Virus record (IMG/VR): IMGVR_UViG_3300031999_000103
Coordinates: 1 to 36,023 of that record
DNA length: 36,023 nt
Strand: one strand, 5' to 3'
Source of the DNA: a virus
The number at the start of each line of letters is the position of its first letter. Position 1 is the stretch's first letter. Shown piece by piece: positions 1 to 36,023 of the stretch. A program made the position numbers and the translations under genes. The notes under the pieces are model-generated. The model had not been told where the DNA came from. It made no database searches and saw nothing but the letters and a program-made list of their open reading frames with translations.

Positions 1-30
1 ATGCTGGTATCTGCAGTATTCGCGGATTGA

Positions 31-390
31 TCATTGCCTGCACTCTGACTCCATGGACCGCCGCAGGTACCAGCATCCAGGTGGGCAGCCGTCCGACACA
101 AACGTCAACGTGGTTGTGACGCCATTGACACAGGCGTAGACATAGTCAACCGACGCGTGGCACTCGCCAATATAGCCGCCCACATAATCATAATCTCTGC
201 AATCTATCTCTCCGCACGATAGCCGGCACGCGTGTCCGCCATCGGCCAACAATGGACCGATATCGTACCCTCCGATGCACACACCGCATGATTCTCCGGC
301 GTCGCAATCGGCGCGGTCACAATCGTCGCAGCACGACGACGCGCACGCAAAAAGAAAAAACGCAGAAACAAACCACGTCGTGCTATCCAT
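31..390 (-). CDS. Cysteine-rich predicted lipoprotein
   Basis: A 119-residue protein with a short N-terminus, a hydrophobic segment (about residues 6-15) and a lipobox-like LFAC, followed at once by a cysteine-dense stretch. About 15 cysteines occur in total, suggesting an exported, lipid-anchored and disulfide-rich protein. The ATG at 390 is chosen because a purine-rich GGGGGAGGG lies just upstream and because everything before it in the frame looks like out-of-frame translation of the neighbouring gene; the start overlaps that gene by 8 bases. It is the last gene of the leftmost operon in the window. No family recognised. Exclusion of superinfecting phage is a common job for phage lipoproteins, but that is inference only. 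Confidence 0.6.
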   Translation of the reverse strand: MDSTTWFVSAFFLFACASSCCDDCDRADCDAGESCGVCIGGYDIGPLLADGGHACRLSCGEIDCRDYDYVGGYIGECHASVDYVYACVNGVTTTLTFVSDGCPPGCWYLRRSMESECRQ

Positions 391-586
391 CGTCGCCCTC
401 CCCCGGCCACGGTAATGCGCCGTCGACGGCCAAAAAGCCAAGCTCTTGCTCGAGCATCGCATAAGCCAGCTGTCTTACCTCTCCGCGCGTCGGAGCCGTC
501 CATCTCAGCCATGGCATCGACAGACACTCAGCAACATACTCACCATCGTCGTCTGACCAGTAGATACAGATATCCACGGGTCTCAT
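383..586 (-). CDS. Small HicB-like domain protein
   Basis: A 67-residue protein. Its first half (DICIYWSDDDGEYVAECLSM) has the beta-strand pattern of HicB/UPF0150-type partial RNase-H folds: alternating hydrophobics, a D-D-G-E-Y-V turn, then a helix with AYAMLEQEL. No DNA-binding C-terminal domain follows and no HicA toxin is adjacent, so a full toxin-antitoxin pair is not supported. The ATG overlaps the stop of the upstream gene (ATGA), indicating translational coupling. Fold assignment is from pattern memory and moderately uncertain. Confidence 0.6.
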   Translation of the reverse strand: MRPVDICIYWSDDDGEYVAECLSMPWLRWTAPTRGEVRQLAYAMLEQELGFLAVDGALPWPGEGDDG

Positions 587-855
587 GGCGTAAACCTCTC
601 GTCATCCCACGCGCACGCCTCGAGCGTGTCGACATGTACGGCGTCCCGATTGCCTACGCCGTCAGATAGGGCACACACGCCACACACCATGCGCGTTGTT
701 GTGCTGCCGTATGGCGGAAAATTGCGCCAATCAGAGCTGATCTCGCGATCCTCGCCGCACGACGGACACCGTCGCAGCGACGCCGCGAACAGTCTGTCCC
801 ACCCGGATCTGTAATTATCGTTCGCGGTCATTGATCTGATTGCTCTTTCGCCCAT
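583..855 (-). CDS. Small zinc-finger-like protein
   Basis: A 90-residue protein with a CPSCG knuckle near the middle and a second CGVC pair about 30 residues later, a four-cysteine zinc-ribbon arrangement. An upstream in-frame ATG at 912 exists, but the ATG at 855 has a good ribosome site (CGGGAG, 7 nt away) and the extra 19 codons would run through a perfect 13-bp hairpin, so 855 is preferred. Coupled by ATGA overlap to the HicB-like gene downstream. Function unknown. Confidence 0.6.
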   Translation of the reverse strand: MGERAIRSMTANDNYRSGWDRLFAASLRRCPSCGEDREISSDWRNFPPYGSTTTRMVCGVCALSDGVGNRDAVHVDTLEACAWDDERFTP

Positions 856-871
856 TTGCAATCTCCCGACC

Positions 872-900
872 GGCGTGTTCCACAGCGTGTGGAACACGCC
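872..900. promoter_or_regulatory. Perfect 13-bp inverted repeat (hairpin or operator)
   Basis: GGCGTGTTCCACA at 872-884 is followed by the 3-nt spacer GCG and its exact reverse complement at 888-900. It lies between two minus-strand genes, 17 nt upstream of the ATG at 855 and just upstream of that gene's ribosome site. No T-run follows, so it is not a typical intrinsic terminator. It could be an RNA hairpin controlling translation of the downstream gene, or a dimeric repressor site. Confidence 0.7.
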
Positions 901-914
901 CACATCGACCATGC

Positions 915-1310
915 TTAGATCGACTCATGCTTCATGTCTACGGCAGGTCGCTTCGGCGATCGCCGTTGCGACTGCAGATCCAACAACACGTCACACTCGC
1001 TATATGACACATACCATTCACCACACAACTTCGACGACAACAACTCAAAACACAGCGAATCGTCAATCATTCCGATATAGCCGCAGTCGAGCTCGCCGTC
1101 GTCGGGATTGTTTTGACAACCCAGTAGCACAGCCACGTCATTTCGCACCTTCGGCGGCGGAGCGCATCGGCTATCTGTCGGCGACAGCCTCGACACCGAT
1201 CCAGCACACCCGGCTACGGTTACCAAGGACAAAGCTATCGCCAGATACAGCGCTATGCCAGATGCAAGCAAAAAGTAGAATCCATGTTTTGCGATGTTTG
1301 CAGTGTTCAC
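915..1310 (-). CDS. Predicted membrane-anchored lipoprotein
   Basis: A 131-residue protein with a short basic N-terminus, a long hydrophobic segment (FYFLLASGIALYLAIALSLV), then VAGC, a convincing lipobox (V-A-G-C). The mature part is soluble and carries several further cysteines. The GTG at 1310 is preferred over the ATG at 1358 because GAGG lies 8 nt upstream and the preceding gene stops only 10 bases earlier. The hydrophobic run is longer than a usual lipoprotein signal, so it could also stay as a TM anchor. No family recognised. Confidence 0.55.
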   Translation of the reverse strand: MNTANIAKHGFYFLLASGIALYLAIALSLVTVAGCAGSVSRLSPTDSRCAPPPKVRNDVAVLLGCQNNPDDGELDCGYIGMIDDSLCFELLSSKLCGEWYVSYSECDVLLDLQSQRRSPKRPAVDMKHESI

Positions 1311-1320
1311 AATGGTTACC

Positions 1321-1689
1321 TCAGTCGCCCTTCTCTGGTGTTTTTCGTCGCCCCACACAAATTCCCAGGCCGATATGTGCGCACTCCGAGTCGCAATACA
1401 CCTGCATTATCCCGCTAGGAACGAAATCATGCCGGCCCAGCACTCTGCACCTACACTCCCTGTTTGCCCCCAAATCACAATATATCGTACGCACACAATT
1501 GATGTCAAGTTTTTTTTCACTTTTACACTCGGGATCCACGGCAAACTGCGGAAAACACTGTACGTTTTCATCGCCATCTACTACCTCTGCCTTTAGCTCG
1601 ACATCTTCTGTCGGCTCGGCGCCGTCACCGATCGCGTAGCGTGCCGTCTCGAGTACGTCCAGCACAAGCCTCAAAATCCATTTTACCAT
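1321..1689 (-). CDS. Cysteine-rich small protein
   Basis: A 122-residue protein with an amphipathic or hydrophobic N-terminus (MVKWILRLVLDVLETA), an acidic middle and a C-terminal half with about nine cysteines (for example REC-RC-R, DSEC). AAGGGA lies 7 nt before the ATG, inside the 3' end of the primase gene, which it overlaps by 7 bases. Cysteine spacing is not a recognisable zinc finger. It sits in a group with two predicted lipoproteins. Not recognised. Confidence 0.55.
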   Translation of the reverse strand: MVKWILRLVLDVLETARYAIGDGAEPTEDVELKAEVVDGDENVQCFPQFAVDPECKSEKKLDINCVRTIYCDLGANRECRCRVLGRHDFVPSGIMQVYCDSECAHIGLGICVGRRKTPEKGD

Positions 1690-2507
1690 GGCTTCGTTCC
1701 CTTCCTTGGTTTGTAGCTAAATGTTGCAATATACCCTGCTACATCGCTGTGATCTGCTGCGTCGTCTCCTCGTCCTCCGACAGCCGGCAAGCATCGAGCT
1801 CGCACGCCGTGACCCCCCAGCAGATTCGCGACGTCGCGCGCGTACGCCGCACCAGGCTCGTCGTTGTCTGGCCAGACAAGCACCTCCCTGCCAGCAAGCA
1901 CCGACCAATCGCTTTTGCGTGCCGCTGCGGCGCCCCCAACTGACGTTGTCGCGACAAGTCCGGCGGCGGCAACGGCATCGGCTGCCTTTTCACCCTCAGT
2001 AATCACCACGAGGCCGGTTGAGCTCATGACCTTGGGTAGCCCGTACAAAGGCCGCAGCGGGGCAGGCAGACCCCAACACCAGCCTCCTGTGCATGTAGTC
2101 ACGGGTCGTATAGTTTTCGCACCGCTGGCATCATGGAGCCGGTAAACCAAAAAAGCAGTAGACATGTCGCTGCTCTGGTATCGCCACTCGTGCGCTAGCT
2201 CGAGCCCTGGCAGCGACAGCGGAGCATCGATCGCGTTGCGAAAAATCTGAGCCGGGCGCGGCGGGAGACGGCACGGCTGTTGACTTGTCCTCCGCGTAAT
2301 CGGCGCGGTCACCCCCAACGCGGCTATGATATCGCGATAGTCGCACCCGGCGTGGCAATACAGCAGCGGCGCACCGTTGCGAGCGCTGACGCTTATCGCC
2401 AGTGATCGGGTTTTGTCTCCGTGTGCTGGGCATAGAGCCGTCCATTGCCCCCTCGATCCCTTGACTCCGGCTAGCCTAGACATTACGTCATCGATGGTCA
2501 GCCCCAT
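1683..2507 (-). CDS. DNA primase, CHC2 zinc finger plus TOPRIM
   Basis: A 274-residue protein expected to make RNA primers on the phage template. CPAH (about residues 26-29) and CHAGC (51-55) form the CHC2-type zinc-binding domain. TEGEK (170-174) and the acidic WPDND (212-216) are TOPRIM catalytic motifs. It is short and has no C-terminal helicase domain, so it resembles the primase half of P4- or T7-type primase-helicases. The ATG at 2507 has GGAAGGGGA just upstream and follows the stop of the replication gene by 12 bases; an ATG at 2654 would add low-complexity residues overlapping that gene. Adjacent to the presumed origin. Confidence 0.85.
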   Translation of the reverse strand: MGLTIDDVMSRLAGVKGSRGQWTALCPAHGDKTRSLAISVSARNGAPLLYCHAGCDYRDIIAALGVTAPITRRTSQQPCRLPPRPAQIFRNAIDAPLSLPGLELAHEWRYQSSDMSTAFLVYRLHDASGAKTIRPVTTCTGGWCWGLPAPLRPLYGLPKVMSSTGLVVITEGEKAADAVAAAGLVATTSVGGAAAARKSDWSVLAGREVLVWPDNDEPGAAYARDVANLLGGHGVRARCLPAVGGRGDDAADHSDVAGYIATFSYKPRKGTKPW

Positions 2508-2521
2508 ACCCAGTCCCCTTC

Positions 2522-3505
2522 CTAGAAACACGCATCGTCGTCGGGCAGCGCGAACGTCTTGATCTGCTCTTTGCTGTGCCTTATCGCGCGCTTCTGCGGC
2601 GGCGGCTCGTCTGGCAAATGACTTACGTATGGGCCCGTCGGGAGCGGCGCCCATCGGTCATTGGCCAGCGCAGCCGCGTATCCACCATCGTCGTCATCTT
2701 GCCCGGGCATGGCATCATCTTGCCCGGGCATGGCATCATCTTGCCCCGAGTCCCGCGTGCGCGCGGGAGGTAGTATGTCTCGCTGTAGGGGTATGTCCTT
2801 GTCTTTATCAACGTCATAGGGTGTTGATTTTTCCGTCTCTTCTTCTTTCATGTACGTACCCGTACCCGTACCCGTACCATGTTTGCCACAATTTGCTACA
2901 TCGTTTGCTACGGTTTTGCTAGGGTTTGCTACAAGTTTTGCTACAAGTTTTGCTACAGGTTTGCTACAATTTGCTACGTTGTTTGCTTCGAGTGCGACCT
3001 CTTCAGTGGTGCCAGTGGTGCTCGGCGACGCCAGCGCTGCTGCCCTTGCTCTACCTCCTCTTCTCCCTGCCTCTGCTCTGGCCTCGCTGACGCTTCCTCC
3101 TTTCGCTTGTGATTTCCGGGACTTATTGTAGACTGCGTAGTCGTGGATAGATAGTGTCCCGTCGTCCGCGACATCAATTAGACGCGCGCGCGTCATGGCG
3201 GATATGACGTCTCTCGAGACAGCAATTGACAGTAGCATACCTAACGGGATCGTGCCTCCCGTTAGGTGGCGCGAGCACCACGCCAGGCATCGCGAGTAGC
3301 AGCCGGCGATAATGTTCGTCGTGAACGGCAGTAGGGCATCGCCGTTTGCTACATCGTTTGCTACAGTTTTGCTACAATTTGCTACATCGTTTGCTACATC
3401 GTTTGCTAGGGCTTCGCGTCGCGCCGACAGCGACGCCGCGAGGTACTCGCTAGCTAGGTGCAGCTTGGGGTGGTCAGTGTAAGAGTCACAAAGCTTGGTC
3501 CACAT
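2522..3505 (-). CDS. Phage replication initiator-like protein carrying internal iterons
   Basis: A 327-residue protein. The N-terminus (MWTKLCDSYTDHPKLHLAS, then a segment around CLAWCSRHLTGG.IPLGML) matches the pattern of phage winged-helix replication proteins that begin W-x-K-x-D...F-x-x-H-P-K and continue ...YCARHLTDG-x-IP. A basic linker rich in RRGGRARAAA follows, then an acidic, repeat-rich linker and a basic end. Two stretches of VAN/CSK/VAK residues correspond to DNA clusters of the octamer GTAGCAAA, so the gene probably contains the replication origin, as lambda O does. CGGGAG lies 8 nt before the ATG. The primase follows directly. Confidence 0.7.
   Translation of the reverse strand: MWTKLCDSYTDHPKLHLASEYLAASLSARREALANDVANDVANCSKTVANDVANGDALLPFTTNIIAGCYSRCLAWCSRHLTGGTIPLGMLLSIAVSRDVISAMTRARLIDVADDGTLSIHDYAVYNKSRKSQAKGGSVSEARAEAGRRGGRARAAALASPSTTGTTEEVALEANNVANCSKPVAKLVAKLVANPSKTVANDVANCGKHGTGTGTGTYMKEEETEKSTPYDVDKDKDIPLQRDILPPARTRDSGQDDAMPGQDDAMPGQDDDDGGYAAALANDRWAPLPTGPYVSHLPDEPPPQKRAIRHSKEQIKTFALPDDDACF
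2698..2746. repeat. 21-nt tandem repeat in replication gene linker
   Basis: Two exact 21-nt copies (2698-2718 and 2719-2739) plus a 7-nt partial third. They encode a repeated G-Q-D-D-A-M-P heptapeptide in the acidic linker of the replication protein. The unit is a multiple of three, so copy-number change would keep the frame. Confidence 0.85.
2855..2878. repeat. 6-nt tandem repeat (CGTACC x4)
   Basis: Four exact tandem copies of CGTACC on the plus strand, encoding a Gly-Thr run in the replication protein linker. It directly flanks the larger iteron cluster. Probably a slippage-generated linker; a part in origin structure cannot be excluded. Confidence 0.85.
2882..2989. repeat. Iteron-like cluster 1 (10 octamers), putative replication origin
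   Basis: Ten copies of TTTGCTAC (minus-strand GTAGCAAA) or one-mismatch variants start at 2882, 2892, 2904, 2915, 2925, 2937, 2949, 2960, 2970 and 2982, so spacing is 10-12 nt, about one helical turn. The octamer is read in different codon phases (Val-Ala-Asn/Lys and Cys/Pro-Ser-Lys), so the DNA motif rather than the peptide is conserved. Clustered repeats inside an initiator gene are typical of theta origins such as lambda. Confidence 0.65.
3345..3409. repeat. Iteron-like cluster 2 (6 octamers)
   Basis: TTTGCTAC or a one-mismatch variant starts at 3345, 3357, 3368, 3378, 3390 and 3402, the same motif and 10-12 nt phasing as cluster 1, about 360 nt away in the 5' part of the same gene. Encoded residues are VAN-DVAN-CSK-TVAN. 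The two clusters together could form a looped origin complex. Confidence 0.65.
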
Positions 3506-3555
3506 CGATCGATCTCCCGGTAAATTAGCAACGCCATATGATTATTACATCAATT

Positions 3556-4022
3556 TTAGACCGAGTCAAATAAATCCGCGGCGGTCGTCAGCACCTTCTC
3601 GAAATGAACCTTCCCTTTCTGCGTGACGTACGCCTGTGCGGACGTGACGACAGGCAGGCCGGGGCGCTTGATGCTGGTCGACTTGACGACAAAGAACTTC
3701 GCGCCAGTCTCGCCATGCTGTACGTATGGCACCAGATGACCGTCCTGCCGAAACATGTAGCCGCTGTCATAGAGCCAGCGGCAGAAGTGGTTAGGTCCAA
3801 CCCCGAGAGCTCGCCCGCAGTTCTGCAGCGTGTAGAGACCCTCCGCGTTGACATACCGGTCGTACAGCTCGGCCTTGGGCTCGAGCTGCGCGACTGTGCC
3901 AGTGAGCGAGTCATCACCGCAGTCGTCGACACAGCCTCAGTGGCGTTCGCCGCTGCAAGACGCATGGTTGTGTGCCCCGCACTCATGGGCTCATCCGCGA
4001 TATCCAGGGCCTTGGTGTGCAT
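3556..4022 (-). pseudogene. KilAC-type antirepressor-like gene, frame disrupted
   Basis: The ATG at 4022 has a strong ribosome site (AAAGGAG, 8 nt away) and opens a frame MHTKALDIADEPMSAG... that keeps coding to VMTRSLAQ. From about 3900 to the stop at 3556 the clearly protein-like sequence is in the -1 frame: LEPKAELYDRYVNAEGLYTL, then NCGRALGVGPNHFCRWLYDSGY and a C-terminal V-T-x-K-G-x-x-x-F pattern. That is the layout of KilAC domains at the C-terminus of phage antirepressors. The second frame has no ATG, GTG or TTG before 3756. At the junction, TGGCACAG is followed by TCGCGCAG, an imperfect 8-nt duplication whose removal would join ...RSLAQ to LEPKAELYD... in frame. It is either a mutated gene or one needing -1 frameshifting. 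Confidence 0.6.
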
Positions 4023-4091
4023 CTCCAGACTCCTTTGTTGGTACTTCCTCGGTCGGTCAGTCAGTCAGTCGCCTCCACCATGGCGGCGTCC

Positions 4092-4472
4092 TCAAGGATG
4101 ACAAAGCATTGAGGCCGGGGTCGCCGGGGAGGGGGGAACATCGGCCGGTGGGAGGGGGGAAGATGGCTCGATTCCCACCTTGACTCCCCCCTCCCTTGCC
4201 AGGTCGTCGATGACGGCGAGCACGTCAGGTAGTCTGACCCATTCGTCACGCGTATCGGCAACGCGCCACATCTGTGCTACGCGCTCCCGCGCCATCGCCA
4301 ACACCTTCGCTCGCTCGTCGGCTCTAATGCGAGATCGAAACCCGTTGAGCATCAATACGCGCACAACCGACAAGGGCTCTTTGCCCAGCGCAACGTCGAG
4401 ATCGTAGGTGCCCGCATCGCACTCAACAGCATCCGAAAGCGTGCCATCTTTCCCGCAGGCTTCGCATTTCAT
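4092..4472 (-). CDS. Small protein with N-terminal zinc knuckle
   Basis: A 126-residue protein starting MKCEACGKDGTLSDAVECD, a C-x2-C pair with a later cysteine. The middle is helical and charged (RIRADERAKVLAMARERVAQMW), and the end is proline-rich. The ATG overlaps the stop of the upstream gene (ATGA). Third gene of the operon starting at 4997. A 70-nt gap with a GTCA tetranucleotide run separates it from the KilAC-type gene. Not recognised. Confidence 0.6.
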   Translation of the reverse strand: MKCEACGKDGTLSDAVECDAGTYDLDVALGKEPLSVVRVLMLNGFRSRIRADERAKVLAMARERVAQMWRVADTRDEWVRLPDVLAVIDDLAREGGVKVGIEPSSPLPPADVPPSPATPASMLCHP

Positions 4473-4690
4473 ATCAAGATCCCCGTGAACGCCTTTCGCA
4501 GCGCCTTCACCGCGTCCTCGTCCATCTCAGCGATAAGAGCGGGCTCGCCAGGATCTCCCGCCTCGTGCTCGTCGCTGGTCTGCCGACCGATACCTAGCCA
4601 GCAGACACGACGCGCAGGATTCCCACGAACGAACAGGCGCATCCCGTCCTCGCACACCACCACGATCTCGTCATAGGGCTCCTCACACAT
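4469..4690 (-). CDS. Hypothetical small acidic protein
   Basis: A 73-residue protein (MCEEPYDEIVVVCEDGMRLF...). It shows beta-strand-like alternation in the first half and a helix at the end (DEDAVKALRKAFTGIL). It overlaps both neighbours by a few bases, consistent with coupled translation. No family recognised and no catalytic motif seen. Confidence 0.55.
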   Translation of the reverse strand: MCEEPYDEIVVVCEDGMRLFVRGNPARRVCWLGIGRQTSDEHEAGDPGEPALIAEMDEDAVKALRKAFTGILI

Positions 4691-4997
4691 CGCGATTACC
4701 CTTTCGCAGACAGGTGCGGCACCCGTCCCAACCTACGCCCGCGCAGTCACCGACCGCAGCCTCCGGGTGCGCGGCCGCGCGAAACGCCATATTGACCTGC
4801 GTTTCCGGCACGAACTTGGCGCAGCACCGCTCGCAGACCCACACCGGCAGCCAACCCTCCGCGTTGCCTCCAACAGGGCGGTAGATGACGTGAATGTGCG
4901 TGCATGACGCGCGGAAAGCATCAATCTCAGATGCCGCTTCGTGCTGCTCCTTCCGATCCTCGTACTCGTCCCGCGTCTCGTGGTTGTCGTCGTTCAT
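4683..4997 (-). CDS. Small putative zinc-binding protein, first gene of leftmost operon
   Basis: A 104-residue protein with a charged helical N-terminus (NDDNHETRDEYEDRKEQHEAA) followed by a possible Cys/His site: CTHIH, then CERCCAKF about 25 residues later, with two more cysteine pairs near the C-terminus. GGGAGGAACTGAGCC precedes the ATG. It is the first gene after the 220-nt control region 4998-5217, which carries a copy of the palindromic motif shared with two other operon starts. Function unknown. Confidence 0.6.
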   Translation of the reverse strand: MNDDNHETRDEYEDRKEQHEAASEIDAFRASCTHIHVIYRPVGGNAEGWLPVWVCERCCAKFVPETQVNMAFRAAAHPEAAVGDCAGVGWDGCRTCLRKGNRDV

Positions 4998-5107
4998 GGC
5001 TCAGTTCCTCCCTTTGACTTCTCTCGCTGTTAAATACGCGGCCAGGGGCGAGTACCTTCTGGCCGGTTGCACTATGTGTCATGCTAGCATCGTGCCACCA
5101 CGCAGAA

Positions 5108-5176
5108 TCAACTACTTACGGTTTGACGCGCTGCGTGATCTGCGACGTTTCTGTCCGGATACATGCAAACTTTGCG
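5108..5176 (-). promoter_or_regulatory. Control element, divergent copy C
   Basis: The 220-nt gap between the helicase stop (5218) and the ATG at 4997 contains CTACTTACGGTTTGAC (5112-5127) followed by a partly conserved CGCTGCGT...CTGCGAC, and CATGCAAACTTTGCG (5162-5176). Both parts also occur in the near-identical 140-bp modules at 11491-11630 and 14989-15128, but here the spacing between them is shorter and the sequence nearer the gene differs. Likely promoter/operator region for the 4997 operon; I cannot assign -35 and -10 boxes with confidence. Confidence 0.55.
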
Positions 5177-5217
5177 TACCCCTGCCGCACTTTGGGTTAG
5201 ACGGCGCCACCGCGTTG

Positions 5218-6894
5218 TTATTCGGGCCCCAGTATAGCCGCGACCGTGCCTGCGCTTGGTCGGCGCCACGAATTTTTGCTCATCCAATCTATGGTAGCCG
5301 ATGCCTGCGCAAATGTCCATGTCCTTGCGTCGCATCCCTTTTTCGCCAGGCACGCCACCTGTGAGTATGTTGCCAGTCCGCGCTGTCGGCGGTCGGCGAA
5401 CGCCTGGAGCAAATGACTGGCTTCGTGTTTAGACAGGTCCGGCGGCGGCAATATCTTTCCGAGCGCGCGCGCTATCGCTGCTATTTGCGCGTCGGACGCA
5501 GGGCTCATGCCGTACCGCTGGGTCAAGTAATCTCGCTTGACGCCCAGCGTTGAAAATGGGTCTGTCGCCTCAACGCGGTATGACGCCACTCCGACAACGC
5601 CACGCCTGGCCTCCGCGGTAATTTTTGCGATCTCGGCAGCCCGCGCCGCTCGAGCTTGCGCGATCGCTTCTCCGACTTCGACCGGTCTCTCTGACTGCTC
5701 GGCCCACGCTTTCGCGCGAGCGATTTCGTCGTCGTCTGCGCTTCCGGCCAGCAGATCAACCGCGCTGACGAGCGAGTGCCTTCCTGAGTTGCCAACGAAA
5801 TCCAGTACGAGCAGGTCGGTTTTGTCGCCGACCGGGCATCGCGTGCCGCCACGCGTGCCTCGACCAAGCATCTGCGCGTAGAGAGAGCGGCTCTTGGTCG
5901 GTCGCCCCATAACAACGCATGACGTGTCAGGCGAGTCGAACCCCTCCGTTGCTATTCCGCAGTTGCATAGATACTGCCACCTGCCGTCCGCGAATTCCCG
6001 CAGCCGTAGGCGTCGCATGTCTCTGTCTGTCTCCCCGTTGATCGACATCGCGACATCGCGGCCGGAATACCGATTGATTATCTCGGCCAGTCGCTCTGCG
6101 TGTGCGACAGATGATGCGAAGACGATGGTCTTTCTGCCCTCCGATAGCTCGACCGTGGGCGCCGCGATTTCGTGTAGCGCGCCCTCTTGCTCCATGACGG
6201 TCGCGAGCTCGGACGCCGATAGGTCGCCGGCAACCGTTTTGATCCGGGAAAAATCGAGACCCGCAACGACGACCCGGCGTGTTATCACTTGACAGAGCCA
6301 GCCGTCCGCTATTGCTGCTGCGAGATCGTACTGACACGCGACAGATTCGAGTATCTTTCCGAGCGCGCTACCGTCAGAGCGGTCGGGGGTAGCGGTTAGA
6401 CCGACAATCTTTGCGCCGGCGAAATGGTCGATTACTCGCCGATACGTCGACGCTGTGGCGTGATGCACCTCGTCTACAATTACGAGCTCAAACGCGTTGC
6501 GGTCGAATGCCTCGAGACGATGAGGTCGACTCAAACTCTGGATTGATGCTACAACAGGAGCGACGCCGGAGCGAAAAGCGTAGCTCCCGGCCTGCTCTCT
6601 TTCGGGGGTGACGCCGGTAAACTGTTCGATGCGCGTCGACGCCTGCGCCAGCAGCTCGTCGCGATGTGCCACGAACAACGATCGCCCGCGCGTGCGCCTG
6701 ATGAGTTCGCACGCGACCTGGGTTTTGCCGCAGCCGGTAGCCAACATGACCAGTGTCGCTCTATGATCGGCCAGCTCCGCAATTGCTGACTCTACTGCTG
6801 ATATCTGGTAGTCACGCAGCGACGGTATCGCCGCGGGCTGTGTTGGCTGTGAAAACAGCAGCGGACGTTGCGTAGTGTTTGCTATCATGGTCAT
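5218..6894 (-). CDS. DEAD/DEAH-type superfamily 2 helicase
   Basis: A 558-residue ATP-dependent helicase. LRDYQ (Q-like motif, about 26-30), Walker A ATGCGKT (52-58), DEVH (141-144), LTATPDR (motif III region), IVFASSVAHAE, ATEGFDSPD and QMLGRGTRGG (motif VI) give a complete RecA-like pair, as in phage UvsW/RadD-like enzymes. The C-terminal 150 residues are a separate, helical region. The ATG at 6894 overlaps the stop of the VRR-NUC gene (ATGA); the frame is open to 7059 but that part overlaps the nuclease gene. Likely acts in phage replication or recombination with the adjacent nuclease. Confidence 0.9.
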   Translation of the reverse strand: MTMIANTTQRPLLFSQPTQPAAIPSLRDYQISAVESAIAELADHRATLVMLATGCGKTQVACELIRRTRGRSLFVAHRDELLAQASTRIEQFTGVTPEREQAGSYAFRSGVAPVVASIQSLSRPHRLEAFDRNAFELVIVDEVHHATASTYRRVIDHFAGAKIVGLTATPDRSDGSALGKILESVACQYDLAAAIADGWLCQVITRRVVVAGLDFSRIKTVAGDLSASELATVMEQEGALHEIAAPTVELSEGRKTIVFASSVAHAERLAEIINRYSGRDVAMSINGETDRDMRRLRLREFADGRWQYLCNCGIATEGFDSPDTSCVVMGRPTKSRSLYAQMLGRGTRGGTRCPVGDKTDLLVLDFVGNSGRHSLVSAVDLLAGSADDDEIARAKAWAEQSERPVEVGEAIAQARAARAAEIAKITAEARRGVVGVASYRVEATDPFSTLGVKRDYLTQRYGMSPASDAQIAAIARALGKILPPPDLSKHEASHLLQAFADRRQRGLATYSQVACLAKKGCDARTWTFAQASATIDWMSKNSWRRPSAGTVAAILGPE

Positions 6895-7277
6895 CCCTGC
6901 GGCCCATACCCTAATCCACTGAGCCAACTTATCGACGCCGACGCGCCGTAGCAGACAGCGGCAGCCCATCCGTACGAGCGCAATTTTTCGATCCATGCGA
7001 GCTGTGCCGCGGACGGCGCCGCCCCACCAACGCGCTTGAGCTCGATCGCCGCGCCGCAATAGCCCGTACCACTACCAGCGGCAACTACGATCGGCGGCCG
7101 AAAGATCAAAATGTCGGGCACTCCAGCATGTACCCCGCATGCCCTGTGGCTCGTGCCCTCGTTTTTTACGTGTGTCCAGTCACTGCCGACGACCGCTGTC
7201 AGCCATGCCGCCAAGTCGCGCATTTCGTCACGCTCCAGCCGCGAAATTCCCGGTCCGCTGCAAGCACGTTTTCTCAT
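6891..7277 (-). CDS. VRR-NUC domain nuclease
   Basis: A 128-residue single-domain protein of the PD-(D/E)XK superfamily. KNEGTSHRA...GVPDILIF gives the conserved Glu and the GxPD motif; IELKRVGGAAPSAAQLAWIEKLRSYG gives the E-x-K and the Q-x-x-W helix; AAVCYGA is the following strand. Length is normal for phage VRR-NUC proteins, which commonly sit next to an SF2 helicase, as here. Possible role: cleaving branched DNA during replication or packaging. ATGA overlaps link it to both neighbours. Confidence 0.88.
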   Translation of the reverse strand: MRKRACSGPGISRLERDEMRDLAAWLTAVVGSDWTHVKNEGTSHRACGVHAGVPDILIFRPPIVVAAGSGTGYCGAAIELKRVGGAAPSAAQLAWIEKLRSYGWAAAVCYGASASISWLSGLGYGPQG

Positions 7278-7459
7278 TTGTGGTCACCCCGCCGCGACTT
7301 TTCGAATCGGAATAATAGCGCAAGCTCCTCAATCGTTATTTGCACAGCGGAGTCTCTCTCTCTCTTTGTGAGACAGTCCCCCAAAAAAACACTGCGGCAC
7401 TGCCTCCATCTGCGACGCCCAAAACGGACATCCACGATCACCGTGACCTCGTCAATCAT
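7274..7459 (-). CDS. Hypothetical small protein
   Basis: A 61-residue protein (MIDEVTVIVDVRFGRRRWRQ...). It begins with a beta-strand, followed by a basic patch and a helix (AVQITIEELALLFRFEKSRR). The ATG at 7459 is preferred over one at 7474 because it overlaps the previous stop as ATGA, the usual arrangement here. Unknown function; possibly a nucleic-acid-binding accessory of the nuclease/helicase pair that follows (inference from position). Confidence 0.5.
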   Translation of the reverse strand: MIDEVTVIVDVRFGRRRWRQCRSVFLGDCLTKRERDSAVQITIEELALLFRFEKSRRGDHK

Positions 7460-7638
7460 TGTCGATTCCTCCAATCTCGGCGGTCATCCGTGCCTACCGT
7501 TCGCAGGCATCCCGCTCTTTCGTGCGCGCTCGTACAAGGCCGCACATTGCGGGCACGACCGTTCCCCGTTGTGGTGAAACGGCAATCCCTCGCCTTGCAA
7601 AATTGACACGTCCAGCGGTCTTGTTTGGTGTTGCGCAT
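7456..7638 (-). CDS. Small cysteine-containing protein, possible zinc ribbon
   Basis: A 60-residue protein with WTCQFCKARDC near the N-terminus and two later cysteines, compatible with zinc binding, and a very basic composition. GGAGCGAGG precedes the ATG at 7638, which follows the last alanine-tract gene by only 3 bases. ATGA overlap with the next gene. Function unknown. Confidence 0.5.
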   Translation of the reverse strand: MRNTKQDRWTCQFCKARDCRFTTTGNGRARNVRPCTSAHERAGCLRTVGTDDRRDWRNRQ

Positions 7639-7641
7639 GTG

Positions 7642-8541
7642 TTAACCTCGCTCCGTTTTTCTCTTGCTGCCTCCGTGTCTGGCGAGTGCCTTGGCAAACT
7701 CTCTACAGAACCAGCTGTTTTGCGCTGCTCTCTCGTCTGTCCTGCTTTTTGGTGCGCGGACCTGCCGCGGGCGAACTTTAGCAGCAGCAGCATAAGCAGC
7801 AGCAGCAGCATCACGGGCAGCAGCAGCAGCAGCAGCAGCATCAGCAGCAGCATCAGCAGCATAAGAAGCAGCACGAGCAGCATAAGCATCAGCATCAGCA
7901 GCAGCAGCAGCATAAGCATCAGCATCAGCAGCAGCAGCAGCATAAGCATCAGCACGGGCAGCAGCAGCAGCAGCAGCATCACAGGCAGCAGCAGCAGCAG
8001 CAGCAGCATCAGCAGCAGCATCAGCAGCATAAGCAGCAGCATCAGCATCAGCACGAGCAGCAGCAGCATCAGCAGTAGCACGAGCAGCATAAGCATCAGC
8101 ACGAGCAGCAGCAGCATAAGCATCAGCACGAGCAGCAGCAGCATCAGCAGCAGCATCAGCAGCAGCACGAGCAGCATAAGCATCAGCACAGGCAGCAGCA
8201 GCAGCAGCAGCAGTAGCATTGGCCCTATCTGCACACCACTGAGCAAATCGGACGATAATATCCGTTACATCAACAGGACCGGCAATCACCTTGCGGTCTG
8301 TACAGACGATTTTGTCGATATACTTTACGATTTTCCCGCTACACTCCACCAGCGTAAGACACGGACCGGGAGCGTATTGTAGCGCGTCGAGTGGCTCTAT
8401 GCTGGCATGTAGACCGCGGACACACAGCTGTATCTCGTCCTCGTGTAGTGCAAGCCCCGCTACGACATGCGTGTGTCCGTTCACCGGCTTACGTAGTCTC
8501 CCCCCTAGGGACAAAAAATGATACGCAGTGATTGGTTTCAT
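7642..8541 (-). CDS. Alanine-tract array protein 4 (DUF7666-like N-terminus)
   Basis: A 299-residue protein in three parts. Residues 1-105 are a conserved domain (MKPITAYHFLSLGG..., CVRGLHAS, DALQYAPG, DKIVCTDRK) that resembles the phage N-terminal domain I know as DUF7666. Residues 105-250 are almost only Ala with scattered Asp, Tyr, Arg and Cys, in short runs such as ADAYAARA. Residues 250-299 are basic (KVRPRQVRAPKS, TDER, EFAKAL). The N-terminal domain is identical over about 85 residues to array protein 1, while the exit into the tract (WCADRANAT) matches protein 3, so it is mosaic. Its tract is the longest of the four and its C-terminus (HGGSKRKTERG) differs from the others. Function unknown. 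Confidence 0.75.
   Translation of the reverse strand: MKPITAYHFLSLGGRLRKPVNGHTHVVAGLALHEDEIQLCVRGLHASIEPLDALQYAPGPCLTLVECSGKIVKYIDKIVCTDRKVIAGPVDVTDIIVRFAQWCADRANATAAAAAAACADAYAARAAADAAADAAAARADAYAAAARADAYAARATADAAAARADADAAAYAADAAADAAAAAAAACDAAAAAAARADAYAAAAADADAYAAAAADADAYAARAASYAADAAADAAAAAAAARDAAAAAYAAAAKVRPRQVRAPKSRTDERAAQNSWFCREFAKALARHGGSKRKTERG
7780..8222. repeat. AGC/GCT trinucleotide-rich tract 4
   Basis: About 440 bp made mainly of AGC triplets on the plus strand (GCT, Ala, on the coding strand), interrupted by ATC, ATA, ACG and ACA triplets (Asp, Tyr, Arg, Cys). The longest uninterrupted run, near 8193-8213, has about seven AGC units. Such DNA is prone to replication slippage and recombination. 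Confidence 0.9.
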
Positions 8542-9317
8542 GGCTCACCACCCGCCTTTAGTGCCTTGGCGAACTCTACGCGCAGCCAGCTGTTTTGCGT
8601 TTTTCTTTCGTCTGTACCGCGTTTCGATGCGCGGCGCCGCCGGGGGCGAGCTTTAGCAGCAGTAGCATCATACGCAGCAGCAGCAGCAGCCGCTTTGGCG
8701 ACATTAGTAGCAACAGCAGCAGCACGGGCGGCAGCTGCGGCACAAGCAACACCATAAGCAGTAGCAGTAGCACCATACGCAGCAGCATCCGCCGCCGCTT
8801 TGGTGACATTAGTAGCATAAACATCAGAGCGGGCAGACGCGGCAGCAGCATTAGCAGCAGCAGCATAAGCAGCAGTATAAGCAGCAGCACGGGTAGCATT
8901 GGCGGCACGTGTAGCAGCAGCAGCAGCATCAGCAGCATCACGGGCGGCCCAAAATGTTGCATCACAGGCAGCAGCAGCAGCAGCAGCAGTAGCATTGGCC
9001 CTATCTGCGCACCACTGAGCAAATCGGACGATAATATCCGTTACATCAACAGGACCGGCAATCACCTTGCGGTCTGTACAGACGATTTTATCGTCCTCGC
9101 ATAGCACATCTCCGCTACACTCCACCAGCGTAAGACACGGACCTGGAGCGTATTGTAGTGCGTCGAGTGGCTCTATGCTGGCATGTAGGCCGCGGACACA
9201 CAGCTTTATTTTATCCTCGTGTAGCGATAGTCCTTTTGTGACATGAGTGTGTCCGTCCACCGGATGGCGCATGCGCCCCCCCAGGACCAAAAAATGATAT
9301 GCAGTGATTGGTTTCAT
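8538..9317 (-). CDS. Alanine-tract array protein 3 (DUF7666-like N-terminus)
   Basis: A 259-residue paralogue with the same plan: conserved N-terminal domain (GGRMRHPVDGHTHVTKG..., CVRGLHAS, DALQYAPG), alanine-rich tract, basic tail (KARPRRRRASKRGTDER). It is the most divergent of the four: SGDVLCEDDKIV replaces SGKIVK.IDKIV, and its tract includes more Asn, Thr, Val and Ser with an internal near-duplicate (YATNVTKAAADAAAYGAT and VATNVAKAAAAAAAYDAT). Its last residues KAGGEP overlap the next ATG as ATGA. Function unknown; same gene family as its three neighbours. Confidence 0.75.
   Translation of the reverse strand: MKPITAYHFLVLGGRMRHPVDGHTHVTKGLSLHEDKIKLCVRGLHASIEPLDALQYAPGPCLTLVECSGDVLCEDDKIVCTDRKVIAGPVDVTDIIVRFAQWCADRANATAAAAAAACDATFWAARDAADAAAAATRAANATRAAAYTAAYAAAANAAAASARSDVYATNVTKAAADAAAYGATATAYGVACAAAAARAAAVATNVAKAAAAAAAYDATAAKARPRRRRASKRGTDERKTQNSWLRVEFAKALKAGGEP
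8654..8998. repeat. AGC/GCT trinucleotide-rich tract 3
   Basis: About 345 bp of AGC-dominated triplets, less pure than the other three tracts, consistent with this being the most diverged paralogue. Confidence 0.85.
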
Positions 9318-9320
9318 GGC

Positions 9321-10103
9321 TCACCCGCCTGCCTTTAGTGCCTTGGCAAACTCTACGCGCAACCAGCTGTTTTGCGCTTTTCTTTCGTCTGTACTGCTTT
9401 TTGGTGCGCGGACCTGCCGGGGGCGAACTTTAGCAGTAGCATCATACGCAGCAGCAGCCGCACGAGCAGCAGCAGCAGCATCAGCAGCAGCACGGGTAGC
9501 ATAAGCAGCAGCACGGGCAGCAGCAGCATCAGCATCAGCAGCAGCAGCAGCAGCATAAGCAGCAGCATAAGCAGCAGCAGCACGAGCAGCATCATAAGCA
9601 GCAGCATTAGCAGCATAAGCATCAGCACGGACAGCAGCAGCATAAGCAGCAGCATCAGCATTGGCAGCATAAGCAGCAGCATTAGCAGCATAAGCAGCAG
9701 CATCAGCAGCATCAGCATTAGCATCAGCAACAGTACCGACAGCATAAGCAGCATTAGCAGCATAAGCAGCAGCAGCAGCCTTGGCGCGTGTAGCACACCA
9801 CTGAGCAAATCGGACGATAATATCCGTTACATCAACAGGACCGGCAATCACCTTGCGGTCCGTACAGACGATTTTGTCGATATCCTTTACGATTTTCCCG
9901 CTACACTCCACCAGCGTAAGACACGGACCGGGAGCGTATTGTAGTGCGTCGATCGGCTTTATGCTAGCATGTAGGCCGCGGACACACAGCTGTATCTCGT
10001 CCTCGTGTAGTGCAAGCCCTGCTACGACATGCGTGTGTCCGTTCACCGGATGGCGCATGCGCCCCCCCAGGGCCAAAAAATGATACGCAGTGATTGGTTT
10101 CAT
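9321..10103 (-). CDS. Alanine-tract array protein 2 (DUF7666-like N-terminus)
   Basis: A 260-residue paralogue. The N-terminal domain is nearly that of proteins 1 and 4 but starts LALGGRMRHPVNG, sharing GGRMRHPV with protein 3. The alanine tract (about residues 107-215) is rich in Tyr-Ala, Asn-Ala and Asp-Ala. The basic C-terminus (KVRPRQVRAPKSSTDERKAQN) is close to protein 1. The stop falls one codon earlier than in proteins 1 and 3, so the next ATG comes 3 nt after it instead of overlapping. Probably arose by tandem duplication and gene conversion. Confidence 0.75.
   Translation of the reverse strand: MKPITAYHFLALGGRMRHPVNGHTHVVAGLALHEDEIQLCVRGLHASIKPIDALQYAPGPCLTLVECSGKIVKDIDKIVCTDRKVIAGPVDVTDIIVRFAQWCATRAKAAAAAYAANAAYAVGTVADANADAADAAAYAANAAAYAANADAAAYAAAVRADAYAANAAAYDAARAAAAYAAAYAAAAAADADAAAARAAAYATRAAADAAAAARAAAAAYDATAKVRPRQVRAPKSSTDERKAQNSWLRVEFAKALKAGG
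9431..9785. repeat. AGC/GCT trinucleotide-rich tract 2
   Basis: About 355 bp of AGC triplets interrupted mainly by ATA, ATC and ATT. The coding strand gives Ala with Tyr, Asp and Asn. Nearly all codons in it end in T. Confidence 0.9.
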
Positions 10104-10861
10104 GGCTCACCCGCCTTTAGTGCCCTGGCAAACTCTACGCGCAACCATTCGTTTTGCGCTTTTCTTTCGTCTGTACTGCTTTTTGGTGCGCGGACCTGCC
10201 GCGGGCGAACTTTAGCAGCAGCAGCATCAGCAGCAGCTCGAGCAGCTCGAGCAGCATCACAGGCAGCAGCAGCAGCATAAGCAGCAGCAGCACGAGCAGC
10301 ATCACAGGCAGCAGCAGCAGCAGCAGCAGCAGCATAAGCATCAGCACGGGCAGCAGCAGCACGAGCAGCATCATAAGCAGCAGCATCACAGGCAGCATAA
10401 GCATCAGCAGCAGCATAAGCAGCAGCAGCACGAGCAGCATCATAAGCAGCAGCATCACAGGCAGCATCAGCATCAGCAGCAGCATAAGCAGCAGCAGCAC
10501 GAGCAGCACCACAGGCAGCAGCAGCATTAGCAGCAGCCTTGGCACGTGTAGCACACCACGCAGCAAATCGGACGATAATATCCGTTACATCAACAGGACC
10601 GGCAATCACCTTGCGGTCTGTACAGACGATTTTGTCGATATACTTTACGATTTTCCCGCTACACTCCACCAGCGTAAGACACGGACCGGGAGCGTATTGT
10701 AGCGCGTCGAGTGGCTCTATGCTGGCATGTAGACCGCGGACACACAGCTGTATCTCGTCCTCGTGTAGTGCAAGCCCTGCTACGACATGCGTGTGTCCGT
10801 TCACCGGCTTACGTAGTCTCCCCCCTAGGGACAAAAAATGATACGCAGTGATTGGTTTCAT
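10100..10861 (-). CDS. Alanine-tract array protein 1 (DUF7666-like N-terminus)
   Basis: A 253-residue protein, first of the four to be transcribed. Conserved N-terminal domain (residues 1-100), alanine tract (100-205), basic tail ending EFARALKAGEP. The tract contains an obvious internal duplication of about 22-23 residues built on YDAARAAAAYAAD...CDAAA, visible as a 66-69-bp DNA repeat around 10370-10505. Such periodicity with mostly Ala suggests long helices. The start overlaps the stop of the 82-residue gene (ATGA). Cellular role unknown. Confidence 0.75.
   Translation of the reverse strand: MKPITAYHFLSLGGRLRKPVNGHTHVVAGLALHEDEIQLCVRGLHASIEPLDALQYAPGPCLTLVECSGKIVKYIDKIVCTDRKVIAGPVDVTDIIVRFAAWCATRAKAAANAAAACGAARAAAAYAAADADAACDAAAYDAARAAAAYAAADAYAACDAAAYDAARAAAARADAYAAAAAAAAACDAARAAAAYAAAAACDAARAARAAADAAAAKVRPRQVRAPKSSTDERKAQNEWLRVEFARALKAGEP
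10212..10538. repeat. AGC/GCT trinucleotide-rich tract 1 with internal 66-69-bp duplication
   Basis: About 325 bp of AGC triplets interrupted by ATC, ATA, ACG and ACA. A segment beginning ATCATAAGCAGCAGCATCAC near 10370 recurs near 10439 with few changes, showing that blocks larger than single triplets have duplicated. Confidence 0.88.
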
Positions 10862-11106
10862 GGCTCACCTGCCTTTAGTGCCTTGACGCCAGGCGTAAAA
10901 AAGAACCACACGTCCGCAGAGCTCCTGGTCTGTTGCTGTATTACCACACGCAGCACCCGGGCCGCTATGGCGGCAACCGCTACTGCGTTGTCGGCATCTG
11001 TCCCCTCGCTGTCGAGCCAGTCTTGCAGCATCGTATTTGCAGCTGATATCTCGAGTGCCGATAATTCGCACGTGTTATCCGGCGTGTAATAGTTGCAGCT
11101 GCTCAT
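10858..11106 (-). CDS. Hypothetical protein with array-derived C-terminus
   Basis: An 82-residue protein (MSSCNYYTPDNTCELSALEI...). The middle is helical (DNAVAVAAIAARVLRVVIQQQ). It is unrelated to the array proteins until its last nine residues, VKALKAGEP, which match their C-termini (ARALKAGEP, AKALKAGGEP). The DNA around this junction, including the following ATG, also matches, so the duplication unit of the array seems to end inside this gene. The ATG at 11106 overlaps the previous stop as ATGA. Function unknown. Confidence 0.6.
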   Translation of the reverse strand: MSSCNYYTPDNTCELSALEISAANTMLQDWLDSEGTDADNAVAVAAIAARVLRVVIQQQTRSSADVWFFFTPGVKALKAGEP

Positions 11107-11471
11107 GTGCGATACCGCCGCGTAAGATGCGAGCTCGACAGCGCCTGCCATGCCAGCATGCTCTTTATCCGTTCGATGCGCTCCTCTCTTTTCCCGCCGC
11201 AGCGGTCCAGGTTCTCCGGCGATAACATCGTCCTGATATACATCCGATGCTCGTCCGTCGTTCGTATCATGGTGGGATCGACCAGCACCCTGCGCACGTA
11301 CTCGGATGGACAGGCGCTGGTCGTTACGCACAAAGCCACCCCGCTATCGACATATTTTCCATACGCCTCGCGGGCCTTGGCGATGGCATCGAGCCCGGAC
11401 TCCGAGTCTATCTCTCCGATTGCTGTCGCGGCCCCATTTAGGTCCTGCAGATACACAACGTACGTTTTCAT
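11103..11471 (-). CDS. Hypothetical protein, first gene of the array operon
   Basis: A 122-residue protein. It begins MKTYVVYLQDLNGAATAIGEI, a beta-strand-like start, then has a charged helical region and a basic end. AGGAG lies about 8 nt before the ATG, inside a possible 11-codon leader. It is the first gene downstream of 140-bp module A and heads an operon of tightly overlapping genes running into the alanine-tract array. No family recognised. Confidence 0.6.
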   Translation of the reverse strand: MKTYVVYLQDLNGAATAIGEIDSESGLDAIAKAREAYGKYVDSGVALCVTTSACPSEYVRRVLVDPTMIRTTDEHRMYIRTMLSPENLDRCGGKREERIERIKSMLAWQALSSSHLTRRYRT

Positions 11472-11503
11472 TTGACAATCTCCTCGTTTTTCGTTGCGTT
11501 CAT
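11468..11503 (-). CDS. Possible 11-residue leader peptide
   Basis: ATG at 11503 opens MNATKNEEIVK and stops in an ATGA overlap with the gene starting at 11471. Its first four codons lie within the repeated module and are the same MNAT that starts the protein at 15001 after module B. The downstream gene's AGGAG lies inside this leader. It could be a true leader peptide or only the leftover start of a gene displaced when the module was copied. Confidence 0.35.
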   Translation of the reverse strand: MNATKNEEIVK

Positions 11504-11630
11504 GTTCTATATAGTGTGCATGTTACGTGCCGTCACGTGATATCAACCACTTACGGTTTGACACGCTGCGTAAACTGCGACATCGAAGTCGCGTTTCGCT
11601 CTGCGGCATGCAAACTTTGCGGGCCAGCGT
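11491..11630 (-). promoter_or_regulatory. 140-bp control module A (direct repeat with module B)
   Basis: Identical to 14989-15128 except for 8 positions, with no gaps. In minus-strand direction it contains CGCAAAGTTTGCATG (11607-11621), a short hairpin GCGACTTCGATGTCGC, a TTTACGCAGCGTGTCAAACC segment, then CATGCACACTATATAGAAC directly before an ATG. TATATA is a plausible -10 box, but no good -35 is spaced 16-18 nt from it. Placed just upstream of the array operon. Confidence 0.65.
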
Positions 11631-11754
11631 TGGTTTTGCTTGCGGAGAGGCACTGATCTATCGCTATCGCTGCCGATCTCAGCTCGTCGCGGTGCGCAAA
11701 AAATGCAGAGCGCTCAAGTACGCCCAGGATCGCATACAGCTGCCCAAGCGTCAA
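11551..11754 (-). CDS. Possible small gene overlapping module A
   Basis: A frame with a protein-like helical segment, TLGQLYAILGVLERSAFFAH, that then runs through module A to a stop at 11551. A TTG at 11754 with a weak AGAGAG upstream is one possible start; the only in-frame ATG, at 11931, lies far back inside the neighbouring gene. About 67 residues from the TTG. The last third is encoded by repeat DNA, so this may be a gene whose 3' end was replaced by the module. Low confidence. Confidence 0.3.
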   Translation of the reverse strand: MTLGQLYAILGVLERSAFFAHRDELRSAAIAIDQCLSASKTNAGPQSLHAAERNATSMSQFTQRVKP

Positions 11755-12094
11755 CGAGATCTCTCTGCGCTGATGGGCATCGGGCTGGATCCCTGACGAG
11801 GGATCTGTCGCTCCACTCCCGATCTCGGATGGCGCGGGCCCGCTCCTCCGCTTCCTGGTTTGCCGCCCTCCTGCTGGTGACTTGTCCTCCGAGGATCGCA
11901 ATCGCCGAATCAACTGCTTTGAGTTGTGCATGCACCTGCTCCCGCGTAGACGCGTGCGCTATCGGCAGCACTACGAGTCCATCGTCGGCTGCGTCCGCGA
12001 TGGCCGAGATGTGATCTCGCGACCCGGCGCCACGGCAGCGCATCCTAGCGAGACGAGTCACGTACCCAGCAACGACGATGATATCATACCTCAT
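11714..12094 (-). CDS. Hypothetical protein after dNTP diphosphohydrolase
   Basis: A 126-residue protein starting MRYDIIVVAGYVTRLARMRC, a hydrophobic strand opening, then ADDGLVVLPIAHASTREQVHAQL and a very charged C-terminus. The start resembles small nucleoside-deoxyribosyltransferase-like or nucleotide-binding folds only in its strand pattern, too weak to name. ATGA overlap with the upstream gene. The last 40 residues overlap another possible frame, so its true 3' end is less certain. Confidence 0.5.
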   Translation of the reverse strand: MRYDIIVVAGYVTRLARMRCRGAGSRDHISAIADAADDGLVVLPIAHASTREQVHAQLKAVDSAIAILGGQVTSRRAANQEAEERARAIRDREWSDRSLVRDPARCPSAQRDLVDAWAAVCDPGRT

Positions 12095-12726
12095 CTACCG
12101 GCGTCCTCGTCTGCCGTCGCGATGATCTTTCTCGTGCCGCCGCCCGCCGAGTCTTTCGGCCAGAATGCGCACGCGGGACCCTTTCGCGGACCAGACGGCA
12201 AAATGACCCTGTCATCGACGCCGATGCTGTGTCCCTGATACGATAGCAAAAACAACAGACAGCACACCGCGTGCGCAAGATGCGGCAGGTTGCTCTCTCG
12301 GTCCGTGTCCTCTCCTCCTGCCCAGGCATACACGTGGCGCAGCGTCGCGCCCACAAGTCGAGTCCACGCCATGCCGCGTGTCCAATTCGTCGCCCCGTAT
12401 TTGCTGGCCCCGTGCTGCATCACGCGCGCTACATCCACGAGCGAGCCGCCCGGCAGCAGCTGTAACGGGGGCTTGCCGTCATCGTACTTGAGAGCCCCGT
12501 CACCGGACTCGCCGGACTCGCTCTCCTGCCGTGCGCACGGGAGACAGCATGTCTCGGCATGGTCGACATACGTGTTACAGAGGAGAGCGTAGGCATCGTC
12601 AGCGCCGACAACGCGCGACGCTACAGCGGTAGCGCCGGCCGCGAAGCTCGGCAACTCGCACCTGCACGACCCGCTTTTTACGGGCACGCCTGGTATATAG
12701 TGCGTGCATTTTCCGCACGTTTTCAT
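12091..12726 (-). CDS. dATP/dGTP diphosphohydrolase-domain protein with N-terminal zinc-ribbon
   Basis: A 211-residue protein. Residues 1-66 hold CGKC, CRC and later cysteine pairs, a probable zinc-binding module. Residues 79-165 (LKYDDGKPPLQLLPGGSLVDVARVM...HGASKYG..NW, then R-H-x-Y-A-W-x-G-E-D-x-D-x-E-S-N-L-P-H-L-A-H) match the dATP/dGTP diphosphohydrolase N-terminal domain found in many phages, an all-helical enzyme that hydrolyses deoxynucleoside triphosphates to monophosphates. It may shape the nucleotide pool. The ATG at 12726 overlaps the previous stop as ATGA. No PurZ or matching polymerase is visible, so 2-aminoadenine DNA is not implied. Confidence 0.8.
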   Translation of the reverse strand: MKTCGKCTHYIPGVPVKSGSCRCELPSFAAGATAVASRVVGADDAYALLCNTYVDHAETCCLPCARQESESGESGDGALKYDDGKPPLQLLPGGSLVDVARVMQHGASKYGATNWTRGMAWTRLVGATLRHVYAWAGGEDTDRESNLPHLAHAVCCLLFLLSYQGHSIGVDDRVILPSGPRKGPACAFWPKDSAGGGTRKIIATADEDAGR

Positions 12727-13109
12727 TTGATGGCCTCCTTCGACGGAGCCGCCCCGGGTACTGTTGTTGGCCTCACCGGCCGCACGCGGATTGCATCGAC
12801 CTCGCCGGCGCCGAATTTCACTCGCGCGTGATAGAGCGTGATCGGCTTGCCGATCCAAGATGTGATCTCGGACCCGTAGATGGATGCGATTATCTGACAG
12901 TTTGTTTTGTTTAGGACTAGCGCCTTATCTTTGTCTCGGAAATACATGACGGGCTTTTCTTCGACGACTCCTCCAGCCATAATTAGCTCCTCTCGTGGCG
13001 CTATCTTGTCGATTACGACGACGCAATCCCGACCGCGCAAGTCCGCGGCCTTGACGTATCGCGACGGGAACAGCAGGTCTGGATGGTTGTAGTCAACTAG
13101 GCTTGACAT
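12723..13109 (-). CDS. Conserved phage protein beside RecE-like nuclease
   Basis: A 128-residue protein with the layout (L)FPSRYVKAADLRG, DKI..REEL, KPVMYFRDKDKALVLNKTN, IYG..I.SWIGKPITLY and V.FG.GEVDAIRVRP. I recognise this as a recurrent phage family of unknown function, often near recombination or replication genes; the beta-rich pattern would suit an OB-like, DNA-binding fold (inference). CAGGAGAG precedes the ATG at 13109, which overlaps the end of the nuclease gene by 13 bases. It could serve as the single-strand-binding or annealing partner, since no RecT is seen. Confidence 0.65.
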   Translation of the reverse strand: MSSLVDYNHPDLLFPSRYVKAADLRGRDCVVVIDKIAPREELIMAGGVVEEKPVMYFRDKDKALVLNKTNCQIIASIYGSEITSWIGKPITLYHARVKFGAGEVDAIRVRPVRPTTVPGAAPSKEAIK

Positions 13110-14002
13110 GATTTTTGCTCTCCTGTTTTTTTCTCGGTGTCCACCAGCAAAGCGGGCCGATTGGTGGCCGGAGACAATCTCCACAGCGGCTCACCGTCGA
13201 GCGTAATTGCAGACTCGGCGCTGTCGGCCCACGCCGGCAGGCGCAGCACGACCTCATCTTGCTCTTGTCCAGGCCAGCAGCCCGTGGCCTCGCACATCAC
13301 TACGGTCTCAAGTGCTCGCTCGTATTGCCCTCGGCCGATCTCGATAGTCTCCGCGTCTAGTGTGTAGACGACGGTATCGTATGGCTCTACCGACTGTGCC
13401 GCGATTATTTTCACTGCCCGCGGCGTCATCCCAGCGCTGTCGAGGGCATCGTGATACAAAGCCAGCTGCATGGCATAGCCATACCGCGCGCATGCCGCCG
13501 CAAATGCGCGGCGGCTAGGGTCGCGAGTAGTCTTTACGTCCACGAGACAGCCCGTCTCGGTGAACTTGTCTATCCTGCATTTGATCTTTTTGCCGGTGAT
13601 CGCATGCGTCCAGACTATCGTGAGCTCCGTCTCCCCTGGTTGTGAGAGCAGCTCACCCGCACGAGGGTGAGCAAACATCGACTCCGCAACCGTGTCGACG
13701 ATCATCGACTGCGCCGCTGTGATCACCTCCTGTCCGCCAGTCGCGCCCAAGAATACCTCCCAGTCCTTGCCGCGTTTCGCGCCGCCTTGCCAAACCGCGT
13801 ATCCTACATCGTAACACATTGGCTCCAAGACTCGTGAGTGGATAGCCCGGCCCATCAGCATCGCGTCCGTGTCCGCCTGTGGCGCGTCTATGTGCCGGCG
13901 ATACGCCAGCGGCGAGTCGAGAGCGAACCTCAGCGCAGTGGCATGCTCGCCAGACAGCGATCGATACGTGGCGAACGGCATGCCCCGCGTAACGAGCGTC
14001 AT
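13097..14002 (-). CDS. RecE-like exonuclease (PD-(D/E)XK, DUF3799-type)
   Basis: A 301-residue nuclease. GRAIHSRVLEP (51-61), CRIDKF (142-147), LVDVKTTRDPS (153-163) and YAMQLALYHDAL (176-187) are the signature blocks of the RecE/exonuclease VIII C-terminal nuclease family, where D and the E/D-x-K pair bind catalytic metal. It would resect double-stranded ends to give single strands for annealing. Full family length. The ATG overlaps the stop of the small membrane protein upstream. Its cassette is bracketed by the two 140-bp modules. Confidence 0.88.
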   Translation of the reverse strand: MTLVTRGMPFATYRSLSGEHATALRFALDSPLAYRRHIDAPQADTDAMLMGRAIHSRVLEPMCYDVGYAVWQGGAKRGKDWEVFLGATGGQEVITAAQSMIVDTVAESMFAHPRAGELLSQPGETELTIVWTHAITGKKIKCRIDKFTETGCLVDVKTTRDPSRRAFAAACARYGYAMQLALYHDALDSAGMTPRAVKIIAAQSVEPYDTVVYTLDAETIEIGRGQYERALETVVMCEATGCWPGQEQDEVVLRLPAWADSAESAITLDGEPLWRLSPATNRPALLVDTEKKTGEQKSCQA

Positions 14003-14208
14003 AGCATCACCATTCCGGCCGCTATTATTGCTGCCAGAGCAACAAATGCGGCGATGGTAGACACGACAACAGCGCGCGTGTCCGCGTCGTGCTGCTTTCG
14101 CATCGCCTCGACTGCCTCGCGCTCGCGGTCGTCTCGTGCTATTCTCGCTGCGTGAGACAGCAGCATGCGGCGATCCTCGAGAGATATCACTCGTCCGTAT
14201 TCTGTCAT
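13999..14208 (-). CDS. Small C-tail-anchored membrane protein
   Basis: A 69-residue protein: a highly charged helical N-terminal two-thirds (EDRRMLLSHAARIARDDREREAVEAMRKQHDAD) followed by one C-terminal TM helix (VVVSTIAAFVALAAIIAAGMVML). ATGA overlaps on both sides. Function unknown; position in an early operon would suit a host-takeover or membrane-tethering role, which is inference. Confidence 0.65.
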   Translation of the reverse strand: MTEYGRVISLEDRRMLLSHAARIARDDREREAVEAMRKQHDADTRAVVVSTIAAFVALAAIIAAGMVML

Positions 14209-14456
14209 TTGCTTTGACCCCCAGCAGATTCGCTAGCGTCGCGCGCCAGCAGCAGCGCTATCACCGTGTCTACCTGCGCATCGCGCACGCTCTCTATCGC
14301 CGTCTCGATCCTGTCCAGGCATCGACACAGCGCCGCGGTGCTGTCAGTGCCTGCCTGTAACGACAGCACCGCATCGAGCATCTCTTGTGATGTCGCCAGG
14401 GCTTGCAGTTGTTTGACCGCTGCGGACAGCGTGTCGCCACCTATCATCTCAGCCAT
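14205..14456 (-). CDS. Hypothetical helical protein
   Basis: An 83-residue all-helical protein (MAEMIGGDTLSAAVKQLQAL...). The ATG at 14456 is chosen because AGGAGG sits 6 nt upstream; an in-frame ATG at 14498 lacks one and would overlap the palindromic motif. It is the first gene after motif copy D at 14492-14506. Coupled by ATGA to the membrane protein gene. No family recognised. Confidence 0.6.
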   Translation of the reverse strand: MAEMIGGDTLSAAVKQLQALATSQEMLDAVLSLQAGTDSTAALCRCLDRIETAIESVRDAQVDTVIALLLARDASESAGGQSK

Positions 14457-14491
14457 GTCGTCCTCCTGGTCCGTGTGTGTCCTCTTGCTTA

Positions 14492-14506
14492 CATGCAAAC
14501 TTTGCG
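14492..14506. promoter_or_regulatory. Palindromic 15-nt motif, copy D
   Basis: CATGCAAACTTTGCG (minus-strand CGCAAAGTTTGCATG) with the perfect 11-nt palindrome GCAAACTTTGC at 14495-14505. Exactly the same 15 bases occur at 5162-5176, 11607-11621 and 15105-15119, always in the gap before a minus-strand gene. Here the rest of the module is absent. Candidate operator for a phage repressor. Confidence 0.6.
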
Positions 14507-14513
14507 GCCCTCG

Positions 14514-14720
14514 CTATCGAGTCTCCGACCCAATCCGCAGCAGCTCGCGCAGGGCGGCTACCTCTGCGCGGCTAGGTGTCCACTCGTCAGGGATGCGCAA
14601 TACGACGGTCTCACTGCATGGGTCAGCCGACGCGATAACGTGGGCAGCCACCCATGCCATCACCCTGAGCGCACCTGCTCTGTACTGATGCTCGGTGTGC
14701 GCATCTGACGGTGTGCTCAT
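14514..14720 (-). CDS. Hypothetical small protein
   Basis: A 68-residue protein (MSTPSDAHTEHQYRAGALRVMAWVAAHVIAS...) with a helix followed by a strand and a final helix (SRAEVAALRELLRIGSE). Its ATG overlaps the previous stop as ATGA. Function unknown. Confidence 0.55.
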   Translation of the reverse strand: MSTPSDAHTEHQYRAGALRVMAWVAAHVIASADPCSETVVLRIPDEWTPSRAEVAALRELLRIGSETR

Positions 14721-15001
14721 TTGCGGGCTCCCCTGGAGCGTACCCAGCTCAGCGGCCAGCCCGCGGGCTCCGGACACAGCGACCTGTCCGCGCACGACAG
14801 CCTGCCCATGCCTGACTCGGGGCGGAGCTCGATCGCGCCGGCGAGGTCGGCTGCCATGATCGAGTCGAGTATCACCTGCCTGCTGTGTCCACCGCCCAGC
14901 ATCCATCTCACGACAGACGGGACATAGGCCAGCTTCGAGTCTCGATCGGCATGTAGCTCTATCACTGCCGCCACCGCCTCTGTCGTGATCGTTGCGTTCA
15001 T
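14717..15001 (-). CDS. Possible winged-helix protein, first gene after module B
   Basis: A 94-residue protein with helices, V-x-S-V-V-R-W-M-L, a second helix (SRQVILDSIMAADLAGAIEL) and a loop to WPLSWV, a layout like small winged-helix phage proteins that carry a recognition helix before a beta wing. It starts ATGAACGCAACG inside module B, 4 nt after TATATAG, with no ribosome site seen, so the transcript could be leaderless if TATATA is the -10. A regulatory role would fit its first place in the operon, but this is inference. Confidence 0.5.
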   Translation of the reverse strand: MNATITTEAVAAVIELHADRDSKLAYVPSVVRWMLGGGHSRQVILDSIMAADLAGAIELRPESGMGRLSCADRSLCPEPAGWPLSWVRSRGARK

Positions 15002-15128
15002 GTTCTATATAGTGTGCATGTTGCGTGCCGTTATGCAATATCAGCTACTTACGGTTTGACACGCTGCGTAAACTGCGACACCGAAGTCGCGTTTCGCTCT
15101 GCGGCATGCAAACTTTGCGGGCCAGCGT
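14989..15128 (-). promoter_or_regulatory. 140-bp control module B (direct repeat with module A)
   Basis: Near-exact copy of 11491-11630. All 8 differences are transitions. It contains CGCAAAGTTTGCATG (15105-15119), a short GCGAC...GTCGC hairpin, the GTCAAACCGTAAGT segment shared with element C, and TATATAG just before the ATG at 15001. It begins 2 nt after the phosphoesterase stop, so it fills the whole gap between the late genes and the RecE operon. Confidence 0.65.
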
Positions 15129-15129
15129 G

Positions 15130-16239
15130 TCAACATGGCGCGTCAAGATAGATCGGGGCTCTAGTGGTCAGCCCATGCCGCGAGTCGATCAACAAAAACG
15201 CCTGTGACGGCTGCTGATATGCCGCGCGAATAGACACGGCAAAGGCGTTGTGCCCAACCAGGCTTCCGTTCGCGGCGAAATCGCGACCGAATGTCAGCGC
15301 GTGAAAATGTCCGAACACGTCGAGTTCTGCCGCTCGACCGCGGTTCCACTCTGCGACTGCTCGCGCCGCTGGCACGTTGAGACCGTTAACGCCTCCAGCA
15401 TATCGCAGATTGTGCCCGTGGTGGAATCGCACGACGTGTCCGAGCACGTCGACGTACGTGTGATATGCTCGCTCGCAGATAACGCGAATGTGCTTGTGCC
15501 CGCTATAATGTCTGCCTAGCGATAGCCCGAGCAGCCACTCTAGGGAGTTTGCGTGCTCTGTCTGTACTCGGCGCTCGCGCGTGATGCGCGAGTGATTGCC
15601 GACCGAAACGATAACGTCAACTGGTATCTTGGTGTCTCGTACTAGCGCATCTATTCCACCCGCAGCGACGTCTTGCACAAGCGACAACGCGTCTATCGGT
15701 CCGAGCGAATTACCTTCGATCAGGTCTTCATGGATCGAACCCGAGATGAGATCGCCGCCGAGCCACAGTATAACCCTGCTGACCGGAGCAGCCGCAGCTT
15801 CCTTGCCCACCATCGCCGCCGCGTTCGCGAATAGCCATTTTGCTCTAGACTCAAACACGTCCAAATTGAACTCATTCAGCCCGTTGGTCTGCTCTCTCGT
15901 GACAGTCTCTTCGGCATGCCAGTCACTCGCGCAGATGATAGCAACAGATTCTCGCTGTGCTCCCCGATGTTTTTTTGGGATTGCGATTTTCCTTGGGTCG
16001 ATAGCGGGCGCACTCAGCTCCGAGACCTGCCTAGAGAGACGCGCAATCTCGGCGCGCATCTCCTCTCTGGATCCGCCCGACACCATGGGCGGATGAGCTC
16101 TCGCATTCTTCCGCGCATCTGCCCTGATCAGAGCTCGTGCTTTTCTAAGCTCGGCGCGCGTGTATCCGGCGAACGAGCTACAGAGATCCTCGTCTGCGGT
16201 GTCTCTTAGCTGCAGCTTTTGGTCTGGCGATAAATCCAA
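15130..16239 (-). CDS. Calcineurin-like metallophosphoesterase
   Basis: A 369-residue enzyme with a helical N-terminus (1-95) and a complete metallophosphoesterase domain: SDWH (105-108), LWLGGD (158-163), SVGNHSR, RFHHGHN and a final VFGHFHAL. These are the D-x-H, GGD, GNH, GH and GH-x-H metal-binding blocks. Similar phage proteins are annotated as DNA-repair-exonuclease-like or capsid-associated phosphatases; the substrate is not readable. The start is TTG at 16239 with GGAG 8 nt upstream. It lies between the lysis genes and the early cassette. Confidence 0.85.
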   Translation of the reverse strand: MDLSPDQKLQLRDTADEDLCSSFAGYTRAELRKARALIRADARKNARAHPPMVSGGSREEMRAEIARLSRQVSELSAPAIDPRKIAIPKKHRGAQRESVAIICASDWHAEETVTREQTNGLNEFNLDVFESRAKWLFANAAAMVGKEAAAAPVSRVILWLGGDLISGSIHEDLIEGNSLGPIDALSLVQDVAAGGIDALVRDTKIPVDVIVSVGNHSRITRERRVQTEHANSLEWLLGLSLGRHYSGHKHIRVICERAYHTYVDVLGHVVRFHHGHNLRYAGGVNGLNVPAARAVAEWNRGRAAELDVFGHFHALTFGRDFAANGSLVGHNAFAVSIRAAYQQPSQAFLLIDSRHGLTTRAPIYLDAPC

Positions 16240-16271
16240 GTGACACTCTCCGATCGCTACGCGTGTTGCTG

Positions 16272-16880
16272 CTATAGCACTATCGCGACTCCCGCCACCG
16301 CGCCAGCAATAAATGCAGATGCGCCCACGACCAGCACCAAGCTAGTCGACCACCCACGCTCGGGAGGAGGCGGCGGCGGAGTCTCTAGCACGCGAGCCAT
16401 CTCAGCAGACAATACGCCTGTGGCAATGGTGGATACTGGCTCGGGTCGCACTCGCACTGCCGACAGCGATCCCACTATCATCATATTACCGGCCTCGGAC
16501 CTAAGCTGCACCTCGCTTGCCCTGACGTCGATCTCGTCGCCTATGTCCACCAGGCAAGGACGACCTAGTGGGACCTCCCCCGATGCCACCACGGGACCAG
16601 TGGATACCGACACGACACGCTCGATCCGCACGCGTCGGGCTGCGGCCAGCGCCGCGCCTAGGGCCGAGGATAGTCCTGCATTGTCGGCAGTCACCCGTGC
16701 TACCTCTGCGCGCAGCGCAGCAGCACCGGCCTGTTGCGCGACTATCTGCCCTACGTCGCGCAGGTGTGTCTCCTCAATCGCTGCTGTCGCTGCCAGCGCT
16801 GGCGCGCATCGATCAACCGCGCACGCGATCGCCACGGCTGCCGCCGCGAACAACACAGCGACAACTATCATGCCCCTCAT
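16272..16880 (-). CDS. Two-TM lysis-region protein, possible spanin-like
   Basis: A 202-residue protein with an N-terminal TM helix (MIVVAVLFAAAAVAIACAV), a helical/coiled stretch (AALRAEVARVTADNAGLSSAL), a beta-rich middle, a PPPPPP linker and a C-terminal TM helix (STSLVLVVGASAFIAGAVAG). The ATG at 16880 overlaps the holin stop as ATGA. An i-spanin has only one TM, so the topology is atypical. Involvement in envelope disruption is inferred from position. Confidence 0.6.
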   Translation of the reverse strand: MRGMIVVAVLFAAAAVAIACAVDRCAPALAATAAIEETHLRDVGQIVAQQAGAAALRAEVARVTADNAGLSSALGAALAAARRVRIERVVSVSTGPVVASGEVPLGRPCLVDIGDEIDVRASEVQLRSEAGNMMIVGSLSAVRVRPEPVSTIATGVLSAEMARVLETPPPPPPERGWSTSLVLVVGASAFIAGAVAGVAIVL

Positions 16881-17140
16881 TTCTCTGGCCCAGGAGGCGG
16901 AGGAGGGACATTGCGCTCCCCTGCCGTCACGGCCAGCGACAAGAAGCCGGCAACTACTGCCGCGATCTTGACCGCGCGCACCAGCCCGTCGTCGCCGGCG
17001 TAGCCCATGACATCGGCTAGCTGGTCGGCAAATGCCAGACCCCCGACAGACAGAGCCATCAGCACGGCCCGCCCCCACCTCCTGACCGCTAGTTCGTCAT
17101 GGAGAAACTTGTCGATCAGATGCCGGAAAAACGGTATCAT
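16877..17140 (-). CDS. Putative holin
   Basis: An 87-residue protein with an amphipathic basic N-terminus, two hydrophobic segments (AVLMALSVGGLAFADQLADVM and AVKIAAVVAGFLSLAVTAG) and a short proline-rich tail. Size, two-TM topology and position directly after the endolysin (ATGA overlap) fit a class II-type holin that releases or triggers the lysin. Sequence family not recognised. Confidence 0.65.
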   Translation of the reverse strand: MIPFFRHLIDKFLHDELAVRRWGRAVLMALSVGGLAFADQLADVMGYAGDDGLVRAVKIAAVVAGFLSLAVTAGERNVPPPPPGPEK

Positions 17141-17598
17141 GATGTCTCCCTTGCACCTACGAATTCATAATGCCAAGGTTCTTGCGGGACCGTAGCGCGG
17201 AACCCGTATTCCGCAGCGTGCGCCTTCAGCCACGCAACAACAGGTCGCGGCTTTCCGGCCTCGAATACATCGATGTCTACAGCATTGCCAGATTCGTGTG
17301 GCGAATGGCCTGGTCGGCTCGGCCGCAGGGGGCGTGGTCCACGAGTGAGCGGATCGCCTTTGTCCCACCGCATTTTTGCCGACTCCCAAAACGAGTACAG
17401 TCGCCGCTGGTGATCGTTGCTGCGCCATGCCGAGTTGACCACGAGCTCGTGACCGGCCTTGCTGGCAGCCATGGCCATCAACAAATACGCGCTCGACGCC
17501 TCCTCCGACAGCATGGCATGTCCGCCTCTCGCGTCGTGACCTATGTAGCTCAAGGACAAATCAAACGGCACGCCGTCCCTATATCCCGCGACCTTCAT
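17137..17598 (-). CDS. VanY-type peptidase endolysin
   Basis: A 153-residue peptidase of the VanY/D-Ala-D-Ala carboxypeptidase (M15) fold. SAWRSNDHQRRLY (56-68) is the family R-S-x-x-x-Q block; SPHESGNAVD (99-108) is the S-x-H-x-x-G-x-A-x-D zinc motif; EPWHYEF (140-146) supplies the third zinc ligand. It would cut peptide cross-links in host peptidoglycan. No signal peptide, so it needs the holin next door. AAAGGGG precedes the ATG. Confidence 0.88.
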   Translation of the reverse strand: MKVAGYRDGVPFDLSLSYIGHDARGGHAMLSEEASSAYLLMAMAASKAGHELVVNSAWRSNDHQRRLYSFWESAKMRWDKGDPLTRGPRPLRPSRPGHSPHESGNAVDIDVFEAGKPRPVVAWLKAHAAEYGFRATVPQEPWHYEFVGARETS

Positions 17599-17673
17599 GC
17601 CTGTACCCCTTTCACCTATGCCTCACTGTCATATATATATCACAGCGTCGGAGACGTGTCAACATCGATGGTG

Positions 17674-17955
17674 CTACCGCTTGGTTTTTCTCCCTTCTAT
17701 CAGCCTGTCAAGCCGATTCGTTATAGACTCGAAGCCTCTGTCAAGTCGTTCCTCGAGCACGCGCACGCTCTCTCTTTGCTCTGCCCGCAGCTCGTTCTTG
17801 ATTTCATCATGCTGCTCTGCCGCAGCTGCCCGTGTTTGCCATTCTACCGTGACTCCGAGAGCGCGCGCGGCCGCCCCTACCGTGACGACGGCGGCGGCAA
17901 CGGCAACCAGATATTTCGCGACGCGGAGCGGATTTGCCTTTCCCGGGGGGCTCAT
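17674..17955 (-). CDS. Membrane coiled-coil protein (spanin or holin partner candidate)
   Basis: A 93-residue protein: basic N-terminus, one TM helix (VAKYLVAVAAAVVTVGAAARAL), then a long charged coiled-coil (EQHDEIKNELRAEQRESVRVLEERLDR...) and a basic end. One TM followed by coiled-coil is the i-spanin plan, but no nested o-spanin was found. Start overlaps the fibre stop as ATGA. It could also be a tail-fibre- or holin-associated protein. Confidence 0.6.
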   Translation of the reverse strand: MSPPGKANPLRVAKYLVAVAAAVVTVGAAARALGVTVEWQTRAAAAEQHDEIKNELRAEQRESVRVLEERLDRGFESITNRLDRLIEGRKTKR

Positions 17956-19295
17956 TTGTCCACCTTAGACGACAACAGATGCTCGACCTGCTGCTTTAGG
18001 CCCTCTATCTGTTGCTGCTGTTCTTTCACCGCTTGAACCAACACAGGGATCAAGCTGTCTTTTGCTACGCCCAACATGCCATCCATGCCAATTGACACCG
18101 CCTCTGGATATACCGCTTGCAGGTTTTGGGCGGATAGGCCACACGCAACCAGGCGCGCATCTGCGCCTTGCCGCACGCGCCTGAATTCAATCGGATTGAT
18201 TCCCTGTAGCGTTTCGATTCCGCGAACCCTTGTTGGGGCAATGTCTTTCTTCGACCTCTCGTCTGACGTATCAACCAGCCGGAACGCTCCTGCATTGTGT
18301 TCAATGTATCCCACAGCGGTGCCGTCGCCGTCTTGGCAATAGAGATAGTACGTCCCGTCTGCGCCGTCGTCTTTGCCAGCACTAACAAGTAGGCCATGCC
18401 TGTTGATATTGTTGCCGTCGTTGTGGAATTTGCCAGCATAGCCGCTCGCAATATCGCAATATGTATTAAGCCCAACTGCGGCATCAGGAGCTGTGTTTAT
18501 GCCAACTAAACCTGCTGATGTGATTGTTAGTTTTTGTGATACCGAACCGGCCGTGCTTGTCGATGTGCCGATGAAAAAGAGATTCGACCCCTGTCCCGAC
18601 GTGTTTGACGATGCACCGAATGTCCAATTTTGCGAAGACGCGATAGTGCTTCCTAGTGTCACTAATGCATCATCGGCGGACTGAATTCTGGCAGCTTGCC
18701 ATCCTGCTGATGATATATCAAAAGTATACGTGGGGTTGACATTTACTCCAACTTTGCCGCTCCCCGTAATTCGCATCTTCTCGGTTGGCGCTCCAGAATT
18801 AGCGGTATAGAAAACCATATCCGTTACGGCGGAATACCCGCCGGTGCCCGCAACGGCAGCGACGCCCGCCCATTTATTCGGTTCGTTCCCGCTACTACCT
18901 GTCGAGTTTTTCAACTGCAGTCCAGCCCCATATCCGGTTGCGTTCTGGTTGTACGGATTAGAAACTCGGGCTTCCCAGTTGATCGCGTTTGCCGCGGTCG
19001 TGACAACGTCAACCTTCTTCGTCGGTTCTGTCGTACCCAAACCAAGCCTGTCGTTGACCTCGTCGTATGCCGATGCCGACCCAAGGATGATGCTGCCCTT
19101 GGTCCCGTACGAGGTCGATACCAGCGTTAGGTCGTCACCCGATGCTGTGCCTCCTGTGATCGTTGACCCACCTGGTTTTCCATCATATAGAGACTCTATG
19201 GCGCCAGTCCATCCCGTGGCGGCATCCTCTTTTGTGGCCGTGAAATTGGCGGGTGTAAACAACGCGATGAGATCTGTCTCGAGCTGCGAAGACAT
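17952..19295 (-). CDS. Tail fibre/spike with C-terminal S74 chaperone domain
   Basis: A 447-residue protein. Residues 1-330 are Gly/Ser/Thr-rich beta-repeats (for example VDVVTTAANAINWEARVSN, MRITGSGKVGVN). The C-terminus starts SDERSKKDIAP and continues with L-Q-G-I-N-P-I-E-F, GLSAQNLQAVYPEAV, DSLIPVLVQAVKEQQQQI, the signature of the peptidase S74 intramolecular chaperone, which trimerises the fibre and then cuts itself off at the S of SDERSKKD. The final coiled-coil is typical. Likely host-recognition. TAATG overlap with the previous gene. Confidence 0.9.
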   Translation of the reverse strand: MSSQLETDLIALFTPANFTATKEDAATGWTGAIESLYDGKPGGSTITGGTASGDDLTLVSTSYGTKGSIILGSASAYDEVNDRLGLGTTEPTKKVDVVTTAANAINWEARVSNPYNQNATGYGAGLQLKNSTGSSGNEPNKWAGVAAVAGTGGYSAVTDMVFYTANSGAPTEKMRITGSGKVGVNVNPTYTFDISSAGWQAARIQSADDALVTLGSTIASSQNWTFGASSNTSGQGSNLFFIGTSTSTAGSVSQKLTITSAGLVGINTAPDAAVGLNTYCDIASGYAGKFHNDGNNINRHGLLVSAGKDDGADGTYYLYCQDGDGTAVGYIEHNAGAFRLVDTSDERSKKDIAPTRVRGIETLQGINPIEFRRVRQGADARLVACGLSAQNLQAVYPEAVSIGMDGMLGVAKDSLIPVLVQAVKEQQQQIEGLKQQVEHLLSSKVDK

Positions 19296-21841
19296 TAACG
19301 AGCCCTTCTGACTGATAGTCGGTTTGGATATGACGAGCCGATTTTGAGGGTGACATTTGACGCGACGGAAGTCACCTTCACTTTTATCTGTGTTCCGCCA
19401 AGCAAGGTTCCGCGCCAGGCAATGGGCACCTCGAAAACGTCGGTAGCGGCCACTGGCCCCAGCTTTTTGTAAGAATATACGCGGGCCGGCGCCGCAAGGT
19501 CAACAACCACGGGCAATCCTCCGCTCGCGACGCCATCGGTGGATAAAAAGATCGAGCCAATGACCTCGTATATACCCGTATCCCAAACATAGAGCTCGTA
19601 GCTCGGGTCGTTATATGTCCACATCGACGCGTCATCTTCGACCGCCACATTGTCGAAAATGACCACGTTGTCGACAGCGGGAGCGCCGAAAGACTGTGTG
19701 CTATCAGCCTTGCTCAAGGTGCAAACACGGATTGGCGACGTGCCGAGTCTTGAGTCGAGCGAGAGCCAGCGGCTGAACCCAACCGCCGCTTTTCCGCGCA
19801 GCCCAAGCGTCGTCGAGGCCGAGCCGCCATCACCAAACGAATGAGACAGAGAAGTAACCGCCAGCCGTTGGTCTGCATCGAACATGACACCATCGCGTGC
19901 GAAGAGCACGGTGTCCGACAGCTCTATAAGTGGATTGTATTTTGACTCGATTGACTGCTCTACAACGGGCTCGCTCAGATCGGCGATCGCTGCAGTAATC
20001 ATTGCGGTCGCCTCCGTGGATGTATCTATATTGCTGGTCGACGATTCGGCGATCGCAAAAAACCTGCGGCCATATTTTGCGATGCTGGCCGCATCCGAAA
20101 TGTTAACGATGCTACGAGTCATGGCGACGGAGTCAGTATACGATACGTCGCCGACATTGCGGATCCCACTGAGAGACAGCGACGCGCCCGCCGTGGAATA
20201 GTATCTGTCTTTTTGTATGAACTCGGCGGGCACCTCGTTTGCCCTGTCTGGACTCCACAGGGTTAGCCGATACGCGCTTGTCCCGCTGTCGTACTTATAC
20301 CGCACGTCCCAGCCTATCTGCAGCGCGAGCCTGCGCAGCGCATCAAGTAGAGGCATGCGGTCTTGCATCCACGGCAGTAGTACCCAGCCCGGCGAGGCTG
20401 GGGTGTATAGCGTGACGGGAGAGCTCATCGATGCATTGATGATCTCTTGCATCTCGGCCTCAACGTCGTCGCTGCCATACGTTGCCGATCCCTCAATAAA
20501 CGTATCCTGAAGCACGCCGCCCATGTCTCTCGCCGCGACCCTGACGTCGTCGTCCCCGACCTCGATAGAGTCTATCCTGCCCGAAAACCTGAGCACATAG
20601 TCAACCGATGCTGCGCCCGCGCCGCATGGCGCTATCGCTGCGTAGACGCGTATGCCGCGGCCGAGATCCAGCAAACGAGTGTAGACCCCGGACACCTGAT
20701 TAAGGAGCGACGAGCGCACGTGCGGAGACACGGTGAGAGCGCCGCACGTGCGCTGCAACACGACCGACGCCGACGCAACCGGGCTATCTATCGACTCCTT
20801 GATTGATGCACTCATAACCCAGTCGATATCATACAGGTCGCACAGTGATTGCCACGTGCCTAGCCCGTCTCTGTCGACGTCGACACGCAGATGTACGGCA
20901 TAATCGCCGAGCTCTACCAGCCCACGAGACTGCGACCGCGCTTGCGTCGACACAATCAGCGGCCCGAATGGAGTCAGATTGTGCTCGTGATATCGCGTAT
21001 CGGCCGATCCATCGTATGCTATAGACGACTCTAGCACGCTGGCAATCGGTCCTACCGGCGACTCCGAGTGCCAGTGACCGTCATATCTCCCCACCCCCGT
21101 CCAAACAGACCCAACAGGAGACGTATGCACGTGATCGCAGCGTCGCGTCGAGTCGGCTACAGTGTAGCTAATCTCACATTTGCCAGCAGCGCCGGCGCCA
21201 CCGAGTGTGTCCTCCCCAGCGCCACCACCATCTGCGCCACCACCACCACCACCACCACCTGGCGAGCTGCCGGATGCGCCATCTGTATTGACCGTAATCC
21301 ATCCGTCGCCTCCATCTCCTCCACCTGCCGGGGCGGTTGCCCCGCTAGCATCTACAGCCGCAACCCCTGGCTCGGGACCGCTACCGCCGCTAGATCCTCC
21401 GCCACCACCCGTGAGCTGCACTGCCGAGCCCGCGCAACCTGCACCACCATCTTCGGTGTCGTCGCCCGTACCGCCCGTGCCCCCGGACCCTACCGCGCCG
21501 CCGTCCTTTTTTCCGCCCCTACCGCCTGACGCGACAACCACCGTAGCGTCAAATGTGGTGCTGGCGCCGTTCGCGCCATCGGTTCCAGGTACGCCCCGAC
21601 CCGCTCCTCCAGCACCCCCCGCGCCGACAACTATAGCGATATCCGATCCAGGAGACACATATACTTCGCTTTCGGCGACCTCTCCGCCACCTCCGCCACT
21701 GCCGCCCTTGCTGCCTTCGATGCCGCTGCCGCCGCCACCGCCACCTCCGATGCATCGTACAGAGACAGGAGGCAGCAGCCAACGAGGCACGGACCACGTG
21801 TATGATCCCACAATAGCAAATATCTCCGTGATCCTAGCCAC
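19295..21841 (-). CDS. Baseplate-hub-like tail protein with glycine-rich N-terminus and C1q-like C-terminus
   Basis: An 848-residue protein. After a strand (ITEIFAIVGSYTWSVP) comes a long Gly-rich region (about 30-230, many GGGGG runs) typical of phage glycine-rich adhesin domains. Residues about 300-650 look like a siphophage hub (DYAVHLRVDVDRDGLG, VRVAARDMGGVLQDTFIEG, PLLDALRRLALQIGWDVRY). The end (VVIFDNVAVEDDASMW...WDTGIYEVIGSIFL) resembles a C1q/TNF-like jelly roll. GTG start at 21841 after GAGGTG. Probably part of the tail tip, combining structure and receptor contact. Confidence 0.7.
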   Translation of the reverse strand: MARITEIFAIVGSYTWSVPRWLLPPVSVRCIGGGGGGGSGIEGSKGGSGGGGGEVAESEVYVSPGSDIAIVVGAGGAGGAGRGVPGTDGANGASTTFDATVVVASGGRGGKKDGGAVGSGGTGGTGDDTEDGGAGCAGSAVQLTGGGGGSSGGSGPEPGVAAVDASGATAPAGGGDGGDGWITVNTDGASGSSPGGGGGGGGADGGGAGEDTLGGAGAAGKCEISYTVADSTRRCDHVHTSPVGSVWTGVGRYDGHWHSESPVGPIASVLESSIAYDGSADTRYHEHNLTPFGPLIVSTQARSQSRGLVELGDYAVHLRVDVDRDGLGTWQSLCDLYDIDWVMSASIKESIDSPVASASVVLQRTCGALTVSPHVRSSLLNQVSGVYTRLLDLGRGIRVYAAIAPCGAGAASVDYVLRFSGRIDSIEVGDDDVRVAARDMGGVLQDTFIEGSATYGSDDVEAEMQEIINASMSSPVTLYTPASPGWVLLPWMQDRMPLLDALRRLALQIGWDVRYKYDSGTSAYRLTLWSPDRANEVPAEFIQKDRYYSTAGASLSLSGIRNVGDVSYTDSVAMTRSIVNISDAASIAKYGRRFFAIAESSTSNIDTSTEATAMITAAIADLSEPVVEQSIESKYNPLIELSDTVLFARDGVMFDADQRLAVTSLSHSFGDGGSASTTLGLRGKAAVGFSRWLSLDSRLGTSPIRVCTLSKADSTQSFGAPAVDNVVIFDNVAVEDDASMWTYNDPSYELYVWDTGIYEVIGSIFLSTDGVASGGLPVVVDLAAPARVYSYKKLGPVAATDVFEVPIAWRGTLLGGTQIKVKVTSVASNVTLKIGSSYPNRLSVRRAR

Positions 21842-21843
21842 AG

Positions 21844-22845
21844 CTACACCTCGACAAGCGACAGAGACAATGATCTAGCATTGTTGGCCCAGGCACCAGA
21901 TAGCGTGCATTGCCTGGGCTCGGTAGATACCACACGGACATGACATGATACTGACGACCTACCTCCGATCACATCACCAGATACCGCGTGTATCGGCCAG
22001 CTGCCAAGCGTGACTCCTGCATTGCTGTTGGCTAGTGCAGATATCCATCGACTAGTCAATCTACACGGAGCAAAGACCAGCTGCGAAATTTTCGAGGTGC
22101 CGTTTCCGTCGCCAAACATCTCTGCTCCAGCCGCGTTGGTGCCAATGTATAACGACGCCTCGTCGCCAAGAGCCGGGAACGTATAATCCGCTGCAGTGGC
22201 GTCGCTGTCAACCATGGATCCATTAAGCCACAGCTCGGCATACGTTTTCGCGTCCGCGCCGCTGCGATACAATACACACACGACGTGGTCCCACAGTGCC
22301 GATCCAGATCCTCTTAGTCCAGACCCTGCCGTGAGCGTCAGCCCGGCGGCCTTCCATGTTATCGCTGCGGTCGATGCTATCAGCAACTTAGACGCGCCTG
22401 CATAGTAGACGTGGCCAGCTGTCGCGCTCGTGCCGTATAGCCATGTCGAGATAGACCACGCAAGATCGTATCCAACAGAAAACGGGGTATGAGTTGCATC
22501 GACCAGCTGCAGCAGGTCGTCGTATTGCATCTGCAGCGCCCCGGATCCAGCCTTTCCGGCCGCTGCGTATTTGACGTCAGACGAGATCGGGATATATCCA
22601 GCCGTCGAGTAAGGCACGCTGTCAAAGTCGTAATAGACTCCGCCGGTCAGCAATCCGATCAATGCCTCGGCGTCCCCATCTGACATAGGTGGTGTCAATA
22701 CGTCCCACGAGCGCTTAACCCCTCTCACCCCTGACAAACCGCGCCCGTTTGCGGCGCGCTGTAGTCTGCCGATGTCCTCGTACGACTGACGAGGAGACGC
22801 CGAAACAACAGGTATGACGAGTCCATCGATCAAAAGGAACGACAT
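21844..22845 (-). CDS. Distal-tail-like protein with lectin-like insert
   Basis: A 333-residue protein. The N-terminus (FLLIDGLVIPVVSASPRQSYEDIG...KRSWDVLTPPMSDGDAEALIGLL) resembles distal tail (Dit) N-domains. Residues about 90-250 look like a concanavalin/LamG lectin fold (STWLYG, DHVVCVLYRSG, ELWLNGSMVDSDA, ASLYIGTNAAG, ISQLVFAPCRL). The C-terminus returns to a strand-rich part. ATG at 22845 is preferred over TTG at 22854 because the tape measure stops at 22848. It follows the tape measure, the standard place for Dit. Confidence 0.65.
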   Translation of the reverse strand: MSFLLIDGLVIPVVSASPRQSYEDIGRLQRAANGRGLSGVRGVKRSWDVLTPPMSDGDAEALIGLLTGGVYYDFDSVPYSTAGYIPISSDVKYAAAGKAGSGALQMQYDDLLQLVDATHTPFSVGYDLAWSISTWLYGTSATAGHVYYAGASKLLIASTAAITWKAAGLTLTAGSGLRGSGSALWDHVVCVLYRSGADAKTYAELWLNGSMVDSDATAADYTFPALGDEASLYIGTNAAGAEMFGDGNGTSKISQLVFAPCRLTSRWISALANSNAGVTLGSWPIHAVSGDVIGGRSSVSCHVRVVSTEPRQCTLSGAWANNARSLSLSLVEV

Positions 22846-22847
22846 GG

Positions 22848-24722
22848 TTACCAACCCTGCTGTCTTTGAGACGCGGTAAACGGCGACGTGCTAATGCTGG
22901 ACGACCCTGTGTCGACAAGGTTCTGCTGCTCCATTCCGCGGCGAATCTCGGCAGCCAGGGCCGGCGTGCTGGCCTGCACGATCATCGTCCCGACAGTGAT
23001 GCCGCCCCCCGCGGCTCCGTGTGGCATCACCGCGGCGCTGGCCTCATATCGCGCGATTGCGACGCGGAACCCTGACGGCATATTTGTGAGTGACTCGCTA
23101 ACCTTGTCTACCGTCCTTCCCAGGCCAAGAAACGAGTCAGACAGATCATACACGCTGCCGGTCGCGTCCCTATTGGCACCGGCGGCGTCCTTTCCGCCTT
23201 CCGCGAGTTTCGCGGTGTTTAGCTTGACTGCGCCTATGTTGACATTAAGCGTGCGCATCGCATCTATCCAGCTAATGCCGAGATCTTTCGCGCGTTGCGA
23301 TATCGCGTCAAACGCATGAGTGTCTTTCTCTTTGTCTTTTATTTTCCAATCTCTTACATCGTCGCCAAGCCCAATCATGTCGGCGATGTCTGCGAACTTC
23401 TCGATCATCCAATTGTATGCGTCCTTTAGACCGCCGGCAATGCTCCCTATAATTCTAGACACGGCCCTCACGGCAGGCTTTAGCAATTCGGCGGCGGGCA
23501 GCAGTCCGCCGAATAAGGACGCGAGCTGCAAAAGTACACCTATAATTGGCTCTACTGCCTCGACGAGCACCGCAGCCGCCGACATGAAAGGCTCGATCGA
23601 ACTAACGACGCTGGCCAAAACCCTGTTAAGCACCTCGACGATGCGCCGGAACCCCTGGGTTTTCGAGAGCAACTCGACCACGACAGCGACAACCGCTCCC
23701 ATCGGACCCGCTTGCATGCCCTGCGCGCCGGCCTGTATCACATCGCCAAACTCGCCCATTTTCGGGACGAGGCCCTCTGCGACCTGTCCTGTTGCATCTC
23801 CGATTACCTGCAGGCCGTCTGCAACAGTCTGGCCAGCCGCATTATAGATGGTGTCGTAATACGTCGTTGCCTGGTCTGCTCCGTCGGATATAGACATGGT
23901 CTCGGCGAAACCGAAACCCTTGCCGAGCCCGCCAACACCAGACACGTCTGACCTGACTGTGGTGGCGCCCACGCCAGGGGCGGACACGGAAAAGTCGGCT
24001 GCTACAGTCTCTTTCGTCGCGCCCGACAAAATCCCACCGAACGTGTCCTTTATTTTGTCGACCCCCTCTGACCACGCCTCCCTAGTAAAGTCGGCCGCGG
24101 CCTGCCCCTGCGACCGCGTCGCGCCTGGTGCGTCCTCGCCGGCCGACATCGCATCCCATACCTCGAACGGATTCTGCATGGGATTCTGCGCCATCTGTAT
24201 CAGCCCGGCAAACACCTTGCTTACCTTGCTGATCGCCAGCACGACCGCGTCCCACATGTCTACCATCCAGCCAGTGAGCTTGCTCCAGACAGCAGAAACG
24301 TCGGTCGCAAACGACCCCATGCTCGTTCTCATCCCCCCAAGATCTGATCGCCATGCCTTGCTCATTAGCCCCGTAGCGAGCACGACCACGGCGATCGCGG
24401 CACCTAACGCGAGAGCAACGGGAGCAACACCGGAAAGGAGAAACGGCAATGACTTAAACGTAGTGGCCATTGTTGGCCCGACCATCATCAATCCAGCGAC
24501 TGCTGACGTGATCGACCCTATCTGATCGCCAATGCCACCAGACGATATCGCCTTAGACACATCGGCGAACGATCGACCCAGTTGTTGCACGCCGGAAACG
24601 CTGCCGCTAAGCGACGCGACAGACTGCCGGATGTCTCCCAGGGACCTAACAGCCGACTTCATGTCGCTGCGAAAACTCTCCGTCCTAGCGCTGAGAGTAA
24701 TCGATACGTTACCAGCAGCCAT
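22848..24722 (-). CDS. Tape measure protein
   Basis: A 624-residue protein with an N-terminal helical segment (TESFRSDMKSAVRSLGDIRQSVASL), hydrophobic helices at about 75-120 (including VALALGAAIAVVVLATGLM), a long amphipathic middle with further hydrophobic patches (VLVEAVEPIIGVLLQLASLFGGLLPA), and a soluble end. Position after the chaperones and length are as expected. By the usual 1.5 A per residue rule it would set a tail near 90 nm. AGAGGG precedes the ATG. Confidence 0.85.
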   Translation of the reverse strand: MAAGNVSITLSARTESFRSDMKSAVRSLGDIRQSVASLSGSVSGVQQLGRSFADVSKAISSGGIGDQIGSITSAVAGLMMVGPTMATTFKSLPFLLSGVAPVALALGAAIAVVVLATGLMSKAWRSDLGGMRTSMGSFATDVSAVWSKLTGWMVDMWDAVVLAISKVSKVFAGLIQMAQNPMQNPFEVWDAMSAGEDAPGATRSQGQAAADFTREAWSEGVDKIKDTFGGILSGATKETVAADFSVSAPGVGATTVRSDVSGVGGLGKGFGFAETMSISDGADQATTYYDTIYNAAGQTVADGLQVIGDATGQVAEGLVPKMGEFGDVIQAGAQGMQAGPMGAVVAVVVELLSKTQGFRRIVEVLNRVLASVVSSIEPFMSAAAVLVEAVEPIIGVLLQLASLFGGLLPAAELLKPAVRAVSRIIGSIAGGLKDAYNWMIEKFADIADMIGLGDDVRDWKIKDKEKDTHAFDAISQRAKDLGISWIDAMRTLNVNIGAVKLNTAKLAEGGKDAAGANRDATGSVYDLSDSFLGLGRTVDKVSESLTNMPSGFRVAIARYEASAAVMPHGAAGGGITVGTMIVQASTPALAAEIRRGMEQQNLVDTGSSSISTSPFTASQRQQGW

Positions 24723-24731
24723 TGGTTCCCT

Positions 24732-25010
24732 CTACTCGTTCTCGGTCTTTTGCAGCCCCCGAGCTCGCAATTTGAACTCTGCCAGCGACGAGCAATCGCG
24801 AACGTCGATCTCTTCGCCGAGCAGTCGCTGCGGAGAAACCCTGTGCTCTGATCGCAGATGCACGTTTATGGTAGTCGCGGCATGCCATGCTGTCACCCGC
24901 AGATCGTCGCGGTCTGCCTCCGCTACTCCGCGCAAATATTGCGCGAGCTCAAAAAACGTGAGCCGCCAAAACCGCTCGGGGTCTATCCCAGCCCGAGCGG
25001 CTCGTCGCAT
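24732..25010 (-). CDS. Second tail-assembly chaperone frame
   Basis: A 92-residue frame starting MRRAARAGIDPERFWRLTFF, the typical opening of phage tail-assembly chaperones of the x-x-AAxxGxDPxxFWxLT class. The protein-like signal continues upstream of the ATG as VTYAGL in the -1 frame relative to the preceding gene, and no ribosome site precedes 25010. It may therefore be made as a C-terminal extension of the preceding protein by -1 frameshifting, as in lambda G/GT, though no canonical slippery heptamer was found. Confidence 0.65.
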   Translation of the reverse strand: MRRAARAGIDPERFWRLTFFELAQYLRGVAEADRDDLRVTAWHAATTINVHLRSEHRVSPQRLLGEEIDVRDCSSLAEFKLRARGLQKTENE

Positions 25011-25024
25011 TAGGCCGGCATACG

Positions 25025-25411
25025 TTACTCGCTGGCGCCCTCCGTGCCCACAGGAGGGTCCGATTGTTCTTCTCCATCCTTGCCCGATGCTGGCGCGTCG
25101 TCATTGCTGCCAACAAAAAAACGCTTGATCGCTTGCTGTACAGCCATACTCGCGGGGCCGATAATGGCAGGATCATCGGACAGCCATGTCCCGACCTGCC
25201 TGGGTGTCACCTTCGGTCCTCTGCTAGATAGTCCGATCGATAACGCGTCTCGGATAAACCGCAGCCCAACTCTCTGCTCTAGCTGTTCTGAGTTGAGGAA
25301 CGAGATCCCAGCCACGTCTTCGAGATCGGCGAGCGAATTAAAATCAAAAGCCACGATACGCTCACGACCGCCGATATAGAGTTTTGCTTCGCCACGACAT
25401 GGATTCGCCAT
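25025..25411 (-). CDS. Tail-assembly chaperone, first frame
   Basis: A 128-residue protein (MANPCRGEAKLYIGGRERIVAFDFNSLADLEDVAG...) with the common G-E-x-x-L-x-x-x-G-x-x-x-x-L-x-F-D-x-N-A/S-L-x-x-L-E pattern of tail-assembly chaperones, and an acidic, disordered C-terminus (NDDAPASGKDGEEQSDPPVG). The ATG at 25411 is preferred; upstream residues to 25435 do not fit the family. It stands between the tail tube and tape measure. Confidence 0.75.
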   Translation of the reverse strand: MANPCRGEAKLYIGGRERIVAFDFNSLADLEDVAGISFLNSEQLEQRVGLRFIRDALSIGLSSRGPKVTPRQVGTWLSDDPAIIGPASMAVQQAIKRFFVGSNDDAPASGKDGEEQSDPPVGTEGASE

Positions 25412-25465
25412 TGCTAACCCCGCTCTCCAGTGCATGTGTATATATACAGACCATCGTGCATGTGA

Positions 25466-25879
25466 TTACTGCGCGGTCCAAGTCAGAGCACCAGTCAGCT
25501 GCACCTCGGCCGAGAACGGAATTACGCCAGAATTTCCAGGCGTAATCTTAAACCCAGTGATCACTCCCTGCGCAACTGCCTCCTTGTATGATGTCCCAAC
25601 GGCTGGTCGGAACTTAAAGTAGATCACAGTGCCAGCGATGATGCTAGTGCGCATGATGTCCTGACCGCTGTCGGCCTCGTCATAGTTTCCGCTAATCGAC
25701 AGCGACAGCGACCCGAGCCCCGGGGACGACGTTTTCCATCCAGCCGAGTCGTGGTCGGTCGTCTCGTCTGCCTCTCGGCTAATCCCAAAATCCAATTCTT
25801 TTACGCCGTAAACCTGGGTATAGGTTGACCCAGCTGCACTGACGTACACTAGAGAGCTTCTTCCTGGTAGATCTGCCAT
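25466..25879 (-). CDS. Major tail (tube) protein
   Basis: A 137-residue protein, MADLPGRSSLVYVSAAG...VYGVKELDFGISREADETTDHDSAGWKTSSPGLGSLSLSISGNYDEAD. The pattern of a T-T-D-x-D-x-x-G-W followed by a G-x-x-x-x-x-I-x-G-x-Y-D strand matches siphophage tail tube proteins. It would stack as hexamers around the tape measure. AAAGGG precedes the ATG. Confidence 0.8.
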   Translation of the reverse strand: MADLPGRSSLVYVSAAGSTYTQVYGVKELDFGISREADETTDHDSAGWKTSSPGLGSLSLSISGNYDEADSGQDIMRTSIIAGTVIYFKFRPAVGTSYKEAVAQGVITGFKITPGNSGVIPFSAEVQLTGALTWTAQ

Positions 25880-25897
25880 GGTTTTTCCCTTTTGCCG

Positions 25898-26284
25898 CTA
25901 AGGCACGAAATGTAGAGCGCACACACTAAGGTCCGCAACCAGTGTATCTACAAATACTTTTCCGAGATCGGACGCGCCTATCTGGTTGTACAGCGCCGGT
26001 GAAAACGGACCAGCGGTTGCGATGCCAAGAACCCCACCGCCCGAGGCGGCAGGAACGGTAACGGTAATGTCTCCCGTCCTACCGTCCTCATCGGCGACGC
26101 TGATGACTGTCGCTATCTCGGCACCCCCGGAGCTCGAATTATGAAATACCAAAATGACGTTGCCGTCATTAAGGAAATACGCGTCGTTCGCGGCAACAAG
26201 TGGCGTAAACGTCAACGCAATGTTCGCCGTTCCCTGCCCGTATTTAGCGAGCTCCTCGATTGCAATAACATCTCTTGCTGGCAT
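25898..26284 (-). CDS. Structural-like protein, tandem paralogue 2
   Basis: A 128-residue beta-rich protein: VIAIEEL, ANIALTFTPLVAANDAYFLNDGNVILVFHNSS, ATVISVADEDGRTGDITVTVP, GIATAGPFSPALYNQ, GKVFVD. It is clearly paralogous to its upstream neighbour at 26301-26660 over the full length (shared YFLNDG, DRNGRTGDIT-type turn and LYNQ). Such proteins often form compact decoration or tail-surface domains. AGGAG precedes the ATG. Confidence 0.65.
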   Translation of the reverse strand: MPARDVIAIEELAKYGQGTANIALTFTPLVAANDAYFLNDGNVILVFHNSSSGGAEIATVISVADEDGRTGDITVTVPAASGGGVLGIATAGPFSPALYNQIGASDLGKVFVDTLVADLSVCALHFVP

Positions 26285-26300
26285 CCTTGGCTCCTACCTT

Positions 26301-26660
26301 CTACGCGAATTTCACGACCGCGAATGTAACGCCCGTCGCAACGTCGATGTCAACGAATACCCTGCCGAGGTATAACGCCGAGGTCTGATTGTATAGCCCC
26401 GGCTTCAAAAGCCCGACCGCTCCGATTTTTCCGCTAGCAGGGGCCAAGGTAATATCTCCTGTTCTCCCGTTCCTGTTCGCAACGCTTTTGACGGTGGCTG
26501 TTTTACTCCCCGCCGAGCTGCTCATTAGCAGCACGCACTTCCCGTCGTTCAAAAAATAGTGTCCATTGACACTGTCTGCGGCTGTGAACGCGATGTCGGC
26601 ATCGGTTCCGCCCGCCGATATTTCTTGGATGGCAATCACTACTCGGTCTGCATCTGGCAT
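26301..26660 (-). CDS. Structural-like protein, tandem paralogue 1
   Basis: A 119-residue protein: VIAIQEISAGGTDADIAFTAADSVNGHYFLNDGKCVLLM..., ANRNGRTGDITLAPASGKIGAVGLLKPGLYNQ, LGRVFVDID. Same architecture as the next gene, so the pair arose by duplication. Located between the tail-terminator-like gene and the tail tube, which suggests a virion surface role. No enzymatic motif. Confidence 0.65.
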   Translation of the reverse strand: MPDADRVVIAIQEISAGGTDADIAFTAADSVNGHYFLNDGKCVLLMSSSAGSKTATVKSVANRNGRTGDITLAPASGKIGAVGLLKPGLYNQTSALYLGRVFVDIDVATGVTFAVVKFA

Positions 26661-26677
26661 GATCTCACTCTCCTCTG

Positions 26678-27151
26678 CTATGTGTCGTCCACATGCACGT
26701 TAACGGTCAACATCGCTACATATCTCGTTGCGCTCGCCGCGCCGCGAAAGACCTCGGCCGTGTAAGTCATTACGTCCGCGGCAATGATCGAAGAGTTGCC
26801 GAGTGCGGGCGCAGCGCGTATCGTCGAGATTATCGCAGTGACGTATCGTCTCAGCGATCGCTCGTTCGCGACGACGTCTGCGTCTCCAGATATAGAAAGC
26901 GCGACTCCGAGCTGGAACAGCCACACACCGCCGCGCCCATCGTTGCATTCGCCCGACGTGTCGAACACTTCTATCAGTGGGCTGCGTACGTCGTTTGGCG
27001 CATTAGCCTCCACCACCTCGGCAACATCGACCATCGTCCCCGCTGTCAGACTCTGCGCTGTCTCAATGGCGTCTAACTGAGCCGCGATCCCATTTCGAAG
27101 CGTGAGTGCCAACGCCTTGACGGCTAGGTCAGCAAGTCGCTCGCCGGCCAT
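26678..27151 (-). CDS. Tail terminator-like protein
   Basis: A 157-residue protein with an N-terminal helix (LADLAVKALALTLRNGIAAQLDAIE), strands in the middle (PLIEVFDTSG, GVWLFQLGVALSISG), the R-Y-V-x-A-I-x-x-x-I-R helix and a final strand (YVAMLTVNVHVDDT). The order helix-strand-strand-helix-strand fits siphophage tail terminators (gpU-like). ATG at 27151 forms a TAATG overlap with the previous stop and has GGGAG upstream; ATG at 27166 is weaker. Confidence 0.6.
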   Translation of the reverse strand: MAGERLADLAVKALALTLRNGIAAQLDAIETAQSLTAGTMVDVAEVVEANAPNDVRSPLIEVFDTSGECNDGRGGVWLFQLGVALSISGDADVVANERSLRRYVTAIISTIRAAPALGNSSIIAADVMTYTAEVFRGAASATRYVAMLTVNVHVDDT

Positions 27152-27687
27152 TACGATCGCTCCCATCGGGCAACCAACGTGCCGTTAACGGTCTCGTATG
27201 CATAGCTCTGCATCTGCTTTCTGCACGACTCCACAAGCGGCGCCGACCAAGCCAGAAATGGCCGCCGTCGACTGCCGTAGTTGACCGCGGCCGCGTAGCG
27301 CACGTTTCGAAACCCGAACCTGAGAGTCATCGGAGACAGCTTTGTGTCTCCGTCTGCCAACTTGTCTCGTAGCCGTCCAGAGTACAACAGATCGATTGCG
27401 CCAACCCCTTCCCTCAGTTTCCGGCGTGCATATCTACTGTCTGCTACTGGCCACCGTCGGGCGAACGATGCATACGATCCGAGACTGCCGCCCTGTGTTG
27501 CAATGGCTTCCTGCACCGACTGTCGCATAAGCGGCACTATCCGAGACCAGCACGGGCGCCAATCCTGTGCTGCCTTCTCGGCTGCCCCATCTAGTGCGAG
27601 CATCCCCCCTAGAGGCGGATCGATCGCAATGGTCATCGTCCAATTGCCCGAATAACTCCTTGGACCGGGCTTGCGCGGGCGGCCCAT
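27151..27687 (-). CDS. gpG-like virion morphogenesis/tail completion protein
   Basis: A 178-residue protein with a helix-rich start (PLMRQSVQEAIATQGG), FARRWPVADSRYARRK, then LLYSGRLRDKLADGDTKLSPMTLRFGFRNVRYAAAVNYGSRRRPFLAWS. The L-x-x-S-G-x-L-x-x-S/K ... Y-A-x-x-x-x-x-G ... R-P-F-L block is the signature of Mu gpG-like (phage virion morphogenesis) proteins at the head-tail joint. TAATG overlap with the gene upstream. Confidence 0.75.
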   Translation of the reverse strand: MGRPRKPGPRSYSGNWTMTIAIDPPLGGMLALDGAAEKAAQDWRPCWSRIVPLMRQSVQEAIATQGGSLGSYASFARRWPVADSRYARRKLREGVGAIDLLYSGRLRDKLADGDTKLSPMTLRFGFRNVRYAAAVNYGSRRRPFLAWSAPLVESCRKQMQSYAYETVNGTLVARWERS

Positions 27688-28160
27688 TAGAAGGCCCCGC
27701 TTTGATCGTCTGGATCTCGCTCAAATTCAGGCGAAAGATAGTCGTCTGCTGTCATGTCGACATTCGCGCCGCGGCAGAAGCTCTTCTCTGTCCCGATGCT
27801 TCCAGCCGAGAGCAGGGCGCCGTAGTCCTGCGGGCTGCGACGGATGTTAACGGTCAGTGCTCGGAATGACTCTCTGAGATCCTTGCCGTCCTGGTTGGCG
27901 CCGTCGCCGCCAGCGCTCGCGTAGGCCATCCGTGTCATGCCCTCTGCGTAATCGCAGACCCACGCGCGGACAATTTTGCCTGGATTTGTCAACGAGCTGG
28001 CCGGGGCCGTAATGCCAGCAGCGCCGAGAGACCCAAGTATCATCGCCTCAGCTTCGTCGACCCAGGCATCGACTTGCGTCGACGACGGCTTGGTCGTAGC
28101 CGAGATCGATCGACCTGGGATCCGCGCTTGCACATCGGCATATGAGGCGTACGTTCCCAC
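27687..28160 (-). CDS. Mu gp36-like (DUF1320) head-tail connector
   Basis: A 157-residue protein beginning YASYADVQARIPGRSIS, with helices DAWVDEAEAMILGSLGAAGI and IVRAWVCDYAEGMTRMAYASAGG. This is the pattern of gp36/DUF1320 or HK97 gp6-like adaptors, which open with (Y)x-(T/S)-x-x-(D/E)-(L/V). GTG start at 28160 with AGGAGG upstream. Confidence 0.7.
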   Translation of the reverse strand: MGTYASYADVQARIPGRSISATTKPSSTQVDAWVDEAEAMILGSLGAAGITAPASSLTNPGKIVRAWVCDYAEGMTRMAYASAGGDGANQDGKDLRESFRALTVNIRRSPQDYGALLSAGSIGTEKSFCRGANVDMTADDYLSPEFERDPDDQSGAF

Positions 28161-28163
28161 GCG

Positions 28164-28415
28164 CTAACCCCTCCTGCCCTTGCGATAACGCCGAATCTCT
28201 ACGATCGGAGCCGGAGGAGCGACGACAGCAGGCGCGGTCATAGGCGGATCCGATACAACACGGACATCGACCTGGCCATCGTCGAGACCGATGCCGATCG
28301 GCAGCAACTCAAACCTAGTCCACAATTTTTCCGACAGCTGTAGAATCGGCTGGCCCGGCGCACCGCGATCGCGCATCTCGAGCCTGAGCCCCTTAGATCT
28401 GATCTCGTAGTGCAC
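28164..28415 (-). CDS. Hypothetical head-region protein
   Basis: An 83-residue protein starting (V)HYEIRSKGLRLEMRDRGAPG. The GTG at 28415 is chosen because GGAGG is 5 nt upstream; a TTG at 28469 directly after the capsid gene has no ribosome site. Strand-rich middle (RFELLPIGIG, VDVRVVSDPP), proline-rich linker and a basic end (RRYRKGRRG). Probably virion-associated from its position only. Confidence 0.5.
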   Translation of the reverse strand: MHYEIRSKGLRLEMRDRGAPGQPILQLSEKLWTRFELLPIGIGLDDGQVDVRVVSDPPMTAPAVVAPPAPIVEIRRYRKGRRG

Positions 28416-28475
28416 TGGTACCTCCAAAAAACGGGGCGAGCCGAGGGCGCCCGCCCCACCATAAGACAAATACTA

Positions 28476-29381
28476 CTAAGCCACCTTCACGATACGCTGC
28501 CAGCGGCCCGGCTTTGCGATGCCTCTCATGCGGACCTTGTACGAATAGACTTCTTTCGAGAACGCAGTGTCGCCGTCTTCGAGGGACTCGAACGTCACAG
28601 GCTCGCGCTCTTGCAGAATCAGACCGCGGACCGGAAGGTCTTTGATCCCAACGTAATATTCAGCGGCGCTCGTAGCGGTCAGCAGCGGCTCGGTGATGAT
28701 CTCGACCTGCATGCCGCTGAATTGCACGTTGCTGGTGTTCGCGACGACGCCAGCAGTAACGGCTTCAGAGATCGGCTTGCTGAGCGCAGGCGGAGCCAAC
28801 ACATAGATTGATTTGAACCCACGGTTGCAAGGCTTCCCTGCTTCGTCCAGCATGTTTGACAGCGCCGCAATGCTCGCGCCGATATCGGTCTGAGCGTTGG
28901 CGGTGCTGCTGCCGCTGTACGAAACCAGGTTGCTTTGCACGCCGCTGCTTCCGCGCGCCGGATGCGTCGCTGAAAACAGAGCGTTTGAGTCATAGCTCTC
29001 GTAAGTCGTGCCGTTAACGAGCACCTCAACTAGCATCTCGTCCCAGTATTGCACAGCCCTTCGAGCAAGGTCCTGGATGCGGATTGCAATGCCGCCGGTC
29101 TTCTCGTCAGCGAGATCGTCGCGCTTGACCTGGATACCACCAGTATATTTCTTGTTGATCGCCTCGAACGACGCTTCAGACAAACCGTCAAATTGAACTT
29201 CACCCAGGAACTCGCTCACGCCCTGCACGTCACCGAGCCATGCGAGATTCTCGCGATCGCCATCGCTGCTGAGATAGGTTGCGATCGACGGCAGCAGCAG
29301 AGGGCTGTTCGCCATGAGCGCTTCGATAAATACGTTTCTCAACCCACGCTGTAGTTGGATTGGATTTGCAAGGATTGACAT
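28476..29381 (-). CDS. Major capsid protein, Mu gpT-like
   Basis: A 301-residue protein of the Mu gpT major head subunit family: LQRGLRNVFIEAL, LGDVQGVSEFLGEVQFDGLSEASFEAINKKYTGGIQVKRDDL near the start, WDEMLVEVLVNGTTYESYD in the middle, and the C-terminal PVRGLILQEREPVTFESLEDGDT.FS.E.YSYKVR.RG block. Expected HK97-like fold. GGAGAAGAGAAA precedes the ATG. Follows the protease/scaffold gene, as in Mu-like heads. Confidence 0.9.
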   Translation of the reverse strand: MSILANPIQLQRGLRNVFIEALMANSPLLLPSIATYLSSDGDRENLAWLGDVQGVSEFLGEVQFDGLSEASFEAINKKYTGGIQVKRDDLADEKTGGIAIRIQDLARRAVQYWDEMLVEVLVNGTTYESYDSNALFSATHPARGSSGVQSNLVSYSGSSTANAQTDIGASIAALSNMLDEAGKPCNRGFKSIYVLAPPALSKPISEAVTAGVVANTSNVQFSGMQVEIITEPLLTATSAAEYYVGIKDLPVRGLILQEREPVTFESLEDGDTAFSKEVYSYKVRMRGIAKPGRWQRIVKVA

Positions 29382-29411
29382 TTTCTCTTCTCCGTCCTTT
29401 CTTTTTTTCTA

Positions 29412-32180
29412 CTAGTTTGCGCCAGCGCAAACGCACACATCAGCGGCGGCGTCAGCACAACCGACGATGGTCATGTCGCCCGTGTTTTGTCCAAACACAC
29501 AGGCATGCGTGCAAGTCGAATTGCACGCAGTGTTTGCGAGAGCCACAACAGCCCAGCCAAGCGCGCCGGTGCCGGTCGATTTTGGCAGCACGGCGCCGAA
29601 ATCGAAGCTAACAACGCCAGTAGTCGACGACAGCGCGAGAGCATCGTTGGAGATCGTGATCTCAAAGTCCTCGCTGTTTTCGGCGACCGACAGCTTATTG
29701 TTCGCGCTCTGGTCAATCGTCAGGCCGTCGCTCAGAGCAATCGAGTCAGTCACGGAAACGCGACCAGTCACCTTCACGTCGGAACCAGCTGGCTCAAGGT
29801 GCAGATCTCCGGCGCCGGTATTAATGTGTGCGTCGGTTTGGTCGTGGGCGATCGAAACGTACTGCGCGACGGTGGTCGCATCGGCAGACTGGACCCACAA
29901 CGTCGGGTTAGCCTGGTCGGCATGAGTAAAATCAGTTGCCATGTCGGCCTTCTGACAGACGATCAACCCCTCGCTATCAGCGCCAAGGCCAATAACAAAC
30001 GAGTCAGGAGTCTGGCTAGTGTCGTACTCGAAACATGCATCAGCACTCGTGCCGTAGCAGGTCTTGAGCTGATCGACTTGCGTCGAGTAGCCGCTGAGCA
30101 ACAGACCCTCGACACCGTCAGTAGTATCGACAGTGAGCAGATCGAGAGTGCCAGTCGACCCGACAAGGAGAGCAGTACTGTCGTTGTCGTGCAAAACAAT
30201 CGACGAATTAGTATCGCTTAGAGTAATGGCGCCGGCGCCGCCGGCAACGGTGAGGTCTCCAGTCAGCGACATCGGGTCAGCAGTCGAATATACGCGGCTC
30301 GGCAGATACGAAGCGACAAAAATCCAACCCTCCGTCGACGACACCACCTCCAACAAAATCCCGGCAACGGGCTCATTGGCGCCAGGCGTCTCGTCAAAGG
30401 TTTGATCATCTGACGCGTACATGATGTCTGCAACGCTAGTGATCGCGATTGACGTCGCCTTAAATTTGAAAACGCCTGACTGTACTTCGACCCAATAGGT
30501 ACCAGACGCCGCGGCAATCACGGTCTTGACCGCGACGCCAACAACGCCGTTATTGCTCGCGCTCGCCTCGGCGGCGTGAGCATAGCCGGCGCTGTCGATC
30601 ATGACCAAGCCACCAGCATAGACGGTATGAGACGCCTTGACTTTGTAGGTCTTGATGTCGCCCAAGCTCTTGCTCGACGTCTGTCTGGCGGCAGACAGGG
30701 CGCCAGCGGAAACGTCGCCGGCGAACAAGATCACGAACAGCGCAGCAACGAACCCAACAAGCTTTCGCCACGCGTCGCGGCTCATGATTCTGCCATCGCT
30801 CATCTCGACCTGCCCGTCCGCGCGAACGCCGCGAACGTCGTCGATCTTTGCAATGCGGTCAGCAGACGTGCCGAGCCAACGAGCAACCTGCTCCTCGCCA
30901 TCCGACGCGACGGCATTCGCGCTGACGACCGCGACGACGCTAGCTCGCTCGGCGCGCACGACGACCGGGAACGCGGCAAGCGCAGCCTCGAAACCTGCAA
31001 CGTTGTCGCCGTATGCTTCACCCAGTTTCTGCATGCTCTCCATCATCGCGGGAGTGACCTTTCCGGCGGCCTGCGCCAGTGCCAGCGCGTTGTCCCGCTG
31101 TGCGGCTCTGACAGCAGCGAGCGTGGCCCTGAGCACGTCAGCTTCTGCGCGCGCTGAGACCAGCTCGCGCTCCTTCACTTCCTGGTTGCCGACATCAGCA
31201 GTGCCGGCGACGGTCGGATTCAATGACATTTCTCTCTCCTCTGCGCCGGCTCCCGGCGCTACGGTTGCAACAACACCATGCAGCAGCGACAATGCTCCCG
31301 CATGCTCGGTCCCAATAGCCATAGTGGCGGCTCCCGGCGCGGAAAAGGGGAGAACACGCCGGGCAGCGCTGAGATGTGCTTGCTCAGCAGAGCAAACACC
31401 ATCGGTCAGGCCAATCTTATTCGCTTCCTCGCCAAGCCAGACTTGTCCTGTGGCCATTGCTCGCGCTGCATCGATTGATATTCCGCGACCAGAAGCAACA
31501 GCAGAAACGAACAGATCATTATACGCTTCCACACCTCGGCGAACGTCGGCGATCTGATCGTCGGTTACCGGAGCGCCGGGAACACCGGCCCCCTTTAGCG
31601 GACCACTAGCGACAACGTGGACGACTATCCCCTCGTTGGCCGCGGCACGAGACGAGTCTTCGACGACACTATAGACTCCGATCGATCCGACCTCTGCAGA
31701 CGGACAAGCGGTCACAGTGTCTGCCTGCGCAGCAAGCCAATACGCGGCTGACGCGCCAAGATCCGACACGTGAGCGGCAACAGGCTTAGCCGACCTTGCG
31801 GCATACACTCGCTCGGCCGCCTCAGCAACACCCGACACGGTTCCGCCGGGACTATCTACGTCGAGCATAATCGACGCAACATCCGAGTCAGATGCAGCGA
31901 GATCGATTGCCGCCCCGATGTCAGCAGCAGCAGCGTGTTCGATGCCGAAATATCTCAGCAGCGCCGACGCGGTTTTCAAGATCGGGCCCTTCACGGAAAC
32001 GTGTGCTACGCCATCTCTCACAGAATAAGGTTCGAGCTCGGCAGCTGTCGGAGGACGGTATGCCGCTTTGGCCGCAGCTGATACGTCAAGACTCCTAACT
32101 GTCGCGAGCAAGTCCGAAATCGCGCGTTGATCAATCGCCCAAATTTCACTAGACAAACCCATTACAGGATCGCTGCTCAT
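29412..32180 (-). CDS. S49 head protease - scaffold - decoration fusion
   Basis: A 922-residue composite. Residues 1-300: SppA/S49-type protease with MLDVDSPGGTVSG (106-117), the nucleophile in GASAAYW (S144) and SIGVYSV. Residues 318-465: scaffold-like, charged helical region (EVKERELVSARAEADVLRATL..., LGEAYGDNVAGFEAAL). Residues 475-495: a hydrophobic run (GFVAALFVILFAGDVSAGA) that looks like a signal peptide. Residues 500-630: DUF2190-like cement domain (YKVKASHTVYAGGLVMID...). Residues 640-922: beta-repeats ending in an eight-cysteine tail. Protease and scaffold in one gene is common; the added decoration part and the hydrophobic run are unusual. It overlaps the portal end by 4 bases. Confidence 0.8.
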   Translation of the reverse strand: MSSDPVMGLSSEIWAIDQRAISDLLATVRSLDVSAAAKAAYRPPTAAELEPYSVRDGVAHVSVKGPILKTASALLRYFGIEHAAAADIGAAIDLAASDSDVASIMLDVDSPGGTVSGVAEAAERVYAARSAKPVAAHVSDLGASAAYWLAAQADTVTACPSAEVGSIGVYSVVEDSSRAAANEGIVVHVVASGPLKGAGVPGAPVTDDQIADVRRGVEAYNDLFVSAVASGRGISIDAARAMATGQVWLGEEANKIGLTDGVCSAEQAHLSAARRVLPFSAPGAATMAIGTEHAGALSLLHGVVATVAPGAGAEEREMSLNPTVAGTADVGNQEVKERELVSARAEADVLRATLAAVRAAQRDNALALAQAAGKVTPAMMESMQKLGEAYGDNVAGFEAALAAFPVVVRAERASVVAVVSANAVASDGEEQVARWLGTSADRIAKIDDVRGVRADGQVEMSDGRIMSRDAWRKLVGFVAALFVILFAGDVSAGALSAARQTSSKSLGDIKTYKVKASHTVYAGGLVMIDSAGYAHAAEASASNNGVVGVAVKTVIAAASGTYWVEVQSGVFKFKATSIAITSVADIMYASDDQTFDETPGANEPVAGILLEVVSSTEGWIFVASYLPSRVYSTADPMSLTGDLTVAGGAGAITLSDTNSSIVLHDNDSTALLVGSTGTLDLLTVDTTDGVEGLLLSGYSTQVDQLKTCYGTSADACFEYDTSQTPDSFVIGLGADSEGLIVCQKADMATDFTHADQANPTLWVQSADATTVAQYVSIAHDQTDAHINTGAGDLHLEPAGSDVKVTGRVSVTDSIALSDGLTIDQSANNKLSVAENSEDFEITISNDALALSSTTGVVSFDFGAVLPKSTGTGALGWAVVALANTACNSTCTHACVFGQNTGDMTIVGCADAAADVCVCAGAN
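31227..31242 (-). promoter_or_regulatory. Internal ribosome site and ATG for nested scaffold
   Basis: In the minus strand AGAGGAGAGAGAA is followed directly by an in-frame ATG at 31229, codon 318 of the protease fusion. AGGAG spacing is near ideal. A nested start here would give a separate scaffold-type product (MSLNPTVAG...), as lambda Nu3 is made inside gene C. Confidence 0.6.
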
Positions 32181-33691
32181 TGGTCCTCCTCGACGTAATC
32201 TGACTCGTCGTCTACTTCTGGTTCTACTGCGTCAATCGGATCTTGATCCGTGATTCGATCGCGCTCGTCGGGCACCAGCTCTACTGGTGCGCGGCCCGGA
32301 AGCTCGGTCTCTGCATCGAACGGATCGAATTCGAGCGCTTCTCTTATCGCTGACTCGAGCCGCGCATCACGGCGAACGAGACCGACATTCGCAGCATTTA
32401 TTAAGATTGGGATCCTGTCCTGCCATGGAGCGGTCGGCAAATTCCGCGCTTCGAGGCTCGGCATACTAACGCCTACACCATAATTCAGCTCGACGATGCG
32501 TCGGACCGGAGACCAGCCGTCACACCCCAAGTTCCAGCCGCGTTCGAGGAATCTGGCGTGTGCTTTCTCGGCCAAGTGATATTGACCCTGCTGCGTCGCG
32601 CCTAGCGCGTATGATCCGCCTCCTCCCTGCAGGCCCAGCAGCATGAACCCGGCTGACACGTTGTAGGCAATCTCTGCATTACATGCAGCAATCGCAGCCT
32701 CGACGTTACTGCCAGAGGAGGTCGTCGCACCCTGCCACGAGAAAGTCCAGCCGCTGTCGAACACGGCATATCCGCGTTGATTCGAGCGCATCTCTTCGAG
32801 CACTGCCTCGACGGCGCGGACGTCGTCGTCTGTCGCATCTTCGCTGGCAATCGCAACTGGCGTCGGCACGGCGAGGCGCTCATGCTTGATGGCGGCGATG
32901 GCCTGAAACGCCATTTTCATTTTCCATGCACCGTACGCGCTGCGCAACACCGCCATGCCCTCATAGTTCGCGGCGTCCTGGTCCCATGTCCAGCGCAGGA
33001 TTCTGTCCGCGGCGATAGTCCGCCAACCAGGCGTTTCTCCGTCAGACCCTTGGACATGCTGCACGACCGCCGCGATTCGTGCCGGATCTGACGTATCCTG
33101 CTCCCAACCGTACACGGACCACGGCGCAATCTGATGCAAGCCGGTCGGCACTATGCCAACCCCCCCGCCAGGATGCAACGCGAATCTATCTCGAGACACC
33201 GCTGCTGCATCGTCGGTCATCTCGACAAGCGCGAACCCGCACGACCCATAGTCGAGTATGATTCGCTTGAGTATATCAAGCCACGGCAGACGGTCGACGA
33301 ATGCCCATTGGCAGAACGCTGCAATTTCTCGGTCGAGCGGAGAATCAGACGCCGGTCGAAATCGCCACGCAGCAGACAGCAACGGAGAGTAGATTGCGGC
33401 CAGGCTCTGTCTGACGTGGGCATCGCGCAACATTTTCTGCGCTATCCCTAGCGTGCCAGACGAGCCGTACCATTTCGAGCCGCGGCAATCGGCATTTTGG
33501 TCGACGCCGGAAACGTACCCGGTTACGATCCGCGTTCCGGCACCAGATACCCTCCGCGATCGAGCCGCATCGGACGCGCTGTCCGACCTGGCAGATGCGG
33601 CCCTGACGGCAGCCAGACGCGTGCCTAGCGCGGGGGAAATTGCGGCAACTCGGTTCTCGCCGACGCCTAAAGCGCGTCTAAGAGTCGTCAT
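32177..33691 (-). CDS. Portal protein, Mu gp29-like (DUF935)
   Basis: A 504-residue protein. Blocks RDAHVRQSLAAIYSPLLSAAWRFRPAS, FVDRLPWLDILKRIILDYGSCGFALVEM, IAPWSVYGWE and ILRWTWDQDAANYEGMAVLRSAYGAWKMK fit the DUF935/Mu gp29 or related portal class. The acidic C-terminus (VEPEVDDESDYVEEDQ) is common in portals. An in-frame TTG exists at 33733, but the ATG at 33691 has AAAGGA about 10 nt upstream and is preferred. Forms the dodecameric DNA gate of the head. Confidence 0.85.
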   Translation of the reverse strand: MTTLRRALGVGENRVAAISPALGTRLAAVRAASARSDSASDAARSRRVSGAGTRIVTGYVSGVDQNADCRGSKWYGSSGTLGIAQKMLRDAHVRQSLAAIYSPLLSAAWRFRPASDSPLDREIAAFCQWAFVDRLPWLDILKRIILDYGSCGFALVEMTDDAAAVSRDRFALHPGGGVGIVPTGLHQIAPWSVYGWEQDTSDPARIAAVVQHVQGSDGETPGWRTIAADRILRWTWDQDAANYEGMAVLRSAYGAWKMKMAFQAIAAIKHERLAVPTPVAIASEDATDDDVRAVEAVLEEMRSNQRGYAVFDSGWTFSWQGATTSSGSNVEAAIAACNAEIAYNVSAGFMLLGLQGGGGSYALGATQQGQYHLAEKAHARFLERGWNLGCDGWSPVRRIVELNYGVGVSMPSLEARNLPTAPWQDRIPILINAANVGLVRRDARLESAIREALEFDPFDAETELPGRAPVELVPDERDRITDQDPIDAVEPEVDDESDYVEEDQ

Positions 33692-33748
33692 AGCTATACC
33701 CATTCCTTTAGTCTTAGCACGCTTTGTAGTCAAATGTCAAGAGATATC

Positions 33749-35542
33749 TCACCAGGAATTTTCCCCTGTGTTGCCGAAAATTTTGCTTTGACCGCGGGCG
33801 CGCGCCACGACCGTCGCAGGCCGTGTGCCGCTGCGGCGCACCCTCTCGGCGATCGACGATTGTCCCCTCCGCTCGCGCTCGGACAGGCGCGTCAGCATGT
33901 AGCACGCGCACGCCAGGGCTTGCGTGATATCCCGGTGCATGATCTCGCGATTTCGATCTCTAACCTTCGCCCGATCATCGCCACGCACCACCATCGCTAG
34001 ACCCTTGACCTCCTCGATTATTTCCGTCGAGTATGGCAACGAGATAGTGCCCATCATGATACGCTCGATCAATAGATCCCATCCGTCATCATTGCTACCG
34101 TCTCGCCCACCTGTCCACGTTCTCAACTTCCTGCGCCACGGTTGCGTTCCGTTGCGCAGCTCGCGCAACATAAGCGATGGCCACAGGTATTCCGGATCGC
34201 GAGACACCCCCGCCTTGGCGTCGATCGCGAAATCGACTAGTCCGGGATAGAGCGGGAGCACTGTCTCTAACGCGTACTGCACCCGATCTGCCGGCACAAG
34301 CTTACCGCAATTGTGACCGGGCCACCAATACTCGAGATGCGATAGCGTCACTCGCTCCCACGGTTTCTTCTCGCCAGCGTCGGAGCCATCATGCGCGTCT
34401 TCGGTCAATATAACAAGTGACGTTTTCTCGACCGTCGTCGACGTATCGAGGAAGCCGACTGCCCGCGCTCCGACAATATCATCTGCGTTGACGAGATCTC
34501 GCGACATCACTCGCTTCAAGTCTGCAATTGTAATCACGTCTTGTCCCTTCCTCGTCCACCGCCCGCCCATTTCTGCCTCGACATAATGCTGCGTCGAAGG
34601 AAGCTTCCCGAATACGTCAGTGACTGCGGACGTTACGCGCGCCGACTTGCGCGGATTCAACTCCCTGCCCCACTTTTCCGGCGTGAACAGATGATAGTTT
34701 TGGTGTGGCGTCGTTGATATCTCCTCAACGAGCTCGTGGAGCCAGTCTTTCTCCGTCCCATTCAGCGTACCACACGCACTCGCAATGATAAGCCGCGGCC
34801 ACCATTCTTCGATATGACCTCCGCATTGCGCGCATGTCTTAGGCAATGGCTCGGTGCGTGCGGCTACGTCTTCGGGTGTTAGTTGCACACATCCGCGCGG
34901 ACACTCAACTCCGCGCATCGCGTTAATTGACGGCAGTAGGGCGGTGAGCGATCGCGCCTCGACATCGCGCGCCTCGTCTACCAACAAGCGTCGGCGCCGA
35001 CGCCCGGTCAACGATCGATGAGAGGAGGTAAGCACCTCAAGCCTAGACCGCGTAGATTGACAGTGAACTTGGGGCGGCGAGCCGTAGACACTCATTCGTT
35101 TGCGCAGCGCCGCGCTCTGCTCTATCGCCGGAAGCCACGTCTCGTTGAAAACCTGCGTCCCCTGATCTTCAGACGCCCACAGCGCGGCCTGGCTGTCGTT
35201 CCTGCCGAGTGCGAGATGCGCCAGCGAATATGCAGCCATATTGAGTGTCTTTCCGTCACCGCGATCGAGATTCAAAATCGTAACCAGAATCGGCTCTGCG
35301 TCGAGCCCGCCGCATTCGCACGCTGTCGTTGTGTTGTCGTGCGCGGTCTCTACGATCTGTCCGACGAGCTCGAGACAAGACGCGCACGCCGGGCGATCGC
35401 GCGGGCGCCACAACTTGAACCCATCGGCCGGCAGGAAAAATTGATCGCGAACCCATTCCCGACCCGAGAGGCTCCACCTAGCACCGTCACGAGTGCGAAC
35501 GTGACGCTCGCAAAACGAGACCATTTCCGCTAGCGTTGGCAA
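33749..35542 (-). CDS. terL: Terminase large subunit
   Basis: A 597-residue packaging motor. Walker A-like DRGDGKT (93-99), Walker B RLLVDEA (185-191), then a cysteine pair insert (CPRGC ... CAQCGG) that could bind zinc, and a C-terminal nuclease half with GFLDTS and DFAIDAKAGVSRDP carrying acidic metal ligands. A TTG at 35542 directly after the small-subunit stop has GAGGAG 9 nt upstream and is preferred over the ATG at 35524. Family subgroup uncertain (GpA-like or Mu gp28-like). Confidence 0.88.
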   Translation of the reverse strand: MPTLAEMVSFCERHVRTRDGARWSLSGREWVRDQFFLPADGFKLWRPRDRPACASCLELVGQIVETAHDNTTTACECGGLDAEPILVTILNLDRGDGKTLNMAAYSLAHLALGRNDSQAALWASEDQGTQVFNETWLPAIEQSAALRKRMSVYGSPPQVHCQSTRSRLEVLTSSHRSLTGRRRRRLLVDEARDVEARSLTALLPSINAMRGVECPRGCVQLTPEDVAARTEPLPKTCAQCGGHIEEWWPRLIIASACGTLNGTEKDWLHELVEEISTTPHQNYHLFTPEKWGRELNPRKSARVTSAVTDVFGKLPSTQHYVEAEMGGRWTRKGQDVITIADLKRVMSRDLVNADDIVGARAVGFLDTSTTVEKTSLVILTEDAHDGSDAGEKKPWERVTLSHLEYWWPGHNCGKLVPADRVQYALETVLPLYPGLVDFAIDAKAGVSRDPEYLWPSLMLRELRNGTQPWRRKLRTWTGGRDGSNDDGWDLLIERIMMGTISLPYSTEIIEEVKGLAMVVRGDDRAKVRDRNREIMHRDITQALACACYMLTRLSERERRGQSSIAERVRRSGTRPATVVARARGQSKIFGNTGENSW

Positions 35543-35878
35543 CTATAGCGACTCCTCATCCGAATCGTCACACCGATCGGCCACACGCAATGCCTCGAGC
35601 CAGCGTTGATATTGCCTCGACATCGCGACCTGTATCCGTTCTTCTTCAACGGTAAGCGACCTGGCGTCAAACTCGGTCAGTCTGCGATGCAGCTCTGTCG
35701 CACGCATAGCGATTAGCGACTTGGTCGCAGCGGCCGACAACGGAGAGTCGGCAACGAGGCTAGCGCAATGTGCCCGATCCGAGTCCGACCATTCCGTCGT
35801 CTCGACTGGGCCAGGATCTGTCTCCTCTCGTGGCTTCCTCATCGAGTATCTACCGCGCTTTTTCCCTTCTTGATCCAT
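35543..35878 (-). CDS. Putative terminase small subunit
   Basis: A 111-residue protein with a basic N-terminus (MDQEGKKRGRYSMRKPREE), a helical core (SDRAHCASLVADSPLSAAATKSLIAMRATELHRRL) and an acidic tail (CDDSDEESL). Gene order (immediately before the large subunit) and size support small terminase; a helix-turn-helix is not clear-cut. GTG at 35953 is possible, but the ATG at 35878 has GGAAGGAG and is preferred. Confidence 0.55.
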   Translation of the reverse strand: MDQEGKKRGRYSMRKPREETDPGPVETTEWSDSDRAHCASLVADSPLSAAATKSLIAMRATELHRRLTEFDARSLTVEEERIQVAMSRQYQRWLEALRVADRCDDSDEESL

Positions 35879-35924
35879 CTCGTAGCTTCTCCTTCCTGCC
35901 GCTATCCGTTTCGTATCTCCGGCC

Positions 35925-35987
35925 AATCGCAAATCGCAAATCGCGAAAACCACGATCTTCGCCTAATTGCAGTACGACAAAACCACG
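35925..35987. repeat. Short repeats upstream of terminase genes
   Basis: Three tandem 7-nt units (AATCGCA, AATCGCA, AATCGCG; 35925-35945) and two copies of AAAACCACG (35946-35954 and 35979-35987). They lie directly upstream of the small terminase start, where late promoters and packaging sites are common. No clear -35/-10 pair could be assigned, and the rest of the region to 36023 holds no gene. Confidence 0.5.
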
Positions 35988-36023
35988 AAATACCCGTTTT
36001 TTACCAAATCTTTGCAAGTCGTT

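Follow-up and report, generated by a model that had tools for sequence, protein, structure and literature searches.

In an uncultured phage, represented here by a window of 36,023 nucleotides (the whole stretch of DNA that was analysed), the replication origin is in all likelihood embedded in the initiator gene, and we put the probability of this at about 0.8. The evidence, as read from the sequence, is based on the family of the initiator, on an array of octamers that are constrained as DNA, on the location of this array next to AT-rich and tandemly repeated DNA, and on the recurrence of similar arrays at the same place in other initiators. Such evidence reinforces the proposal of a likely origin made in the first-pass annotation, and it provides a concrete, testable pair of candidate origin and initiator in an uncultured phage.

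Table 1. Coordinates of the initiator gene, its repeats and the neighbouring elements in the window.
Feature	Position	Strand	Evidence or description
Primase-like gene, Zn-ribbon + TOPRIM, start taken at MGLTIDDVMSRL	1683..2507	-	phrog_6088 DNA primase 5e-32
Replication initiator gene, 327 aa	2522..3505	-	phrog_2447 3e-13, phrog_3926 8e-10, over aa 48-189
Most AT-rich 150 nt of the window, candidate unwinding region	2824..2973		58% vs 41.6% mean
Tandem hexamer TGGTACGGGTACGGGTACGGGTACG (GGTACG repeats), encodes GTGTGTGT	2855..2879	-	25-nt period-6 run directly after cluster 2
Iteron cluster 2	2882..2989	-	10 octamers, 7 exact; steps 12,10,11,12,12,10,11,12,10
Conserved glycine-arginine segment RAEAGRRGGRARAA, aa 143-156	3038..3079	-	precedes arrays in relatives (AGRxGGxAKA)
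Predicted winged-helix domain sequence, aa 13-127	3125..3469	-	matches many winged-helix domains weakly (Z about 4.5-5.8)
Iteron cluster 1	3345..3409	-	6 octamers: 5 GTAGCAAA + 1 CTAGCAAA; steps 12,12,10,11,12
Promoter-like TTGACT-17-AATAAT, extended -10 TG	3541..3569	-	resembles the consensus, with no other evidence; chance predicts about 1 in the region scanned

The Octamer Array

The initiator gene, on the minus strand (3505..2522), contains 16 octamers that are at most one mismatch away from GTAGCAAA (12 exact and four with one mismatch). This sequence of 8 bp is non-palindromic and occurs as direct repeats, which form two clusters separated by a gap of 355 bp (Table 1). The exact coordinates and counts recovered here agree with the initial description of 16 octamers at 2882–3409, in clusters of 10 and 6 and at a spacing of 10–12 nt. 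The GCAAA core is kept in all 16 copies, and only 4 of the 128 octamer positions are mismatches to GTAGCAAA, while the spacers differ in both length and sequence. Over the whole window, GTAGCAAA with up to one mismatch has 41 matches against 19 expected, and groups of three closely spaced TAGCAAA words number 10, as against 0.00 in shuffles; there is no other 7-mer array in the window besides the two clusters, except for GCN microsatellites in alanine-rich genes.

The octamers had been described as helically phased. The best-fit period of their spacing is 11.15–11.25 bp (R 0.95–0.96), whereas at a period of 10.5 bp R is 0.70 and 0.44, which is no better than random steps of 8–16 (P 0.08 and 0.20). 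Successive steps are either 12, which keeps the codon phase, or 10 + 11 = 21, which amounts to two exact turns and briefly shifts the phase. Because adjacent copies lie on nearly the same face and drift slowly, an array phased on one face is an approximation: the pitch of about one turn (around 11.2 bp) holds, but phasing at 10.5 bp does not rise above that of random steps.

The Initiator Gene and Its Neighbours

The gene product matches the replication initiation profiles of PHROG 2447 and PHROG 3926 through its N-terminal domain, and the primase-like gene follows directly downstream, so that the original placement of the array inside a putative initiator and beside a primase is borne out by the profiles of both genes (Table 1). 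The Toprim and Zn_ribbon_DnaG matches of the primase-like gene are below the Pfam cut-off, and no DnaB-type helicase was recognised among the window proteins scanned. The protein consists of an N-terminal domain predicted to be winged-helix-like, an AGRRGG basic segment and a disordered C-terminal half, in whose coding sequence most of the repeats are found. In an AlphaFold2 model based on six sequences, pLDDT is about 80 at residues 11–30 and 60–120 and below 50 at residues 168–327, which are thus predicted to be disordered. Fold comparison of this model gave many winged-helix matches, all under a Z of 8, which together with the model's own order of helices and strands are no more than suggestive; Foldseek returned no match to it below E 0.001. 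The viral contig collection and the isolate phages searched contain no close relative of the whole initiator protein, and a DNA similarity search of the array against phages and plasmids gave no match.

The two clusters occupy different parts of this protein. Cluster 1 encodes residues 33–54, which lie between two predicted helices within the sequence of the predicted DNA-binding domain and constitute an insertion relative to the relatives of this protein. Cluster 2 codes for the first part of the disordered tail, soon after the AGRRGG segment, where other initiators carry their arrays. The protein appears to be bent around the DNA signal, one block of iterons being part of the coding sequence of the very domain by which it is probably read.

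The AT-rich stretch covers most of cluster 2 together with its downstream flank. GC skew, which had been suggested as a check on the location of the origin, is negative throughout, with no switch; since all the genes are on one strand, it places no origin and is neutral for or against the proposal. A second short tandem repeat is present in the initiator gene, downstream of the iterons at 2685–2740 on the minus strand, with CAAGATGATGCCATGCCCGGG units that encode the peptide QDDAMPG.

The promoter-like site lies upstream of the initiator ATG (3505), and it bears on another possible function of the octamers, namely that they are initiator-binding sites chiefly for autoregulation or copy control (by roadblock or handcuffing), with the true origin elsewhere. 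Plasmid-type initiators often autoregulate, and two clusters 355 bp apart, one of them near the start of the gene, would suit looping or repression. We nevertheless regard this explanation as improbable: the arrays are inside the gene and away from the promoter-like site, cluster 2 falls in the 150 nt of highest AT content and adjoins a tandem element of a kind seen in other initiators, and the window has no further array.

The same upstream region contains a KilAC antirepressor domain (PF03374, 7e-21) at 3556–3936 on the minus strand, in an open frame that lacks a start codon. The likely N-terminal part (MHTKALDIADEPMS...) is in another frame, which indicates a frameshift just upstream of the initiator gene; this may be due to a sequence error, to decay or to slippage.

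Similar Arrays in Other Initiators

The nearest isolate relatives of the initiator are in actinophages, where they are annotated as replication initiation proteins or RepA-like initiators, and several of these phages have a DnaB-like or primase/helicase gene nearby. This phrog_2447/phrog_3926 family resembles the protein studied here in its profile match and in having a short DNA tandem repeat at the corresponding position of the gene. Unlike this phage, however, most of these isolates have a CCCGA pentamer tandem without an octamer array; Arthrobacter phage 1191A is the sole isolate relative with AGCAAAC/GGCAAA-like 12-nt iterons, and these are accompanied by CCCGAC repeats. In the actinophage initiators L197–L199 and L202–L207, the tandems at the corresponding position are of CCCGA or CCCGT pentamers and extend over about 20–40 nt (RPDPTRPDPTRP). 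Both GGGTC repeats, the complement of these actinophage tandems, and the GGGTAC repeats of this phage could form G-quadruplexes.

Other initiators with TAGCAAA were collected by searching for the motif, so sharing the motif is not evidence by itself; the evidence lies in the placement of the arrays, their use of codon phases and their spacing. Distant relatives that have TAGCAAA arrays are 28% (L100), 25% (L063), 21% (L059), 22% (L104) and 22% (L081) identical to this initiator over the full protein. Metagenomic or prophage examples include L100, L059, L063, L073, L081, L046 and L093, and arrays also occur in initiators of PHROG groups 9327, 13246, 15768 and 678. In these initiators, the array comes after a GGxAKA-like segment and often before a dipeptide/hexamer tandem. 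All of the 18 initiators examined use TAGCAAA in both of the codon phases in which its TAG is not read as a stop, and synonymous shuffles rarely or never match the TAGCAAA count in 17 of them, the case being weaker for L096 (45 of 2,000). The spacing of the TAGCAAA cores in 17 other initiators is 10 (9 cases), 11 (36) or 12 (33); a further, small group lies at 21–24 (about two turns), and the range between is almost empty. These uncharacterised initiators hence share with this phage the word, the spacing of 10–12 nt, the position after GGxAKA and, in many cases, a 5/6-mer tandem; they differ in having fewer copies and, for several, in belonging to other PHROG families. Tandems of 5- or 6-mers at least 18 nt long are present in 61% of 31 initiators versus 8% of 175 other ORFs at the same loci, although the 31 are not independent cases, given the relatedness among many of the actinophage genes. 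A two-block arrangement exists independently in a different initiator-like gene (L093:1853–2047), where TAGCAAA occurs five times in each of two clusters.

Comparison with these homologs also bears on a recent, functionless expansion by slippage, of the microsatellite kind. Tandem duplication did contribute to the array, as certain 12-mer units (GTAGCAAACGAT, GTAGCAAAACTT) are repeated without any change; as a full explanation, slippage is very unlikely, given that the octamer is nearly constant while the spacers vary, that two separate clusters share it and that distant homologs keep it. Another candidate is a parS-like partition centromere, with a ParB-type protein bound to short direct repeats. 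Directly repeated 8-bp parS motifs do occur in extrachromosomal phages such as the cluster A mycobacteriophages (PMC7157519). However, the window proteins scanned gave no match to ParA or ParB, and both the repeats here and comparable arrays at other loci are found in initiator genes, which leaves a centromere with hardly any probability.

One pair of loci suggests which part of the protein recognizes the iterons. L294 and L295 share 61–73% identity with the C-terminal part of the L063 initiator; the N-terminus of L294 differs from that of L063, as seen on inspection of its translation, and L295 is cut before its N-terminus. TAGCAAA is absent from both the L294 and L295 loci. This natural swap fits the idea that the iterons belong with the N-terminal DNA-binding domain, which would read them. 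The TAGCAAA word does not track a single DNA-binding domain, since the arrays occur with several families of initiators.

Arrays of a reversed control word, AAACGAT(G), are present in initiators too, at roughly 8 of the 40 distinct loci, and homologs of phrog_9327 and phrog_2447 collected without this bias have no TAGCAAA array but other repeats instead. These results weaken the case for GTAGCAAA as a special, universal iteron and point to a general rule of short iterons within the gene, with TAGCAAA as one recurring word. The control pattern also led to L109 and L110, initiator-like genes with another class of iteron (GGCAAACGATG repeats, encoding the peptides ANDGKRWQTMANDGK). Many in-frame 12-nt matches in cellular genomes (L131, L138, L157, L188 and others) were discarded as ordinary peptide repeats, for example VAKP, in proteins that are not initiators. 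Six relatives, when aligned, proved too divergent for the alignment to serve in scanning collections.

A more speculative possibility, which we consider rather doubtful, is that TAGCAAA arrays with a pitch of one turn, preceded by AGRxGGxAKA and often followed by a 5/6-mer tandem, make up a portable origin cassette, which phage initiators from at least five PHROG groups have come to share either by its spread among them or by convergence. If this were so, recognition would involve a shared element beyond the variable N-terminal domain, such as a host protein or the segment rich in GR, and the tandem repeat would be a common melting element. A rule for locating origins in unstudied phages can be formulated from these arrays: both non-stop phases are used, the pitch is one turn, and the array comes after a GR-rich segment and often before a tandem.

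Constraint on the Octamers as DNA

The octamers are a DNA signal and not a peptide repeat. Twelve of them are read as V/L/E-A-N/K, and the other four, which fall in a second codon phase, give x-S/G-K (CSK, CSK, PSK and CGK). When codons were resampled from the phage's own usage with the protein kept fixed, the exact GTAGCAAA occurred on average 0.41 times and at most 4 times in 20,000 trials, as against the 12 observed; shuffling the initiator gene's own synonymous codons gave at most 8. It is because codon choice is so far above chance and because two codon phases are used that we consider the octamers to be constrained as DNA, and the earlier assertion that the octamer is read in more than one codon phase, the DNA rather than the peptide being conserved, is fully upheld. 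Selection for a VANDVAN/VAK peptide as a linker or coiled segment, with the DNA repetition as a by-product, would suit the 12 octamers in one phase but is scarcely credible in view of the four in the other phase, of the codon choice and of the use of both non-stop phases by all 18 initiators.

A Proposed Mechanism

The reading of the array as an origin leads us to propose the following mechanism. The winged-helix initiator would bind the GTAGCAAA octamers, one protomer to each, at the pitch of one turn (about 11.2 bp), and a wrapped or filamentous nucleoprotein complex would form on the 10 sites of cluster 2 and the 6 sites of cluster 1, with a possible bridge over the 355 bp between the clusters. 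The strain that this complex imposes would then open the neighbouring AT-rich DNA in the area of the tandem GGTACG repeats, and the initiator may use its disordered C-terminal part to recruit replication proteins, among them the primase from the adjoining gene.

Comparison with Known Systems

An origin with iterons inside the gene is of a kind already known. In lambda and Stx phages, iterons and an AT-rich tract lie in the middle of gene O, and two extra iterons add 13 aa in the Stx case; the lambda iterons are 19-bp imperfect inverted repeats, 4–6 in number and in one block (PMC7466680). The present array resembles lambda ori in that the iterons are within the initiator gene and have an AT-rich neighbour. 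It differs from it in having 16 non-palindromic direct repeats of 8 bp, with a pitch of about 11 bp and in two blocks, one of these within the sequence of the predicted DNA-binding domain, and in having a tandem hexamer. Moreover, the N-terminal domain of lambda O is in a PHROG family other than that of this initiator. The array would therefore work like lambda ori yet contains no lambda-type iteron, since GTAGCAAA is 8 bp long and non-palindromic instead of an inverted repeat of 18–20 bp. The analogy with lambda drawn in the first-pass annotation survives for the proposed mechanism and the general layout, with more and shorter iterons as stated there; the symmetry of the iterons and their arrangement in two blocks differ.

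The origin-binding protein of SPP1, gp38, has its oriL sites, which are direct repeats, within gene 38 itself; an AT-rich unwinding element lies beside them, and there is a second site, oriR (PMC6316719). The direct repeats within the gene, the AT-rich neighbour and the two binding regions are all similar here, where binding is a prediction, but the SPP1 sites are about 13 kb apart, whereas both clusters are in a single gene in this phage. In the case of mycobacteriophage RepA, the proposed origin lies in repA or adjacent to it, with no repeats identified (PMC7157519).

The iteron plasmids with P1/F-type RepA/RepE are alike in combining a winged-helix initiator, which is predicted here, with an array of direct repeats. 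Plasmid iterons are longer than these octamers and are outside the rep gene. A search of the openly accessible literature yielded no paper describing this class of array, and the papers returned by a text search for the octamer have no obvious connection with phage origins. We did not find the layout of short iterons in two clusters described, and it is a variant of the known kind.

Other Features of the Window

Four tandem paralogs (MKPITAYHFL...) occupy 7642–10861 on the minus strand, and the one copy tested matches DUF7666. Their C-terminal halves are long alanine-rich tracts encoded by GCN microsatellites, and they look like a recently amplified, fast-evolving family.

The terminase of this phage has no match among isolate phages. 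At 28476–33733 on the minus strand there are a Mu-like portal (4e-33), a gpT capsid (4e-30) and an S49 protease, and a Mu-type head module is thus present in a phage with theta-type replication genes.
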